NCBI GenBank assembly: GCA_949788275.1
Contig: OX460916.1
Coordinates: 1,984,001-2,048,000, forward strand
DNA: 64,000 nucleotides
DNA from: Weeksellaceae bacterium
GTDB lineage: Bacteria > Bacteroidota > Bacteroidia > Flavobacteriales > Weeksellaceae
Direction of reading: 5' to 3'
The translations under genes and the position numbers were made by a program. Positions 1 through 64,000 of this stretch are shown here, one piece after another. Numbering within the stretch: the stretch's first letter is position 1; the number at the start of each line of letters is the position of its first letter. Under the pieces are notes generated by a model. It saw only the letters and a list, made by a program, of their open reading frames with translations, made no database searches and was not told the origin of the DNA.

Positions 1-989
1 TTATCGATAACCAAGGGATAAACGATCCCGCCATCAACTTAGCAATTGAAGAATTTGCCGTGCGCCACTTACCCGCCGATGAGCCTATACTCCTTTTCTA
101 TATCAATGCACCTTCTATTATTATTGGTAAAAACCAAAATACCATCGAAGAGATTAATGCCAATTATGTGGAAGACCATTCCATAAAAGTTGTTCGTCGT
201 CTTTCTGGAGGCGGTGCAGTTTATCACGACTTTGGGAACTTAAATTTTAGTTTTATCACCAAAAATGATGGCAAGAGTTTTTCGAATTTCCGTCTCTTCT
301 TAGAACCTATTGTCACGGCTTTAGCAAAACTGGGGATTGAAGCAGAAATTAAAGGGCGAAACGATATGCTGGTGGGTGAAAAGAAAATTAGTGGCAATGC
401 ACAATTTGCAACAATGGGAAAACTATTTACCCATGGAACATTGTTGTTTAACAGCGATATCGATGAAGTGGTGAATGCCCTGAAGGTTCGTCAAGATAAA
501 ATTGAATCCAAAGGCATGAAATCGGTTCGAAGCCGCGTTGCCAACATCAGCGAATTTCTGGAATCTCCTTTAACGATGGATGCTTTTCGCGAAACCATTC
601 TTCTATCGGTTTTTAATGCCACAAGTCGCGATCAGGTAAAGGAGTACACATTGACCGAAGCCGATTGGGAAAAAATCGACGAACTATCGAGCACGCGCTA
701 TGCCAATTGGGATTGGAATTATGGGAAATCACCAGCCTCGAACAGCGTGTTTAGCAAACGCTTTCCTTTTGGTGTGATCGACATTCATTTAAATGTTGAA
801 AAAGGATTTATTCAGTCCATTCGAATTTTTGGTGACTTCTTTGGTATTGGCGAAATAAGCGATATTGAAACACGCTTATTGAATAAAAAGTACGATCGGG
901 AAACCTTAAAAACGGCCCTAGCCGACATCGATTTAACGCATTATTTTGGGGCCATTACCCAAGAAGAGTTTTTGGCATTGTTGTATTAA
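1..989 (+). CDS. lplA: lipoate-protein ligase A, 5' truncated by window edge
   Basis: Attaches lipoate, via lipoyl-AMP, to lysines of 2-oxoacid dehydrogenase and glycine-cleavage proteins in the cytoplasm. The frame is open from base 3 to the stop at 989. A GTG at 60 could be read as a start, but the codons before it spell DNQGINDPAINLAIEEFAV, the usual N-terminal region of this family, so the true start lies before the window. Visible motifs are RRLSGGGAVYHDFGNLN (lipoate/ATP pocket) and GRNDMLVGEKKISGNAQ, with the lysine-containing KKISG segment typical of LplA. A C-terminal accessory domain follows (about the last 90 residues). An intrinsic terminator lies about 65 bp downstream. Family call is firm; choice of substrate proteins is inferred. 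Confidence 0.93.
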   Translation, partial: IDNQGINDPAINLAIEEFAVRHLPADEPILLFYINAPSIIIGKNQNTIEEINANYVEDHSIKVVRRLSGGGAVYHDFGNLNFSFITKNDGKSFSNFRLFLEPIVTALAKLGIEAEIKGRNDMLVGEKKISGNAQFATMGKLFTHGTLLFNSDIDEVVNALKVRQDKIESKGMKSVRSRVANISEFLESPLTMDAFRETILLSVFNATSRDQVKEYTLTEADWEKIDELSSTRYANWDWNYGKSPASNSVFSKRFPFGVIDIHLNVEKGFIQSIRIFGDFFGIGEISDIETRLLNKKYDRETLKTALADIDLTHYFGAITQEEFLALLY

Positions 990-1054
990 AATTGAGGTGA
1001 GCTTGGTTTTTAGTGATTTAGTGAATAAGAATTAAGAATTGACCTATAAATATA

Positions 1055-1090
1055 AAGAGATGATCTACGAGTAGATCATCTCTTCTTTTA
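1055..1090 (+). terminator. intrinsic terminator after lipoate ligase
   Basis: Perfect 14-bp inverted repeat (1055-1068 with 1071-1084) followed by a T-rich stretch. It sits between the ligase stop and the convergent beta-lactamase gene and could serve both. Confidence 0.75.
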
Positions 1091-1205
1091 AACCATTTTC
1101 TTATTCAGCGATGAAAAGACAAAAATAAGCCCGTTTTTTTTTACCGTTTGTCTTATGCATGCACTTTCCAAAGACCCCTCGAACCTAATCGAAAGGACTA
1201 ATTCA

Positions 1206-2015
1206 TTATTGGTTTTCAATCACTTTTAAGAATCTTAAGGCTTCTAGGGTTGTATCGATTCTAGCGGCATTGAAGTTGGGAGTATTCCCGTTGTTTTTAG
1301 GCGTTATATTGGTGGCAAAAAAATAGACCTTATGTTCTTTTTCAAGGTAACCTACATACCAACCAACCGTACTTTTATCCCTAATTCCTAATCCTGTTTT
1401 AGCGCTAAGCGTGAACATTTCATTTTGATCCATAACCATTACCTTTTTCATTAAAGCCGTTGTTCTTTCTGAGATGGGTAATTTTGAAAAATAGAAACGG
1501 TTCAAAAATTCGATTTGCTCCATGGGAGAAATTTTGGATTCGCCTTGAAGCCAAAAATAATTTAACGATGCTTTATCAAAAATCATTTTGGGGTAATTCA
1601 GCTTCGTTAAATAACTTTTCATTCTTTTCTTACCTATCTGAAGAGCAATGTCCTGATAACAAGGCACACAGGAAGCCTGAAACGCCTCGGTTAAAGTTAA
1701 GTCTTTTTCCCAGGCAGGCAGATTTCGTTTCTCACCATTCCAGTGTAAAACGGTGTTTTCGTCTTTAACAATTCCTAATTCTAAAGCGATGATGGTGTTT
1801 GGTATTTTAAAGGTTGATGCCGGAATAAACCCTTGCTTCGCCCACTTAAAATCATTTGAATAATAGGCATTCTCTTGTACATCAAAAATAACGATTGAGC
1901 CTTCCACCTGATGTTGATCTAAGATGGTTTTAAATTCGGGAATTACATTCTCCTGCTCTTGTGCAAAAGAACTGATGCCCATAAGAGCAACGATTAAGGT
2001 TTTTAGGGCTTTCAT
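1206..2015 (-). CDS. class D (OXA-type) beta-lactamase with atypical YGN motif
   Basis: 269-aa exported serine beta-lactamase expected to hydrolyse beta-lactams in the periplasm. An N-terminal signal peptide (about 19 residues, ending SFAQ) is followed by the catalytic tetrad S67-T-F-K70, where K70 is the carboxylated general base in the family. S115-x-V117, the tryptophan at 155 that normally protects the carbamate, and K206-T-G208 also align. The third class D motif, normally YGN, reads Y141-P-K143 here, a clear departure. Length is normal for OXA enzymes. The gene is monocistronic and convergent with the lipoate ligase gene. A BlaR-like sensor is unlikely because there is no transmembrane sensor domain. 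Substrate range cannot be read from sequence. Confidence 0.9.
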   Translation of the reverse strand: MKALKTLIVALMGISSFAQEQENVIPEFKTILDQHQVEGSIVIFDVQENAYYSNDFKWAKQGFIPASTFKIPNTIIALELGIVKDENTVLHWNGEKRNLPAWEKDLTLTEAFQASCVPCYQDIALQIGKKRMKSYLTKLNYPKMIFDKASLNYFWLQGESKISPMEQIEFLNRFYFSKLPISERTTALMKKVMVMDQNEMFTLSAKTGLGIRDKSTVGWYVGYLEKEHKVYFFATNITPKNNGNTPNFNAARIDTTLEALRFLKVIENQ

Positions 2016-2041
2016 GAGGGTTTTTTATATAAGGTTTTTTA

Positions 2042-2071
2042 TAAAGTTAGCCTATCCAGAATTCTGTACAA
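2042..2071 (-). promoter_or_regulatory. candidate Bacteroidota promoter for the beta-lactamase
   Basis: On the minus strand TTG (2069-2071) is separated by 19 nt from TAACTTTA (2042-2049), close to the Bacteroidota -33 TTG / -7 TAnnTTTG consensus. It lies about 27 nt upstream of the start codon. Assigned by pattern only. Confidence 0.4.
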
Positions 2072-2120
2072 TGAATATATCATTTTTTTATTGCTTAAAA
2101 ATCTCCATTCACCCCAAAAT

Positions 2121-2240
2121 CGCGCAAAGGATTGAAGTGGAAATCCTCTGCAAGGCCTTCTAAAATACCGAAATGCTAATTTAATGCCGACCTTGCAGAG
2201 ATTGGGAACGGAAAGCCTGACCCGTAGGGTTGCGCCCAAA
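2121..2240 (-). repeat. family A stem-loop repeat, copy 1
   Basis: Conserved ends shared with seven other copies in the window, here in reverse orientation: CGCAAAGGATTGAAGTGG on the left and GGAAAGCCTGACCCGTAGGG on the right. The core between them pairs through CTCTGCAAGG and CCTTGCAGAG. The rest of the 2016-2392 gap holds only the beta-lactamase promoter region and AT-rich sequence before the helicase gene. Confidence 0.8.
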
Positions 2241-2392
2241 GAAAACGCACCGAAATTAACCCCGTTTTTACTCGATGGAACGAATTCAGAATTGGTGTTG
2301 AATAACTTCTATGAAATGGATGAAGAACTTCTTAAATTTTGCTTATTTTTATGTCGTAAAAAATATTTAATTTCAATAATCCTTACGCCTCA

Positions 2393-5300
2393 ATGACACC
2401 AGATTACATTCATCGTTATATCTATAAACACAGTTCTTACGCTACTCGGAAAAAAGCGAAAAGCGTTATGACTAATCTTGTTCGTGCCAGCACAAATGGT
2501 TATCTTTTTCGTTGCAATGCCTTTGGAATCGATAAGGAATATCGCGTTGAAATTAACGTGAATCAGGATAAAATTGTGGCGACCTCGTGTAATTGCAACT
2601 ATGCATATACTGGCCGCTGTGAACATGTTATTGCCGCTTTAGAAGACATGAGTGGTCCTCATTTTTATGAGGATGATTCCGATGATGATTCCGATGATGA
2701 TCCTTTTGCCAATACAGATGAGATTCAATTAATCGATGGTTTATTACCCATTAGGAAAATTAAAGAGGATTTAACGAATTTGGATGAGTCGTTTTTTATG
2801 GTTGAAATTAACCATATCGCTCCGGCTGAATTGGGCACGCAAGTAACGACTTGGTTCGATACGGTTCAGTTTTTTAACTACGATAAGCAAACAGGTGTTT
2901 TGCACACCATGTGTACTTGTGATGAAATGGAACAGCCTTGTGCGCATATTACGGTGGCACTTGCAGAGATCTTGGATATTTTTGGCGCCGATTATTTTAA
3001 GGAAGGGTATTTTGAGCGAAAGATTGCCGAATTTTTAGAGCCCTATCAAATGACACTCGAGAGTCCGTATCAGGATCTTTTTGAATTTACCCTAGATGAA
3101 AATGGGTTTAGTGCAGAATCGAAACAGAATAATCTGATGACTCTACCTAAATTACCCGATGCAATTACCCAGCATTTGGACCAGGAAGCGGAGATGCATT
3201 TACCTTTTATTAGCAAAGAGAATACCGACTATGGACTTGGGTTTTGCCTATTTGCCAATAAAAACATATCGGATGGTTTTTACCCTGTCCGTGCAAAATA
3301 TAATAAAGCGAAAACCGATTTTTCGTCTGGTTTTCAAGAGATTCGATTGCAGGATTTGGATGAGTTTCTCTTACTTTTTAAGGAGAATGATACGCAAAAA
3401 CGGCTTTTTGATGCCTTGCGCATGAGTTATCTTTTGGAACAATACAGCAGAAATGGGTCTGTTGATGTTCTAAAACAGGCCTTGACTTTACAAAAGACAA
3501 TTTTACCGGATATTGAAAACGAGCTGTGGTTTTTCTCGAATACGCGAAAAACTTTTGTTCGTAAGCATTTAGAACCATTAACCATTGTGCATGAACCCGT
3601 AAAATTGGTGTTTAAGTTAACCGAGACGCCGTTGTTTTATAACCTAAAGGCCCAAATTGAAATAAGGGAGAAAAAATACAATTTAACGGCTGCACGAGTA
3701 GTGATTACGCCTAGTTTTGTAAAACTGGATAACCTGCTTTTTCCATTGACCAATGCCGAACTTTCAATGGCTTTAACTCAATTTGCCGAAGAGCCAGAAA
3801 CGAATTATTTTAAGCGAGAAGGCGATAACTTTTTTAGCCAAATTATTCAACCGCTTTCGGCTAAATACGAAATTCAATCTTCTTTAATTAAAAAAGAAAA
3901 AAAGGCTTTACAGACCGCCAACGTTTTGGCAAAGCAGGTTTATATATCTGATGTGAATGAAGATTTTATCGTTTTTAAACTTGTTGTTAGTTACGATGGT
4001 CAGTTGGTGCCAATTCATCAGCCCGCTATGTTGTGGACTGAAAACGCCCCCGAAACGCTGCGTTTTAAAGTGCGTGACTACGATTTTGAGGAAACCTTAA
4101 GAGATCAGTTTATTGATCTACATCCCGATTTTGAGGATCAAGAGGGGCCCTATTACCTAACACCTAAGCAATTGTTAGAGAATCATTGGTTGTTGCATGC
4201 TTCCGAGAAAATGAAACAATTGGGGATTGAGGTATTTGGTGCCAATGAAATGAAGTCGTTTAAGTTTAACTTGAATAAACCCACCATATCGGTCAGCCTA
4301 AAATCGAAAATCGATTGGTTTGATCTTGAAATAACAATTCTTTTTGGTACGCAGAAAGTGAGCATTAAAGAGCTTCAGAAAGCGTTTATTAGCAAGACGA
4401 ATTACGTGGCCTTAGACGATGGTACGCTAGGTGTTTTACCCGAGGAATGGATGAAAAAAATGGCCATTTATTTTAAAACGGGGGAAGTGAAAAAAGAAGG
4501 GCTTCAAATGTCGAACTACCATTTTGGAATTATCGATGAATTGTATGAAACCCTTGAAAATACACCTGCGTTTTTAGAAGCCCTTTATCAGAAAAAAATG
4601 CGTTTGCAACAACTGTCGACCATTGAACAAGTGGCCGTTCCTAAAGCCATAAAAGCCACCTTACGCGATTACCAATTGCATGGTTTAAATTGGTTGGCTT
4701 TCTTAGAAGAAAATCAGTTGGGTGGTTGCTTAGCCGATGATATGGGATTGGGTAAAACACTGCAAACCATTGCGTTTTTAGCGCATTTAAAACAAAAAGA
4801 CAAAAAGGTTTTACCTTCGCTAATTATTGCCCCTACCTCGTTAATTTTTAACTGGAATGCCGAGCTTACTAAATTCTGTCCTTCCTTAAAAGCGCTGACC
4901 TTTACGGGTGCAAATAGAATGAACGACCGAATGAACTTTAAGGATTACGATATTATTTTGTCTACTTATGGGTCCTTGCTAAACGATGTAGAGTCGTTAA
5001 AAGATTTTCATTTTAACTATGTTATTCTCGACGAAAGTCAGGCCATTAAAAACCCCAATTCAAAACGCTATAAAGCCGTACAGCTTTTACAATCCAATAA
5101 TCGTTTGGTGCTCACAGGAACGCCTATCGAGAACAATACGTTTGACCTCTATGCCCAATTAAACTTCCTTAATCCGGGGTTATTGGGTAGTCGTAACCAC
5201 TTTAAAACCGAGTTTTCAGATCATATCGACAAAGCTAAAAATTCAGATACGGCCGCCTTACTGAACAAGCTTATTTCGCCTTTTATTCTGCGAAGAACCA

Positions 5301-6046
5301 AAGAGCAGGTAGCCAAAGAACTACCCGACAAAACAGAAACCATCTTGTATTGCGAAATGGGCAAAGAACAACGCCTGGTTTATGATGGTTTTAAAAATGA
5401 ATACCGCGATTATTTACTGCATAAAATAGATGAAAACGGCGTCGAAAAATCGCAAATGTACATTTTAGAAGGTTTAACCAAACTTCGTCAAATCTGTAAT
5501 TCGACCCAATTAATCAACAAAGGCGAAGAAGATTACGGAAATTTCTCGGCTAAACTCGAACTTTTAATGGAACAGATAAAAGATAAAACAGGTGAACATA
5601 AAATCCTGGTTTTCTCTCAATTCGTTAAAATGCTTCAGATAGTTAAACATCGCCTCGAAGAAGAACAAATCGCCTACGAATACTTGGACGGAAAAACCCA
5701 AAACCGACAAGAGAATGTAGATAATTTCCAAAATAACTCTTCGGTTCGTGTCTTTTTAATCAGCCTTAAAGCTGGCGGTACGGGCCTTAACTTAACCCAA
5801 GCCGACTATGTCTTTATCATGGACCCTTGGTGGAATCCGGCGGTTGAAAATCAGGCCATCGATCGTTGTTACCGCATCGGACAAACTAAAAACGTTATGG
5901 CGTATCGCATGATCTGTAAAGATACCATTGAAGAGAAAATTGTCATGCTCCAAAACAAAAAACGAAAAGTTGCCGAAAGCATCATCACCATCGATGAAGA
6001 AAGTAAATCGTTCGATGTTCAACAAGTCAAAGAGTTGTTTAGCTAA
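2393..6046 (+). CDS. SNF2-family helicase with SWIM zinc finger
   Basis: 1217-aa Swi2/Snf2 ATPase that presumably translocates on double-stranded DNA to remodel protein-DNA complexes. The N-terminus holds a SWIM-type CxC...CxH motif (C66, C68, C76, H78), and a second CTC...CAH motif lies near residue 180. A long middle region has no recognised motif. The helicase core begins near residue 760: Walker A in ADDMGLGKT (about 781), Walker B DESQ (about 880, replacing the usual DEAH/DEAQ), LTGTPIEN, and C-terminal motifs SLKAGGTGLNL and QAIDRCYRIGQ. The gene is monocistronic, with family A repeats on both sides. It resembles the widespread Bacteroidota single-copy SNF2/SWIM proteins; the cellular role is not established from sequence. 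Confidence 0.93.
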   Translation: MTPDYIHRYIYKHSSYATRKKAKSVMTNLVRASTNGYLFRCNAFGIDKEYRVEINVNQDKIVATSCNCNYAYTGRCEHVIAALEDMSGPHFYEDDSDDDSDDDPFANTDEIQLIDGLLPIRKIKEDLTNLDESFFMVEINHIAPAELGTQVTTWFDTVQFFNYDKQTGVLHTMCTCDEMEQPCAHITVALAEILDIFGADYFKEGYFERKIAEFLEPYQMTLESPYQDLFEFTLDENGFSAESKQNNLMTLPKLPDAITQHLDQEAEMHLPFISKENTDYGLGFCLFANKNISDGFYPVRAKYNKAKTDFSSGFQEIRLQDLDEFLLLFKENDTQKRLFDALRMSYLLEQYSRNGSVDVLKQALTLQKTILPDIENELWFFSNTRKTFVRKHLEPLTIVHEPVKLVFKLTETPLFYNLKAQIEIREKKYNLTAARVVITPSFVKLDNLLFPLTNAELSMALTQFAEEPETNYFKREGDNFFSQIIQPLSAKYEIQSSLIKKEKKALQTANVLAKQVYISDVNEDFIVFKLVVSYDGQLVPIHQPAMLWTENAPETLRFKVRDYDFEETLRDQFIDLHPDFEDQEGPYYLTPKQLLENHWLLHASEKMKQLGIEVFGANEMKSFKFNLNKPTISVSLKSKIDWFDLEITILFGTQKVSIKELQKAFISKTNYVALDDGTLGVLPEEWMKKMAIYFKTGEVKKEGLQMSNYHFGIIDELYETLENTPAFLEALYQKKMRLQQLSTIEQVAVPKAIKATLRDYQLHGLNWLAFLEENQLGGCLADDMGLGKTLQTIAFLAHLKQKDKKVLPSLIIAPTSLIFNWNAELTKFCPSLKALTFTGANRMNDRMNFKDYDIILSTYGSLLNDVESLKDFHFNYVILDESQAIKNPNSKRYKAVQLLQSNNRLVLTGTPIENNTFDLYAQLNFLNPGLLGSRNHFKTEFSDHIDKAKNSDTAALLNKLISPFILRRTKEQVAKELPDKTETILYCEMGKEQRLVYDGFKNEYRDYLLHKIDENGVEKSQMYILEGLTKLRQICNSTQLINKGEEDYGNFSAKLELLMEQIKDKTGEHKILVFSQFVKMLQIVKHRLEEEQIAYEYLDGKTQNRQENVDNFQNNSSVRVFLISLKAGGTGLNLTQADYVFIMDPWWNPAVENQAIDRCYRIGQTKNVMAYRMICKDTIEEKIVMLQNKKRKVAESIITIDEESKSFDVQQVKELFS

Positions 6047-6059
6047 GGAATGGATGTTG

Positions 6060-6200
6060 GAGAATGGATATTAGATTTGAGATATCAGATGTGAGACAAT
6101 AGACAATAGACAAAATCGCTTTGTTAAGATTCGTCTAAAATCTAATTACTATATACTAAAATCTAATACCTATGTACTAACTTGTTAAACCTGATGAACG
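6060..6200. repeat. low-complexity ATTAGA/CTAAT word repeat
   Basis: Imperfectly repeated short words (TTAGATTTGAGATATC, ACAATAGACAAT, AAATCTAATTAC) immediately after the helicase gene. The same vocabulary makes up the flanks of the family B repeats further right. No credible gene. Confidence 0.6.
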
Positions 6201-6203
6201 AAT

Positions 6204-6356
6204 TGGGCGGCCGCTACGCGCCGGGCTATCCGCACTCGCTTTTGGTTCCGCTACGCTCCACAAAAAGCTCAAACAATTGCTTCTATCCCTGCCGCAGAGC
6301 CACGATCTTTATTTGTTCGAGGACGAACAAATAAAGATCGTGGCATTCAGGGCTTA
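6204..6356 (+). repeat. family A stem-loop repeat, copy 2
   Basis: Starts GGGCGGCCGCTACGCGCCGG and contains CTATCCCTGCCGCAGAG near its right end. A separate perfect 20-bp stem with 4-nt loop follows (6300-6319 with 6324-6343). It is nearly identical to the copy at 18618, where the same hairpin has mismatches. Confidence 0.85.
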
Positions 6357-6395
6357 ATTTGGGAATAAAGTATTCGATAGTAGATTTTAGATATG

Positions 6396-6463
6396 ATACC
6401 ATTTCGGGTATAATAAATGTTAATACAACACAATTATACCTTATAGGGTATGATTAATAGGTT
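6396..6463. promoter_or_regulatory. orphan copy of the hip operator region
   Basis: These 68 bp match 12687-12754, the sequence upstream of the hipB-like gene, with only a few differences. Two operator-like units are kept: ATACC-N6-GGTATA (6396-6412) and TATACC-N6-GGTATG (6435-6452). No hip gene is nearby. The segment marks the start of a family B repeat about 0.8 kb upstream of the methyltransferase gene. Function in place is unknown. Confidence 0.6.
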
Positions 6464-6800
6464 CTTTGAGTGATCTTGGATATGAGACAATAGATAAAGA
6501 TTCTTCTTCTTTCTAATATCTATGGACTAACATCTTAAATCTAATTACGGATGAAGGGCGAATTGCAATTCGCCCCTACCAAAACGTGGTAAATGCAGTT
6601 TGATGATAGCAGATTCTTGAATTTAGAATATACCTTTCTGTCACTCCTACGGAGCTTAATTCTAGTCGTTATTTTTGCTAGTATCCTGCCATCCCTACGG
6701 GATTAACAATATGGATTTGCAAAGAAATAGATGGTAAATTTTAGAATAGATAGTAGATTTTAGATATGAGACAATATATAAAAATTGTTTTGTTGAGGAT
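6464..6800. repeat. family B composite repeat, copy 1
   Basis: The element contains, in order, low-complexity ATATGAGACAATAG words, the perfect palindrome GGGCGAATTGCAATTCGCCC (6556-6575), CTACCAAAACGTGG, a CTCCTACGGAGCTT hairpin, and a block ending ATCCCTACGGGATT. The same order recurs near 10.5, 12.7 and 18.9 kb. No coding capacity is seen. Confidence 0.8.
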
Positions 6801-7280
6801 TTAAAATTCCGATTCTCTAGATTATGTCTGGATTTTTAATCTTAGAAAAACTCTCCACTTTCTAGAATAATCTGTTCCCTTAATTGTTAATGCACTTAAT
6901 GGAAAATAGTTGTGAATGGGAGGGTATTATAAATCGGTAAACTATAGGCAAGTAAAACCGCAAGCTATCAAATACGCAAAAGTAGAATCATAAACCGTTT
7001 TTGGCCTAGTCCAATCATTTAAAATTTATTAAATCTTCTTTTGATATGAGTCATCTTTTTTCTTACATTTTATTAGTTTAACCTAATTATTATAGGAAAT
7101 GATAAATTTTTGAGATATGAACCTACTTTTCCAATATTATATATTATTTCATTAATAATTAAAAATCAATTTGTTATTTTAAGTCACTGCGAAAAATTAT
7201 AACAAATACTCTCAAAATTTTATTTTAATAATTAAAAACCTTAATTTAGTAACCAATGTATAATGTTGTATATATAGGTT
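6801..7280. other. AT-rich non-coding stretch before methyltransferase
   Basis: No open frame or repeat is convincing here. The last 100 bases are extremely AT-rich, and TATAAT at 7260-7265 is a possible promoter element for the methyltransferase gene. The base composition break fits the left edge of an acquired restriction module. Confidence 0.4.
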
Positions 7281-8516
7281 ATGAAAGAAATGCTATCGAT
7301 ATCAGAAGCTGCGAATTTATTAGGTAAAACGACTCACACACTAAGAAGATGGGATAGTGAAGGAAAACTAACTGCATATCGTGATCCAATTAGTAATTTT
7401 AGAGTGTATAAAAAAGAGGATATTAAAAATTTATTTTCTTCCTTAATTGAAATTCAAGATGATATAGATTCTAATTTTATTGAACCAATGAATGAATACT
7501 CTGTCCTTGAATTGTTTGCTGGCGCAGGTGGATTAGCTATTGGGATGGAAAAAGCGGGATTAAATTGTTTAGCTCTTAATGAAATTGATAAATCAGCATG
7601 CAAAACTTTACGTAAAAATAGACCTAATTGGAATGTTTTAGAAGGTGATATAACAAATTTTAGTTTTGAAGAATATTTAAATAAAGTAGATGTGGTTACA
7701 GGAGGTTTTCCTTGCCAAGCATTTAGCTATGCAGGTAAAAAATTAGGTCTTGCAGATGCAAGAGGTACACTATTTTATGAATTTGCTAGAGTGGTTAAGG
7801 AGGTCAACCCTCCAATATGTATTGGTGAAAATGTAAAAGGCTTATTAAGTCATGAAAAAGGAAAGACGCTAGCAGGAATGATTTCCATATTAGATGAAAT
7901 AGGCTATAATGTTGTTCCGATTGAAGTATTAAAAGCTATAAATTTTAATGTACCTCAGAAACGTGAAAGACTAATATTGGTTGGTATTAGGAAAGATATA
8001 GATCTAAAGTATGAATATCCTAAACCTAATAATAAAATTTTTACTTTGAAAGATGCTTTAAAAAAAGGTAAGTTATATGATAGTGATGTACCTACATCAG
8101 AAGGATCAAAATACCCCGAAAACAAAAAAATAGTTTTAGATTTAGTTCCACCAAAAGGTTATTGGAGAGATCTTCCATTAGAAATACAAAAATCTTATAT
8201 GGGTGGAAGTTTTTATCTTGGTGGTGGAAAGACAGGTATGGCTCGTAGAATTGGATGGGATGAACCATGTTTAACATTAACATGTAGTCCTGCACAAAAA
8301 CAAACTGAACGCTGTCATCCTGAAGAAACTCGGCCGTTTACTGTAAGAGAATATGCTCGCATTCAAACTTTTCCTGATGATTGGGAATTTGAAGGTTCAT
8401 TATCTCAACAATACAAACAAATAGGTAATGCTGTTCCTGTTAATTTAGGTAAAGAAATAGGGTATTCAATAATTACTTTTTTAAATAACTATTATATTCA
8501 AAGATCTCAACTATAA
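7281..8516 (+). CDS. DNA cytosine-C5 methyltransferase with N-terminal MerR-like HTH
   Basis: 411-aa protein that methylates C5 of cytosine in duplex DNA, presumably protecting the host from the adjacent nucleases. Residues 1-55 form a MerR/excisionase-like helix-turn-helix (SISEAANLLGKTTHTLRRW), which may let it repress its own promoter, as other HTH-m5C methyltransferases do. The catalytic domain shows motif I FAGAGG (79-84), motif IV PCQ (C145 catalytic), motif VI ENV (183-185), motif VIII QKRER (226-230), and motifs IX and X, with IGNAVPVNLG near the C-terminus. The variable target-recognition region is short, and specificity cannot be read. It converges tail-to-tail with a restriction gene, the 3' ends overlapping by 6 bp. 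The gene is AT-rich compared with its flanks. Confidence 0.93.
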   Translation: MKEMLSISEAANLLGKTTHTLRRWDSEGKLTAYRDPISNFRVYKKEDIKNLFSSLIEIQDDIDSNFIEPMNEYSVLELFAGAGGLAIGMEKAGLNCLALNEIDKSACKTLRKNRPNWNVLEGDITNFSFEEYLNKVDVVTGGFPCQAFSYAGKKLGLADARGTLFYEFARVVKEVNPPICIGENVKGLLSHEKGKTLAGMISILDEIGYNVVPIEVLKAINFNVPQKRERLILVGIRKDIDLKYEYPKPNNKIFTLKDALKKGKLYDSDVPTSEGSKYPENKKIVLDLVPPKGYWRDLPLEIQKSYMGGSFYLGGGKTGMARRIGWDEPCLTLTCSPAQKQTERCHPEETRPFTVREYARIQTFPDDWEFEGSLSQQYKQIGNAVPVNLGKEIGYSIITFLNNYYIQRSQL

Positions 8517-8536
8517 TAGTTGAGATCTTTGAATAT
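8494..8536. terminator. 20-bp perfect inverted repeat spanning both stop codons
   Basis: Arms 8494-8513 and 8517-8536 are perfectly complementary and the 3-nt loop is the methyltransferase stop codon TAA. The repeat lies inside both coding ends, so both proteins finish with the same residues (IQRSQL). Likely a bidirectional terminator for the convergent pair, though the flanking U-tracts are weak. Confidence 0.7.
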
Positions 8537-9221
8537 CTTCGGCTAATGCATTTATTGTTTCATTTAAAACACTAGTACCATCAACATCAATTGCGACATC
8601 TGAAAATGCAGTAATCATATCTTCATAAAAATCTCTTTTACCTGTCAATCTATACCAAAATTCCTTGCCAACAATTACAGGATAATCTTCATTAATTTTT
8701 TTATAATGAGAACTTAACTCCTCAGAGTTACCATAAATAACTCCCACAATTAAATCATCATACTGAATTGCAAGATTATTAGTGCGAGCTAAATTTTTCA
8801 CAGCATTAAAATGATTAATCACTGTTATTATATCATCCTTATTAATAGTGTTAGGTCCCGCTTTTAATTGACAATACTTCCTTCTTCCATCAACAGCATC
8901 AATAAATTCAATATCTATACCAGATGTTGTAGAACCAAAACCAGGAAATAAAGTTGTGATTTGCTTTTGGACTTTCATACCAAATGATGTAGTGATAGAA
9001 GAACCTAATATTCTTGGAAAAACTAATGATTTAGCTATGCTAATTGGATCATCATTTCCTGTAAGGAATTTAGAAAGATATTTATATAAAAAAGGGTTGA
9101 TGTTATAATTAGATAATTTACTAGCTTTAAGACAAGCTACCTCAATGTGATTTTTAACAATTTCATCTCGAAAGAATACTTTAGCATTTTCTAATATTAC
9201 TAATTGTTGATCTTCATTCAT
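8511..9221 (-). CDS. type II restriction endonuclease, probable PmeII/EcoO109I-like family
   Basis: 236-aa putative restriction nuclease. Residues SGIDIEFID followed by KYCQLKAGPNTINKDD form a PD-(D/E)xK-like active site with the acidic pair in DIEF and Q-x-K in place of E-x-K. This SGIDIEFID/QxKAGPNTINK arrangement is what I recall for PmeII and EcoO109I-like enzymes, so the family name is from memory and needs a profile search. It sits convergent to the methyltransferase and divergent from a second nuclease gene 171 bp away. If the family is right, recognition may resemble RGGNCCY, but this cannot be deduced here. Confidence 0.72.
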   Translation of the reverse strand: MNEDQQLVILENAKVFFRDEIVKNHIEVACLKASKLSNYNINPFLYKYLSKFLTGNDDPISIAKSLVFPRILGSSITTSFGMKVQKQITTLFPGFGSTTSGIDIEFIDAVDGRRKYCQLKAGPNTINKDDIITVINHFNAVKNLARTNNLAIQYDDLIVGVIYGNSEELSSHYKKINEDYPVIVGKEFWYRLTGKRDFYEDMITAFSDVAIDVDGTSVLNETINALAEDIQRSQLL

Positions 9222-9392
9222 ACCTATAATTTATTTTTTATAAATGTAATGAATTATATTATGACTTTACTTTGTTGATAATATGGAATTAATGACTTTA
9301 TTAAATATGTTATCAAGTTTGTTATACCACTTCCCTATTTTGTGTATTTAACTCAAAATAATTAATTTAATAAGAATTTTAAAACAATTCTT

Positions 9393-10478
9393 ATGATCAT
9401 CAAAAATTCAAAAGATCTAATTATTTTGGGGAATTTCCTCTCAGGAATTATACATTATAAACAAAAAAAACTATTTGCAGGAGACAGTAACCTAAATCAA
9501 ATTGAAGAATTAATTTTCCCCATCATTAAGGTATTAAGAGATGAAACAAGCGGAACTTATGAGTTTTCCTATTCAGATAATTTAGTACTTATAAGTAATC
9601 ATGAAACAGTATACCAGGTTCCATTAATTGAATTTCATAGAAATGCCGTATTACTTCTTCAAAAACTCAAAGAAAAAACAGATGCAGCTTTTTCAATTCC
9701 TGAAATTGAGCAATTCATAAATTCTTTTGGAAATCAATCTCTAAAGGCTAAATCTACTGTAAAAAGTGATATACGAATAGTGATTCATGACCAAAGAACA
9801 GGTAACCAACCTGAATTAGGCTTTAGTATAAAGTCAAAATTGGGAGGTGCTGCTACTTTATTAAATGCTGGAAAAACCACTAATTTTATTTTTAAAATAA
9901 CAAATATTGAGCTCGATGCTGCAACCATTGAAACTATTAATTCAATTGATTCTAGAAGTAAAATCAAAGATCGAATCGAAAGCATTATACAAAAAGCAGG
10001 CAATGTAGAGTTTATAAAAACAGAGAACCCTACTTTCGGCAATAATCTGATGCTTATTGATAGTGCTATGGCCAACATCATTGCTGAAGCATTATTGATA
10101 TTCTACAGATCAGCCCTTAATAAAACAAATGATCTTGTTGAACAGATTATCATACAAAATCCGCTTGACTATGATCTTTCATCAGAGCATCCTTTTTATG
10201 TGTATAAATTCAAGCGGTTTTTGACGGATATCGCACTAGGAATGACCCCTTCCAAAGTATGGACTGGTAAAATTGATGCCACTGGAGGCTATTTAATCGT
10301 CAAAGAATCTGGCGATATTGTTTGTTATCATATCTATAATAGAAACGAATTTGAAGATTATTTGTTCTCAAATACAAAATTTGAAACAGCTAGTAGTTCT
10401 AGGCATGAATTTGGTAAAATATATGAAGAGAATGGTGATCAATTTTTTAAATTAAACTTACAGATTAGATTCTTATAA
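9393..10478 (+). CDS. HpaII-family type II restriction endonuclease
   Basis: 361-aa protein whose length and motifs match the HpaII family (HpaII itself is about 358 aa and cuts CCGG). Diagnostic segments are GFSIKSKLGGAATLLNAGKT with following TNF in the middle, and a C-terminal block with DYLFSNTKFETASSSRH, then FGKIYEENG and LNLQIRFL. The gene is divergently arranged with the PmeII-like nuclease gene. The only methyltransferase nearby is at 7281, so that enzyme would have to protect against this nuclease, against the other, or both. A family B repeat begins at its stop codon. Family assignment is fairly strong; the specificity is inferred from the family. Confidence 0.82.
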   Translation: MIIKNSKDLIILGNFLSGIIHYKQKKLFAGDSNLNQIEELIFPIIKVLRDETSGTYEFSYSDNLVLISNHETVYQVPLIEFHRNAVLLLQKLKEKTDAAFSIPEIEQFINSFGNQSLKAKSTVKSDIRIVIHDQRTGNQPELGFSIKSKLGGAATLLNAGKTTNFIFKITNIELDAATIETINSIDSRSKIKDRIESIIQKAGNVEFIKTENPTFGNNLMLIDSAMANIIAEALLIFYRSALNKTNDLVEQIIIQNPLDYDLSSEHPFYVYKFKRFLTDIALGMTPSKVWTGKIDATGGYLIVKESGDIVCYHIYNRNEFEDYLFSNTKFETASSSRHEFGKIYEENGDQFFKLNLQIRFL

Positions 10479-10945
10479 GGTATAATCAACAGGTGCTTTG
10501 AGATTTGAGAGATTTGAGAGATCAGATTTTAGACAATAGATTAAAATCGTTTTGTTGAATCCATCTTAAATCTAATTACAAAAACTTTAAGACCGACTTT
10601 TTTACTTGTTGAAGATTCCTTTCTGTCACTCCTACGGAGCTTAATCCTTGTCGTTATTTTTGCTAGTATCCTGCCATCCCTACGGGATTATCAATATGGA
10701 TTTGCAAAGAAATAGATGGTAAATTTTAGAATAGATGGCAGATAGTAGATTTTAGATATGAGACAATAGATTAAAATCGTTTTGTTGAATCCATCTAATA
10801 TCTATGGACTAAAATCTAATTACTATATACTAACTATATACTAACATCTTAAATCTAATTACGGATGAAGGGCAATTCGCCCCTACCAAAACGTGGTAAA
10901 TGCAGTTTGATGATAGCAGATTCTTGAATTTAGAAAAGGGTTTAT
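10474..10945. repeat. family B composite repeat, copy 2
   Basis: Begins with TTATAAGGTATAATCAACAGG at the HpaII-like stop codon, which matches the right half of the hip operator region. It carries the CTCCTACGGAGCTT and ATCCCTACGGGATT blocks. Its palindrome is deleted internally to GGGCAATTCGCCC (10870-10882). It ends where an XRE regulator remnant begins. Confidence 0.75.
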
Positions 10946-11090
10946 TTTCATTCGTCTTAAAAAATTTGGCTAGCTCGAGAGTATATTCTCTTTTTGCTCT
11001 TCTTTCTCCTCGTTCAATCTTACTGAGCAAAGCGGAATCCATACCTAAAACACTAGCTACTTATCTTTGTAAGAGTTGGTTGCTCCTGTA
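10940..11090 (-). pseudogene. remnant of XRE-family regulator
   Basis: Reading the minus strand from about 11078 gives QLLQR, a TAA stop (11061-11063), then VASVLGMDSALLSKIERGER and a further 15 residues ending KTNEN. This is the helix-turn-helix of XRE/Cro proteins that often accompany m5C methyltransferases in Bacteroidota. The stop replaces a lysine or glutamine codon. The 3' side runs into the family B repeat and the N-terminal part is not recognisable, so the gene is broken at both ends and internally. Confidence 0.65.
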
Positions 11091-11184
11091 ATCGATTTAT
11101 ATGTCCTCCAAAGTTTATACTACACTAATTGACTTGTCAAATTTCGTCCAAATTATAGAGCTAACAAAGCAAATAGAACCTATT

Positions 11185-12114
11185 TCATCTCAATTCTAGC
11201 TGTTTCTTTTTACGCTCATAAATCTGAATATATCTTTCTTTATATTCATCGATTAAAAAGCTGTTTTCAATCCAATTTTGTACTTTATCCGTCTGTTTAG
11301 AAAAATCTTTATAGATATTATCACGAACTATTTCGGTTAGACCTAAACTCATAGCAAATTGATCAAAATCAGCTCGTTTTATTTTTCGTCTCCGACCTTC
11401 TAAAGTCAAAGCTAAATCTTCTTTGTCTTCAGGAAAGATTAAATTCACATTCAACAAATCATAAGCTGGTGAAAACAAAATACCATTATCCGTGTGCATC
11501 AAAGAAAAGTTCTTTAAGTGCATATCATTATTTCCTGTTAGAAAGCTAAATAAGACTAATCTAAAATATTTAATTGCATCCAGACCCGAATTCGTTGCAT
11601 ATTGCCTGATAATTTTACCCACACGTTCATAGGAGCTTTTATACTTCTGTTCCGTTAATAATTCTGATAACTGACATAAATCTTCTACGTGGATTCTTTT
11701 ACCTTTAACACGGTCAAAGCGTTTGGTAATATAAGCTAGCTCGCCAGTAGAAGTTCGAATTAATGCATGTTCTGCCGTTTCAATTTTAAATAACCTTGCT
11801 AAGTGCATCGTTACATCTTCTACCTCTGGCATAAAGGCAAAATCAGTAGATTGTGGTTTCAGGATATAATCACCCCATAAACCAACTAAAGTCAATCGTT
11901 TATTACCTTTTTCACCGTTTAAGCTTAATGATATTTTGGCTTGTACACCTGTCAAAGCCAGTCGTTCGCTCACGGTGATTTGTGCTAATTTATTTAAGTG
12001 CGCTTGGTCTAATTCCAATACAGGAACTTGCGCTGTCCCAAAGAATTTTTTAGAACAAGCCGAATGATATTCACCCATTTCAATAGGCTGATAACAAAAT
12101 AGACAATTACGCAT
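11185..12114 (-). CDS. hipT: HipT-like serine/threonine kinase toxin (HipA C-terminal type)
   Basis: 309-aa HipA-like kinase. An N-terminal CxxC...HxxC pattern (CLFCYQP, HSACSKKFFG) suggests a small zinc knuckle. A phosphate-binding segment TGVQAKISLS follows, then the catalytic core FLTGNNDMHLKNFSL (D-x-H-x-K-N, catalytic Asp and Asn) and the metal-binding SPAYDLLN. In E. coli, HipA-type kinases phosphorylate aminoacyl-tRNA synthetases and induce growth arrest. The HipA N-terminal domain is missing here but is encoded by the preceding gene, whose end overlaps this start by 8 nt. That split order (regulator, small domain, kinase) matches HipBST systems. Confidence 0.85.
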   Translation of the reverse strand: MRNCLFCYQPIEMGEYHSACSKKFFGTAQVPVLELDQAHLNKLAQITVSERLALTGVQAKISLSLNGEKGNKRLTLVGLWGDYILKPQSTDFAFMPEVEDVTMHLARLFKIETAEHALIRTSTGELAYITKRFDRVKGKRIHVEDLCQLSELLTEQKYKSSYERVGKIIRQYATNSGLDAIKYFRLVLFSFLTGNNDMHLKNFSLMHTDNGILFSPAYDLLNVNLIFPEDKEDLALTLEGRRRKIKRADFDQFAMSLGLTEIVRDNIYKDFSKQTDKVQNWIENSFLIDEYKERYIQIYERKKKQLELR

Positions 12115-12439
12115 GATCTTCTTCTATTGAATATACAGAAACAGCACCAATGGTATCACTGCATAAATTAATTAATAATTCATAGCGGTCACGTGGATTG
12201 AGTTTCCAATGTTTTTCGCCAATTTCTAATAACCAGCCCTCAGGTATTAAGCCATCAAAAAAAGGAAAAAGCACCTTACTATGATAAGGATGTTCGGAAA
12301 GAGGTAGCGTTAAGCTAATTGCCTTAGGATTTGTAGTTTTTAAATATTCCTCCTCGTAATAAAATGAATATCCATTATCACCCTCGACTAAAACTCCAGC
12401 TAACTGATTCTGAAAATATATTTTTGCCTGTCGTGCCAT
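12107..12439 (-). CDS. hipS: HipS-like protein (HipA N-terminal domain)
   Basis: 110-aa protein equivalent to the N-terminal subdomain of HipA. It contains ISLTLPLSEHPYHSK and FFDGLIPEGWLLE, the typical couple-hipA motifs. In characterised HipBST loci this small protein neutralises the kinase. Its ATG overlaps the hipB stop (TAATG), and its stop overlaps the hipT start by 8 nt, so the three genes are translationally coupled. The antitoxin role is inferred from family knowledge. Confidence 0.85.
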   Translation of the reverse strand: MARQAKIYFQNQLAGVLVEGDNGYSFYYEEEYLKTTNPKAISLTLPLSEHPYHSKVLFPFFDGLIPEGWLLEIGEKHWKLNPRDRYELLINLCSDTIGAVSVYSIEEDHA

Positions 12440-12642
12440 TATTCTCGGACTTTATCAATTACACCGACTTCTTTACCAAATAATGTAAGTACATCATTTA
12501 CTTTGTCTAAGCGTAGTGTCTTTTTACCTTGTTCTAAGTCACGAACAAAACGAAGTCCTACACCTGCATTTAACGCTAAATCTTCTTGTGTCAGTTTCAG
12601 TTCTTTGCGTTTTTGTTTTACAAATAATCGTAATGAATTCAT
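12439..12642 (-). CDS. hipB: HipB-like XRE antitoxin/repressor
   Basis: 67-aa helix-turn-helix protein beginning MNSLRLFVKQKRKELKLTQE; the recognition region is around GVGLRFVRDLEQGKKT. An in-frame ATG lies 51 nt upstream at 12693, but translation from it would run through the operator and add residues alien to the family, so 12642 is preferred. As in other hip operons the product should bind operators ahead of the operon and repress it. First gene of hipBST. Confidence 0.83.
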   Translation of the reverse strand: MNSLRLFVKQKRKELKLTQEDLALNAGVGLRFVRDLEQGKKTLRLDKVNDVLTLFGKEVGVIDKVRE

Positions 12643-12645
12643 AAC

Positions 12646-12743
12646 TATACCTTTTATGGTATAAATATATGTAAAATTTGTATATAATACCATTTCGGGT
12701 ATAATAAATATTAATACAACACAATTATACCTTATAGGATATA
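12646..12743 (-). promoter_or_regulatory. three operator repeats of the hipBST operon
   Basis: Three similarly built inverted repeats precede hipB: TATACC-N6-GGTATA (12646-12663, perfect), ATACC-N6-GGTATA (12687-12703) and TATACC-N6-GATATA (12726-12743). Their spacing of about 40 bp, roughly four helical turns, suits cooperative HipB dimer binding. E. coli HipB uses a related TATCC-N8-GGATA site. Assignment rests on symmetry and position. Confidence 0.7.
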
Positions 12744-13390
12744 ATTAATAGGTGATTTGAGAGATTTGAGATTTTAGACACCAAATTTTAGACAATAGAT
12801 AAAGATTCCTTGTTCTTTCTAATATCTATGGACTAAAATCTAATTACTATATACTAACTGTGTACGAACATCTTAAATCTAATTACGGATGAAGGGCGAA
12901 TTGCAATTCGCCCCTACCAAAACGTGGTAAATGCAGTTTGATGATAGCAGATTCTTGAATTTAGAATATACCTTTCTGTCGCTCCTACGGAGCTTAATTC
13001 TAGTCGTTATTTTTGCTAGTATCCTGCCATCCCTACGGGATTATCAATATGGATTCGCAAAGAAATAGATGGTAAATTTTAGAATAGATGGCAGATAGTA
13101 GATTTTAGATATGAGACAATAGATTAAGATTCTTCTTCTTTCTAATATCTATGAACTAAAATCTAATTACTATATACTAACTGTGTACTAACATCTTAAA
13201 TCTAATTACGGATGAAGGGCGAATTGCAATTCGCCCCTACCAAAACGTGGTAAATGCAGTTTGATGATAGTAGATTTGAGATATGAGACAATAGATTAAA
13301 ATCGTTTTATTGAATCCATCTAATATCTATGGACTAAAATCTAATATCTAAAAGACTAACATCTTAAATCTAATTACCAACGACTAATAA
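12744..13390. repeat. family B composite repeat, copy 3 plus partial copy
   Basis: Continues directly from the hip operator region and follows the same block order as copy 1. Palindromes GGGCGAATTGCAATTCGCCC are at 12894-12913 and 13217-13236; the second belongs to a partial, shorter unit. The remaining 13391-13722 is AT-rich upstream sequence of the SusC gene, with no clear promoter. Confidence 0.8.
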
Positions 13391-13722
13391 AAAACAACCA
13401 ACACCTCATTACGGGGTACAAGATCAAAACTAGGTTCCATAAACTGCTCTAGAAATATAGCTTCAGGAAATGTCTTTATTGGGAATTATGACCAATGGGA
13501 ATAGAGTGCGTTAAATAACCGCTAATTTAAAGACGTTAACACCCACTAATAACGTAAGCATTCAAATCCCAATAAACACGACTGTATTATGTATAGTACA
13601 TTATATTGACTATTAATTTCAATTATTAAGAATAAATAACCATTATTTGTATGAATTAAATAATATATACTTCCTTTTTTTACCTCAAATCGTTAATTTA
13701 TAAGGGTAAAAAAAGAATTATC

Positions 13723-16700
13723 ATGATAAAAAACACGAAGAAATTGTTCATTTTGGGTAGTTTACTTTTAGGCACTACACTTTATGCACAAGAAAAAACA
13801 GTTACAGGTAGAGTGACGGATCCCGATGGATTAGCAGTACCTTTTGCTTTAGTGAAAAACCCACAAGGCGTGGAAGTTTTTACCGATAACGATGGACAGT
13901 TCACAATTCAGGCGAATGTGGGTGATTTAATTACCATTGAGTCTTTTGGTTTACCCACTCAGGTTTTCAATGTGGGAAGCGACCATCACTATACGGTGGC
14001 CATTCGACCCACTTCCGAATTAAGTGTCGGCGAACAAATTCAATTGAATGATGTGGTGATTACCGCCCTCGGTATTGAAAAGCGAACCGATGCTTTAACC
14101 AATGCTCAACAAATAGTAGGAGCGGCTGAACTCACCCAAGCCTCATCGCCTACTGCTATACAATCGCTAATTGGTAAAGTATCGGGCTTGCAGATTAGAA
14201 CCACCAATACATCTGTAAACCCCTCTTATCGATTCGTTCTAAGAGGTGAACGCTCCATTACGTCGAATAACCAAGCACTCGTTGTGATCGATAATGTCAT
14301 TTCATCCAGTAGCATTTTGCAGCAACTTCCTCCCGAAGCTATTGAGAGCATTAATGTTGTGAAAGGACCACAAGGGGCTGCACTCTACGGCGAACAAGGT
14401 GTAAACGGAGTGGTTATTGTAACCACTAAACGTGGCAATAAACGAGAACATCTACAGTTTACGTTCACCTCATCAGCCGATTTCTCAGAGGTATTTAAAC
14501 TGCCTATCGTTCAAAAAAAATACGGAAAAGGCTTAAGAGATCCATCAGCATGGAGCGATTTCGATTACGATGGAACCAATTATGTCCCATGGGAAAATAC
14601 GTCGTGGGGACCAGCTTACGACCACCCCCGTATTCGAGGCACCATGGTTCCTTCTGGTTTACCCCAAGCCAATGGCAAATTTATTTATGAACCTTACGAA
14701 CCCGTCAAAAATCATTTTAAAAAGTTTTTCCGCAGTGGATGGATTTTTCAAAATGGACTTAATCTGTCGGTCGGTGGAAGCGATTCCTATGCTTTTCTAT
14801 CCGTCAACCGACAAGAACATCAATTTGTGGTAATTGGTGACGAAATGAAACTAAACAGCTTTTTGTTTAAAGGGGGTAAAAAAATCAATAAATTTCGAAT
14901 TGATGCCAATATCAATTATAACAGTCGCTCCATTTCAAACACCACTTCGGCTCTCTACGGTAGTTTACTCTATACACCTACCAACAACAACATTAAAAAA
15001 TACCGCTATTCAGGCGTTGAAGGTCATTTAACGGCCTATGCGAGAAATCCGTATTGGACAATAGAGCACGAGCGTTTCGGCAATAGAAGTGAATATTTTA
15101 GTGGAATTTTATCCCTGGAATATGAAGTCAGCCCTCATTTTAATATCACTTATACCGGAAACATCTCCACTCGAGGCATTAAAAGTGAGAGCCATTTCGA
15201 TGGAGCCGTCTTTACGGAAGTTTACGATGCACCGGGCACGAGTATCGATGGTCTCCTGTTCAGTGAAATAGCGGGTGGAGATTATACCTCTTGGTATAGT
15301 CGTTCAACATCCAATAGCCGCAATTACTATGGCGATTTAATGTTAAATTTTAACTATGATCTTTCCGAACGAATTAATTTAAAAGCCAATGTGGGGAATA
15401 ACATTCAAGACAATCTATACGATATTACATCCGTAAGCGGCGACGATTTGCGTACACCCGGTTGGTATCACATCAATAACATCCTTAGTCCAGATCCTTT
15501 TTACGCCTTAAACAACAACTCTACCCGCTCTCGAAAAATATCGTGGTTTACAAACCTCGATTTGGCCTACGAAAACTATCTTTTTCTGAATGCCACTTAC
15601 CGCGTTGAACAAAACAGTATTTTATCCCTGCGCGATCAATTCACAAACAACCTCTCCAATAAAGCTTACCACTACTATTCGGGTGGAGTTTCATTTGTTC
15701 CAACCAAGGCATTCGATATTAAAAGCGATACCTTTAGCTATAGTAAAATTGCCTTTTCTTATACACGGGTAGGAAATGCCTCGGCAATTGCTCCTTATGC
15801 CTTAACACAAATTGGGGTATTCCCAACGGGCTATCCCTTTGGCGATTTATCATCCTACATACAATCAACAAGTCCTACGTCGAATACAATTGGGAATGAA
15901 TTTATGACGACGATCGACTTCAATATGATTCTTGGTTTTTTCAAAAACCGCATTAATCTAGAGACTTCGTTGTATCAAACCACCACCGAAGATTTAATTA
16001 CGCATTCTACCACCTCCAGTGCATCAGGTCTTTCCCGAGTACAAGATAACATTGGTGAAATGCGATTAAGAGGAATGGAACTCGATTTAAATATAACGCC
16101 TGTTAAAACAGCTCAATTCAACTGGGACTTTAAAGCGGGTTATTCCAGCTCTGTATCAAAAGTCATGGATTTGGAAGAAGGAACCGATGAAGTGGCCTTA
16201 TTGTCGTACTCGAATCCTTCGGTCGGAATCTTCGCCATTAGAAACCAAAGTTTCCCCATGATAAAAGGAACTAAATTTATCCGAGATCCTCAAAATCGCA
16301 TCGTGGTAGGATCCAATGGAAATCCATTAACCACCACCAGTTTAGAGATATTGGGTCGTACCACACCAAGGTATGTACTTAACTTCTCTACAACCCTACG
16401 TTTCAAAGACCTACGTTTAGCGGCCGTTATGGATTATCGTCATGGTGGTCAATTCGTATCCTTTACCAAACGGACATTGGCATTTTCTGGTAGTTTAGTT
16501 GAATCAGCCGATTTCGATCGAAGCCAAGGCTATATCATTCCTAACTCGGTTCAAAACATAGGAACAGACGCCAACCCTGTTTATGTCACCAATACAACCC
16601 CCGTAGGATCATCTGCTACCTATGAAGGGGTAGAAAACTATTTTGCGAGTAACGCCTATATGTCGGTCGGTGAAAACTTAGTCGTTGACGGAACCGCATT

Positions 16701-16941
16701 TAAAATGCGCGAAATTACCCTTAGTTACGATATCCCGAAAGCCATTTTAAAAGAAGGTACAATCAAAGCCATTACGCTCGGTGCCTATGCCCGAAACCCC
16801 TTCTTTATCTATGCCAAGGACAATAAAAACTATGCTGATCCAGAAACGGCAAGTAGCAGCGGAAATTCAGCAGGTATAGCCCTTACGGGACAATACCCAT
16901 CCATTCGAAGTTTCGGACTAAATCTTAAAGCCTCTTTTTAA
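13723..16941 (+). CDS. SusC/RagA-family TonB-dependent outer membrane transporter
   Basis: 1072-aa outer membrane receptor for energy-dependent import of glycans, peptides or similar ligands. Signal peptide ends near LYAQ (about residue 23). A carboxypeptidase-regulatory-like beta-sandwich follows (TVTGRVTDPDGLAVPFALV), then the plug domain with LNDVVITALGIEKR and VVKGPQGAALYGEQGVNGVV, then a beta-barrel with many aromatic strand ends. It forms a two-gene unit with the SusD gene 19 bp downstream. No glycosidase, peptidase or regulator gene adjoins, so the ligand cannot be guessed. Upstream lie family B repeats. Confidence 0.93.
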   Translation: MIKNTKKLFILGSLLLGTTLYAQEKTVTGRVTDPDGLAVPFALVKNPQGVEVFTDNDGQFTIQANVGDLITIESFGLPTQVFNVGSDHHYTVAIRPTSELSVGEQIQLNDVVITALGIEKRTDALTNAQQIVGAAELTQASSPTAIQSLIGKVSGLQIRTTNTSVNPSYRFVLRGERSITSNNQALVVIDNVISSSSILQQLPPEAIESINVVKGPQGAALYGEQGVNGVVIVTTKRGNKREHLQFTFTSSADFSEVFKLPIVQKKYGKGLRDPSAWSDFDYDGTNYVPWENTSWGPAYDHPRIRGTMVPSGLPQANGKFIYEPYEPVKNHFKKFFRSGWIFQNGLNLSVGGSDSYAFLSVNRQEHQFVVIGDEMKLNSFLFKGGKKINKFRIDANINYNSRSISNTTSALYGSLLYTPTNNNIKKYRYSGVEGHLTAYARNPYWTIEHERFGNRSEYFSGILSLEYEVSPHFNITYTGNISTRGIKSESHFDGAVFTEVYDAPGTSIDGLLFSEIAGGDYTSWYSRSTSNSRNYYGDLMLNFNYDLSERINLKANVGNNIQDNLYDITSVSGDDLRTPGWYHINNILSPDPFYALNNNSTRSRKISWFTNLDLAYENYLFLNATYRVEQNSILSLRDQFTNNLSNKAYHYYSGGVSFVPTKAFDIKSDTFSYSKIAFSYTRVGNASAIAPYALTQIGVFPTGYPFGDLSSYIQSTSPTSNTIGNEFMTTIDFNMILGFFKNRINLETSLYQTTTEDLITHSTTSSASGLSRVQDNIGEMRLRGMELDLNITPVKTAQFNWDFKAGYSSSVSKVMDLEEGTDEVALLSYSNPSVGIFAIRNQSFPMIKGTKFIRDPQNRIVVGSNGNPLTTTSLEILGRTTPRYVLNFSTTLRFKDLRLAAVMDYRHGGQFVSFTKRTLAFSGSLVESADFDRSQGYIIPNSVQNIGTDANPVYVTNTTPVGSSATYEGVENYFASNAYMSVGENLVVDGTAFKMREITLSYDIPKAILKEGTIKAITLGAYARNPFFIYAKDNKNYADPETASSSGNSAGIALTGQYPSIRSFGLNLKASF

Positions 16942-16960
16942 TCCTTTTAAAAAAATAATT

Positions 16961-18544
16961 ATGAAAACGATAAAATATATACTTTTTTCAACCTTCCTAT
17001 CGTTAACGATCCTCTTGTCGTGCAACGATTACCTCGATATTAACGACAATCCCAACAGTATCCACCTCAACAAGGTCGATCCCGAACTAATTCTCCCCGG
17101 AGCCTTAAGCCAGATTTTTAGAACACAAGCCATTACCCTAAATCGTTTCGGTGGACTTATGATGAACTCTTTCGCGGGAAATTCCTATATCTATGGTAAT
17201 CCGTTTAGTACCGAGTATACCCTAACGGTTAACAATACTTTTTATCCCCAAATTTGGGATAGCTACTTTCGGGGAACTGCCAATTTCAGCTTAATTGAAA
17301 CCTATGCTAACCCTACCCATCAGTACGACAATTATTTTGCCATAGCCAAAATCATGAAAACCTACTATCTACAAACCATTGTCGATTTATATGGCAACAT
17401 TCCTTATAAAGAAGCCTTTCGAGGGCAAGAAAATACAACGCCGAAATACGATACTGATTCCGATGTCTATAAGCTGTTAATAGCCGAATTAGAAATGGCG
17501 ATCGAATTAATCGATCAACAACATGAAGATGCCGCTGATGTCTCTAAAACTGACATCATCTTCCGTGGCGATATGGCGAAGTGGAAACAAATGGCCAACA
17601 CCGTTAAACTAAGAATGCTTTTACGGATGTCAAATCTCGGTGGAGAACTCGGTGCGTATCGCGACCAAAAATTACAGACCCTTGCCAATGCCGATTTTAT
17701 AAAAGCCGATGTATTGATTAACCCAGGCTATTCTGCGGCCAACAATGCCACACAAAACCCTTTTACCAGTAGTTATATTCTTACTTCGGCAGGGAGACGA
17801 CCAACCAACTATAATTTGTTTACCGTATCCGAACACTTTGCTATTTCGCTAAATGGAAACCCCGATAATGATCTCCGCCCCTACTACCAACGCTTCAATG
17901 GCATTATCGATGGTCGGCGGGGTCGCATTTTCACTTTAGTGAGCGGAGCCCTCAAAGGAGTTCGCCAAGGAGCCGTTCCTGGTCAAGAAGGGGCACCTGC
18001 CGACAATACAGGCGTTTCTCGAATTGGAATAGGCCTTGCCATGGGCGATGCGCCACGGGTAACCCTCGTTAGTGCCTCTACGAAAAGCGGTATACTCATG
18101 ACCCAAGCGCAAGCCGATTTTCTATTGGCCGAAGCAGCCCTGCGATACCCTGGATTATTCCATGGTGGAGAAGCCTATTTCGAATCGGGCATCACAGCCT
18201 CTTTCACCTATTTAGGTGCACGAAATCCGAACAATTATATAACAGCCATTAAAAACCGAAATGGACTAGGCTGGTCTGGAAGTTTTGACGATAAATTAGA
18301 GGCGATAATGACCCAAAAATGGATCGCTTTAACAGGCATTAACCCGACCGAATCGTTCATTGAATACAACCGAACAGGCTATCCAAAATCACCATTACCC
18401 ACCACGACCACCCGTCTCAATAGACCCTATCGATTGGTTTACCCCAATTCAGAATATGTCGCGAACTCGGCCAATGTGCCAAAAATGAGCAATGAAGACG
18501 CCTTTACAATTAACCAATATTCCCCTTTTTGGATGAGAAATTAA
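16961..18544 (+). CDS. SusD/RagB-family surface lipoprotein
   Basis: 527-aa partner that caps the SusC barrel on the cell surface and captures ligand. Lipoprotein signal with cysteine in LTILLSCNDYLDIN (residue 21). Features such as YLDINDNPNSI, TYYLQTIVDLYGNIPY and LRMLLRMSNLGG are typical of the SusD-like_2 group, with TPR helices in the middle. It follows SusC closely and ends shortly before an intrinsic terminator, so the two genes form a minimal operon. Confidence 0.92.
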   Translation: MKTIKYILFSTFLSLTILLSCNDYLDINDNPNSIHLNKVDPELILPGALSQIFRTQAITLNRFGGLMMNSFAGNSYIYGNPFSTEYTLTVNNTFYPQIWDSYFRGTANFSLIETYANPTHQYDNYFAIAKIMKTYYLQTIVDLYGNIPYKEAFRGQENTTPKYDTDSDVYKLLIAELEMAIELIDQQHEDAADVSKTDIIFRGDMAKWKQMANTVKLRMLLRMSNLGGELGAYRDQKLQTLANADFIKADVLINPGYSAANNATQNPFTSSYILTSAGRRPTNYNLFTVSEHFAISLNGNPDNDLRPYYQRFNGIIDGRRGRIFTLVSGALKGVRQGAVPGQEGAPADNTGVSRIGIGLAMGDAPRVTLVSASTKSGILMTQAQADFLLAEAALRYPGLFHGGEAYFESGITASFTYLGARNPNNYITAIKNRNGLGWSGSFDDKLEAIMTQKWIALTGINPTESFIEYNRTGYPKSPLPTTTTRLNRPYRLVYPNSEYVANSANVPKMSNEDAFTINQYSPFWMRN

Positions 18545-18580
18545 TTGTTTTTAGGTTTACCTTAATTTAGTGTTATTTTT

Positions 18581-18616
18581 AATAAAGAGTATCTATTGAT
18601 GCTCTTTATTTTTTTA
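18581..18616 (+). terminator. intrinsic terminator of the SusCD operon
   Basis: 9-bp stem AATAAAGAG / CTCTTTATT (18581-18589 with 18602-18610) followed by a run of T. Confidence 0.8.
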
Positions 18617-18617
18617 T

Positions 18618-18768
18618 GGGCGGCCGCTACGCGCCGGGCTATCCGCACTCGCTTTTCGTTCCGCTACGCTCCACAAAAAGCTCAAACAATTGCTTCTATC
18701 CCTGCCGCAGAGCTCCAATCTTTATTTGTTCGAGGACGAACAAATAAAAATCGCAGCATTCAGGATTT
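18618..18768 (+). repeat. family A stem-loop repeat, copy 3
   Basis: Almost identical to copy 2, with the same GGGCGGCCGCTACGCGCCGG start and CCCTGCCGCAGAG. The terminal hairpin around GTTCGAGGACGAAC is retained but its outer stem has several mismatches compared with the perfect copy 2. Confidence 0.85.
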
Positions 18769-18829
18769 AAAGTTTAAATAGTTCATTTCGTTTTAAATTC
18801 ATAATTAGTTCACCTAGTGAAGACATCAA

Positions 18830-19607
18830 AAAAATAGATATAAGATATAAGACATCAGATTTTAGACAATAGATAAAAATCGTTTTGTTGAATCCATCTA
18901 ATATCTATGGACTAAAATCTAATTACTATATACTAACTGTGTACTAACATCTTAAATCTAATTACGGATGAAGGGCGAATTGCAATTCGCCCCTACCAAA
19001 ACGTGGTAAATGCAGTTTGATGATAGCAGGTTCTTGAATTTAGAATATACCTTTCTGTCACTCCTACGGAGCTTAATTCTAGTCGTTATTTTTGCTAGTA
19101 TCCTGCCATCCCTACGGGATTATCAATATGGATTTGCAAAGAAATAGATGGTAGGTTTTAGATATGAGATATGAGATATGAGACATCAGATTTTAGACAA
19201 TTGATAAAAAACGTTTTGTTAAATCCATCTTATATCTATGGACTAAAATCTTAAAACTAATTACAGATGAAGGGCGAATTGCAATTCGCCCCTACCAAAA
19301 CGTGGTAAATTTTAGATATGAGATTTTAGATATGAGACAATAGATTAAAATTCTTCTTCTTTCTAATATCTATGGACTTAAATCTAATTACTATATACTA
19401 ATATCTTATATCTAACTACTAATATCTAATTACAGATGAAGGGCGAATTGCAATTCGCCCCTACCAAAACGTGGTAAATTTTAGATATGAGATTTTAGAC
19501 AATTGATAAAAAACGTTTTGTTAAATCCATCTTATATCTAACTACTAAAATCTAATATCTATATACTAATATCTAATTACTATATACTAATATCTAACTA
19601 CTAATCA
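18830..19607. repeat. family B composite repeats, copy 4 and partial units
   Basis: One near-full unit (18841-19160) with palindrome at 18973-18992 and the CTCCTACGGAGCTT block. Two shorter units carry palindromes at 19272-19291 and 19441-19460, separated by ATATGAGACAATAG and CTAATTACTATATACTAA words. No gene is present in the 18545-19607 interval. Confidence 0.78.
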
Positions 19608-20651
19608 CTAATTCCCCTTCACCTCAAACAAACTCAATTGATACATTTTAACCAGGTCGAGAATCATATGATAACCCGCGAATGAATTGCCGTGTTGATC
19701 TAAGGCGGGGCTAAAGACACCAATTCCCATCTTTCCAGGAACGCTTACCGCAATTCCGCCACCTACGCCCGATTTACTTGGTAAACCTACTCGACGGGCA
19801 TATTCCCCACTAAACTCGTACATGCCTGCAATGAGCATTTGGGATTGAATTAAGGAGGTGATTTCTGGGTTTTTAAAAGCCGTATCCCCATCGTAGCGGG
19901 TACCTTGATGGGCGAAAAAGTAGCCGATTTTAGCAAGATCTTCCGCTGTAACTTCAATAGAACATTGTTTAAAATAATTATCCAATTGATCTTCGTTTCC
20001 GTTGATCAACCCATTGTTCTTCATGATGTAGAACATCCCTCTGTTTTTATGACCTGTTTCTCGTTCTGAATTGTACACCGAACGACTGTAATCAATCGAC
20101 TCATTTTTGGTGATATACCGAATCATGGTAAGAATTTTTTGAAAAGGGATTTCCCCTTCTCCACCGATAAGTGATGTTGTAAGAATAGCGCCCGCATTCA
20201 TCATTGGATTAAGTGGTTTACCTGTTGTTTCAAGGTTCGCAAAATGATTAAAAGGACGGTCGGTTCCATAATACCCCATTTTGTCGAAGACAGCTGATTC
20301 ACCTTTTTCGGATACAGCCACCATTAACGCCACAATTTTAGAGATGCTTTGAATGGTAAATTTCTGTTGCACATCGCCCACATTAAACACTTGACCTTTA
20401 TCATCGACCACCGAAAAAGCAATGGCATCAGCGCTCATTTTCCCCAGTTCAGGAATGTAATCAGCTACTTTACCTTGTTGATATAAAGCGCGATTCTTTT
20501 CCAATATATCGGTTAAAACCTTGGTGGTGATGGTGGTCGAAGTCGCATTGACTTTGGTTGTCTTTTTTTGCCCCAGAACTGGGTTATTCATTGCGACTGT
20601 CGTGGTTAGAACACAGCCCATAAAAAGAGCTGTTAATGTATTTTTTATCAT
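19608..20651 (-). CDS. glsA: glutaminase, exported
   Basis: 347-aa glutaminase hydrolysing L-glutamine to glutamate and ammonia. It has the serine-dependent beta-lactamase fold: S102-I-S-K105 is the catalytic SxxK, NPMMNAGAI a conserved binding segment, and KSGVGGGI the third conserved motif. About 28 N-terminal residues beyond the usual 300-aa enzyme form a signal peptide (ALFMGCVLTTTVA), so the enzyme is probably periplasmic, unlike E. coli cytoplasmic glutaminases. Monocistronic; family B repeats lie just downstream of its stop. Confidence 0.93.
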   Translation of the reverse strand: MIKNTLTALFMGCVLTTTVAMNNPVLGQKKTTKVNATSTTITTKVLTDILEKNRALYQQGKVADYIPELGKMSADAIAFSVVDDKGQVFNVGDVQQKFTIQSISKIVALMVAVSEKGESAVFDKMGYYGTDRPFNHFANLETTGKPLNPMMNAGAILTTSLIGGEGEIPFQKILTMIRYITKNESIDYSRSVYNSERETGHKNRGMFYIMKNNGLINGNEDQLDNYFKQCSIEVTAEDLAKIGYFFAHQGTRYDGDTAFKNPEITSLIQSQMLIAGMYEFSGEYARRVGLPSKSGVGGGIAVSVPGKMGIGVFSPALDQHGNSFAGYHMILDLVKMYQLSLFEVKGN

Positions 20652-20840
20652 GGTCTATCGTCATTAAATCGGTGACTAACGGTTATAGCATTGGTGGGTT
20701 AGTGACCGTTTTCAAAAATAGTTCTTTTGGTGGTCGCATTCAAATTTGATGGCTCTAAATCGTCGAGTAAAGTCGTTATGCAGGAAAAGCAGTTCTAACG
20801 AACAGAGGTAAATGGCAGGGAACATAGGATAATTATAGGC

Positions 20841-20961
20841 TTGCACCAGGGATTGCAGTGGCATCCTTTTTGGGCGTGGGCGCTGTTGTGCGTATGGAAT
20901 ACGCCACAACCGCCCACCCAAAAAGATATAACGGAAAGCCCGACCCGAAGGGTGGTGCCCA
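20841..20961 (-). repeat. family A stem-loop repeat, copy 4
   Basis: Reverse orientation: ends TGCACCAGGGATTGCAGTGG and GGAAAGCCCGACCCGAAGGG. The core is a long, nearly perfect hairpin (about 20867-20931) unrelated in sequence to the other cores. It abuts the 3' end of the fabF gene. The remaining 20652-20840 shows nothing else. Confidence 0.82.
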
Positions 20962-20962
20962 A

Positions 20963-22210
20963 TTATTCGTCCGCTATGGCTTTAAATATTACCGTGGCAT
21001 TATGCCCTCCGAAACCGAAGGCATTGCTCATGGCTACGTCTATGTTTTTTTCGAGTGCTTGATTAATCACAATGCGAATGTCTGCCGGAACGGCTTCGTC
21101 TAGTTCGGTTACATTGGTCGTTGCAGGCACAATATTATCGTTGATACTCTTAATCGCTATAATGGCTTCTATGGCTGCGGCTGCACCCAATAAGTGCCCC
21201 GTCATGGACTTGGTTGAACTAACGTGTAATTGATGATTGCTTCCGAAGACTTTTTGAACCGCGTTTAATTCGGCCATATCCCCTACGGGCGTTGAGGTGG
21301 CATGCAGGTTTAAATAATCGATATCCTGTGGGCTTAATCCGGCCTCTTCAATGGCCAACTCCATGGCTTTAGCCGCACCAATACCTTCGGGATGAGGAGA
21401 GGTCATGTGGTAGGCATCGGCCGTCATAGCGGCACCAACAACCTCCGCATAGATTTTTGCACCCCGTGCTTTGGCGTGTTCGTATTCTTCTAAAATTAAG
21501 GCCCCTGCTCCTTCTCCCATTACAAAGCCATCGCGGTTTTTGTCAAAGGGGCGACTAGCCGTTTCAGGGTCATCGTTGCGGGTACTCATGGCTTTCATGG
21601 CAGAGAAACCGCCGTATGAAGCACGCGTAATCCCGGCTTCTGAACCACCTGTAACAAAAGCCTTGGCTTTTCCTAAACGGATGTAATTAAAAGCGTCCAT
21701 AATAGCGGTGTTCCCTGTTGCACAAGCCGATACAGGCGTATAGTTAATTCCGCGTAAACCATATTTCATCGAGATTAGTCCCGACGCCATATTGACCAAC
21801 AATTTTGGTATAAAGAAGGGATTAAATCGGGGATTATAATCGCCATTGACGTAATTTTCGACTTCGGTTTCGAAGGTTTGCATCCCCCCTTGACCAACGC
21901 CCCAAATAACACCTATATCGAAAGGGTCCATGGCTTCTAAATCGAAATGAGCATCGGCCATAGCTTCTGCCGCACTGTACAAAGCATATTGGGTAAAAAG
22001 ATCGGTTCGCTTTACTTCGGCTCGATCTAAAAAACTGGCTGGATCGAAGTCCTGCACTTGGCAACCGACTTGAGAACGAAATTTAGATACATCGAAGCGA
22101 GAAATAATCTGCCCTGCATTTTTACCTGCTTTAATATGCTCCCAAAAACTGTTTATGTTATTTCCTAGTGGATTAATGGTACCTAATCCTGTTACAACTA
22201 CTCGTTTCAT
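20963..22210 (-). CDS. fabF: beta-ketoacyl-ACP synthase II
   Basis: 415-aa condensing enzyme of fatty acid elongation. The catalytic triad is visible: C163 in SACATG, His in LHATSTPVGD (about 303) and His in MTGHLLGAA (about 340), plus GFGGHN near the C-terminus. It is not beside acpP or other fab genes but next to a TetR regulator 104 bp upstream on the same strand, so it may be a secondary paralogue under separate control. That inference rests on context only. Confidence 0.92.
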   Translation of the reverse strand: MKRVVVTGLGTINPLGNNINSFWEHIKAGKNAGQIISRFDVSKFRSQVGCQVQDFDPASFLDRAEVKRTDLFTQYALYSAAEAMADAHFDLEAMDPFDIGVIWGVGQGGMQTFETEVENYVNGDYNPRFNPFFIPKLLVNMASGLISMKYGLRGINYTPVSACATGNTAIMDAFNYIRLGKAKAFVTGGSEAGITRASYGGFSAMKAMSTRNDDPETASRPFDKNRDGFVMGEGAGALILEEYEHAKARGAKIYAEVVGAAMTADAYHMTSPHPEGIGAAKAMELAIEEAGLSPQDIDYLNLHATSTPVGDMAELNAVQKVFGSNHQLHVSSTKSMTGHLLGAAAAIEAIIAIKSINDNIVPATTNVTELDEAVPADIRIVINQALEKNIDVAMSNAFGFGGHNATVIFKAIADE

Positions 22211-22314
22211 CTACTTTTTTTATTTTAAATCTGTTAAAATGCCGCCTAGGTGTAGAAAAAATCGTCGGGGAAATGGCGATTTTACGGCTTGATGTTTAGT
22301 TTAATATTCGACGT

Positions 22315-22911
22315 TTAGTCGATACGAATTTCGTCTTCAATTATTTTTAATAGTCGATCTAAAGCCAAATCGAGGTGATTTTTATCGTTTAAGGAGCGGG
22401 CTAATAGAATGCCGCCTTCGATAAGCATAATGAACAATGAAGCGTAACTTTTGGGTGAAATTTCTGAACGAAAAAGACCCTGAGCCTGCCCACTTTCAAT
22501 GATGTTAATAACAACCTGCTGCCAAGCTAAAAAATGATGTTGCACGGTTTCTTTTAAAAAGAGTAAATGATCATCGGCTTCAGTGGCAGCATTCAACATC
22601 GGACAGCCTCCTGATTTGTCGACCATGGCTAAACTTTTTCGGTAGAAATTAACCATGGTTACCAAGGCATCGAGTGGATTGGTGGTTTTGGAAAGGGCTG
22701 TTTTTAACGCTTTGTCTCGGCTTGCCGCATTGTATTTAAACACTTCGACAACCACTTCGTCTTTGCTTTTAAAATTACCATAGACACTGCCTTTGGTTAA
22801 TCCGGTGACGGCTTCAATATCCGATAAGGAAGTGGCGGAATAGCCTTTGGTGTTAAATAGTACGGCAGTCTCTTGAATAATTCGTTGACGTGTTTGTTCT
22901 GCTTTGCTCAT
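22315..22911 (-). CDS. TetR/AcrR-family transcriptional regulator
   Basis: 198-aa repressor-type protein. The N-terminal HTH is clear (AVLFNTKGYSATSLSDIE then GLTKGSVYGNFKSKDEV). The C-terminal ligand domain contains SGGCPMLNAATEADD, a motif seen in the YxaF/LmrA-like branch. Same strand as fabF downstream, so fabF may be co-transcribed or regulated by it. A 7-bp inverted repeat lies just upstream and may be its own operator. Ligand unknown. Confidence 0.88.
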   Translation of the reverse strand: MSKAEQTRQRIIQETAVLFNTKGYSATSLSDIEAVTGLTKGSVYGNFKSKDEVVVEVFKYNAASRDKALKTALSKTTNPLDALVTMVNFYRKSLAMVDKSGGCPMLNAATEADDHLLFLKETVQHHFLAWQQVVINIIESGQAQGLFRSEISPKSYASLFIMLIEGGILLARSLNDKNHLDLALDRLLKIIEDEIRID

Positions 22912-22943
22912 TTCGACTTTAAATAGGCGGTAAATATAAATAA

Positions 22944-22963
22944 AAAATACCGATAAGTATTTT
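22944..22963. promoter_or_regulatory. candidate TetR operator
   Basis: AAAATAC-N6-GTATTTT inverted repeat 33 bp upstream of the TetR start codon, a usual place for autoregulation. Symmetry and position only. Confidence 0.45.
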
Positions 22964-23054
22964 ATTTATATCAAAAATAAAATTTAGTGATTCCCTAAAA
23001 CTGGTTTGGCATAAAGATAGTGATTGGGATTAAAAACATTGACATTCCATCTTC

Positions 23055-23074
23055 ATCGATGTGTATACATCGAT
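23055..23074. promoter_or_regulatory. 8-bp inverted repeat upstream of the sigma factor gene
   Basis: ATCGATGT-GTAT-ACATCGAT, perfect arms, about 60 bp before the sigma factor start. It could be a regulator binding site or a short RNA hairpin in the leader; no partner can be named. Confidence 0.4.
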
Positions 23075-23135
23075 AAAGTAATTCAAAATGGAAATAGAAA
23101 CAATAACTACTTTTATAGAGCATGAATAATTCATT

Positions 23136-23690
23136 ATGGATGAAACAAAAATAATTTTTCAAGCATGGATTGAAGAATACACACAACCATTACTAACAAG
23201 GGCAATATATTTAGTATCGAGTAAAGTCGATGCTGAAGACTTAGTTCAGGAAGTATACATGGCTGCTTTTGAAAATTTTTCATCTTTTAAAGGTGAGAGT
23301 AAACCCCTTACATGGTTAATGCAGATTTTAAAAAACAAAGTCGGCGATTATTACAGGAATAAATATAAAACAACAACTAGTATAAGTCTAAATTCATTCT
23401 TTGATGAGACGGGATTTTGGCGAGATAATTCTATTTTACGAGATTGGTCAACAGAAAACAAAAATATCTGGGATGATGAGAATTTTAATGATGTATGGAC
23501 TGGATGTTTAGAACGGTTACCACCAAAATGGCAGATTCCTATAAAGTTATATTATTTAGAAAATAAAAAAGCAAACAATGTTTGTCAGGAAACTGGAATT
23601 ACAACGACTAATCTATGGAAGATTCTACAAAGAAGTCGTTTACAAATCAGAGAATGTTTAGAAGTTCATTGGTTTGGCGAAAATTATTAA
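23136..23690 (+). CDS. ECF-type RNA polymerase sigma factor
   Basis: 184-aa sigma-70 family member with region 2 (VDAEDLVQEVYMAAFENFSS, then PLTWLMQILKNKVGDYYRNK) and region 4 (ERLPPKWQIPIKLYY then GITTTNLWKILQRSRLQIRE). It is followed with a short overlap by a small Cys/His protein resembling a zinc-binding anti-sigma factor, then by DUF417 and MsrAB genes. It most likely directs transcription of this oxidative-stress set; that link is inferred from order. Confidence 0.88.
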   Translation: MDETKIIFQAWIEEYTQPLLTRAIYLVSSKVDAEDLVQEVYMAAFENFSSFKGESKPLTWLMQILKNKVGDYYRNKYKTTTSISLNSFFDETGFWRDNSILRDWSTENKNIWDDENFNDVWTGCLERLPPKWQIPIKLYYLENKKANNVCQETGITTTNLWKILQRSRLQIRECLEVHWFGENY

Positions 23691-23979
23691 TTCTTTAGAT
23701 AAATTTAAAATGGTAAATAAATTCCTACATTATTTGGTACTCAATTGTAGTGAAATCACTCTGTTAATGGAAAAGCAAAAAACCGAACGCCTTTCACTTA
23801 TCACTTCATTACGATTTAAATCCCATATAATTATTTGCAAATGGTGTAGAGCCTACAAAAAAAAATTTGCTCGATTAGATGAACTCATGAGTTCCGAACA
23901 CAGTAGATCGATACAGCATAAGGTGTCAGATGATGATCTTACTTTATTTAAGCATAAAATGAAAGAAAAATTTAAATAA
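23674..23979 (+). CDS. putative zinc-finger anti-sigma factor
   Basis: Up to 101 aa. The pattern LNCSEIT ... FKSHIIICKWCRAY gives C, then H-x3-C-x2-C about 30 residues later, as in ZAS/zf-HC2 anti-sigma factors that lose zinc on oxidation. Translation from 23674 overlaps the sigma gene by 17 nt; an internal ATG at 23710 (MVNKFLHYLVLNCSE) gives a more usual N-terminus and may be the real start. No transmembrane segment, so it would be a soluble anti-sigma factor. Confidence 0.72.
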   Translation: MAKIINSLDKFKMVNKFLHYLVLNCSEITLLMEKQKTERLSLITSLRFKSHIIICKWCRAYKKKFARLDELMSSEHSRSIQHKVSDDDLTLFKHKMKEKFK

Positions 23980-24010
23980 CCACTATTTTTTGTCAGGTTT
24001 TTAAAAAGTT

Positions 24011-24034
24011 AACGACTATAGTTTTAAGAATCGT
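24011..24034 (+). promoter_or_regulatory. possible ECF-type promoter before DUF417-msrAB
   Basis: AAC (24011-24013) and CGT (24032-24034) separated by 18 nt, close to the AAC-N16/17-CGT pattern of many ECF promoters, just ahead of the DUF417 gene. Weak evidence. Confidence 0.25.
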
Positions 24035-24062
24035 AGTAAGTTAAATTTTAAAAAAACAAAAA

Positions 24063-24515
24063 ATGAATTTAGAAAATCAGAATAATCACCACCCAGCTAA
24101 ACAAGCAATAGGTTATTATATTATGTTGTTTGGTTCCGTTTTTTTATTGATTTGGATTGGGCTATTTAAATTTACGCCTACAGAAGCCTATTCTATTAAA
24201 CCATTAATTGAAAATCATCCTTTAACGTTTTGGATGTACAATCTAATTAGTGTAGAAGGAGTTTCAATGATTATCGGTGTTTTTGAACTAATAGTAGCTG
24301 GAATGCTTCTTCTAACTCTAAAATTTAATACCATGAAAAGATATGCAGGAATAGCTATGTGTATTATTTTTCTAATGACATTAAGCTATCTTTTCACAAC
24401 ACCTGGCACTTGGAGAGTGGTTGATGGTTTTCCTACAACCGATTTCTTTATCCTTAAAGATCTTTTATTCTTAGGTTTTGGTGTTTATTTAATCGAATCC
24501 TCTAAAACAAATTAA
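24063..24515 (+). CDS. DUF417/YkgB (RclC-like) inner membrane protein
   Basis: 150-aa protein with four predicted membrane helices (about 16-36, 66-86, 92-112, 128-145) and [20 protein letters not shown] followed by PLTFWMYNL, the hallmark of the DUF417 family. The E. coli relative RclC is part of the reactive-chlorine resistance operon. It is separated by one base from msrAB, with which it must be co-transcribed, supporting a role in hypochlorite or similar oxidative stress. Biochemical activity is unknown for the family. Confidence 0.85.
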
Positions 24516-24516
24516 A

Positions 24517-25593
24517 ATGAGAAAATTAGTTAATTTTATATCAGTCATTCTATATAGTTTATTGCTTTTAGGTGTTATGAGTTGCTCTGCTAAAAACAAT
24601 AAATCGATCCCTAAATCTATGGACAATCATCAAAAAACGAAAGAAATTTATTTTGCGGGAGGATGTTTTTGGGGAACCGAATATTTCTTTCAACAAGTAA
24701 GGGGGGTTGTATCTACAGAAGTTGGCTATGCCAATGGAACATTAAAAAACCCTACTTACAAAGAAGTATCTCAAGGGATAACCGGTGCAGCAGAAACCGT
24801 TAAAATTATTTATAACCCCGAAATCATTGACCTTGATCTTCTCATTGATTTATATTTTAAAACCATTGACCCTACCAGTCTTAATAGACAAGGTAATGAC
24901 ATTGGAACACAATATAGAACGGGGATATATTATACCGATGATAAGGATCACGTTTTAATTCAAATGAAAATTGAGGAAATTGAGAAACAATTTGCTCACA
25001 AAATTGCCGTTGAAAATAAACCGCTTCACTCTTTTTACGATGCGGAAAATTATCACCAAGATTATCTCAATAAAAATCCAGGGGGCTATTGCCATATTCC
25101 ACCAGATTTATTTGAGTTTGCTAAAAATGCCAATCCCGAGTCCTTAAAAGTTTATTCTAAAAAAGATCAACCAATTTTAAAAAAAGAATTAACCGAATTA
25201 CAATATGAGGTAACACAAAAGGATATGACCGAAAAATCATTTGATAATTCCTATTGGAATGAATTTAGAGAAGGCATTTACGTGGATGTTACCACTGGAG
25301 AACCTCTTTTTATTTCAACGGATAAATTTGAATCGGGTTGTGGATGGCCAAGTTTCTCGAAACCGATTAGTGAAAAACTGATTACGGAATTACCTGATAA
25401 AAGTTCTAAAATGACTAGAACAGAAGTTAGAAGTAAAACTGGAGATGCGCATTTAGGGCATGTATTTGAAGACGGGCCTACGGAAAAAGGTGGATTAAGG
25501 TATTGCATTAATAGTGCATCACTTCTATTTATACCTAAAGATGAGATGAAGAAAAAAGGTTATGAAGCTTACCTAAACTTATTAAATAAATAA
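24517..25593 (+). CDS. msrAB: bifunctional methionine sulfoxide reductase MsrA-MsrB lipoprotein
   Basis: 358-aa fusion repairing both stereoisomers of methionine sulfoxide. The lipobox cysteine is C23 (LGVMSC), so the enzyme is membrane-anchored outside the cytoplasm. The MsrA domain (about 43-205) has the active site GGCFWGTEY (C50). The MsrB domain (about 222-355) has [21 protein letters not shown] and the catalytic C330 in LRYCIN. It is the last gene of the sigma/anti-sigma/DUF417 cluster and ends at a strong terminator. Envelope repair of oxidised proteins is the likely job. Confidence 0.94.
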
Positions 25594-25600
25594 ACCAAGT

Positions 25601-25626
25601 AAAAGGAGTGTAAAAACACTCCTTTT
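25601..25626. terminator. bidirectional terminator between msrAB and the 217-aa gene
   Basis: 10-bp perfect stem AAAAGGAGTG / CACTCCTTTT with TAAAAA loop, flanked by A- and T-rich tails. It lies between convergent genes. Confidence 0.85.
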
Positions 25627-26278
25627 ATTTATTCGGTATTTTTCGCGCCAAGGCATTCATGAGTTTAATTTGCTTAACGAATCTGAATTTGCGTGTTATG
25701 GGCAGCATTAAGAGTAACTCGGTCACTTGAAGAAGATCGGTAAGTTGAATCTTCGAAACCTGGTATTTAAGTTGGGCAATCAACTCGGGCTTTGTCTGGT
25801 GATTGTTTTCTAGCGCTTGGCGTGTAATTTCTTCTGGAGATCCTACGCATTCTGAGGTTGAAGGAGGGTTGGTTTGATCTGCTCTTAATTTGATAAGAAT
25901 TTTTATGATTAATTGTAGGCTGATTAACACCACAAACACTTGGGGGTATTTACCAAAAGGAAGTATAAGAACATGCCCCAGGTATCGATCGGTCTTTTTA
26001 AGGGTATCTAACTGTAAGGTGGTTGTATAGAATTTGGATGCTAGAAATTGATCCACTTTTTCGCCCGAGAAGTTCTTCGAATCGGTATACCCGATACGAA
26101 CAACCGAGGTAAATGCATCGTAATAGTCGGAAGCATTGGCCTTGCCTTTACGCATAAAAGCCGTGGTAGAATCAGAAACATGTTGACTTAACTGTCGGGT
26201 TTGTCCGAAAATGGTTTGAGAAAAATCGGATAGATTCTTCATCGGTTTAGAGAACTTATTTTTCGATGAATTGACCAT
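25625..26278 (-). CDS. hypothetical protein, one hydrophobic segment
   Basis: 217 aa, family not recognised. The N-terminal third is polar and rich in Ser/Lys. A hydrophobic stretch (about 102-130, LGHVLILPFGKYP then VFVVLISLQLIIKIL) may span or lie on the membrane. The C-terminal part is helical with LTDLLQVTELLLMLP. It lies downstream of the usp-BCCT unit on the same strand but behind that unit's terminator, so it is probably transcribed separately. Confidence 0.65.
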   Translation of the reverse strand: MVNSSKNKFSKPMKNLSDFSQTIFGQTRQLSQHVSDSTTAFMRKGKANASDYYDAFTSVVRIGYTDSKNFSGEKVDQFLASKFYTTTLQLDTLKKTDRYLGHVLILPFGKYPQVFVVLISLQLIIKILIKLRADQTNPPSTSECVGSPEEITRQALENNHQTKPELIAQLKYQVSKIQLTDLLQVTELLLMLPITRKFRFVKQIKLMNALARKIPNK

Positions 26279-26334
26279 ACATGATTTGGTTAAGCATTGG
26301 GAATAAAGTTACGGCTAATTTTGTATGGAAAAAG

Positions 26335-26374
26335 AATTAAAAAGAAAAAGCTCGGATAGAGATCCATCCGAGCT
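26335..26374 (-). terminator. terminator of the BCCT-usp operon
   Basis: 10-bp perfect stem (26347-26356 with 26365-26374), followed on the minus strand by a T-rich tail. It is 30 bp after the usp stop. Confidence 0.8.
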
Positions 26375-26404
26375 TATGTTTTGATGCCGAATAACGATGC
26401 GGCT

Positions 26405-27271
26405 TTATTTTACAAATAAAAGACAGGTATTGGTTGGCCGGGAAAGGATATCATTGGCCACACTACCCAGGAATAAATCTTTAAACCCCGTTCTCCCTTT
26501 TACCCCTAATATTAATATATTGGCTTGGGTACGTTCGGTATATTCCAAGAGCGTTGTGGGAATACTTTTTTCTAAAGCCGGTATAATCTCAATGTCTGAA
26601 TAGGAAGCATAGGCTTCGTTCCAACTTTTTTGCCGTTTGGCAATATCTAAATCGGTTGCCTCTTTAATGCCTTGCACCGTGATGGTGGGTAAAAAAGCCC
26701 AATTGAATTTTGAGATATAAATGGCTGAATGATCTATTTTTTGACCTTTCGAATTATTGGTGAACTGATCGGCCCATTTCATAATTGCGGTGGTATATTT
26801 TGAAAAATCGATGGCGTTGATAATTTTAGTCACCGGAATTTTATAGGTTTCTGGAACCAGGATGGTTGCAGAAGGCAAGACGCGAATTAGTTTTTGGGCC
26901 AATGCCCCATTGCCTACAAAATTTTGTTTATTGCCGAGTACCAACAAATCGAACTGTTCTTTTTTAAAGAGGTTCATAAAAGCAATTTCGGAATAGCGTT
27001 CCATTTTTACTAAAATCTCGAATTCGTACACGGGGTCCGTTGCTTGAATCTGATTATGCAAACGCTGCTTGATTTGATTGGTGATTCGATCGATATTTTG
27101 GGCATTCAAGAAATCGTGGGGTAATTCACCCACTTTCACATTATGAAGAAAGACCACTTTTTCGACCGATAAGATCTTATTTAAGATTTGGGTATACGCA
27201 ATAAGGCAGGTATCCATCTCCGAAAGATCGAGTCCAATTAATAGGCTTAAGTTATTTTTATCTAATGTCAT
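26405..27271 (-). CDS. universal stress protein, tandem Usp domains
   Basis: 288 aa with two UspA-like domains (about 8-140 and 147-285). The second ends with NILILGVKGRTGFKDLFLGSVAND, matching the nucleotide-binding G-2x-G-9x-G(S/T) signature; the first ends in a weaker version. It starts 9 bp after the BCCT transporter on the same strand, suggesting joint expression under osmotic or related stress. Confidence 0.88.
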   Translation of the reverse strand: MTLDKNNLSLLIGLDLSEMDTCLIAYTQILNKILSVEKVVFLHNVKVGELPHDFLNAQNIDRITNQIKQRLHNQIQATDPVYEFEILVKMERYSEIAFMNLFKKEQFDLLVLGNKQNFVGNGALAQKLIRVLPSATILVPETYKIPVTKIINAIDFSKYTTAIMKWADQFTNNSKGQKIDHSAIYISKFNWAFLPTITVQGIKEATDLDIAKRQKSWNEAYASYSDIEIIPALEKSIPTTLLEYTERTQANILILGVKGRTGFKDLFLGSVANDILSRPTNTCLLFVK

Positions 27272-27280
27272 TTGATGTCT

Positions 27281-28876
27281 TTATAGGGTGTTATTTTGCT
27301 GTTCGTCTATTAGATCGGTTATAATATCTTTATAACTTCGTTCTTCTTTCGATTTAAGCTGTTTTTCATACCGCTTCAATTCTTCTTTTAAGCCGAGGTG
27401 CAAACTATAACACATGATTAAAATAATAACGGCAAAAGGAATACCTGTAATAATAACCGCTGTTTGCAAAGCACTTAATCCACCACCCCACAATAAGACA
27501 ATGGCGATAAATCCTTGTAAAAAAGACCAAAAGACCCGTTGCCAAGCAGGTGTATAGGCTGCATTTCCTGAGGTAATGCTATTAATAACCAATGAACCCG
27601 AATCGGATGAGGTAATAAAAAACACAAAAATTAAAAGAATTGCTAAGATGGATAAAAATCGGGTAAACGGAAAGTTTTCTAAGAAGACAAATAAAGCGGT
27701 TGACATATCTTCTTGTACAGCAGTCACCATACTAAAATCGCCTTCTAAAATAAAATGCAAAGCCGTACCTCCAAAAACATTCATCCACAATAAAGTCACT
27801 AAAGAGGGAATAATTAATACCCCTAAAATAAACTCTTTAATGGTACGTCCTTTGGAAATAATGGCAATAAAACTTCCTACAAACGGTGACCAAGCAATCC
27901 ACCAAGCCCAATAAAAAATAGTCCATTTATTCTGCCATCCGGTATCTCCAAAGGTATCGTTCCACGTACTGATATCGATAAAATTAGCCAGGTAAGAACC
28001 CGTGTTCTGAATATACCCCTTGGTGATGAATAAGGTAGGTCCAAATACAAAGATCAACCCCATTAAAATAACGGCCAAAATCATATTCCCTGTACTCAAT
28101 AACTTTACTCCTTTATTTAAACCAGAGAGTACCGATATGGTTGCAATGGCGATCACCACCAAAATCATAACCGACTGCATTAAAGGCGATATTTCCCAAC
28201 CAAATAAAAAGGTTAATCCGGCACTAATCTGGGTAACTCCCAATCCCAACGAGGTTGACAGTCCGAAAATTGTTGCCAAAGCTGAAAGAATATCGATGCT
28301 ATGCCCGCGCCATCCGTGAATTTTTTCGCCCCAAAATGGGTAGAACAATGAGCGGAATGACATGGGTAGATTTCGGTTGAATGAGAAAAATGCGAGGGCT
28401 AACCCCACAATGGCATAGATACCCCAGGCGTGAAAGCCCCAGTGCAGACTGGTAAAATTCATGGCTTGAATAGCCGCTTGGGCATCGCTACCGGTTGGTC
28501 GTGGTGCATCGCTAAAATGGGAAACGGGCTCGGCGACGCTATAAAACATAATACCAATTCCCATTCCGGCACTAAAGAGCATGGTGAACCAGGACGCTTT
28601 GGTGAACTCGGGTTCGGCTTTATCGCCTCCCAAGCGTATTTTCCCAAATTTACTAAAGGCGAGATAGAGGCCAAAAACCAAAATAATATTCACGGTAATA
28701 ATTAAAAACCAGCCTAAATTTTGGGTGATTAAGAGTTGCGTTGAGGCAAACCATTCATCGAGGCTTTGTGAAAATAATAAACAGAGAATTAAGCTGAATG
28801 CGATAAGGGTAATGGTTGTGAAAAAGACGGGGGGATTAATGACTATTTTTTTACTTTGAATAAGTTTTTTGAACAA
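27281..28876 (-). CDS. BCCT-family betaine/choline/carnitine transporter
   Basis: 531-aa inner membrane transporter with about 12 helices. Diagnostic segments include [20 protein letters not shown] (glycine-rich helix) and [18 protein letters not shown], the tryptophan-rich substrate box. The C-terminal tail is charged ([17 protein letters not shown]) and may act in osmosensing. Glycine betaine or choline uptake is most likely; the coupling ion is not certain. Forms an operon with the usp gene. Confidence 0.92.
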
Positions 28877-29255
28877 AATGGATCGTTTAATTAATAACTC
28901 TTATACCGTGTTTAAAACACATGAATTACTAGGTTTCTGGCGCAATTTAGTGAACTTTGAGCGTTTTTTGGCACAAAACACTGAATTTTCGTCGGAATTA
29001 TCGATTTAAGACCGATTTACAAAAATTCGTTTCCGTCTAAAAAAAGACGCTTTGCCAGCATTGACATTCTTCTGTAGCGACTGCTCTCAAAGGGATACAA
29101 AAAGGTTGGAGTTTTCTGAAAAAGCGATGAAAATAGATGCTTTTTAGGAAATCTTTTTTTTGTGAAATTTGTGACCCTTTTTACCATAAATGACCGTATT
29201 GTCATTCCTATCTGCCTTTTTGAGACAATACCTCAACTTCCGAATTGCCCCCAAG

Positions 29256-29379
29256 CCGCGGCAAGGATTGAAGCCATTGTTTGAGCTCTTTTTGGGATGG
29301 GGAGATCCTTCACGTTAGTCACCAACGTTGCTCCCAAAAAAGCGAGGGCGGAAAGCCTGGTGCGAAGCAGCCGCCCAAA
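29256..29379 (-). repeat. family A stem-loop repeat, copy 5
   Basis: Reverse orientation, from GCGGCAAGGATTGAAGCC to GGAAAGCCTGGTGCGAAGC. The core is different from the other copies but pairs (GAGCTCTTTTTGGGA with TCCCAAAAAAGCGAG). The preceding 28877-29255 holds the transporter upstream region and no supported gene. Confidence 0.8.
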
Positions 29380-29409
29380 TCATTTTAATTCCTTATTTTT
29401 AAATAAAAA

Positions 29410-29835
29410 ATGACCATTGAAGTAACCACCCAGCTTGATCCTATCGCTTCGAAAACGTTAAGTGACGGCATTGTTCGTTATAACCGTGCTTCGGTTCCTG
29501 ATTTAGAGCCCAACGAAGCCGAGGTGAAATTTTTTGTGTACGCGAAAAACGCCAAGAACCAAGTAACGGGTGGTATACGCGCCACATGCTATTGGAATAC
29601 CCTCCATATAGAATTGCTTTGGCTTTCTGAAGAATGCCGAGGCGAAGGCATCGGGAAAAGATTAATTGAATCTGCTGAAAATTTTGCAAAAACGCACAAC
29701 TGTGAAAAGGCCTTTGTAGAAACCACCAGTTGGCAAGCAAAACCCTTTTATGAAAAGAATGGGTATGTTCTTCTAGCATCGTTCAATGGACGTCCTAAAG
29801 GACATTCGACCCATTATTTAACCAAGGATTTATAA
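29410..29835 (+). CDS. GNAT-family N-acetyltransferase
   Basis: 141-aa acetyl-CoA-dependent transferase. Motif A reads ECRGEGIGKRLIESAE (the R/Q-x-x-G-x-G/A acetyl-CoA loop), then WQAKPFYEKNGYVLLASF. Substrate unknown. Stand-alone gene immediately after a family A repeat and convergent with a TPM lipoprotein gene. Confidence 0.9.
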   Translation: MTIEVTTQLDPIASKTLSDGIVRYNRASVPDLEPNEAEVKFFVYAKNAKNQVTGGIRATCYWNTLHIELLWLSEECRGEGIGKRLIESAENFAKTHNCEKAFVETTSWQAKPFYEKNGYVLLASFNGRPKGHSTHYLTKDL

Positions 29836-29847
29836 ATAAGTCCTTTT

Positions 29848-30387
29848 TTATGCTACCCTAGAAAGATTTTTCCACAAGGTCATTAATTCTATAAGTCCTT
29901 GGTGGATGCCGGTGTAATAATCTCCTTTTTTAAATTCGGGTAGAATCTGTTCGTTTAACACGTTTTCACAAATAGAATCGGTTAATATTTTTTCAGTGCC
30001 TTTGCCTGTTGAAATTCTGATCATTCTTAATTCCTTGCTATAAACAAGGGTTAAGCCATTATCTTCACCAGGAATTCCAATGCCCCATTCATTGGAAAGG
30101 TCAAGAGCATAAGGAATAAAATTATCGCGATTCAGGTTCTTGGAGATAGACACCACAGCAATCTCGTTGGTGGTTTCCTTCTTAAAATCGGCTATTAACT
30201 TATTTAAGGTCGTAATTTGTTCGTTGGTTAATGTGTTATCAAAATCGGAAACATGCCCGATGGGTGCTGGAAATGGATTCAATGATTGTTGGATGGACGG
30301 CCCTTCTTTATAAGGGGCTTCACCCGACAATGTTTTGCATTGTATGCTAAGCAAAACAAGAGGAATTAAAAAAATGGATTTTTTCAT
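29848..30387 (-). CDS. TPM-domain lipoprotein
   Basis: 179 aa. Lipobox VLLSIQC with the cysteine at residue 17, then a TPM domain (about 47-170): FDNTLTNEQITTLNKL, TNEIAVVSIS, NEWGIGIPGEDNGLTLVYS, then RISTGKGTEKILTD. TPM domains occur in periplasmic proteins implicated in photosystem repair, phosphatase-like activity or membrane protein handling. This solo copy lacks the C-terminal helix and glycine tail of the copy at 51340. Confidence 0.85.
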   Translation of the reverse strand: MKKSIFLIPLVLLSIQCKTLSGEAPYKEGPSIQQSLNPFPAPIGHVSDFDNTLTNEQITTLNKLIADFKKETTNEIAVVSISKNLNRDNFIPYALDLSNEWGIGIPGEDNGLTLVYSKELRMIRISTGKGTEKILTDSICENVLNEQILPEFKKGDYYTGIHQGLIELMTLWKNLSRVA

Positions 30388-30550
30388 CAGGACGTAGCTG
30401 TGTTAATAACGAATTCAAATGTAGTCAAATATCCAAAAAAAATAATCATCTTAAATCGTTAAAATCAAGGCTTAGGGAATTATCAATTGTTTAAATAAAA
30501 ACAATAATGTATTTTAGCTTACAACAATTTAACCCATTAAACGTACACCC

Positions 30551-31102
30551 ATGACCACTAAAAAACTTCTATTTGTATTTACCCTATTTGCATCAAGCCT
30601 ATATGCCCAGACGAACACGTCATCTAAACCAGCAAGTGAATTAGAACGTTGCACGTTAGAAAACAAGGAATTAAGCAAGCAGAATACGTATTACAAAGAA
30701 ACACTGCATAGCCTGAAACCAATTCGTACCACCCAAGTAGACGGAATGGAGATTGATATTACCAGTGTTATTGGATCCTCTAAAGACAACACCATTACGG
30801 TGACCTTTCTCTATAAAAATATGGAGACCGAAATACGAAGATATTTTCAGTGTAACCAAGCATATTTTGTAGATCTACAGGGCAATCAGACCCAGACTTA
30901 TGAGGTTGCTGTATCGTTTAATAAAGGTATAATGGCCGAAAACATTACACCAAATATTCCCATTAAAGGAAGCATGGTTTTTAAATCCACAGAAAATCAA
31001 ATCCCTCTTATTCGTCAGTTAACCTTAAGTATTTATCCCAAAATATCAATGAGTCCATTACCACAAGCTTATTTTGAGAACTTGGAGGTGATTTGGCAAT
31101 AA
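30551..31102 (+). CDS. hypothetical exported protein
   Basis: 183 aa with a signal peptide (KKLLFVFTLFASSLYAQ). A short coiled-coil-like stretch (ELERCTLENKELSKQN) is followed by a beta-rich region. Family not recognised. Single gene between its own promoter region and a terminator. Confidence 0.7.
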   Translation: MTTKKLLFVFTLFASSLYAQTNTSSKPASELERCTLENKELSKQNTYYKETLHSLKPIRTTQVDGMEIDITSVIGSSKDNTITVTFLYKNMETEIRRYFQCNQAYFVDLQGNQTQTYEVAVSFNKGIMAENITPNIPIKGSMVFKSTENQIPLIRQLTLSIYPKISMSPLPQAYFENLEVIWQ

Positions 31103-31146
31103 AACCATTATTTTAGATCGTAATTAATGAAAATATCTTCTTACTT

Positions 31147-31176
31147 AATGACTTAAGAGAATTCTTTTAAGTCATT
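31147..31176 (+). terminator. intrinsic terminator after the 183-aa gene
   Basis: AATGACTTAA / TTAAGTCATT stem with a 10-nt loop, followed by TTTATT. Confidence 0.75.
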
Positions 31177-31182
31177 TTTATT

Positions 31183-31326
31183 ATTGGGCGGCCGCTACGC
31201 GCCGGGCTTTCCACTCCCAATCTTTGCAACAAGAAAAATAGGCTTTCCATGAAAATAACGAAGTGTTGCAAAGGATTTCCGCTACAATCCCTGCCGCAAA
31301 GCCGCAGATAACAATCGCTTTGAAGG
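31183..31326 (+). repeat. family A stem-loop repeat, copy 6
   Basis: Starts GGGCGGCCGCTACGCGCCGG, then CTTTCC, and ends with CTACAATCCCTGCCGCAAAG. The core closes with CTTTGCAAC paired to GTTGCAAAG and is unlike the cores of copies 2 and 3. Confidence 0.85.
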
Positions 31327-31329
31327 GTT

Positions 31330-31590
31330 TAAGGATTGTTTATAATTTGATGGATTCTTATTGAAGCATCGCTATCCGATAAACCTTCGAACCACCACCA
31401 ACTTTATTGAAAGGTTTAAAGTTTAAGGTTTAATAATTGTTTATAGTTTGATTGATTCTTATTGAAGCATTGCTATCCGATAAAACTTCTAACTAACAAC
31501 AACAACTTTATTGAAAGGTTTAAAGTTTAAGGATTGTTTATAGTTTAATAATTGTTTATAATTTGATGGATTGTTATTGAAAAATCATAA
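31330..31590. repeat. tandem repeat, about 101-104 bp unit
   Basis: About two and a half copies of a unit containing TTATTGAAGCATCGCTATCCG and ACTTTATTGAAAGGTTTAA. Equivalent points are 101-104 bp apart. No coding capacity. Confidence 0.75.
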
Positions 31591-31639
31591 TGACTCTTTC
31601 TAACGACTCACAACGATGAACTAATAACTTCTTTAACGA

Positions 31640-32263
31640 TTATCTTAGATAACCTGCATCGCGCATCTCTCTGTATATCTCTGCGATATCCGGCGGTATT
31701 CTAGCAAACCAATTTGGGTCGAACCCATTGAATATAGCCGTATGCATTAGATGAGGATTATTTCCAAAATTGTGGGCTAATTCTCGGAGGCTTTCTTTAA
31801 ATTCGATTAGGTAATCTTCATCCATTCCTTTTATTAACATCAGTAACTTAAAAGATCGGGCTACAATATACGTATTCAACGTACTCGTCTTTTGGGGGGT
31901 AGATGCCAGCAATACGTTGTTATTCTTTGCCAAAACCTCATTAAGCATAAGCAGGTTTAGGCTTACTTCACCTTGTTTATCTTTTGTCATTTTCAGATGT
32001 TCGGTAATTCCGGCGCTAATTGTCCGTAAATCCAATAACAGATAACCGGGAGACGAATAGGTCGCTGTTGCATCCTCTATCATTTTCTTAACACGAAATT
32101 CCATTTCGGTCCTCTTCTCGTCTACACTTTCACCACTAACCAGTTCAAAGTACAAACGATTGGCTAAAGGAAGGTCCTTTTTCAAGAGCCTCAAAATCAA
32201 CTTATCCTTTTCTTCTGAAGACAAAAAAGAAATCGCTTTCTTAAACGCTGAATCGAATTTCAT
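31640..32263 (-). CDS. conserved hypothetical protein
   Basis: 207 aa, mainly helical and without signal peptide. The N-terminus (FKKAISFLSSEEKDKLILRL) and the middle segment with MTKDKQGEVSLNLLMLNEVL resemble a cytoplasmic Bacteroidota family of unknown function that I have seen beside nucleotide-metabolism genes; no such neighbour exists here. No catalytic motif visible. Confidence 0.7.
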   Translation of the reverse strand: MKFDSAFKKAISFLSSEEKDKLILRLLKKDLPLANRLYFELVSGESVDEKRTEMEFRVKKMIEDATATYSSPGYLLLDLRTISAGITEHLKMTKDKQGEVSLNLLMLNEVLAKNNNVLLASTPQKTSTLNTYIVARSFKLLMLIKGMDEDYLIEFKESLRELAHNFGNNPHLMHTAIFNGFDPNWFARIPPDIAEIYREMRDAGYLR

Positions 32264-32432
32264 ATCAAGTATGTTTTAATGTGTAAATCAATAGTATACT
32301 AAATTAAAAAAAAACATTGATTTTCTAATAACAAAAAAGACACAAGTTACTATAACGTATGTCTCAGGGGGTGTGGGCATTCTCTACATATCGTATAGTT
32401 CCCTCACCGACAATGCAACGATAAAGAATTAA

Positions 32433-32466
32433 ATTAAGGGCTAATCTCTTAGCCCTTAATTTTTTG
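32433..32466. terminator. intrinsic terminator downstream of the T9SS cargo gene
   Basis: 11-bp perfect stem ATTAAGGGCTA / TAGCCCTTAAT with ATCTCT loop. The T-run is on the plus side, with a T-rich tail on the minus side where the cargo gene ends. Confidence 0.7.
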
Positions 32467-32472
32467 ATTGAC

Positions 32473-33672
32473 CTAATTAATTAAAAGCTTAACGGCTTGT
32501 TTAGAATCAGGCGTATATATCATTAGAATATAATTTCCTTTTGGTATTCCTGCAACAGGATAATTGGGTTGAGCCTTCCATGTTTTTATAATCTGACCAG
32601 AATAATTCATTAATTCCAGGTAGCTAACATTTGTATTTTTTACGACAAAAGAAGTTTTAACAGGATTAGGCGATATGATCAATGCGTTTTTCGAATGGCT
32701 ATCACTTGTAGCTAAATTTTCAGTACAGCTTTTACCCACTACATAGGTTAAATTTTCCCACTGTTTTTTAGGTTCCAAAGCTTTTATAAAATCATACTTT
32801 TCATTCTCGTCATCCACACAGACCGTTTTTAAATTCGGTAAAGACTCCAATGTCACATAATTAAAATGACTGCTTTTATTATCCTTTAAGTCAATTCGTT
32901 CAATCGTCGAGATATTTCTTAATCCAAAATCATTCAAAAACGGAAAATGAGATAAGGGAAAGACCTTCATATCGATGGTTAAATCTTCTAAAAAAAGAGA
33001 ATTCAATTTTTTTAAATCATCAAGATTGAGCGATTGAAAGCTTTTTGAAACGAGTGAAAGTTTTCTCAATTCCGGATAGAGTTTAAAATCGACATCTTTT
33101 AATGCATCCATAAAATAAAAATTCAGGGTCGTAATATTTTTTAACTCGGGATAGTTGAAAGATTCAATTACATCTGAAGTTAGTGATACACTTCTAATCG
33201 CATTGGTTTCATTCAATACGATTGTTTCAAGCTTGGCATTATTGAGCTCCAAGGTTCTTAATTGAAGGTTATTTCGCAGATCAATACTGGTAAATTTACC
33301 TCCTACATACAAGACCGTTAATAACTCGTTCTTTGTTAAATCAATATCCTCTAACTGCAGACAATTCGGAATTTCTATAACACTTAAATTTTTAAAATAC
33401 TCAATCCCTTTAAAAGATTGAATAGCACTCAAGGCCGACGTAGAACCTAAAGCGACAAGTCGTTTAAGTAACAGTGCTTCGCTTTCTTGAATCTCGCCAT
33501 CCTTATTGCGATCTAAATGCCTTACGTAATCGCCGTCTTCGTATGTATAAGCCAATAGAAAAGTTTTGAACGATGGATCTGGAATAGGCACAACATCATT
33601 CGGCCCTGATGCTTTTAATGGTTGACTAAATAAACAACTTGTAAATGCTAAAACGATAAATAAATACCTCAT
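32473..33672 (-). CDS. secreted leucine-rich-repeat-like protein with T9SS sorting domain
   Basis: 399 aa. Signal peptide (MRYLFIVLAFTSCLFSQP), an EF-hand-like segment (HLDRNKDGEIQESEA, about 53-67), and irregular leucine-rich repeats through the middle (LTKNELLTVLYVGG, LRNNLQLRTLELNN). The C-terminal domain of about 75 residues (ISPNPVKTSFVV ... GNYILMIYT) is a type A sorting signal for the type IX secretion system. Expected to be exported and surface-attached or released. Partner unknown. It also supports the Bacteroidota origin of the window. Confidence 0.88.
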   Translation of the reverse strand: MRYLFIVLAFTSCLFSQPLKASGPNDVVPIPDPSFKTFLLAYTYEDGDYVRHLDRNKDGEIQESEALLLKRLVALGSTSALSAIQSFKGIEYFKNLSVIEIPNCLQLEDIDLTKNELLTVLYVGGKFTSIDLRNNLQLRTLELNNAKLETIVLNETNAIRSVSLTSDVIESFNYPELKNITTLNFYFMDALKDVDFKLYPELRKLSLVSKSFQSLNLDDLKKLNSLFLEDLTIDMKVFPLSHFPFLNDFGLRNISTIERIDLKDNKSSHFNYVTLESLPNLKTVCVDDENEKYDFIKALEPKKQWENLTYVVGKSCTENLATSDSHSKNALIISPNPVKTSFVVKNTNVSYLELMNYSGQIIKTWKAQPNYPVAGIPKGNYILMIYTPDSKQAVKLLIN

Positions 33673-33950
33673 TAATATATTTTTTTCAAAATTAGTTGTT
33701 TAATTTTATTAAAAACACATTTAATAACTAAAATTTATATATTTAACAGAATTCATCTTTACAAAATACATGGAAAATACAAGTAGCCCAAATACTTATG
33801 TTAAAACACAGAAAGTCGATAAAACCCCATTGAAAGAAGAGTAAAAACGTAAAGTGATCACTAATGCCCAAAAATATTCCAAGAAGAATAAAGATAGGCA
33901 GAAGTGCCACATTGCATTAAAATGCTGTTTGTTGTATTCAGTTGATCGTT

Positions 33951-34676
33951 TTAATCTCTTTTTAGTTTAAAAAGATCAAAGGAATTATAGACTGGTGAAT
34001 AATTCAGTAGTCGTTTCGCTTTCTGAATAGTTAATCGTTTGTAGGTATTGTTTGAAATCGCATTGAACACTTCAAAATCAAAATCATCGATGGATGAAAT
34101 GGCTTTATTTAATAGCTGATTGAAGTCGTCAGGATGCAAATAAGCACTCATATCCCTCGCGTTCATTTCCGTGAAATCTTCTGGAAACTCATAAGCGGCA
34201 ATCCGTAAACAAATCGCTTTAATCCCTTTCTCTTTAGACAAATAAGCCAGTAGAGATTCGCCAAAGACTTTCGAAACTCCGTAGTAGTTCCCTGGGTTGG
34301 TAGGCATGGTCTCGTCAATTTGCAGGTCTTTGCCGTAGCCTTCAATGGTTTGGGCACTACTCGCGAAAACGATTTTAGATACCCCGCTTTCCATCATGCT
34401 ATCCAATAGATTTTTAGTGCCCAACATATTAACGGCCAGCACATCGTCAAAAGGCGTATCAGCCGAAGGAATTCCCGCTAAATGAATCACCAAGTCAACT
34501 CCATTACATGCTTTGGTCAACAATGCTTTATCACTTAAATCACCCACAAAAAATTCGATATTCGAATCTTGAGGTGCCTTTTGGTCGAAAACAGACAAAG
34601 TATAGTTGTTGCTGTTGTGCGTTATAAAGTGACTTCCTATTTTACCAGCACCACCGGTAATCAGTATTTTTTTCAT
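33951..34676 (-). CDS. NAD-dependent epimerase/dehydratase (extended SDR)
   Basis: 241-aa Rossmann-fold oxidoreductase: ITGGAGKIGSHF nucleotide motif at the N-terminus, FFVGDLSD, VIHLAGIPS and the catalytic Y-x3-K in NYYGVSKVFGES. Shorter than sugar epimerases (about 310 aa) and closer in size to uronate-dehydrogenase-like SDRs. Substrate cannot be fixed. It is the last ordinary chromosomal gene before the defence island. Confidence 0.88.
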   Translation of the reverse strand: MKKILITGGAGKIGSHFITHNSNNYTLSVFDQKAPQDSNIEFFVGDLSDKALLTKACNGVDLVIHLAGIPSADTPFDDVLAVNMLGTKNLLDSMMESGVSKIVFASSAQTIEGYGKDLQIDETMPTNPGNYYGVSKVFGESLLAYLSKEKGIKAICLRIAAYEFPEDFTEMNARDMSAYLHPDDFNQLLNKAISSIDDFDFEVFNAISNNTYKRLTIQKAKRLLNYSPVYNSFDLFKLKRD

Positions 34677-34818
34677 TGGAATTTATTTTATTGTGATGAA
34701 CTCTTTATCGGTCATCATAGGAACTTTTTTCGTCAACATAGGAATCTCGATGGAGTTATTTCTCAAATTTAGAGGAATTTTCCGGAGAATTTGGCTTCAA
34801 GGTTTATCGATTTTAAAA

Positions 34819-35295
34819 TTATAAACCGGTAAACTGAGCGTTTTTCTTTTCTAATAAGAAATAAAAAAAGGTGTTTATTATTACTGAAAAAATAAACGAA
34901 TACAATAGATACATGAAATTATACCACCATGGTGCAACCCAAATATTATAAAAAAGACCAATAATTATAATGTAAGTAATAATTATAATCATTAAGATTA
35001 TGCATTTATGGATAAAAGACAAATAATATTTTTTACTATAATAATCTTTTATTAATTGAAAAGGTATTAAAATAAAAACAAGAAATAAAAGATAATCGAC
35101 TATAAAAGACTCTCCATACAGATAATATAAAAAACGAGATAATGTTTCTATATGATAGTCATAATAAATATATTTTTTATTAATTATAGCATCATATAAA
35201 TTAGGAACCCATCTTATTTTTAATAAAAAGGGAATGGTTAAATTAACGGCTAAATTAACGATGATTTTTTTCATCAATAAATTACTTACAATCAT
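34819..35295 (-). CDS. small integral membrane protein, unknown
   Basis: 158 aa, very hydrophobic, with four likely membrane segments (about 12-30, 60-80, 91-113, 122-148). Extremely AT-rich coding sequence, unlike the epimerase gene next to it. Family not recognised. It may mark the left part of the acquired island. Confidence 0.55.
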   Translation of the reverse strand: MIVSNLLMKKIIVNLAVNLTIPFLLKIRWVPNLYDAIINKKYIYYDYHIETLSRFLYYLYGESFIVDYLLFLVFILIPFQLIKDYYSKKYYLSFIHKCIILMIIIITYIIIIGLFYNIWVAPWWYNFMYLLYSFIFSVIINTFFYFLLEKKNAQFTGL

Positions 35296-35307
35296 TGCTT
35301 CATAGAC

Positions 35308-35502
35308 TTAAAGGTACTTTCTTATCAAAACATCCAACACATTCAAGTTAAGGTATAGCTTTTCTTTACCCACGTGCTCGCTTTTAAGGAATCCTTTTAC
35401 TTCGAATTCTTTTAGATCGTTTCCTACCCTTTTTACGTTTCCTACACCTGCTTTTTCGAGTTGGTTTCTTTTCGTGTAAGGTAATATAAATAGTTTTTCC
35501 AT
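35308..35502 (-). CDS. winged-helix fragment, probably the tail of a Fic-family protein
   Basis: 64 aa: ILPYTKRNQLEKAGVGNVKR ... LKEFEVKGFLKSEHVGKEKL. This resembles the C-terminal winged-helix domain found after the Fic domain in Bacteroidota Fic proteins. The AMP-transferase part is absent upstream, so this is likely a leftover of a deleted gene or a stand-alone small DNA-binding protein. Confidence 0.45.
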   Translation of the reverse strand: MEKLFILPYTKRNQLEKAGVGNVKRVGNDLKEFEVKGFLKSEHVGKEKLYLNLNVLDVLIRKYL

Positions 35503-35555
35503 GAGGACTTTGGAGTAAACTTTTGGTAGCTTTTGTTCGGTTTTATAGTTGCTTT

Positions 35556-36116
35556 TTATTTATCTGTAAAAAGATCATTTTGAATTAATGCTAGTCTTCT
35601 TTTTTCAAGATAAGTCAATATTTTTTCAGTTTGATTCCATTTTTCTGTACTTGATATTAAATTTGCTACCTTTTCATTTTCAAGCTGAATTAAACGTTTG
35701 ATTTCTTCTTGCTTCTGTTTTTCAACCTCCATTTGCTTACGGTAATCATCACGTTGTTTAATTTCTTCTAATGCATATTCGCAGAATAATTCGGTGTAAG
35801 CAATAATCTGCAAAACTTTATCTTCTAATTTAATTTTTGGAGTGTCAGCCCATTCTTTTCGATTATAAGAACGCTCATACATTTGGAATAAAAGCTTATC
35901 TGTTTCTTCATTTTTATAACTCTTATAAGATTTATTGGAAGTATCTAGCACTCTTTTCATCGCCTGACGAAAATTAAAATGAATTTCTATTCCTTTTATA
36001 TCACAATAAATTTCTCCAATACGATCTATTTTAAATGTGTATCCCCGAAATTCTAAAAATGGAACTAAAAATTCGGTAAGAAGTAAAAAACCTATGAGCA
36101 TATTCTCTATTTCCAT
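35556..36116 (-). CDS. hypothetical protein with C-terminal coiled coil
   Basis: 186 aa, family not recognised. An N-terminal hydrophobic stretch (MLIGFLLLTEFLVPFLEF), a middle basic/aromatic region, and a long charged helix (about 118-160, KQMEVEKQKQEEIKRLIQLE) likely to form a coiled coil. Lies in the island beside small broken genes, so it may itself be a fragment. Confidence 0.5.
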   Translation of the reverse strand: MEIENMLIGFLLLTEFLVPFLEFRGYTFKIDRIGEIYCDIKGIEIHFNFRQAMKRVLDTSNKSYKSYKNEETDKLLFQMYERSYNRKEWADTPKIKLEDKVLQIIAYTELFCEYALEEIKQRDDYRKQMEVEKQKQEEIKRLIQLENEKVANLISSTEKWNQTEKILTYLEKRRLALIQNDLFTDK

Positions 36117-36135
36117 AGTAACCCAGATAGATTGT

Positions 36136-36306
36136 TTAATTATCTTTCCAAACCCTTTCGTTGTTTAATAAGTAGCTTTTAGTGTTTTGTCTTATATAGT
36201 GAGGATTCTGTAATTTCTTTGGGTAAGTTGTTGGCGCGTTTTTTAAGTCTTTATAGAAATTTATACGCTCTTGAATTTCTTCCTATGTAATTTTGAAACC
36301 AAACAT
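36136..36306 (-). pseudogene. 56-codon ORF interrupted by an amber codon
   Basis: From ATG at 36306 the frame reads MFGFKIT, then TAG (36283-36285), then EEIQERINFYKDLKNAPTTY and 28 more residues to a TAA. Apart from the single stop the frame is fully open and protein-like, so one substitution appears to have killed a small gene. Family unknown; it sits just downstream of the AbiE-like toxin. Confidence 0.5.
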
Positions 36307-36321
36307 AATTATATAAGAATT

Positions 36322-37086
36322 TTACAAATTGAATATTTCTAAAAATAACTTATAAAGACTGTGAACATCTACATTACCTGCTCCCATTTCTTTAAATATT
36401 TGCTTGTCTGGAAGATTTTCTTTTACAGCTTCTGCAAACTCTTTTAAGTCTAGTTTTATACTATTAGGTATGATAAATTTATCTTCAGGACTTAGTAACA
36501 ATAATAATCTAAAAACATCTGTCCTATGCTTTCTAAGTTGACGATCATCTACGTTTTCTCCATTTTCTTTTCGGGTTTTATAATCAAGAAGTACTTTTGC
36601 TTTAAGGCATATTAATGCTTCAGGATTAGCAAGATGAATTTCTCCCCTTATCTGACTGTTTTTAGTTGTAAAATTATAATAATCATCGTTCATCAAAATA
36701 GCTGAAAGACTTGAAATTTCCGTATCTACTGGAATTGGAATAAGATGTGAGTTTTCTTTTAAATCAATTAAATCAGGAATTCTTGAAAATAACTCTAACT
36801 GAAAAGGATATTCTTCATTTTGAGGTTTAAGAAAACGGTAATATTTTCTATCTTCTTCACTTTTTTCTTTCACCTCGTAATTTCCTTCTTTAATGAAATT
36901 CCAAAAATGCTCAACAAAATCAGAACTTAACGCTTCAACTACTAAAATAATATCAATGTCTTTTGTCGCTCTTGGAGTTAAACCGACCATATCAATAGCA
37001 ATATCACAAGCAGTTCCACCAATAATTACATAATTCCCTGAATAGTCTTTAAAATGATGTTTGAAAATATCTAAGCCTCTTACCAT
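36322..37086 (-). CDS. abiEii: AbiEii-type nucleotidyltransferase toxin
   Basis: 254 aa. The nucleotidyltransferase signature is IIGGTACDIAIDMVGLTPRA followed by TKDIDIIL: GG plus the D-x-D metal pair. Typical downstream segments are PFQLELFSRIPDLIDL and SSLSAILMNDDYY. AbiEii enzymes are the toxins of type IV AbiE abortive-infection systems, and relatives pyrimidylate tRNA acceptor ends. Start overlaps the end of the upstream AbiEi-like gene by 7 bp, indicating coupling. Confidence 0.84.
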   Translation of the reverse strand: MVRGLDIFKHHFKDYSGNYVIIGGTACDIAIDMVGLTPRATKDIDIILVVEALSSDFVEHFWNFIKEGNYEVKEKSEEDRKYYRFLKPQNEEYPFQLELFSRIPDLIDLKENSHLIPIPVDTEISSLSAILMNDDYYNFTTKNSQIRGEIHLANPEALICLKAKVLLDYKTRKENGENVDDRQLRKHRTDVFRLLLLLSPEDKFIIPNSIKLDLKEFAEAVKENLPDKQIFKEMGAGNVDVHSLYKLFLEIFNL

Positions 37087-38069
37087 ATATATTTTTTTAT
37101 AATCTGATCCAATGCCATATCTGTCCTTTCGTCAATAAATTCATCTTTAAGACTTAGGTATAAAGACAACGGATCTACGTTGTTTTTTTGTGTTATGTTT
37201 TTTGCAATGCGTTCAGGATTATATTTCCATACTTCAAGAACAAAATGACCATTTTCATCATTCAGATTAAAAAACTGATTTTCTTTTTCCAGTTCGTAAA
37301 ACTGAGTTCTTTCAATCGCAAAATATTCTTGAGTACCCGGATTCATGTCAGTATATTCTTCCAAAGCTGTTGTATTTGAATGTAACAAGCTTTGAGGTTT
37401 TTTATCTATATAAACTGTTTTAAAAATAGGATTGACAAATAAATCTTCCGCTTGTTTCCATAGTTTTGGAATATCCTTTTCAAATACAATACTTTTTTCC
37501 TTTGTTCCGATAACATCAACTAGTCCCTTTCTTTTGAGATCATTGACTGCCTTTGTAATACCCATTTGGGTGTATCGAAATTTTTCTGCCAATTCTTTAA
37601 AGGTATATTGGCTTAAATCATCTTCTCTATGTAAAATACAGTATAGCACAATTACTTGAGCAGATGGTAACAATTTGATGTTTTTTCTAAAATCTTCTTT
37701 CTTATTAAAATCTTGAAAATCGATCAACAATTCGGTAAGGAACATTTGCTTTCCTGGGCTAATAAAACTGATTTTATAATCAATTAATCTTTTTCTATTA
37801 ACAGTTGTAATATCATCTGTTATTACCACTACAGGTTTATTAAAAGCACTTCGGATTATTTCGAATTGCTTTCGTAGTTGTTGCGCATTAAAAGTACCTT
37901 CTTTATCTAATACTAAAAATATTAACTCGTGTTTAGATATTTTAGTACTATAGAATTCATAACTATTTCTGAATAAAAAAGGCAATTTATTCAACGTATG
38001 GTCAGGTAACTTCGTTAGTTCTATTTCCTGTCCTAACAACTCATATATGTATTCTTTTAGTTTCTCCAT
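37080..38069 (-). CDS. abiEi: AbiEi-type winged-helix antitoxin
   Basis: 329-aa partner of the nucleotidyltransferase. Residues about 60-125 include LRKQFEIIRSAFNKPVVVIT and then NRKRLIDYKISFISPGKQMF, seen in Bacteroidota AbiEi proteins. A winged-helix region follows (YTFKELAEKFRYTQMGITKA, about 175-195). AbiEi proteins repress the operon and neutralise the toxin. The gene order antitoxin then toxin with a short overlap is canonical. Confidence 0.8.
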   Translation of the reverse strand: MEKLKEYIYELLGQEIELTKLPDHTLNKLPFLFRNSYEFYSTKISKHELIFLVLDKEGTFNAQQLRKQFEIIRSAFNKPVVVITDDITTVNRKRLIDYKISFISPGKQMFLTELLIDFQDFNKKEDFRKNIKLLPSAQVIVLYCILHREDDLSQYTFKELAEKFRYTQMGITKAVNDLKRKGLVDVIGTKEKSIVFEKDIPKLWKQAEDLFVNPIFKTVYIDKKPQSLLHSNTTALEEYTDMNPGTQEYFAIERTQFYELEKENQFFNLNDENGHFVLEVWKYNPERIAKNITQKNNVDPLSLYLSLKDEFIDERTDMALDQIIKKYIW

Positions 38070-38151
38070 AATGACAATAAACTTATAAAATAACGATAAA
38101 CCTAATAGATTTATTATATAAATATAGGTTTATTATACTATAATTCAATAC

Positions 38152-38916
38152 TTATGTGATTACTTCTACAACAGCATCATCTTTATAGCCAGTGTTTTCG
38201 TTATATCTGATATAACCAAGCTGATTAGTAACCAGTTTAGCATTACCAATGTTAAAATCAAGTATATTACAATGATGATGCCCATAAATCCAGTAGTCAA
38301 TGGTGTCGTCAATTATTAAATTACTTAAATCAGTGGCAAAAGCTTCATTTATTTTACTATCCTTATATTGTTCAGGATAATTTTCAAACACAGGAACGTG
38401 ATGTGTTACCACAACAGATACAATTTGTTCAGACTTTTTAAGCGTATCTTTTAAAAATTGTACATTATCTGAGTGAAGTGAATTATAGTCATCGGTATTA
38501 AACAATCGATTATCATATTTAATTACTCTGAAATCAGAAAGTGATTGTTGTATCAGAAATTGTCTTTCAGGTGAAAGGCGAGACCATAACGTTGAAAAAA
38601 TAAAACGAACTCCATCAATTTCTTTTACAATATTATTGAGTAAAAATACATTCTCTCTTATTTTTTCTTCAAAGCTTCCAGTTCTGTCATTAATATCACT
38701 GTAATAATATTCATGATTACCAGGAATCCAAAATGTATATTTAAAATTTTCTGAAACATAATCAAAGAAATCCTGATGTTGATCCAATACAGTAAATGGT
38801 ACAATATCTCCAGCTAAAACTAAAATCTCAGCTTTTGGTTTTATAGGGTTTTCTAGTATATATTTTTTGTTCTCAGGAAACTCTAAGTGTAAATCGGAAC
38901 AGTATTGGATTTTCAT
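38152..38916 (-). CDS. calcineurin-like metallophosphoesterase
   Basis: 254 aa with all five metal-binding motifs: SDLHLEF, LAGDIV, IPGNHEYYY, VVTHHVP and YGHHHCN. Substrate unknown (cyclic nucleotide, phosphoester or nucleic acid). It lies 82 bp upstream of the AbiEi gene on the same strand and could be co-transcribed with the AbiE pair, but there is no known requirement for such a subunit. It may be independent cargo of the island. Confidence 0.88.
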   Translation of the reverse strand: MKIQYCSDLHLEFPENKKYILENPIKPKAEILVLAGDIVPFTVLDQHQDFFDYVSENFKYTFWIPGNHEYYYSDINDRTGSFEEKIRENVFLLNNIVKEIDGVRFIFSTLWSRLSPERQFLIQQSLSDFRVIKYDNRLFNTDDYNSLHSDNVQFLKDTLKKSEQIVSVVVTHHVPVFENYPEQYKDSKINEAFATDLSNLIIDDTIDYWIYGHHHCNILDFNIGNAKLVTNQLGYIRYNENTGYKDDAVVEVIT

Positions 38917-39053
38917 AATAGTTTTTCTTTCAAAAGATTTGTAAAATACATATTTATTATATCAAATGTTCTAATTGAATTCTATCCCAGAAATTAATTT
39001 CATTGGTTCGACCCCTATATTCCTAGAGTAAAATGTTAATTTATTGATAATAT

Positions 39054-39953
39054 TTAAGCGATCTTTTTTTCGTTAAAAATCAGGTGTTTTTCTGCGTTCC
39101 ATTTCTCCATCGGTGTTATCCTACCAAGTAATCCATGTAATCTTTCATTGTTATAGAAAATGACATACTCTTTCAGAATTTGTTGTATTTGCTCAAAAGT
39201 AGTGTATTCCAATCGATCGAATACGTCCTTTTTTAAAATTCCATGATAAGCTTCTATATGCGCATTTTCTTCTGGTGTCGCCACATGTGTAAACTCTTGT
39301 TCTACACCAATCAGACTTAGATAATCACGAACATCATGGGCTATAAACTGACTTCCATTATCGCTTCTAATAATTACATTTTCAGGGTAGTTATAGTGTT
39401 CAAACAGTTCTGAAAGAAAATTGATGACATGATTTTTCTTGATCTTATAAGCCAATATATCTTTCAGTATTCTTCGGGTATGAACATCAATAATAGATAA
39501 AAGATAAGCGTTTTCATCTCTTGATGGTACCCATACGTATTTGATATCCATTTCTATACACTGAAATGGTCTATTCGTTAAAACTTTTCTATACTTAACG
39601 AACTTTCTACCAGTACCACTTCTTTTTATGCGATCATCAAGCTTTAATAACCCAGCCTGTTTCATGATTCGATAAACTTTTTTATGATTTATTTGATACC
39701 CTTTTCTTACCAAATAGCTCGTCATCAGACGATAGCCACAATCTATGAAAGGATGATTTAATATGGCCTTGATGCTTTTTATAACTTCTGATTCATTGAC
39801 ATTCCCTAAACGACTATGCTTGGTGTTAATGGATGGTTTTAAGCCTTTTTTACCACCACTTACTTTTCGATAATAGCTACTTTCGGCTAGGACTACCATC
39901 TGAATTAACCGTAGTTTACTACACTTATAACGTTCGTAAAATTGGTCTACCAA
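39054..39953 (-). CDS. IS3-family transposase OrfB (DDE integrase core)
   Basis: 299 aa. The HTH_21-like region (NHPFIDCGYRLMTSYLVRKG) and the integrase core carry the DDE triad: D in CIEMDIKYVW, D in IRSDNGSQF, E in ENAHIEAYHG. The apparent TTG start at 39953 is only where the open frame begins. In an intact element it would be reached by a -1 frameshift from OrfA, but one A is missing from the A-run at 39957-39961 compared with the expected KKDLVDQ reading. Confidence 0.85.
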   Translation of the reverse strand: MVDQFYERYKCSKLRLIQMVVLAESSYYRKVSGGKKGLKPSINTKHSRLGNVNESEVIKSIKAILNHPFIDCGYRLMTSYLVRKGYQINHKKVYRIMKQAGLLKLDDRIKRSGTGRKFVKYRKVLTNRPFQCIEMDIKYVWVPSRDENAYLLSIIDVHTRRILKDILAYKIKKNHVINFLSELFEHYNYPENVIIRSDNGSQFIAHDVRDYLSLIGVEQEFTHVATPEENAHIEAYHGILKKDVFDRLEYTTFEQIQQILKEYVIFYNNERLHGLLGRITPMEKWNAEKHLIFNEKKIA

Positions 39954-40261
39954 ATCTTTTTTGGAGCGGATGTCCCAAACTTTTTTTTAAATAATTCTTG
40001 TTGAACTTCCAACTAAATATCTTTATCACTGAGCAATTTACGTAATATCCTATTTTCTTCTTCTGCCTTTTTTAATTCTTTACTTTTGGGATCGGACTTT
40101 AATTTTAGGCCATCCTCTCCTTGAGAATCAAATTTTTTCTTCCAATTATAATACGTAGCTGTACCGACTGAGAATTTTCAACAGGTTTCGATAACACCGT
40201 TTTCTTCACAATTTTGTAATATTTCTAACTTCTCAGATAAGCTCCATCTCTTGTATTTCAT
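39951..40261 (-). pseudogene. IS3-family OrfA, inactivated
   Basis: Reading from ATG 40261 gives MKYKRWSLSEKLEILQN ... ETC, TGA, KFSVGTATYYNWKKKFD ... SDKDI, TAG, LEVQQELFKKK, a clear OrfA HTH with leucine-rich coupling helix. Both stops are single C-to-T changes from expected CGA and CAG codons. A TTTAAAAAAAAG slippery site is present, but with two nonsense codons and a missing base the element cannot make a full transposase. Confidence 0.8.
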
Positions 40262-40317
40262 AACTTCTAATTTATGAATTTTAATTCTACTATTTTACTC
40301 CGAGCTTTTAAGGGGCT

Positions 40318-40782
40318 AAAATATAAGCCTTCAAATGCAAAACGTAAAGTAGCATGTGTACAAATCAAGATTTTTTCATCTGACTGAAGAAATTCTCTAA
40401 ATGCTTTCACTTTAGAAGTATCACTTCCTGGAGCACAAAGATTGTATCTGTTATTTAACTCCCAATCGGCATAGAACCCGTATTTTTTTAGCTCATTGGG
40501 CGCAAATTAATTTCCGATAGAACGCTCTGGAACAGCTACAATTACTTTTTTAATTCCTTGATTAATCAGTTTATCTAATGTAATAAACATCAATGCTCTT
40601 GATTTTCCCGAAGCAGGTGGAGCTTTTAATAATAAATATTGTGCAGAGCGAGCTTCATAAGCTTTTGCCTACATCTCACGCATTCCTAATTCATTGGTCG
40701 ATTTACTTTTGCCTGTTTGAGCATAGGCAACATTTACCAAATTAACAGGTTTTATATAGTCTGTATTATTGTCTTTTTTCAT
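40318..40782 (-). pseudogene. N-terminal remnant of a DEAD/DEAH-box helicase
   Basis: From ATG 40782 the frame gives MKKDNNTDYIKPVNLVNVAY, then a segment with Walker A APPASGKSRA and a motif Ia-like KKVIVAVPE. Stops occur at 40669-40671 (TAG) and 40507-40509 (TAA), and the gene is cut by the IS at 40317 after about 155 codons. It probably once acted with the ATP-binding protein gene upstream. The gap 40783-41062 holds nothing recognisable. Confidence 0.72.
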
Positions 40783-41062
40783 TTCAATCTTTATGTTAAA
40801 CTAAAGCTCGCCTAAAATTATTTTATTTTTGACGTTTTTTATATTCATCTAACTCATAATCATTATTACATACCTTATCAAATAAGTATCAAATAAAAAA
40901 CACTTGACTTTAAGGTCTTTATGTATTTAAAATACGTGTTTATCAAATGACCATCAAATAAGAATCTACCAGAACCAGCAGAAAAATCAAATGACTATCA
41001 AATAAAAAAATGTTGATACTCAGTGTTTAACTTTCTTTAATATCGCATTTATCAAATAAGAT

Positions 41063-42031
41063 CTATGCCCAGTATGGTATATATTTCGCATATTTACGGG
41101 ATTTGCTTTCTGGATCTTCCAATTTAATAACACCTTCTTCTAAAGCATCCTTAATAATTCGAGAAGCAGTTGCAGCATTTTGATCTTCAATTTTGAACCT
41201 ATCACGTAAAGATTGGTTGGTCATTTTATCATTTGATACATATTTTAAACACGCATGCTGATAACAAGCACGAATTTTTTCTTTTTTGTCTAATTCATTT
41301 AAGGTTTTATATGCATAAATCGTTATCCGTGTTCTACCTTCCACTATTAATACATTAATTGGAGGTAATTGATATATTTCATTATAATAAAACACTTTAT
41401 CCATACCTGAGCCTTTTTCTTCACAGAAACCCATTCTACGCATTAAATCAGCCAGTTTATCATTACGAGAATTATAAGCATCAATAAAGCGATCGGGATT
41501 AACAATAGGTTCTCCTGGGTTAGTAAACTCAATACGATCTGTAAATATCTCAATCATTGGAAACCCTTTACTATTCAAATCTTGGTGAATTAATAAATTA
41601 CCAACCAATTCACGTATGGCTATTTCAGGATACATCCTTGATTCTGTCCTTAAGGCTTTTCCAATCTCTTCATTAGCTGGCAACTGTCCATTTATCCAAT
41701 TAACCATCCCCGCAAATCCTAAAGCATATCCCTTAGTGCCAATTTGTTCACGTTCTGTTTCTACTTTATTTGCTCCTTTATAAACAATTACGCGTACTGA
41801 CTTACGTTCAACTGATCCAAAATCCTTTAACTCTTTTGCAAATAATAGAGCTCCAAGGTTTGTAATTGCATATTTTGAATGAATTTTTATAACAATGTTA
41901 TCTTCCATCAATTTTTCAATCACACCTTTTTGATCGGTGGGATATGGAATCTTCATCAAATCAAAATAAGTTTCTGTACTTAAATATTTAATGACATCAG
42001 AAATACTCAACCCTTCTCTGGCAATTTCCAT
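41063..42031 (-). CDS. AlbA/RecG-related ATP-binding protein, N-terminally truncated
   Basis: 322 aa. The middle carries a GHKL-type HATPase_c_4 signature (AIRELVGNLLIHQDLNSKG ... TDRIEFTNPGEPI ... MGFCEEKGSGMDKV). The C-terminus is a winged helix with NQSLRDRFKIEDQNAATASR. The N-terminal AlbA_2/Schlafen DNA-binding domain usual for this family (about 150 aa) is missing. In frame upstream one still reads QAKIWRNTGKPYEMEI behind a TAG at 42071-42073, so the gene looks like the surviving part of a longer one. Confidence 0.72.
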   Translation of the reverse strand: MEIAREGLSISDVIKYLSTETYFDLMKIPYPTDQKGVIEKLMEDNIVIKIHSKYAITNLGALLFAKELKDFGSVERKSVRVIVYKGANKVETEREQIGTKGYALGFAGMVNWINGQLPANEEIGKALRTESRMYPEIAIRELVGNLLIHQDLNSKGFPMIEIFTDRIEFTNPGEPIVNPDRFIDAYNSRNDKLADLMRRMGFCEEKGSGMDKVFYYNEIYQLPPINVLIVEGRTRITIYAYKTLNELDKKEKIRACYQHACLKYVSNDKMTNQSLRDRFKIEDQNAATASRIIKDALEEGVIKLEDPESKSRKYAKYIPYWA

Positions 42032-42217
42032 TTCATACGGTTTCCCTGTATTTCTCCATATCTTTGCTTGCTATTAAGATCTAGTTATTAATCACATTTA
42101 AAACTTCTTCTAAATTATATTTTGGTGGTAATAGTTTAAATAATTTATCAATTTTAGTTAAATTGTATTTTTGTTTTTAAATCGATTTATTTTCAATATG
42201 TTAATTGAAAATTCACC

Positions 42218-43504
42218 TTATTTATCAGATACTTCTATACTTTTCACAAATTCACTTTCAAAAAAGCTTTTATCCTGCTGATCTCCAAACCTATTAATTG
42301 GAGTAATTTCTAACACCCCTTGTAATCTGAAGTTTCTAATTTCACCAAGACGAAGTAGACAATTTGTATTAATTCTTAAATTATTATAAATATCTAAAGT
42401 TTGTTCTTGATTTAAGGCTTGTACAAAAGTTTTAAATTCAGCTAATGATGAATAAATTCCTCCATCTACTTCAACTTTATTTACTCTTATTATTCGTTTG
42501 GTAATATTGTTATTTCTGTCTTTGTATTTAATCAAATAATATTCGTTTGGTATAAAATCATAAAATGATACTCTATCTTCATCTTTTTGATATTTTACAC
42601 CGAATACATCATTACAGATTTTATAATCTATTTCGATTTTTTGTTTTCTAATTTTATCAGAAAATAATGATTTTACTAATAACTGATGATAGTAATGATA
42701 AAAAACTACTGAATGAGGTTTTAATAGTTCATAACTGATTTTTTCACCTGTACGTTCTCCCTCGTTATTTTTTAAATGAATAAATTCTTTTAATGTTATT
42801 TGAACAATTTTTTTTGATTTGATCAATTCAGGCAATAATTTAATTTTCTTATTTAATTCTTCATGGTTTTTTATAAGAGCCAATACTTTATAAGGTAAAA
42901 ATTCTTCAGAGAAAGTTTTAGCTGTACTATTATACCACTTGCATTTAAGTTCAAGATTTATATCACCTGTATCTTCACAAATTCTTTTTTTTTCATCAGA
43001 GAACTTATAACCAATAATATTCATTGTTGGTGGTAAAAACTCTAAATGAGCACTTGTCGTAAATTTAGCATTATCTAAATCATTCGTTTCTTTGATCGCT
43101 CTTTTTTTTAGTTCTAAATCAACTGATTTTAAAATAACTAATTTGTTATAATAGTTGTTGTAAAATTCACTTTCAAATTTATCTAAATCAATATTGTTTA
43201 TTTCAATAGAAGTTAATATATCTTCATATAATTTGTCTTCACTTGATTTGACATTAACATAATTTAATGCATTAGAATTAAAATTTTTACGATCAAATTT
43301 ACCTGCTTTTGAGTTATAGTAAATTGTATGTACTATACTTCCTAAATTTACACTTGAAATAGAAGAGTGAAATTTTTCTTTTTTAACTTCATAAACATTT
43401 AAAAATGGTGAAGTGTATTCGTGATTTGCTCCAATTAAAATTGAAGAATCTACAAAATTGTTCGTATTAAATACAACAATATTTCCTTTTTTTATATTAG
43501 TCAT
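42218..43504 (-). CDS. hypothetical 428-aa protein, unknown family
   Basis: No motif recognised. Lysine- and asparagine-rich, no signal peptide or membrane segment; mixed alpha/beta with charged regions (IKNHEELNKKIKLLPELIKS). Very AT-rich like the neighbouring reverse transcriptase gene, from which it diverges across a 417-bp interval containing a predicted structured RNA. It could belong to the same defence locus, but nothing in the sequence proves it. Confidence 0.65.
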   Translation of the reverse strand: MTNIKKGNIVVFNTNNFVDSSILIGANHEYTSPFLNVYEVKKEKFHSSISSVNLGSIVHTIYYNSKAGKFDRKNFNSNALNYVNVKSSEDKLYEDILTSIEINNIDLDKFESEFYNNYYNKLVILKSVDLELKKRAIKETNDLDNAKFTTSAHLEFLPPTMNIIGYKFSDEKKRICEDTGDINLELKCKWYNSTAKTFSEEFLPYKVLALIKNHEELNKKIKLLPELIKSKKIVQITLKEFIHLKNNEGERTGEKISYELLKPHSVVFYHYYHQLLVKSLFSDKIRKQKIEIDYKICNDVFGVKYQKDEDRVSFYDFIPNEYYLIKYKDRNNNITKRIIRVNKVEVDGGIYSSLAEFKTFVQALNQEQTLDIYNNLRINTNCLLRLGEIRNFRLQGVLEITPINRFGDQQDKSFFESEFVKSIEVSDK

Positions 43505-43620
43505 TATTTTTCTATATCAATTAGTTGTGGTAAATGTAATTAATAAATATCTTTGAAGCGAATCCTTTAGGTAGAGCTCATTAACATTTAGTGGAATATG
43601 AATCAATTTTGATTTACTTT

Positions 43621-43780
43621 ATAGCAGTTAGGTTATAAAGGAAACATTAGTCCATGTTCTCGAATTAACCAAACTTATTAATTTAATAAGTTCGGTAATT
43701 CTCAAGGTAAGTAATATAACAGCTATAACCGTTGTTTCAGGGTTAGAAATCAGATTTAGGATTTCCACCGATAAAGTGAG
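43621..43780 (+). ncRNA. candidate structured RNA upstream of the reverse transcriptase
   Basis: GGTTATA (43631-43637) can pair with TATAACC (43724-43730). This encloses a long hairpin (43662-43681 with 43683-43701, one bulge and one mismatch) and a small ACAT/ATGT hairpin. A further GAAATC/GATTTC hairpin lies at about 43747-43766. Non-coding RNAs upstream of the gene are known for some defence reverse transcriptases (DRT2, DRT9). Folding was judged by eye; transcription is not shown. The rest of the 43505-43921 gap has no other feature. Confidence 0.45.
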
Positions 43781-43921
43781 TAATTCAGTCATTCTCTTGA
43801 AAGTTTGTTTATTATTTATAAATATAATCGCATCATCAATGACTCAGTAATTGGGTGCTATTCCAATGTAGTGTATGTTAATGTAAAAGCGTTATTGCTA
43901 CCTAAGGATTTTTTTATAACT

Positions 43922-45571
43922 ATGAAAAAAGAATTACCAGATTGGTTTAAAATAAAAGGTTACACACATTTATCTCCGACTATTCAGCTTTCGAATAGTG
44001 AACGTATTATTCGTCAGATAAAAAATCCAAACTATGTCGCGAGATATGCTTTTTATCCTTTAATTCATAAAATTATCAAAGAGCGTAAATACAAACAAGC
44101 GGATCCAAGTAAACATCTTACAGTAGGAAGACGACATTCTCATCTTTGTATTAAAACTAAAAGTACTTTAAAAACACAAAAAGAACGTCCCTTGCACTAT
44201 GCAAGTCATATGGATTCGTTAGTTTATGGATATTATGCTCAGTTAATTAATGAACGTTATGAAAAAATTTTGAAAAGTCAATCTTCGTTGAATGATGCTG
44301 TATTAGCCTATAGAAAAATAGAAACTTTCGAAGGTTCTGGAGTAGGAAAATCTAATATTCATTTTGCAAAAGAATGTTTTGATGTTATAACCAATTACAA
44401 TAGTACTTGCGAAGAAGTTGGCGTATTAGCATTTGATCTAAAAAGCTTTTTCTCAACCCTAGACCATCAAATTTTAAAAAGAACTTGGGCTAAATTATTA
44501 GGAAAAAATGAATTACCTAAAGATCATTACAATGTATTTAAAGCCTGTACGAAGTTCAATTATGTTTTATTAGATGATTTAAGAATTGGTCAAAAACAGT
44601 TAGGAAGAAGAAATGGATTTAATGAATCTAAGTTAGCCTCAATACGTAAACACAAAGGCTACAAATGTTTTTTTAAAGATAATGAAGAGTTTAGAAATGA
44701 AATTCAACAAGGACATCTAAAAATTTATAATAATCCATTTTATAGAAAAATAGATACAATAGATCAAAGTAAATTTACTACACGCAAAATTAATGTAGGT
44801 ATTCCACAAGGTTTACCCATATCTGCAACTTTAGCAAATCTTTATTTACTTGAATTTGATCAAAAGATTATTGATTTTTTAGCTCAATATAATGGAGTCT
44901 ATCGTCGTTACTCAGATGATTTATTAGTTATTTGTAAACGAAGCGATATGCAACAAATTGAATCCTTTTTTTATGATTTGATTGAAGAATATAAAATTAC
45001 TATCAGTAAAGAAAAAACCGAACGTTTTGTTTTTAAAATGGTTGAATATAATTTTCAAAAACAAACAAGATTAGAATGTTTTAAACTTTCACTTGATAAT
45101 ATTGAGATTAATAGTTGCTTAAATTATCTAGGCTTTGAGTTTAGAGGATACCATACAGGTATTAAATCAACCAACTTGGCTAAATATTATCGTAAAATGA
45201 TTTCATCTGCTAAGAAAAAAGCTAAAAGAGCACATCATTTGCATCAAAAAAATGAGTCAATTAAACACGTTATCTATCTTAATCAATTAAGAAAGATAAC
45301 TACTCTTCCTATACGTTTACAAGCAATAGAAAATATTGAAGAAAAAAATCTACAACGTAAGTATAGTTTATTAAAATACAATAAAACAAAAGGATTTTAT
45401 GAGTATGTTCATTATCCTCCAAATCCTAATAAGATGAAGAATAGATCAAATTACCATTCTTATATTAGGCGCTGTTGTACTGTTTTTGGAACTGATACTT
45501 TTAATCAACAATTAAAAAAGAATAGAGTCATAATGCATAAAGCTGTGTATTATCATTTAAATAAATTTTAG
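43922..45571 (+). CDS. reverse transcriptase of unknown group, probable phage-defence RT
   Basis: 549 aa from ATG 43922; a TTG at 43805 would add 39 residues with no family support. RT motifs: VLAFDLKSFFSTLDH (motif A, catalytic Asp), VGIPQGLPISATLANLYL (B), RRYSDDLLVI (C, Y330-S-D-D), then SKEKTERF and NYLGFEFRG (D/E). The upstream block RPLHYASHMDSLVYGYYA is typical of chromosomal unknown-group RTs. No maturase, HNH or retron VTG motif, so not a group II intron or a typical retron RT. A C-terminal helical extension of about 140 residues follows. Very AT-rich. It precedes a companion gene at 45641. Exact UG/DRT class not assignable here. Confidence 0.85.
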   Translation: MKKELPDWFKIKGYTHLSPTIQLSNSERIIRQIKNPNYVARYAFYPLIHKIIKERKYKQADPSKHLTVGRRHSHLCIKTKSTLKTQKERPLHYASHMDSLVYGYYAQLINERYEKILKSQSSLNDAVLAYRKIETFEGSGVGKSNIHFAKECFDVITNYNSTCEEVGVLAFDLKSFFSTLDHQILKRTWAKLLGKNELPKDHYNVFKACTKFNYVLLDDLRIGQKQLGRRNGFNESKLASIRKHKGYKCFFKDNEEFRNEIQQGHLKIYNNPFYRKIDTIDQSKFTTRKINVGIPQGLPISATLANLYLLEFDQKIIDFLAQYNGVYRRYSDDLLVICKRSDMQQIESFFYDLIEEYKITISKEKTERFVFKMVEYNFQKQTRLECFKLSLDNIEINSCLNYLGFEFRGYHTGIKSTNLAKYYRKMISSAKKKAKRAHHLHQKNESIKHVIYLNQLRKITTLPIRLQAIENIEEKNLQRKYSLLKYNKTKGFYEYVHYPPNPNKMKNRSNYHSYIRRCCTVFGTDTFNQQLKKNRVIMHKAVYYHLNKF

Positions 45572-45640
45572 CTTATGACTTATTGTCATGAAATCTAAGA
45601 TGGTCTATTGATTGATTTACAATTCGTAAATATATCTAAT

Positions 45641-46321
45641 ATGAAAAAAATTCGAATTCATGATCTAGTTGATTTTAACAAAAAGTCTGAACGATCAAAG
45701 ATTACACAGGTTAATAATTTCAAAAAAGAAATTCCAAAGGTTGAAAAAGATAAAAAAGATTCTGGAGGAGATTATTGGATCAGCTGTAATTCAGCTTTAA
45801 TTAAGTATTTTAAAACTGAAGATGTAAAAGTATTAAATCATAAAATTGATCATTTAAAATCAATGATTGATAATACACCTTTAAAGCAGACTAAAGATCG
45901 CTTTAATTTTAATATTGATAGAATCAATGATTTCATTCCATTTAATATTAAAGAAATAAAACCTTCAGAAGAAATAAAAATTCTAAAAAAGGAAGAAAAA
46001 TATCCAAAACTAAAAATCAATGATTTAACAATAGAAATTAAACCTGATATAATTTTTAGTTTTAATGTTGATGAAATTGGAAGTGTATGGTTTATTACTA
46101 AAAAAGGAGGATTTAAAAGTAATGAATTAGCAATGTTTTGCGATATTAATTTTAGATATTTAACTAAAGTATATTCGGAAAAATATAATATTAACACTGA
46201 CTTTGTGACTATTATAGATGTGTTTAACACTAGCTATATGACATATAGTCAAATAAAAGATGGCGAAATCATATCTCCATTAATTAATACAATTGAAGAG
46301 TTTAAAAAACTATTACGTTAA
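45641..46321 (+). CDS. hypothetical protein downstream of the RT
   Basis: 226 aa from ATG 45641 (MKKIRIHDLVDFNKKSERSK); a TTG at 45608 adds 11 residues without support. Contains SGGDYWISCNSALIKYFK and a beta-rich second half with IGSVWFITKKGGFKSNELAM. Similar unknown proteins occur in mobile regions of Bacteroidota as far as I recall, but no activity can be named. It lies 69 bp after the RT on the same strand, so it is probably co-expressed. Confidence 0.65.
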   Translation: MKKIRIHDLVDFNKKSERSKITQVNNFKKEIPKVEKDKKDSGGDYWISCNSALIKYFKTEDVKVLNHKIDHLKSMIDNTPLKQTKDRFNFNIDRINDFIPFNIKEIKPSEEIKILKKEEKYPKLKINDLTIEIKPDIIFSFNVDEIGSVWFITKKGGFKSNELAMFCDINFRYLTKVYSEKYNINTDFVTIIDVFNTSYMTYSQIKDGEIISPLINTIEEFKKLLR

Positions 46322-46472
46322 AAAAGTGTTGGATTATTCCAATGCTTTTTTAATACACAACTTAAAATTTATTGAAAATTATATAAGTTTTTACCACCAT
46401 TTTTTATTTTTATATCTATATATATTCCTATCTGGTATTTCATATTCTTTAGTTTTGTTGGCTTCCCATAAA

Positions 46473-46724
46473 ATGTTGGCTTCCCATAAAATTGTACAGA
46501 ATTATATTCGGTTAGTAAACGGTTTAGGTTTATATATAAAAGAATCTGGAATTAAGAATGCTTTTATCATTGAAAAGCTTGAAATGAACCGTATAACCTA
46601 CTATAGAAAACTTAAAGGCTTAAAGTTTACACCTTATGAAATTCTTGAAATATTAAGGGTTATTGATGAAAATAGGAAAAGCGTAACAGAAAATTATTAT
46701 ATAAAAAATCGCTTGAAAGACTGA
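46473..46724 (+). CDS. small helix-turn-helix-like protein
   Basis: 83 aa beginning MLASHKIVQNYIRLVNGLGL. The pattern GIKNAFIIEKLEMNRITYYR followed by KLKGLKFTPYEILEILRVI resembles Cro-type HTH proteins that regulate defence or mobile genes. The open frame continues upstream to 46293, but those residues are hydrophobic filler; the ATG at 46473 was chosen. This start lies in an exact 18-bp tandem duplication (46455-46490 region), so two LASHK copies appear. Confidence 0.6.
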   Translation: MLASHKIVQNYIRLVNGLGLYIKESGIKNAFIIEKLEMNRITYYRKLKGLKFTPYEILEILRVIDENRKSVTENYYIKNRLKD

Positions 46725-46798
46725 TAAATAGAGGATTGATATTTTAAACAAGTAAGTAAAGAAGATAAAAAGAGGTAGGATTATAGGGAAAGAAATGT

Positions 46799-46838
46799 TA
46801 AAAAAAACCCAAAACTCTCTATTAATGAGGGTTTTGGG
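46799..46838 (-). terminator. terminator of the tRNA-Met gene
   Basis: 12-bp stem with one mismatch (46808-46819 with 46827-46838) followed on the minus strand by a run of T, 11 bp after the tRNA 3' end. Confidence 0.8.
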
Positions 46839-46848
46839 CTTAAACCTG

Positions 46849-46922
46849 TGGTCCCACCTGGGCTCGAACCAGGGACCACCTGATTATGAGTCAGGTGCTC
46901 TAACCAGCTGAGCTATAGGACC
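46849..46922 (-). tRNA. tRNA-Met (CAT anticodon)
   Basis: 74-nt cloverleaf on the minus strand: acceptor GGTCCTA pairs with TGGGACC, D-arm AGCTCAGCTGGTTAGAGC, anticodon stem CCTGA/TCAGG with loop CTCATAA (anticodon CAT), T-arm CCTGGTTCGAGCCCAGG, discriminator A. The CCA end is not encoded. Elongator Met is most likely; a lysidine-modified tRNA-Ile2 also has CAT and cannot be excluded. Confidence 0.93.
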
Positions 46923-47009
46923 GGAATGTAAGCTGTTTTTCCTAGGAAAGGAGAACGTTTGATGCTTAATTCGAATGCAATGTTACGGCATAATTTTTAA
47001 ATAACAAAA

Positions 47010-47408
47010 TTATTTTACATCTTCACATAGCTCTACCAGCACGCCATTGGTCGTTTTGGGGTGCAAAAAAACAATTCGCTTATTGTCGGCACCCAATTTA
47101 GGGGTTTCGTTTACAAAAGTAAATCCTTGATTTTTAAGGCGAAGGATTTCAGCATCGAGGTCATCGACCCCAAAGGCGATGTGATGAATGCCTTCTCTGT
47201 TTTTTTCTAAATATTTTTCAATGGCACTGTCTTTTTTCTCTGAACCTACTAATTCAATCTTCGATTCACCGACTTCAAAAAAGGAGGTGCGTACGCCTTC
47301 CGATGCCACCGCTTCTTCTTTGTACAGGGGTTTACCCAATAATTTTTCGAAAACTTCATTCGATAATCCTAAATCCTTAACGGCAATGCCTATATGTTCT
47401 ATTTTCAT
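47010..47408 (-). CDS. mce: methylmalonyl-CoA epimerase
   Basis: 132-aa vicinal-oxygen-chelate fold protein interconverting R and S methylmalonyl-CoA in propionate metabolism. Metal ligands visible: H5 in MKIEHIGIAV, E in KIELVGSE, H in GIHHIAFGVDDL and E in GVLVELCE near the end. Length and motif spacing are as expected. Follows the tRNA on the same strand; no mutase genes in the window. Confidence 0.92.
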   Translation of the reverse strand: MKIEHIGIAVKDLGLSNEVFEKLLGKPLYKEEAVASEGVRTSFFEVGESKIELVGSEKKDSAIEKYLEKNREGIHHIAFGVDDLDAEILRLKNQGFTFVNETPKLGADNKRIVFLHPKTTNGVLVELCEDVK

Positions 47409-47653
47409 GTCTTCGTATTTTCATTCAAATATACTTTTTATTTCTATTTTGGGGTTGTTTCCATCGGTTGGATTATCCGACCTCAACGCATTCTAGTCGA
47501 CAACCACTGGTTTTATTTACTGGCTGTAAGGGGGTTATAAAAAATTTACTGAAAAACGGTGAATAAAACGCTGTATCGGCCATTTCAATCCCAAATAATT
47601 GCATTATATTTCAAATTAATTAGAACGTTTACCGACTTTTTTAATACAAGGAT

Positions 47654-48403
47654 ATGAGTTTTTATGAACAAGGGAGAACTGCTCTCCAGAAAGGACAATT
47701 TAGAAAAGCAATTGATTATTTCAACTTATCAATTCAACGTCGTGTAGAGATTGCCAATTCTCACTTTAACCGTGGGCTTTGTCATTACTACACAAAACAA
47801 TATACCGATGCTATTTTCGATTTCGATAAAGCCATTGCTTTGGATGCGAACAAGGCCGATTATTATTTCTTTAAAGGAATGACTAATTTCGCGCGTTTTA
47901 ATCCGACACAAGCCCTGGAAAACTTCGATTTGGCGATTGCACAACAGCCTGACCATTTTGTTGCTTACCACCAAAAAGGGTTTGTGCTAATGAACCAACA
48001 GAAATTTACAGAAGCCATTGAGCACTTCTCGAAAGCCATTGAATTGAAACCAGATTACGATTCGGCTTTCCATAACCGTGCTTTTTGTTACGATCAGTTA
48101 AAACAATTTGATCTTTCTTTGGCCGATTATACCCATGTAATTGCATTAAAACCTCATTTCTTGTCGTTTTACAACCGTGCAAATACCCATGTGGTGTTAG
48201 AGGACTTCCCTTCTGCCCTAGCCGATTTTGATGCCTCATTGGCCCTGAATCCGGAACATTTCTTAGCCCACTACAACAAAGGGATTATCTTCGAAAAACA
48301 GGGTAAATTGGACGAGGCGATTGAAGCGTTTGAAAAAACATTGGCCATTGACCCAAAATGTGAACCTGCAAAACAAAAATTAGCGCATTTAGCAACCGCT
48401 TAA
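47654..48403 (+). CDS. TPR-repeat protein
   Basis: 249 aa with about seven tetratricopeptide repeats of 34 residues (for example FRKAIDYFNLSIQRRVEIAN, FTEAIEHFSKAIELKPDYDS, LDEAIEAFEKTLAIDPKCEP). No signal peptide, so probably a cytoplasmic scaffold. Partner unknown. Monocistronic, followed by an intrinsic terminator. Confidence 0.92.
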   Translation: MSFYEQGRTALQKGQFRKAIDYFNLSIQRRVEIANSHFNRGLCHYYTKQYTDAIFDFDKAIALDANKADYYFFKGMTNFARFNPTQALENFDLAIAQQPDHFVAYHQKGFVLMNQQKFTEAIEHFSKAIELKPDYDSAFHNRAFCYDQLKQFDLSLADYTHVIALKPHFLSFYNRANTHVVLEDFPSALADFDASLALNPEHFLAHYNKGIIFEKQGKLDEAIEAFEKTLAIDPKCEPAKQKLAHLATA

Positions 48404-48431
48404 ATGCCTTTGTACTAGTATATAAAAAAAT

Positions 48432-48462
48432 CTCGGAATAGCGCACTATTTCGAGGTTTTTT
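48432..48462 (+). terminator. intrinsic terminator after the TPR gene
   Basis: CTCGGAATA / TATTTCGAG stem (one G-T pair) with 6-nt loop, then a T-run. Confidence 0.75.
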
Positions 48463-48489
48463 ATGGGGATTTTCTAAATTAAATTCTGA

Positions 48490-48585
48490 GTTGCGGCAAG
48501 GATAGCAGTGACAGCTTTTTTTGTGCGCGATTGAGCAAACAAAAAAACTATAACGGATAGCCTGGCGCGTAGCGGCCGCCCCCAT
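48490..48585 (-). repeat. family A stem-loop repeat, copy 7
   Basis: Reverse orientation, ends TTGCGGCAAGGATAGCAGTG and GGATAGCCTGGCGCGTAGCG. The short core pairs TTTTTTTGTGC with GCAAACAAAAAAA. First copy to the right of the island. Confidence 0.83.
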
Positions 48586-48624
48586 AGAAATAATCTGGAG
48601 TGGATTGTTTTTTTAAAAACGATG

Positions 48625-49077
48625 TTAAAACTCTACCGATACATTTACCCATTCGTCTTCGAATTTGGCATTGTATTTTTTATAGAAATTAATAGCGGGT
48701 TGGTTCCAGTCTAAGACCTGCCACACCATGCCGTTGTATTTTTGCTCTTTGGCGTAGGCCATTAATTCGTCTAAAAGACGTTTTCCGATCCCCGATCCTC
48801 GTAATTTTTCGGTTACAATAAGATCTTCCAGATATAAACGACGCCCTTTCCAAGTCGAATAACGGTCGTAATGCAAGGCGATGCCTTCAATTTTTCCGTC
48901 GACTTCGGCCACTAGTGATTGCCATATGGCACGGTCGCCAAAGCCACAATCTTCCATTTCTGCTAAGGTGACGGTTACTTCATCGGGTGCCTTTTCAAAC
49001 ACCGCCAATTCGTGGATTAATTCCAAAATTCGTGGACAATCTTCCCGTCGTGCGACTCTGATGTGTACTTCTTTCAT
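48625..49077 (-). CDS. GNAT N-acetyltransferase, diamine acetyltransferase-like
   Basis: 150 aa, similar in layout to spermidine/spermine N1-acetyltransferases: IRVARREDCPRILELIHELA, FEKAPDEV, then YLEDLIVTEKLRGSGIGKRL (acetyl-CoA loop) and VLDWNQPAINFYKKYNA. Polyamine or thialysine acetylation is plausible from this pattern, not proven. Single gene. Confidence 0.87.
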   Translation of the reverse strand: MKEVHIRVARREDCPRILELIHELAVFEKAPDEVTVTLAEMEDCGFGDRAIWQSLVAEVDGKIEGIALHYDRYSTWKGRRLYLEDLIVTEKLRGSGIGKRLLDELMAYAKEQKYNGMVWQVLDWNQPAINFYKKYNAKFEDEWVNVSVEF

Positions 49078-49136
49078 GCTATTTATTTTATGCTTTATTG
49101 GTCATTTTCTTTAAGACTTGTATCGATAGGGATTGA

Positions 49137-50504
49137 TTAGTTGCGCATCCCTATTTCAATTCCTTTAATACGGCGGTATAGTTCGGTTGCATAATCATCG
49201 GTCATGCCCGATACATAATCGAGGATGCCCATCACCCGCTCGTAAGTAGATCCTTGCTCGTACATGAATTGTTGGGGCACTAAGCGCAATGCTTTCTCTT
49301 CGTATTTTTTTCGTTCGGCCTTGGGCTTTAAAACGGGTGGTATAAACTGAGACAACAATTCGGACATTACGTTATAACCCGCATTTTCAATTTCGAGTAC
49401 CGAACGGTGGTTGTAAATATTCTCTATGGAGAATTTCTTAATTTCGGCCAATACTTTTTGCATTTGGTCTGAGGTTTCACGTTGAATAACGTCTAATAAG
49501 GCCGTTGAGAACGTACCTTTTACGATGGGTTCTACATTCATTTTATAGACTTCGACCGATTGCAGGGTTAGGGCATTAATCGATTTGGCCCGTAAATAGG
49601 CTATTTTATCGTTCTTATCGTGAATGGCGCGCAAATTCTTCTTGGTTTTCTCGAGTTCTTGAGGCATTAATGACTCGATTAAATTGAGGAATAATCGCTT
49701 GCACTTATCGTGATCAATAATACCTAGACGCGATGAATCTTCGATGTCGATAATGTAATAACAGATATCGTCGGCCGCTTCTACCAACCACACAAACGGG
49801 TGGCGTTTATAGATTAAAGGATTGTTGTTTTCCTGAATCATATGGGTGGCCGAGGCAATGGTTTGAAACGTTTCTTTGTCCGATTGAAAAAACCCGAATT
49901 TCTTGCGGTGTAAATGGTTTTTATCTTTGGCAATCGATTCACAAGGGTATTTTGCAATGGCCGCCAAGGTTGAAAAAGTTAGGCGTAAACCACCAGCCGA
50001 TTTTCCGTTTTGTTGCTGCGTTAGTATGCGAATGGCATTGGCATTTCCTTCAAAGTTGATTAAATCGTGCCATTGCTGTTCGGTGAAATTCGGTTTCAAT
50101 TCGTCTTCATAGCGATCGAAATACGAGGCGATGGCATCTTCGCCCGAATGACCGAAAGCGGGGTTACCAATGTCGTGGCACAAACAAGCCGCAGAAAGTA
50201 CATCTTGCATGGATTCCCGGTAGAATGCATAGGCCTTATCGGTTAAATTGTAATTCTCGGCTATAAACCGACCAACCAGATGCCCCATGGTTCGTCCCAC
50301 CGAAGAAACTTCTAACGAATGGGTTAAACGGTTATGCACAAACACACTGCCGGGCAATGGAAATACTTGGGTTTTATTTTGCAATCGACGAAAGGCCGAT
50401 GAGAAAATAATTCGATCGTAATCGCGTTGAAATTCAGAACGCGTATCGCTACTTTCGTTCGAATTTAACCGCTGGGTTGTAAAAAGGTTGTTTAAGTTTT
50501 CCAT
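49137..50504 (-). CDS. dgt: deoxyguanosinetriphosphate triphosphohydrolase (dNTPase)
   Basis: 455 aa from ATG 50504, preceded by AGGAAAG; an upstream in-frame start at 50573 adds 23 residues foreign to the family. HD-domain enzyme cleaving dNTPs to nucleoside and tripolyphosphate: FSSAFRRLQNKTQVFPL, RLTHSLEVSSVGRTMG, then CLCHDIGNPAFGHSGEDAI with the HD pair, and the metal-site D in EAADDICYYIID. Controls dNTP pools and can have antiphage value. Confidence 0.92.
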   Translation of the reverse strand: MENLNNLFTTQRLNSNESSDTRSEFQRDYDRIIFSSAFRRLQNKTQVFPLPGSVFVHNRLTHSLEVSSVGRTMGHLVGRFIAENYNLTDKAYAFYRESMQDVLSAACLCHDIGNPAFGHSGEDAIASYFDRYEDELKPNFTEQQWHDLINFEGNANAIRILTQQQNGKSAGGLRLTFSTLAAIAKYPCESIAKDKNHLHRKKFGFFQSDKETFQTIASATHMIQENNNPLIYKRHPFVWLVEAADDICYYIIDIEDSSRLGIIDHDKCKRLFLNLIESLMPQELEKTKKNLRAIHDKNDKIAYLRAKSINALTLQSVEVYKMNVEPIVKGTFSTALLDVIQRETSDQMQKVLAEIKKFSIENIYNHRSVLEIENAGYNVMSELLSQFIPPVLKPKAERKKYEEKALRLVPQQFMYEQGSTYERVMGILDYVSGMTDDYATELYRRIKGIEIGMRN

Positions 50505-50819
50505 GAAGTCTTTCCTAACCCGAAGGTAGTAAAAACGTCTCTCTTCGCCAACATTTATGCGGTATACCGCCATGATGCGCTTAGTGGTTTCGCTTTACAA
50601 GAAAATAGCACAAGACCGCATGATCTATTTTAGGCTAAAACAGGTATTGAAGAAAGGGAGGTATTCTAAAAAAACCAATCCTTTCAGGTGGAAAAAGTAC
50701 ACAACAATCTCTAAAGCAATAATTTATTTTTTAAAATTAACATTTACATCTCTGTAGAATGTGCTATATTTATTTAAACAACCTACCAAAACCAAATATT
50801 AACACCAGAAAATATGACT

Positions 50820-51278
50820 ATGAAAAGACTTTTCTTTTGTATGGTTCTGATTGTTTCAGGACTCGTAAACGCTCAAATTAAGGTTTTAGAAAAAACAAGA
50901 TCCAATGAAATTGGGAAAATTGGTCTAGCCAATGCCTTACAACTTAAAATAACAGAACAAAACAATAATTATACTTTCACCTATCTGGATACGAATATTA
51001 AAAGTACCGAAGTCTTTCGGTCATTTAGTTTTCAGGACCAAGACAACGATCTTGAAAATTTATATAAATTAATAATGAGTGGTTTAGATAACCTACCCGA
51101 AGGCCCTATAGAATTAGAACTTCCGAATGACATGGTTCATTTAATCTTCATTAAGTCGATGGGAATGCCCAATGTAAGTTTCTCCTCCTATAAAAAAGAC
51201 AACCCAACGGTGAAAGGCCAATCGGTTTGGCTAACGAAAAAGAAAGTCGATATTTTATTTAATCGAGTACATAAATAA
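50820..51278 (+). CDS. hypothetical exported protein
   Basis: 152 aa with a signal peptide (MKRLFFCMVLIVSGLVNAQ); an ATG two codons earlier is equally possible. The mature part is short, mixed beta/alpha, with no known motif (SFQDQDNDLENLYKLI). Monocistronic, ending at a strong bidirectional terminator. Confidence 0.72.
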   Translation: MKRLFFCMVLIVSGLVNAQIKVLEKTRSNEIGKIGLANALQLKITEQNNNYTFTYLDTNIKSTEVFRSFSFQDQDNDLENLYKLIMSGLDNLPEGPIELELPNDMVHLIFIKSMGMPNVSFSSYKKDNPTVKGQSVWLTKKKVDILFNRVHK

Positions 51279-51284
51279 CCAAAA

Positions 51285-51316
51285 AAAATCCAAGTCGTAC
51301 GACTTGGATTTTTTGT
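51285..51316. terminator. bidirectional terminator
   Basis: Perfect 32-bp palindrome (16-bp arms, with A- and T-runs at the ends) between convergent genes. Confidence 0.88.
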
Positions 51317-51339
51317 ATATCATGGATTATAAAATTCAT

Positions 51340-52149
51340 TTACCAGCTTCCCGATGCACCACCACCGCCGAAACCACCGCCGCCGAAGCCACCAAAGCCT
51401 CCGCCCGATGAACCACCACCAAAGCCTCCGCCACCACTACCGAAACCGCCACCGCCTAAAATGCTGCGACCTGTATTCATTAAGATAACATCGTCTAAGA
51501 TTGATCGTCGACCACCGTTTCCACCATGCCCTCCATTATTTCCTTTGCCCTTACCAAAAAGGGTAATCAAGATAAAAATAACAAAAAATAGCACAATAAA
51601 GGTAGCAAACCAGTCTACTTCATATTCATCGACCTTGGGTCCCGCTTTATACTTTCCGGTAAGCACATTGAAGATATCGTCTACACCCGCTTCAATTCCA
51701 CCGGCATAATCGCCCTGTTTAAAAGCAGGAATAATGGTTTGATCAATAATTTGTTTATTCACCGAAGGTGGTAAGTGTACTTGCACGCCATAACCGGTAC
51801 GAATGGTAATTTTCCGATCCTCTAAACTCATCAACAGTACAATACCATTGTCTTGCCCTTTTTGACCAACACCCCACTTCTCACCAATATCACTGGCAAG
51901 GGTTTCTAGGGGGTAGCCGTCCAACGCCTTAATCGTAATCACCGTTAATTGGGTGGATGTAGAATCGTTGTAGGCCACCAACTTTCGCTCGAGAGTTTGC
52001 AGTTGGCGGGCATCAAATATATGGGCATAATCATGCACCAATCTTTTTTCGGGCGTATTTTTTAAAAGCTGATCGGGTGTTTGTCCAAAGACATTCACAA
52101 GAGCTATAAAAAATAGCAGTAAAAAAGATTTAACTGTAACTAATTTCAT
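51340..52149 (-). CDS. YgcG-type TPM-domain protein with glycine-rich tail
   Basis: 269 aa from ATG 52149, which gives a normal signal peptide (KLVTVKSFLLLFFIALVNVF); an ATG at 52161 is possible. TPM domain (about 30-165: VHDYAHIFDARQLQTLERKL, WGVGQKGQDNGIVLLMSLED), then one membrane helix (about 185-205) and a low-complexity tail of Gly/Phe/Ser repeats ending GASGSW. Membrane-anchored in the envelope. The 5' end overlaps the preceding TPM gene by 20 bp; downstream partner of lemA in a three-gene operon. Confidence 0.88.
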   Translation of the reverse strand: MKLVTVKSFLLLFFIALVNVFGQTPDQLLKNTPEKRLVHDYAHIFDARQLQTLERKLVAYNDSTSTQLTVITIKALDGYPLETLASDIGEKWGVGQKGQDNGIVLLMSLEDRKITIRTGYGVQVHLPPSVNKQIIDQTIIPAFKQGDYAGGIEAGVDDIFNVLTGKYKAGPKVDEYEVDWFATFIVLFFVIFILITLFGKGKGNNGGHGGNGGRRSILDDVILMNTGRSILGGGGFGSGGGGFGGGSSGGGFGGFGGGGFGGGGASGSW

Positions 52150-52570
52150 CGGGTAGTTCATTTACATCATCGTCCTGATATGGAAAATGTTTTTTAAGTG
52201 CTTTGCCGGTTTTTTTAATGCCTTCGCAAAGCCCTTTTACATAATTTTCTTGTTTAAAATGTTTTAAAACAAGGGCATTTATTTCTTGCCAAAAATCGGC
52301 AGGTGTCACCTCATCAATGCCTGTATCGCCAATAATCGTAAAAAAATGATCCTTGGGCGAAACATGAAACAACACGCCATTACGCTGCTGGGTTTTATCC
52401 ATACCCAAGCGTTGAAAAACCTCTACAGCTTTCGCCATATGATTATCAGAAGGCTCAAATTCAATATGGACACGAATCTCGCCACTGCTGTTTTTCTCTG
52501 CTTGCTGTATAGCAGCAATAATTTTATGCTCGTCCTTTTTCGACAAAAATTTTGGTTTAGATGGACTCAT
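52130..52570 (-). CDS. TPM-domain protein, cytosolic type
   Basis: 146 aa without signal peptide. DEHKIIAAIQQAEKNSSGEI, LFHVSPKDHFFTIIGDTGID and then KHFKQENYVKGLCEGI define a shorter TPM domain. Lies between lemA and the glycine-rich TPM gene, 4 bp after lemA, and overlaps the next gene, so all three are co-translated. Confidence 0.87.
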   Translation of the reverse strand: MSPSKPKFLSKKDEHKIIAAIQQAEKNSSGEIRVHIEFEPSDNHMAKAVEVFQRLGMDKTQQRNGVLFHVSPKDHFFTIIGDTGIDEVTPADFWQEINALVLKHFKQENYVKGLCEGIKKTGKALKKHFPYQDDDVNELPDEISYS

Positions 52571-52574
52571 TTCC

Positions 52575-53189
52575 TTAAAATTCTACTTTCGGTGCATTTT
52601 CAGAACCTGCAGCCGATTTAAAGTATCCCTTCTCTTTTGCACCAATAAAACCAGCAATCATTGAAGCCGGAAAACGGACAATTGTTGAATTGTAAACCTC
52701 AGCCGCATCGTTAAACTTTTTACGTTCAAACAATACTTCTTGTTCTATACTCGACAATTCGGCCTGTAAGCTTTGGAAATTTTGCGTTGCTGTTAACTGC
52801 GGGTAACGCTCTACAGAAACCATTAAACGACTTAAAGCACTTCCTAACTGATCTTGTGCTTGTTGAAACTTTGCAATATTCTCGGGTGTTAACTCAGATG
52901 CATCGTTTAGCGTTAATTGAGTCGATGTCGCTTTTGCACGCGCCTCAATAACCCCGGTTAACGTTTCTTGCTCAAAATTAGCAGCCCCTTTCACCGTACT
53001 TACTAAGTTCGGAATAAGGTCGGCTCGCTTTTGATACGTATTTTCTACATTCGACCAATGTTTTTGAACACTTTGATCAAGTGTTTTAATGTTATTCGAA
53101 ATGCCGATTCCCCAACCAAAAACGACCAAGGCTAAAACTAAAAGTGCGGCGAATATTCCTCCACCGATTAAACATCCTTTGCTTTTCAT
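52575..53189 (-). CDS. lemA: LemA family protein
   Basis: 204 aa. One N-terminal membrane helix (LIGGGIFAALLVLALVVFGW) and a helical LemA domain (LDQSVQKHWSNVENTYQKRA, DLIPNLVSTVKG, QLTATQNFQSLQAELSSIE). LemA with TPM partners is a common arrangement thought to act in envelope quality control, but the biochemical role is unsettled. First gene of the operon. Confidence 0.92.
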   Translation of the reverse strand: MKSKGCLIGGGIFAALLVLALVVFGWGIGISNNIKTLDQSVQKHWSNVENTYQKRADLIPNLVSTVKGAANFEQETLTGVIEARAKATSTQLTLNDASELTPENIAKFQQAQDQLGSALSRLMVSVERYPQLTATQNFQSLQAELSSIEQEVLFERKKFNDAAEVYNSTIVRFPASMIAGFIGAKEKGYFKSAAGSENAPKVEF

Positions 53190-53282
53190 AGATTCAATAT
53201 TTAATTTGTTATGTTAATACATGTACATGCAGCGAAATTAGCAAAAATAGCGCCGTATTTACGCAATTCATTTAAAAATAAA

Positions 53283-53753
53283 TTAAGGCATTAACGCCTT
53301 AGCCCAACTTTCGGCCAACGGTTGTTGCCAGTTAGCTCTAAAATCGGCCATCGTCGCTACCCCATTATTAAACACGGTGGTATCCTGCCCTAAAACACCT
53401 GTTTTAACAAGCTCTTTAAAAGCAGCCAATTTCTCCACTTCAATCACTTCATCTTTCGCATAAGCCACAAGCATACGGTTTAAAAGATCAAGTTCATAGG
53501 CCTCGTCTATTCCACGTACCAATTTCGTTAATTTATCAATTGAACAACCACTGGCCATGGTTTTATTTTCATCTACTCCAACAACAATAAACTGATCGTA
53601 AGGCAACTCGTAACCCGCCAATAAACCGGCACCATGCGCATCCCAATCACCTATAAAAAGCTTTAATTTATGTTCAATAACCTCTTTCTCTTCTGCTGTA
53701 AATGGGCGTTTAGATTGAAAAATCCATATTCTAGAATGATCTGCTATTTTCAT
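53283..53753 (-). CDS. conserved hypothetical protein, often mislabelled ABC transporter ATPase
   Basis: 156 aa: RIWIFQSKRPFTAEEKEVIE, then FIGDWDAHGAGLLAGYEL and VVGVDENKTMASGCSID. No Walker motifs are present, so the frequent annotation as ATPase is unsupported. Widespread in Flavobacteriia; function unknown. Monocistronic. Confidence 0.8.
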   Translation of the reverse strand: MKIADHSRIWIFQSKRPFTAEEKEVIEHKLKLFIGDWDAHGAGLLAGYELPYDQFIVVGVDENKTMASGCSIDKLTKLVRGIDEAYELDLLNRMLVAYAKDEVIEVEKLAAFKELVKTGVLGQDTTVFNNGVATMADFRANWQQPLAESWAKALMP

Positions 53754-53872
53754 TTTTTATTCTTTTATCTAACAAAGATAAACAATGTTTTAGTGCACAC
53801 CACGTTTCAAACCACCGAATCTATACCGAATCCATATTCAAGTATTTCATGACCTTCTATACACAAATAAAT

Positions 53873-53990
53873 TGGGCGCAACCCTACGGGTCAGGCTTTC
53901 CGTTCCCAATCTCTGCTAGGGGACATTGTGTACCCAAATCAATTTCTTTACAGGCCTAGCAGAGGATTTCCACTTCAATCCTTTGCGCGA
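53873..53990 (+). repeat. family A stem-loop repeat, copy 8
   Basis: Ends GGGCGCAACCCTACGGGTCAGG and CTTCAATCCTTTGCGCG, the closest relative of copy 1. The core pairs CTCTGCTAGG with CCTAGCAGAG; copy 1 has CTCTGCAAGG with CCTTGCAGAG, a compensated difference on both arms. Confidence 0.85.
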
Positions 53991-54000
53991 TGCTTTAGGC

Positions 54001-54180
54001 GTTGGTGGTTGGATTTTAGTGGTTAGATTTTAGTAGTTAGATATTAGTAGTTAGATTTTAGGAATTAGATTTTAGTATTTAGATTATAGTGGTTGGATTA
54101 TAGTGGTTGGATATTAGTAGTTAGTATTTAGTAGTTAGGTTATAGTGATTAGCTTTTAGGAATTAGCAACTCGTCAGTTG
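54001..54180. repeat. degenerate TTAGATTTTAGTAGT tandem words
   Basis: About a dozen imperfect units of roughly 15 nt. The complement of this vocabulary appears in the flanks of family B repeats. Non-coding. Confidence 0.7.
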
Positions 54181-54224
54181 AATATGGAAAGAGCTAATGA
54201 TTCTTCCACAAACCGAATTTTATC

Positions 54225-54470
54225 TGAGATCTAAAGTCCAATACGCTATTTGCAAATCGTCTCATTTTCAAATTTTCAAATTCAAAACGCCTTCTATCTA
54301 AAATCGAACATCCAATGCGTATTGTCGCTATTTGCAAATCGTCTCATTTTCAAATTTTTCAAATTCAAAACGCCTTCTATCTAAAATCGAACATCCAATG
54401 CGTATTGTCGCTATTTGCAAATCGTCCCATTTTCAAATTTTTCAAATTCAAAACACCTCCTCTCCTGCCT
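54225..54470. repeat. 82-83 bp tandem repeat, about three copies
   Basis: CGCTATTTGCAAATCGTC recurs at 54244, 54326 and 54409, giving a period of 82-83 bp; units also share CATTTTCAAATTT and TCAAAACGCCTTCTATC. It runs up to the stop codon of the AraC gene. Units are contiguous with no unique spacers. Confidence 0.85.
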
Positions 54471-55284
54471 AAATCGTCATTTTTCCTACTTTTCGAAAGA
54501 GGGAGGGACTCATTCCGGTATGCGCTTTAAAGGAACGATTGAGATGACTGGCATCGGTATAGCCAAATTCATGCACAATTTCATTGATCTGCATTTTGGT
54601 ATACAGTAAACGCGAGGCCACCAAGCGCATGCGGTAGTTTTGCTTGTACTGTTGGAGGGTTTGGCCCACTTGACTTCGAAAATATTCACCGATATAGTAG
54701 GTCGAGAAATTAAAATACTGAGCCATTTTACGCGCCTTTAACTTATCGGGATAATGGATATTAAAATGAATATAATTCAGTAATTCGACGGCCGTTGAAA
54801 TTCCGGAAGGTTCGGTAGATGGAGGCACATAATGAATATTACGGGCAATAATAATCAATAATGAATTCAGCAGTTGTTGAATCACGGCTTGTTGATAATA
54901 ACTCGGATGTTCTTTTTCACGAATCATGGCATTTATCAATTCCCTAACTAAAGACTTATCTGCGGGGTGTTGAAGTATGGAAAGAGGAAGATGGGTGTAA
55001 TGGTGGTAGATAAAGGCTAGTCGTTGACTAAACTCTTTGTGGTGCTCTTGCACAAAACGCTGGTTAAAGCGTATAAAGTAGAAAGCGGTGGCTGTATGCG
55101 CCATAAATACATGGTGTTCTTTTGGAGCAATCATAAACAACTTATCGGGTTTGTATGAAAAATGGTGTTGATTCATACGATGTAAACCTTGACCCGAAAG
55201 CACAAAGACCAATTCAAAAAACACCTGCCTTCGCTTGGGGGGCTTATATTGCCCTGGCGAAATAGAGATTATTTCAAATAACAT
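54469..55284 (-). CDS. AraC-family transcriptional regulator
   Basis: 271 aa: N-terminal cupin-like sensor (about 1-110: QVFFELVFVLSGQGLHRMNQ) and a C-terminal double HTH (about 170-262: KARKMAQYFNFSTYYIGEYF, then FGYTDASHLNRSFKAHTGMS). Divergently oriented to a DoxX gene 116 bp away, which is its likely target. Ligand unknown. Confidence 0.9.
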   Translation of the reverse strand: MLFEIISISPGQYKPPKRRQVFFELVFVLSGQGLHRMNQHHFSYKPDKLFMIAPKEHHVFMAHTATAFYFIRFNQRFVQEHHKEFSQRLAFIYHHYTHLPLSILQHPADKSLVRELINAMIREKEHPSYYQQAVIQQLLNSLLIIIARNIHYVPPSTEPSGISTAVELLNYIHFNIHYPDKLKARKMAQYFNFSTYYIGEYFRSQVGQTLQQYKQNYRMRLVASRLLYTKMQINEIVHEFGYTDASHLNRSFKAHTGMSPSLFRKVGKMTI

Positions 55285-55400
55285 AGCTATACCGTTGTAT
55301 TACATACCTTTAAAAATACAAAAATCTCCCCAAACCATACAATTATATTAAAAAAAACTGTTGGAAATTTGATTATATACAAAACATAACACTATATGAT

Positions 55401-55826
55401 ATGGAAAAAATAGTTTATTTAATTCTTCGTCTCACTCTGGGTATTAGCGGTTTAATGCACGGGGTTGTTGCCTTACTCGATTTACGTCAATATACGGATA
55501 ACTTTGTCTTGCTCTTTGAGCAAACATTTCTTCCAAATGATTTTGTACTCGCATTTGGTTATGCACTGCCTTTCCTTGAATTTGTGATTGGATTATTTTT
55601 AATATTTGGTTTTTTCACAAGAAGAATTGCTATCATTGGTAGCTTCTTAATGCTACTCCTCCTCATCGGTAGCTCCATCATTAAAGATTGGGCGAGTTAT
55701 CCTTCTCAATTTTTACATATAGCATTTTACGGGCTTCTCATTCAATTTAGCGCATCCGATTTTTGTGCTATTGATAAGTTGATTAAGAAACCAAAAGTAG
55801 TAAATCACTCGGAAAGTGATGATTAA
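55401..55826 (+). CDS. DoxX-family membrane protein
   Basis: 141 aa with four membrane helices and the DoxX start pattern LRLTLGISGLMHGVVAL, plus LPFLEFVIGLFLIFGFFTRR. DoxX proteins have been tied to quinone/thiosulfate oxidation and to redox homeostasis; the role here is open. Probably regulated by the divergent AraC protein. Confidence 0.85.
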   Translation: MEKIVYLILRLTLGISGLMHGVVALLDLRQYTDNFVLLFEQTFLPNDFVLAFGYALPFLEFVIGLFLIFGFFTRRIAIIGSFLMLLLLIGSSIIKDWASYPSQFLHIAFYGLLIQFSASDFCAIDKLIKKPKVVNHSESDD

Positions 55827-55957
55827 TTTACTCAATTCTCCGTAGAACATCGAGGTTAGCTGAAGAATACCTTGTATGAAGCATCCTACGACACAAATGG
55901 CAAGATTACTTTAGTACGTCTGGTGTTCTACTTTTTTAACCATTACAGAGTACTAAA

Positions 55958-55984
55958 AAAGCTGCCCCGTTTAAGGGCAGCTTT
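55958..55984. terminator. bidirectional terminator between DoxX and Fe-S genes
   Basis: Perfect 10-bp stem AAAGCTGCCC / GGGCAGCTTT with a 7-nt loop and A/T tails. Confidence 0.88.
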
Positions 55985-56013
55985 GTTTTATAATGGTTAA
56001 TCACGGGTGATGA

Positions 56014-56802
56014 TTACAAGTCTTTCGCCTCCATAATCAGTTCGGCTAAATCTTTCACCACAACCGTAGATTCTTTTTCAAAATGCTTCACACCATCGGT
56101 CATCATGGTATTACAAAACGGGCAACCCGTTGCTATAATATCTGGCTGTTGACCCAATGCTTCTTCCGTACGTTCAATGTTAATCTCTTTGTCGCCTTTT
56201 TCAGCTTCTTTAAACATTTGAGCGCCACCAGCACCACAACATAACCCGCGTGTACGACAGCGTTTCATTTCCACCAACTCGGCATCTAACTTTTCGATTA
56301 AAGCTCTTGGTGCTTCATAAACGTCGTTTCCACGCCCTAAGTAACAAGGATCGTGAAAAGTGATTCGTCGCCCCTTGAACGTATTTCCTTCAATGGTTAA
56401 ACGCTCATCTTTTATTAATTGTTGTAGGTATTGCGAATGGTGTAAAACTTCATATTCGCCCCCAAGATTAGGGTATTCATTCTTTAGGGTATTAAAACAG
56501 TGTGGGCATGTCGTCACGATTTTCTTCACTTCGTAAGCGTTTAACACTTCGATATTCATCATGGCTTGCATCTGGAAAACGAATTCGTTCCCCGCACGTT
56601 TTGCTGGATCACCAGTACAGCTTTCCTCTGTACCCAAAACGGCATATTCAACACCTATATTATTTAATATTTTAACAAATGCTCTTGTTATTTTTTTTGC
56701 TCTGTCATCGAAACTTCCGGCACATCCAACCCAGAAAAGAACTTCTGGTTGTTTTCCTTCAGCCATGTATTGAGCCATTGTTTTAACGGTTAATGTTGAC
56801 AT
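56014..56802 (-). CDS. CCG-domain Fe-S oxidoreductase subunit (HdrB/GlpC-like)
   Basis: 262 aa with two cysteine-rich domains: CTGDPAKRAGNEF ... CPHCFNTLKNEYP and DPCYLGRGND ... RGLCCGAGGAQMF ... GCPFCNTMM, the ligands of non-cubane Fe-S clusters in heterodisulfide-reductase-like proteins. It follows the membrane Fe-S protein gene by 64 bp and the two form an electron-transfer pair typical of Bacteroidota. The physiological donor and acceptor are not known. Confidence 0.88.
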   Translation of the reverse strand: MSTLTVKTMAQYMAEGKQPEVLFWVGCAGSFDDRAKKITRAFVKILNNIGVEYAVLGTEESCTGDPAKRAGNEFVFQMQAMMNIEVLNAYEVKKIVTTCPHCFNTLKNEYPNLGGEYEVLHHSQYLQQLIKDERLTIEGNTFKGRRITFHDPCYLGRGNDVYEAPRALIEKLDAELVEMKRCRTRGLCCGAGGAQMFKEAEKGDKEINIERTEEALGQQPDIIATGCPFCNTMMTDGVKHFEKESTVVVKDLAELIMEAKDL

Positions 56803-56866
56803 ATGTTTCTATGGTCTTTGTTTACTACTTCGAAAAAAACAGAACGTCTTTCTCGGCTAATTTTTC

Positions 56867-58192
56867 TTAGTCGTTTACCCAATTTAAACGATCGGCATTG
56901 TTAAACTGCCATGGTGCTCCATTGTTTTCTACATTAGACATCATCGCGTTCAGCTCTTGTGGAGCAGCCGACTGTTCCATAACCAAGTAACGTCTTAAAT
57001 CGACAATAATTGATAGTGGATCTATGTTTACTGGACAAGCTTGTGTACAAGCATTGCACGAGGTACACGCCCATAACTCTTCTGGCGTAATATAGTCGTT
57101 GACCAACATTTTACCATCGTCTACAAAACTTCCATTTAAATCGATATTCGCACTCACCTCTTCCAGGCGATCACGGGTATCCATCATAATTTTACGGGGC
57201 GATAGTTTTTTACCCGTCGTATTGGCCGGACATTCGTCTGTACAACGACCACATTCCGTACACGTATAGGCGTTTAATAACTGAACCTGATTCAGGTCAA
57301 AAATATCTTTCGCACCAAATGTTTCAGGTTCACCTTCTGGTTCTGCAGGTGCAGCATAAGGATCGGCATTCGGATCCATCATTAAGCGCACTTCTTTGGT
57401 AACCGCAGCAGAATTGGTGGATGCTGCTTTAGGCTCTAATTTAGAAAACCACGTGTTGGGGAATGCTAAGATAATATGCAAGTGTTTTGAATAATACAGG
57501 TAATTCAAGAAAAAGAAAATACCGATAATGTGAAACCACCATGCACCACGCTCAACCATATAAACAGTTGATGTGCTAAGGTTTTCAAATAAAGGCGCTG
57601 TTAACCAACTAGAAATTGGAAACGAACCCACTTGCGTAAAATGAGCAGGATCTTTCACTTGAAGCACTTGATCGGCACCATTCATAATTAATAGAGCCGC
57701 CATAAAAGCCACTTCCATCATAAGAATATAATTGGCATCCGACTTGGGCCATCCTTTCATTTCTGATTTCCAGAAACGTTTAATTTTAACAATGTTTCGT
57801 CTTATCCAAAAGATAACACAGGAAACTAAAACCAAGAAGGCTAAGATTTCGAAAAAGCCAATCATGCCATTGTAGAAACCTCCTAAGAAACTAAGCACAC
57901 GATGCGTCCCAAAAAGACCATCGATGATAATTTCCAAGACTTCAACATTAATTAATAAGAAACCTACATAGACCAAAATATGCAGAAACCCGGCAACAGG
58001 TCTAACGGTCATTTTTCCTTGACCTAGAGCAACTTTGGCCATTGTTTTCCATCGCAAAGCGGGTTGATCATAACGATCTAAGTCTTTCCCTAATTTGATG
58101 TTACGAATGATTTTCTTTGCGTTACGCGCAAAAAACCAAAAGCTAAACACCATGATAAGGGCAAAAAACACATTAGGAATGTACTGTGTCAT
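56867..58192 (-). CDS. membrane Fe-S oxidoreductase with two 4Fe-4S motifs
   Basis: 441 aa. Membrane segments fill residues 1-265 (about five to six helices, in a cytochrome b/DsrM-like arrangement), followed by a soluble ferredoxin domain with CTECGRCTDECP and CTSCNACTQACP. Likely accepts or donates quinol electrons and passes them to the CCG-domain partner. Part of a conserved Flavobacteriia block with the MCE, amidase and lptD genes. Confidence 0.88.
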   Translation of the reverse strand: MTQYIPNVFFALIMVFSFWFFARNAKKIIRNIKLGKDLDRYDQPALRWKTMAKVALGQGKMTVRPVAGFLHILVYVGFLLINVEVLEIIIDGLFGTHRVLSFLGGFYNGMIGFFEILAFLVLVSCVIFWIRRNIVKIKRFWKSEMKGWPKSDANYILMMEVAFMAALLIMNGADQVLQVKDPAHFTQVGSFPISSWLTAPLFENLSTSTVYMVERGAWWFHIIGIFFFLNYLYYSKHLHIILAFPNTWFSKLEPKAASTNSAAVTKEVRLMMDPNADPYAAPAEPEGEPETFGAKDIFDLNQVQLLNAYTCTECGRCTDECPANTTGKKLSPRKIMMDTRDRLEEVSANIDLNGSFVDDGKMLVNDYITPEELWACTSCNACTQACPVNIDPLSIIVDLRRYLVMEQSAAPQELNAMMSNVENNGAPWQFNNADRLNWVND

Positions 58193-58234
58193 GGTTATTC
58201 ATGTTTTTGTGTGAGTTGATTATATAAGCTTTCG

Positions 58235-59209
58235 TTAGGGCTGAACAGGTTGTTTTTTTCCAAAAACAGAAATATTCACATAACGACTTGGATTTTTCTT
58301 TAAATCTTCAACTAAGGCATTCATATTTCCAATAGTTGCTTTTAAATCATTAGCAATATCGTCTTCTTTTGCTAATTTTCCTAATGATCCTTTTCCGTTA
58401 TTAATATCTTGCAAAAGGGTATTCAGGTTATTAGAGGCCATCTCAAAATTCTTGATGGTCTGATCCAATTGCAATGAATTCAAACGATCGGCGGTTTGGC
58501 CAAATTTTTCAACCGTTACTTTGGTCGAAGCTAAAGTTGCATTGGCATTTTTCAATGTCTGTTGCAATACTTGCTCGTTTGAAGCGATTAAATGGTTGGC
58601 ACTATTCGAGGTCCCTTCAATTGATTTGGCGGTACGATCGAACGAACTAACAGTTTGATTCAGGTTTTTTAACACATTTTTTAAATTCTGTTGATTCTCT
58701 GCATCCAACATATGATCAACGCTTGTCAACGTTTTATTCAAGGTTAATAAGACACTGTCGAGCTTGGCCTGAGTAGGATCTAATTTATCGGTTAATCCAG
58801 CCAACATTCCGGTGGCTAAACGACCCGGTAAATAGTCTCCACTTTGGGCTACATCTTTTCCATAATCCAACACTAATCGAATCTCTGGCCCCGACATAAT
58901 CCCGGGTTCATAAATTTCGGCGACCGTTTTCTTCGAGAATTGAACATCCTTTTGGATGGAGATCAACACTTCGAAATAAATGGGTTGGACATTGTCGATG
59001 ATTTTTATTTCTTCAACACGACCTACCCGTAAACCGTTTACAGAAACAGGTTTAGAAGGGGCCAATCCATTAACATTATCATATTTAACGGTAAAGACTC
59101 TTCCAGAGGTAAAAACGTTTTTTCCTTTTAAAAAATTAAATAAAACGAAGAAACTAACCAATGTAAGAATCGTTACTAATCCTATTTTGACTTCTTTTGA
59201 AATTTTCAC
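58235..59209 (-). CDS. MCE/MlaD-family lipid transport protein
   Basis: 324 aa: a single N-terminal membrane helix (GLVTILTLVSFFVLFNFL), an MCE domain (about 37-115: YDNVNGLAPSKPVSVNGLRV, GPEIRLVLDYG), then a long helical tail (140-300) expected to form a coiled tube. Such proteins bind phospholipid as the periplasmic part of Mla-type ABC systems; no permease or ATPase gene is present here. Confidence 0.9.
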   Translation of the reverse strand: MKISKEVKIGLVTILTLVSFFVLFNFLKGKNVFTSGRVFTVKYDNVNGLAPSKPVSVNGLRVGRVEEIKIIDNVQPIYFEVLISIQKDVQFSKKTVAEIYEPGIMSGPEIRLVLDYGKDVAQSGDYLPGRLATGMLAGLTDKLDPTQAKLDSVLLTLNKTLTSVDHMLDAENQQNLKNVLKNLNQTVSSFDRTAKSIEGTSNSANHLIASNEQVLQQTLKNANATLASTKVTVEKFGQTADRLNSLQLDQTIKNFEMASNNLNTLLQDINNGKGSLGKLAKEDDIANDLKATIGNMNALVEDLKKNPSRYVNISVFGKKQPVQP

Positions 59210-59261
59210 TTTGTATGATTTTAGGCAAAAATAAATATTATTTAACTAGAAACAGTCAATA

Positions 59262-60569
59262 TTACATTGGAACTTCACCATTGAAGGTAACGACAAATGC
59301 ATTTTTAAATCCTTTTGATTGGACTTGTTCTAGGGTTTTTTGTGCTTGTTGTAACGTTTTATCGGCTCCGAAATAGTACTTATGAATAGAACCTTCCTTT
59401 ACTCTCAATACATTAACTAGGCCATTGTACTTATCGTCTTTATCGCGGTAACGCTTGTTGGATGTCATAAATTGAATGCGATAATTCTTTCCACCTTCTA
59501 AACGTTTATTTAAATCGAACTCCACAATCTGGGAATTCGAAAATCCTTTGCGCTTGGCTACGGCCAATAATTCATCTGCTCGTGAGCGCATATCGGTATC
59601 CCCATAATAGTAAATATAATCATCCCCATCTTGCACGACTTCCAAATCGGTTAATCCCTTTAACTGAGGTGAACTTGGCGAATATTTAATGCGAGAAGTC
59701 AACACTTTTACCTTTAGTTTTTTGCCTTCTAACGGTTTTTCAACTTTCTTTTCAACCTTTGGTTTGTCTTCCTCGGCCACTACCCCGTTGCGACGGTCAT
59801 ATTCCTTTTTATAGGTTAGGAAAGCTTGATACAATGTTTCTGCTGTCGATTTTTTTCCTTCATCTGAAGCCAAATACGTCCCTTCATCTTGGTTTGAAAT
59901 AAATCCGATTTCCACTAACACAGATGGAGAGGCATTTCCTCTAAGTACGTGAAAATTGGCTTGTTTTACTCCGCGGCTATGACGTTTTTGAAAATTGACA
60001 AAGTTTTTTTCAACCAAATCAGCAAAACGAATACTTTGTTCTTTGTAAGCGGCATTCATAATCTCGAAAGCAATAACGGCTTCAGGATCATTGGGATTAA
60101 ATTTCTCGTAAATCTCACGGTCTTTCTCGAGGAAGATTACCGAGTTCTCACGTTTAGACACTTCATCCGTCTCATTTGAACGGTTTAAACCCATAACAAA
60201 TGTTTCTGTTCCATAAGCTGCTTTATTGGCTGCTGAATTGCAGTGAACGGAAACAAATAAATTGGCTTTGTTGTTATTCGAAATTCGGGTTCTTTCCCAT
60301 AATTCTAAAAAAACATCTGTTTTTCTAGTATAGACAACTTTAACATCGGGATTATTTTTCTCAATTAAGGCACCTAATTTTAAGGACACATCAAGGGTAA
60401 TGTTTTTCTCGTAATCCGCGACTCCTCTAGCCCCGATATCTTTTCCCCCGTGACCTGCATCAATCACGATCACGAAATTTTCTTTCTTTTGGGCAAATGA
60501 AAATGTCGAAAAAAGCATTAACAACGCAAAAAAAAGATACTTTTGTATGTTAATCATTTTTAAACTCAT
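59262..60569 (-). CDS. N-acetylmuramoyl-L-alanine amidase
   Basis: 435-aa exported amidase cutting the peptidoglycan stem peptide. Signal peptide ends near STFSFAQ. The Amidase_3 zinc domain carries IDAGHGGKDIGARG, LFVSVHCNSAANK and SVLVEIGFISNQDEG (His, Glu, His, Glu ligands). A SPOR-like C-terminal region (about 310-433, KGFSNSQIVEFD and KGFKNAFVVTFN) may direct it to septal glycan. Diverges from lptD with only 17 bp between starts; an ATG at 60557 is an alternative start. Confidence 0.9.
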   Translation of the reverse strand: MSLKMINIQKYLFFALLMLFSTFSFAQKKENFVIVIDAGHGGKDIGARGVADYEKNITLDVSLKLGALIEKNNPDVKVVYTRKTDVFLELWERTRISNNNKANLFVSVHCNSAANKAAYGTETFVMGLNRSNETDEVSKRENSVIFLEKDREIYEKFNPNDPEAVIAFEIMNAAYKEQSIRFADLVEKNFVNFQKRHSRGVKQANFHVLRGNASPSVLVEIGFISNQDEGTYLASDEGKKSTAETLYQAFLTYKKEYDRRNGVVAEEDKPKVEKKVEKPLEGKKLKVKVLTSRIKYSPSSPQLKGLTDLEVVQDGDDYIYYYGDTDMRSRADELLAVAKRKGFSNSQIVEFDLNKRLEGGKNYRIQFMTSNKRYRDKDDKYNGLVNVLRVKEGSIHKYYFGADKTLQQAQKTLEQVQSKGFKNAFVVTFNGEVPM

Positions 60570-60586
60570 ATTCTAGGATTGTTTTT

Positions 60587-63229
60587 TTGATTAATTTTGA
60601 CGCAATTTATAAAATTATATTTTCAAACTTGTTCACGAAAGCATATAAATCGATATTATTTTTCAGTCCAGTTTTGGTTTGCACCATTTCTTTTGGACAA
60701 ATCAGGCCGAATAATAACGCTAAAGATAAAACTGTTGTTACAGATTCTATCAAATTAGACACCATAATTCCTGTTAAGGAAAAATTAGAACACATCCTGG
60801 ATCACAAATCCGAGGATGAGATTCACGATCGCAAAAAGAAGATGACGTATTTGCTGCGAAAAGCAAATGTTGTTTACGGCGATATGACCATTGAAGCCGA
60901 TTACATTGAACTCAATTGGGAAACTGGCGATGTCTATGCGGAGGGAAAAAGAGATTCCATTGGTGTAATTACAGAACAGACCAAATTCACCCAAGGCCAA
61001 CAAGAAGTGTTTCAAGATGCATTTAAAGTAAACTTCAAAACAAAAATTGGCACAGGGTACAATGTTCGTATTACTGAAGACGAAGGCGTCATTGTAGCTG
61101 ATAAAGTAAAACGTCTCAATGATTCGGTGATGCTGTTGCATAAAGCGGATTACACGACAGACACCTACTTTAAAGAAGGCAAAACCAAAGATGCCGATTA
61201 CTATTTACGGGCGAATTCAGGCAAAATGATCGATAAGAACGACAAAAAAGTGCTTATTACTGGTCCAATACAGTTGATTGTTTACGATGTACCCACCCCC
61301 CTTGTTCTTCCTTTTTCCTATCTTCCTTTAGGGAGCAACCGATCGGCTGGTATTTTAATGCCGCGCCCCGGAGAGCGTTCAAGAGAAGGATTTTTCATTG
61401 AAGGAATTGGGTTCTATTACCCCATCGGAGAACATTTAGATATTAAACTTTCCACCGATATTTATACCAAGGGAAGTTGGTCTGTTAACGCAGCAACAGC
61501 TTACCGAAAGCGATACCGCTATTCGGGTAATTTTGAAGCCAATATTGAAAATAGAATCACAGGGATTAAAGGATTACCCTCTGGTCCAAACCAATACAAC
61601 AAGCGAAATTCTTATGGTATTCGTTGGTCACACACCCAAGATGTAAAAGCAAATCCGAGTTTACAATTCAATGCCAATGTCAATTTCACCAGTTCGAAAT
61701 ATTACCAAGAGTCGATACGAAACCAATACATCGCCGATCAAAGTGTTTTTAACAACAACATTAACTCTTCGATTACGTTAAATAAAACCTTTGAAAACTC
61801 GCCTTTTTCAGCATCGATGAGTATGTCGCATTCACAAAACTACCAAAGTGGTGAAATCAATGTAACTGCTCCACGTCTGAACGTCAATATGGCGCGAATT
61901 TATCCATTCGCTAAAAAAGGGACGCCTAAAAAAGGATTGTTGGAGAATATCGGGATGAACTATGCTTTTCAAACGGCGAATGAAATTCGAACCAATGACA
62001 CCGACTTTTTCACCGATAAAATGTGGAAAGACCAGTCTCGCCTTGGTGCTTCTCACCGCTTAACAATGGCCACAAGTATTACACTCGCCAATTATTTCCC
62101 GATTTCGATATCTTCCAACTACAATGAAATATGGACTGATAACGTGACCCGAAAGTCGTTTAATAATGTCAACAAAAAAGTAGAGACAGCCACCATAAAG
62201 GGATTTAACGCTTACCGTACATTTGATATATCAACATCGATATCCACTAGTATTTACGGGACATTTATCAACAAGAATAAGGAAGCTAAAATTCAAGGAA
62301 TTCGACATATAATTAGTCCAAATATTGGATTTAATTTTAATCCAAACTTCCAAGACCCGTCATGGAATTATTACAAATCCTATGAAGGAGCGAACCAAGA
62401 AGAAATCTGGTATTCTCAATATCAAAATGCACTATTTGGAACATCGATTCCACCACTAACGAACAATATGAGTTTTGGGTTTAGCAACAATTTAGAATTG
62501 AAGATAAAAGACGAAAAGGACCCCAAAGGCTATAAGAAGGTTAAGATTTTCGAATCCTTAAATATTAACTCTGGGTATAATTTCTCTGCAGAAAAATTTA
62601 AATTGTCACCGATTTCGATTAGTGGGATGACCAGCTTATTTGAAAGAAAAGTCAATATTCAATTTGGAGCATCCATTAATCCTTATAAAATTCAACGATA
62701 CATCAATGAGAGTGGAAGTGAAGTTTCTGAGTATATTGATGAAATCGGTAATTTCCAATTCACAAACATGACGATTGGAACAGGGTATACTTTCGATAAT
62801 AGCACTTTTGGTGGAAAGAAATTCGATGCCAAAAACTACACAAAACAAGGAACCGTTAGAGATGAGAATTTCTATTTCGATAAAGACAATTATGCGCACT
62901 ATGCGATTCCTTGGAGTCTAACAGCCAATTTGAGCTACACCTACTCAAAGGGAACAGAACGAATCGCTACCCACAACGGATCGATTAATTTTAGCGGGAA
63001 AATTTCTCCAACCCCCTACTGGGCTATATCGGTGAATTCAACCTACGATTTTGTAGAAAACGACTTTACCTATGTTCGCTTTGGTTTTGAGCGAGATTTA
63101 CGTAGTTTTAACTTATCATTCGGTTGGACTCCGATGGGACGATATAAGAGTTACGACTTCTTTATTGGAATTAAAGCTAATTTATTAAGCGACTTAAAAT
63201 ACCAAGACCGCTCACGCTTTCGATATTAA
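60587..63229 (+). CDS. lptD: LPS-assembly outer membrane protein LptD
   Basis: 880 aa. No ATG fits: the frame opens with TTG at 60587, while TTG at 60629 would give a cleaner signal peptide (FTKAYKSILFFSPVLVCTISF). The LptA-like OstA domain (about 95-250: MTIEADYIELNWETGDVYAE) is followed by a large beta-barrel. The family inserts LPS into the outer leaflet. Synteny with RidA downstream and the amidase upstream is usual for Flavobacteriia. The exact start is uncertain. Confidence 0.88.
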   Translation: MINFDAIYKIIFSNLFTKAYKSILFFSPVLVCTISFGQIRPNNNAKDKTVVTDSIKLDTIIPVKEKLEHILDHKSEDEIHDRKKKMTYLLRKANVVYGDMTIEADYIELNWETGDVYAEGKRDSIGVITEQTKFTQGQQEVFQDAFKVNFKTKIGTGYNVRITEDEGVIVADKVKRLNDSVMLLHKADYTTDTYFKEGKTKDADYYLRANSGKMIDKNDKKVLITGPIQLIVYDVPTPLVLPFSYLPLGSNRSAGILMPRPGERSREGFFIEGIGFYYPIGEHLDIKLSTDIYTKGSWSVNAATAYRKRYRYSGNFEANIENRITGIKGLPSGPNQYNKRNSYGIRWSHTQDVKANPSLQFNANVNFTSSKYYQESIRNQYIADQSVFNNNINSSITLNKTFENSPFSASMSMSHSQNYQSGEINVTAPRLNVNMARIYPFAKKGTPKKGLLENIGMNYAFQTANEIRTNDTDFFTDKMWKDQSRLGASHRLTMATSITLANYFPISISSNYNEIWTDNVTRKSFNNVNKKVETATIKGFNAYRTFDISTSISTSIYGTFINKNKEAKIQGIRHIISPNIGFNFNPNFQDPSWNYYKSYEGANQEEIWYSQYQNALFGTSIPPLTNNMSFGFSNNLELKIKDEKDPKGYKKVKIFESLNINSGYNFSAEKFKLSPISISGMTSLFERKVNIQFGASINPYKIQRYINESGSEVSEYIDEIGNFQFTNMTIGTGYTFDNSTFGGKKFDAKNYTKQGTVRDENFYFDKDNYAHYAIPWSLTANLSYTYSKGTERIATHNGSINFSGKISPTPYWAISVNSTYDFVENDFTYVRFGFERDLRSFNLSFGWTPMGRYKSYDFFIGIKANLLSDLKYQDRSRFRY

Positions 63230-63240
63230 AAAATAAAAAT

Positions 63241-63627
63241 ATGAAGAAAATAGTTATTCATACCCCTAATGCGCCAAAAGCAATAGGACCTTATTCACAA
63301 GGTATTAAATACAATGGCTTTTTATACACGTCAGGACAAATTCCTTTCGATGTAGAAAAGGACCAATTAATTACATCAGGTATCCAAGACGAAGTAACCC
63401 AAGTGATGAAAAATGTAGCGGCTATTTTAGAAGCGGGTGGATCATCCGTTGATCAAATTGTTAAAACAACCATTTTTTTGAAAGATTTAAACGATTTTAA
63501 CGCTGTAAACGAAATCTATGCCTCCTTCTTTAAAGACACGAATTATCCAGCAAGAGAATGTGTAGAAGTAGCCCGTTTACCGCGTGATGTCAACGTAGAA
63601 ATTTCCGTGATTGCGATAGCTGTATAA
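63241..63627 (+). CDS. ridA: RidA family reactive-intermediate deaminase
   Basis: 128 aa: APKAIGPYSQGIKYNGFLYT and SGQIP at the N-terminus, R in YPARECVEVARLP, and EISVIAIAV at the end. Hydrolyses reactive enamine/imine intermediates from amino-acid dehydratases. Starts 11 bp after lptD and is probably co-transcribed. Confidence 0.93.
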   Translation: MKKIVIHTPNAPKAIGPYSQGIKYNGFLYTSGQIPFDVEKDQLITSGIQDEVTQVMKNVAAILEAGGSSVDQIVKTTIFLKDLNDFNAVNEIYASFFKDTNYPARECVEVARLPRDVNVEISVIAIAV

Positions 63628-63636
63628 CACACACTT

Positions 63637-64000
63637 ATGTTTAAAGATAGAACGGTATTCATGAATACCATTGCGGTAATCGTCGGTTTAGCAGTCACCT
63701 ACACAGTGATTCATTTCGGTATTATCGTTAATGCCCATCAATTGGGTTGGGATCAACAAGTTTTTCCAGAATGGCGTTATGTCATTAAGCACTTTTCAAG
63801 AGCCCCGCATCAAATTAAATTACAATTTTTTAGTTTAATGCTGATCACCTCTGGATTAGCTGCTTTATTGGGCGGAATAACAACAGCCATCTTGGTTAAA
63901 AGAGCCAAACAAGCCTATGCCATGTTTATTGGTTTTATATTGCTGCTTATTGCCCTTGGAGACATTGTTTTTACACCATATCATCCAACGTGGTATGAAG
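63637..64000 (+). CDS. membrane protein, 3' truncated by window edge
   Basis: Open frame from ATG 63637 (MFKDRTVFMNTIAVIVGLAV) to the window end, 121 codons. Three likely membrane helices (about 9-30, 65-87, 98-118). It starts 9 bp after ridA, so it continues the lptD-ridA operon. Family not recognised from this part. Confidence 0.75.
   Translation, partial: MFKDRTVFMNTIAVIVGLAVTYTVIHFGIIVNAHQLGWDQQVFPEWRYVIKHFSRAPHQIKLQFFSLMLITSGLAALLGGITTAILVKRAKQAYAMFIGFILLLIALGDIVFTPYHPTWYE

What the first reader, a model, noticed from the sequence alone, without database searches (positions are those of the whole stretch)
43505..46724. Reverse transcriptase locus with an upstream structured RNA and an uncharacterised companion gene
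The RT has intact catalytic motifs (VLAFDLKSFFSTLDH, YSDD) but no group II maturase or retron hallmark, and it lies in a defence-rich island. The 417 bp before it are non-coding and can form a long hairpin (43662-43701) closed by GGTTATA/TATAACC, plus further stems. DRT2 and DRT9 defence RTs use an ncRNA template placed upstream of the RT gene. Here a 226-aa protein of unknown family and a small HTH protein follow on the same strand. The combination does not match any system I can name with confidence, so it is the best candidate for an undescribed RT-based antiphage system.
Basis: partly seen in the sequence, partly recalled or inferred. Interest (0 to 1): 0.72.

Follow-up and report, generated by a model that had tools for sequence, protein, structure and literature searches.

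The report
Divergent DRT2 system with hidden gene

Summary
The RT is real and intact, but the system is not unknown: by sequence and predicted fold it is a divergent DRT2. The upstream region is a structured ncRNA with covarying long-range helices. In 39 analysed loci (window included) its variable middle is flanked by a short direct repeat that differs between lineages, not the canonical ACA. Taking that stretch as the cDNA repeat, 32 of 39 units are divisible by 3, and all 32 carry a stop-free hydrophobic frame on the cDNA strand: a predicted neo gene. 14 of 14 held-out loci passed. The window's unit is 43647-43823 (177 nt, 59 codons), although its own flanking repeat is no better than background. 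Six loci instead predict a finite, junction-spanning Neo. The 226-aa gene is not a conserved partner. The conserved partner is the WYL/YodC-type gene on the other side (42218-43504): 49 of 49 loci of this branch, 0 of 20 of a sister group. A published preprint (PMC11100668) called Neo annotation 'more challenging' in divergent DRT2 clades. Nothing was tested experimentally.

The parts
42218..43504 (-). Divergently transcribed conserved partner gene (PADLOC RTasWYL-YodC)
   Evidence: PADLOC PDLC03787 E 3.9e-79; 8 of 8 aligned homologues hit the same model; a homologue lies 290-470 nt upstream of the RT start in 49 of 49 loci of this branch, 0 of 20 in group C
43548..43555 (+). Putative ncRNA promoter -7 element TATCTTTG (Bacteroidota consensus TAnnTTTG, recalled)
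   Evidence: coordinates; similar elements aligned at this place in homologues; function inferred
43560..43574 (+). 5' arm of terminal helix P1
   Evidence: duplex with 43898-43910; own arms pair at mean -20.6 kcal/mol versus -9.5 for swapped loci, 12 representatives; coordinates
43593..43598 (+). 5' arm of long-range helix P2 (GGAATA)
   Evidence: pairs with 43859-43864; 152 of 156 cells paired over 26 loci versus at most 73 when slid; 13 distinct arm pairs 74 of 78, 0 of 5000 shuffles
43616..43641 (+). Conserved hairpin H2 (ACTTTATA...GGTTATAAAGG)
   Evidence: seen in the alignment with changed stem sequence; pair counts not made
43647..43823 (+). Predicted reverse-transcription template / cDNA repeat unit, 177 nt
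   Evidence: boundaries by alignment to relatives (coordinates); length divisible by 3; cDNA-strand frame open (shuffle P 0.0085)
43647..43822 (-). Predicted neo frame on the cDNA strand (59 codons per repeat, continues across the repeat junction; in-frame ATG at 43792-43790)
   Evidence: GRAVY 0.47; each of the 32 open units is above its shuffled mean
43648..43649 (+). 5' copy of the putative jump repeat (TA only in the window; TTTA, ATTG, GTTTAT etc. in relatives)
   Evidence: in the window 2 nt, about background
43825..43826 (+). 3' copy of the putative jump repeat
43859..43864 (+). 3' arm of P2 (TATTCC), inside the conserved 3' scaffold that begins about 43824
43898..43910 (+). 3' arm of P1, followed by a U-rich run just before the RT start codon (terminator-like)
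   Evidence: termination is inferred
43922..45571 (+). Reverse transcriptase, DRT2-like, 549 aa
45641..46321 (+).
   Evidence: 3 of 22 related genomes only; no family hits

Best explanation
A divergent, two-protein DRT2-like defence system. Inferred working: the ncRNA (about 43557-43916) folds with its ends paired and is bound by the RT. On phage infection the RT copies the 177-nt template (43647-43823), jumps from its 5' end back to its 3' end at a short direct repeat, and so makes head-to-tail cDNA repeats. Once double-stranded, the cDNA strand is transcribed and read as a stop-free hydrophobic polypeptide (Neo, 59 aa per repeat), which arrests growth. The neighbouring WYL/YodC-type protein is a conserved second component, most likely a regulator or sensor (weakest step). 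Shown here by sequence: RT family and fold; conserved covarying ncRNA; open, length-constrained, hydrophobic cDNA-strand frames in the clade; promoter-like elements on that strand in about half of the units; strict co-occurrence of the partner gene. Inferred by analogy with K. pneumoniae DRT2: priming, jumping, second-strand synthesis, phage trigger, toxicity.
For: RT: PADLOC Drt2 E 5e-127, PDB DRT2, Foldseek 9c0i E 2e-28. ncRNA. Neo: 18 of 25 loci of the first set and 14 of 14 held-out loci (L039; L099-L108 and L113-L115) have unit length divisible by 3 and an open cDNA-strand frame. Sum of log10(P/3) over the 14 is -27, treating loci as independent, which they are not. An open frame on the ncRNA strand exists in only 11 of 32. 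Neo-frame GRAVY 0.81 versus 0.12 shuffled, 32 of 32 above, all with Met. Exact TAnnTTTG on the cDNA strand in 15 of 30 units versus 3.5 expected, 0 of 300 shuffles, 4 on the other strand. Full TTG-N18-21-TAnnTTTG in 6 of 31 versus 0.28, at most 2 in 300 shuffles, none on the other strand. Partner gene 49 of 49 versus 0 of 20. Boundary repeats 4.47 nt in register versus 1.99 displaced, but the boundaries had been chosen for having a repeat, so this is not an independent test.
Against: The window's own flanking repeat is only 2 nt, no better than background (1.96 at displaced registers), and its cDNA strand has the -7-like element but no full promoter. 7 of 39 units are not divisible by 3 (L010-L015, L028). 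For L006, L007 and the window the automatic motif finder gave 212, 281 and 178; I moved these anchors by one base onto the aligned repeat (213, 282, 177). Synonymous/non-synonymous counts do not single out the neo frame. A first boundary guess (TTAC) failed, as did a looser promoter scan (25 of 26 versus 22.2 expected). Of three canonical DRT2 controls, the plain ACA-to-ACA rule recovered neo in one (L080); in L079 and L081 frames are open only with other end points chosen by hand.
Confidence: 0.82

Rival explanations
1. The RT makes repetitive cDNA whose DNA itself is the effector (as described for DRT9 or DRT10); open frames are a by-product of composition.
For: Related class 2 DRTs work through DNA products (PMC12632851, passages seen); codon substitution counts do not prove coding.
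Against: Lengths divisible by 3 in 14 of 14 held-out units, hydrophobicity and cDNA-strand promoter elements have no obvious reason to exist in a DNA effector.
Confidence: 0.08
2. An ordinary small antisense gene (hydrophobic toxin-like peptide) is encoded on the minus strand of the intergenic region and needs no template jumping.
For: Frames are open on the chromosome too and contain ATG.
Against: An ordinary gene would end in a stop and would not need a unit length divisible by 3 between conserved RNA boundaries. The frame stays open across the artificial junction in 32 of 39 units. In L010-L015 the longest ORF needs the junction.
Confidence: 0.05
3. The DRT2-like module in relatives works as described but this particular copy is decayed or uses a different jump site.
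For: Flanking repeat only 2 nt and no full cDNA-strand promoter in the window.
Against: RT intact, ncRNA helices P1 and P2 paired, template frame open (P 0.0085), partner gene intact.
Confidence: 0.12
4. One reading: RT plus the 226-aa protein form an undescribed system.
For: Same strand, about 70 bp behind the RT; a diverged copy lies next to one other RT (G040).
Against: 3 of 22 genomes; not on the same strand in the other adjacent case; unlinked in G041.
Confidence: 0.03

Closest known systems
DRT2 (UG2) of Klebsiella pneumoniae (PMC12039810, PMC11100668)
   Same: RT family and fold; ncRNA directly upstream; central variable template with conserved flanks; predicted stop-free cDNA-strand ORF with length divisible by 3; hydrophobic repeat unit
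   Different: RT more than 100 residues longer (549 versus 425) and below NCBIfam's Drt2 cut-off; no ACA/ACA pair but a lineage-specific direct repeat; ncRNA ends paired with each other and about 355 nt long (inferred ends); templates 102-282 nt in this clade; Bacteroidota-type promoter elements; a conserved second protein; a subclade with a finite ORF
DRT9 (PMC12483538, search listing with start of abstract only)
   Same: RT plus ncRNA defence system; DRT9 chains are among the next structural hits after DRT2
   Different: makes homopolymer DNA; far weaker similarity
DRT10 (UG17) (PMC12632851, passages)
   Same: class 2 RT making tandem-repeat cDNA from an ncRNA; RT_UG17 is the best non-Drt2 PADLOC hit (E 1.4e-20)
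   Different: protein-primed tandem-repeat cDNA, no neo gene described in the passages seen; much weaker hit

Membership tests
DRT2 | RT of the UG2/Drt2 family | tested here: met
   PADLOC PDLC03757 E 5e-127; phmmer to 9c0i E 1e-42; Foldseek best hit 9c0i, TM-score by target 0.74
DRT2 | NCBIfam NF041746 equivalog cut-off (390 bits) | tested here: not met
   321 bits; hence called DRT2-like, not an equivalog-level Drt2
DRT2 | structured ncRNA directly upstream of the RT | tested here: met
DRT2 | ACA-1/ACA-2 flanking the template | tested here: not met
   flanks are TTTA, GTTTAT, ATTG, TTATCA etc. in relatives and only TA in the window
DRT2 | repeat unit divisible by 3 with a stop-free frame on the cDNA strand | tested here: met
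   window 177 nt, open; 32 of 39 units in the clade
DRT2 | promoter reconstituted across the repeat junction | tested here: inconclusive
   full promoter-like element in 6 of 31 units, split by the junction only in L006 and L007; absent in the window
DRT2 | no additional protein-coding gene (as stated in PMC11100668) | tested here: not met
   WYL/YodC-type gene in 49 of 49 loci of this branch
DRT2 | phage-triggered concatemeric cDNA and Neo toxicity | not testable with these tools
   needs infection experiments
Retron | RT in a retron clade; msr/msd ncRNA | tested here: not met
   retron models score far below Drt2; no Rfam retron match at gathering threshold
Group II intron | maturase-type RT with intron RNA | tested here: not met
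   TIGR04416 67.6 bits versus cut-off 300; no Rfam intron match at gathering threshold

The most novel reading that the evidence does not exclude
A branch of DRT2-like systems in Bacteroidota is a two-protein (RT plus WYL/YodC-type partner) neo-making machine. Its jump signal is written by a lineage-specific direct repeat rather than ACA, its neo template is a swappable effector cassette, and in one subclade the jump shifts the reading frame so that a finite, self-terminating Neo protein is made whose gene overlaps itself across the junction instead of being never-ending.
Probability: 0.5. Interest if true: 0.78.

Novelty: new variant of a known kind. Interest (0 to 1): 0.66.

Why it matters
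One DRT2 preprint states that Neo annotation was 'more challenging' in divergent DRT2 clades and raised the possibility of alternative mechanisms (PMC11100668, passage); the other DRT2 paper analysed the 42 orthologues closest to K. pneumoniae (PMC12039810). This work gives template boundaries and predicted Neo frames for such a clade, so the question becomes directly testable. It also predicts a new protein component, a rule for the jump signal, and a finite-Neo subclade that might not need ribosome rescue. I saw no paper describing these in searches, which cover only open-licence PubMed Central papers; figures and supplements of the two DRT2 papers, where other clades are shown, were not available to me.

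Tried and rejected
First template guess (TTAC...TTAC): rejected; most pairs tried were not divisible by 3, and only L020, L021 (plus strand) and L025 (another pair) gave an open frame. Second guess (short direct repeat at the edges of the variable region) worked and was then tested on new loci. For L006, L007 and the window the anchor was moved by one base.

Junction promoter with one mismatch allowed: 25 of 26 units versus 22.2 expected, uninformative. The exact-match tests were run later on more units, so they are a second look at the same question.

Codon substitution ratios: no frame stands out. For L010-L015, frame comparison favours the frame switch in the first 96 nt of the cDNA unit (L010/L013: 43 versus 21 and 17; same direction for L010/L014 and L012/L015), but in the rest of the unit it is mixed (L010/L013 38 versus 37; L012/L015 41 versus 41).

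Group B (L040, L049-L057): first anchors gave lengths 1 mod 3 in 10 of 10. A GTA/GTT repeat chosen afterwards gave 7 of 8 divisible by 3 and open; the eighth, L054, had been mistyped by one base and passes when corrected (171 nt), so 8 of 8 tried; L040 and L049 are unresolved. This is post hoc and not counted in the 39.

Rows left out of the 39: L029 (cut by contig end), L036, L038, L045-L048, L066, L109-L111 (distant or partial), group C (20 loci, examined only for the partner gene, and only in the roughly 1.5 kb held upstream), group B, and re-fetched copies L098, L112, L116. L115 has the same template length and Neo frame as L008. For some searches nine and eight near-duplicate units were dropped by hand (30 and 31 left).

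The partner-gene profile was built from eight clade A members including the window, so its hits in those loci are by construction; the L105-L108, L039 and B groups were not in it.

AlphaFold model of the WYL/YodC partner: pLDDT 51.5, not used. Viral contigs gave only distant RTs.
Full report
WHAT IS THERE. The RT ORF at 43922-45571 is intact. It is a Drt2-family enzyme: PADLOC PDLC03757 E 5e-127, phmmer to the solved DRT2 9c0i E 1e-42, and its AlphaFold model (pLDDT 75.8) has 9c0i as best PDB match (E 2e-28, TM-score by target 0.74). It scores 321 bits against NCBIfam's Drt2 model, below the 390-bit cut-off. In a midpoint-rooted tree the window falls in a clade with the other clade A loci and L105-L108 (support 0.966; 0.759 with the L039 group), apart from a group (support 0.978) that holds the K. 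pneumoniae fragment and three plasmid Drt2 proteins (L079-L081).

NCRNA. The 25 loci first analysed (L004-L028, with L009 = window) have an alignable RNA between the RT and the upstream gene. Two long-range helices are supported by sequence change. P2 (window 43593-43598 with 43859-43864) is paired in 152 of 156 cells over 26 loci, against at most 73 when slid by 1-3 columns; 13 distinct arm pairs give 74 of 78 paired and 0 of 5000 re-dealings reach that (mean 61.2). P1, which joins the two ends, averages -20.6 kcal/mol within loci and -9.5 between loci for 12 representatives. For 9 of the 12 no other 3' end pairs as well; for L013 and L022 one does, for L028 four do. The 3' arm of P1 is followed by a U-rich run just before the RT start codon, which looks like a terminator (inference). 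The window RNA folds better than 100 of 100 shuffles (z -4.07).

THE HIDDEN GENE. In K. pneumoniae DRT2 the RT makes tandem cDNA repeats of a 120-nt template and the opposite strand encodes Neo, a stop-free ORF. All 42 close orthologues studied there have lengths divisible by three (PMC12039810, parts 1-3 of the text and passages read). A sister preprint says Neo annotation was more challenging in divergent DRT2 clades (PMC11100668, parts 1-4 and passages read). Here the variable middle of the ncRNA is flanked by a short direct repeat that differs between lineages. A first boundary guess did not fit. With the direct repeat as boundary, 18 of 25 loci had lengths divisible by 3 (102 to 282 nt) and an open cDNA-strand frame; for L006, L007 and the window the anchor was moved by one base between to sit on the aligned repeat. 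I then fetched new loci from other families and chose the boundary repeats by eye from the nucleotide sequence before translating. L039 and all 13 further loci passed (L113 after correcting a one-base typing error). So 14 of 14 held-out and 32 of 39 in all have a length divisible by 3, and each of these 32 is open on the cDNA strand, against 11 of 32 on the other strand. Some held-out loci are close relatives of each other and L115 repeats L008, so the product of probabilities (log10 -27) overstates independence.

SUPPORT THAT IT IS CODING AND EXPRESSED. The open frames are hydrophobic (GRAVY 0.81 versus 0.12 shuffled; 32 of 32 above; all have Met), as reported for Neo. The Bacteroidota -7 element TAnnTTTG (consensus recalled) occurs exactly on the cDNA strand in 15 of 30 units left after dropping near-duplicates, against 3.5 expected and 4 on the ncRNA strand. 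The full TTG-N18-21-TAnnTTTG occurs in 6 of 31, against 0.28 expected and none on the ncRNA strand; in L006 and L007 the repeat junction lies inside it, in the other four it is internal. The distance from the -7 element to the next in-frame ATG varies from 8 to 157 nt. Boundary repeats average 4.47 nt in register against 1.99 displaced, but boundaries were chosen for having a repeat. Against: synonymous/non-synonymous counts do not pick out the neo frame; a looser promoter scan was uninformative; the window's own boundary repeat is only 2 nt, and it lacks a full promoter; the plain ACA rule recovered neo in only one of three canonical controls.

FINITE NEO. In L010-L012 (190 nt) and L013-L015 (196 nt) the unit is 1 mod 3, and every frame has at least two stops when lengths divisible by 3 within 4 nt are tried. 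Joined at the repeat, an ATG ORF of 68-73 aa crosses the junction, changes frame and ends in the next unit, overlapping its own start. Both subgroups keep this layout, and the switched frame is the most similar one between L010 and L013 in the first 96 nt (43 versus 21 and 17); the rest of the unit does not discriminate well. L028 (185 nt) may be similar but is a single locus.

CASSETTE SWAPS. L024 and L025 share 92.9% of RT residues but have dissimilar templates (117 versus 141 nt, 62.9% aligned identity), while L025's template is 80% identical to that of L020, whose RT is only 68.4% identical. L016 and L017 have RTs 95.5% identical and templates 62.4%. The template therefore appears to be exchanged independently of the RT.

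PARTNERS. The gene at 42218-43504 (PADLOC RTasWYL-YodC) has a homologue 290-470 nt upstream of the RT start in 28 of 28 clade A loci, 4 of 4 of L105-L108, 7 of 7 of the L039 group and 10 of 10 of group B (on the RT's own strand in L049, L054 and L057, divergent in the other 46), and in 0 of 20 of group C, for which about 1.5 kb upstream was held. The profile was built from eight clade A members. PADLOC already lists the family as RT-associated; no Pfam domain was found in the window's copy and its model is unusable, so its role is inference from the name. The 226-aa gene is in 3 of 22 genomes, once unlinked and once convergent with a stop inside.

WHERE THIS LEAVES THE FINDING. It is best called a divergent DRT2-like system: it fails the NCBIfam cut-off, the ACA motif and the single-gene criterion, and meets the RT, ncRNA and open-frame criteria. 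All function is inferred.

Noticed in passing
G000:C1:1430601-1430630 (L002 1501-1530) against window 43694-43723: A spacer in the genome's own CRISPR array (cas9-, cas1- and cas2-like ORFs beside 55 repeats) matches the DRT2-like template at 29 of 30 bases; it is the only one of the array's 53 spacers of 30-31 nt that hits the 64-kb window with up to 3 mismatches. It could be self-targeting, taken from a mobile element carrying this locus, or, boldly, taken from the system's own cDNA. Two other spacers also match the chromosome exactly (314229-314259, and four tandem tRNA-His genes near 705813), so self hits are not unique to it. The PAM could not be derived. The gene names are by eye, not by a family search.
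   Followed up: partly
window 46849-46922: A tRNA gene (Rfam, minus strand) lies just beyond the locus, a usual place for integrating islands.
   Followed up: no
window 20841, 53885, 2117, 31196, 48491: Five matches to the Flavo-1 RNA family in 64 kb.
   Followed up: no
window 39054-39953: Integrase-core (transposase-like) gene beside the locus.
   Followed up: no
L030-L035, L037, L041-L044, L058-L065, L067 (group C): A sister group of Drt2-like RTs without the WYL/YodC partner in the stretch held; several also show ncRNA ends that can pair with each other just before the RT start (seen by eye). Their templates were not analysed.
   Followed up: no
L040, L049-L057 (group B): With a GTA/GTT boundary repeat chosen after the fact, 8 of 8 units tried are divisible by 3 and open; L040 and L049 unresolved.
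   Followed up: partly
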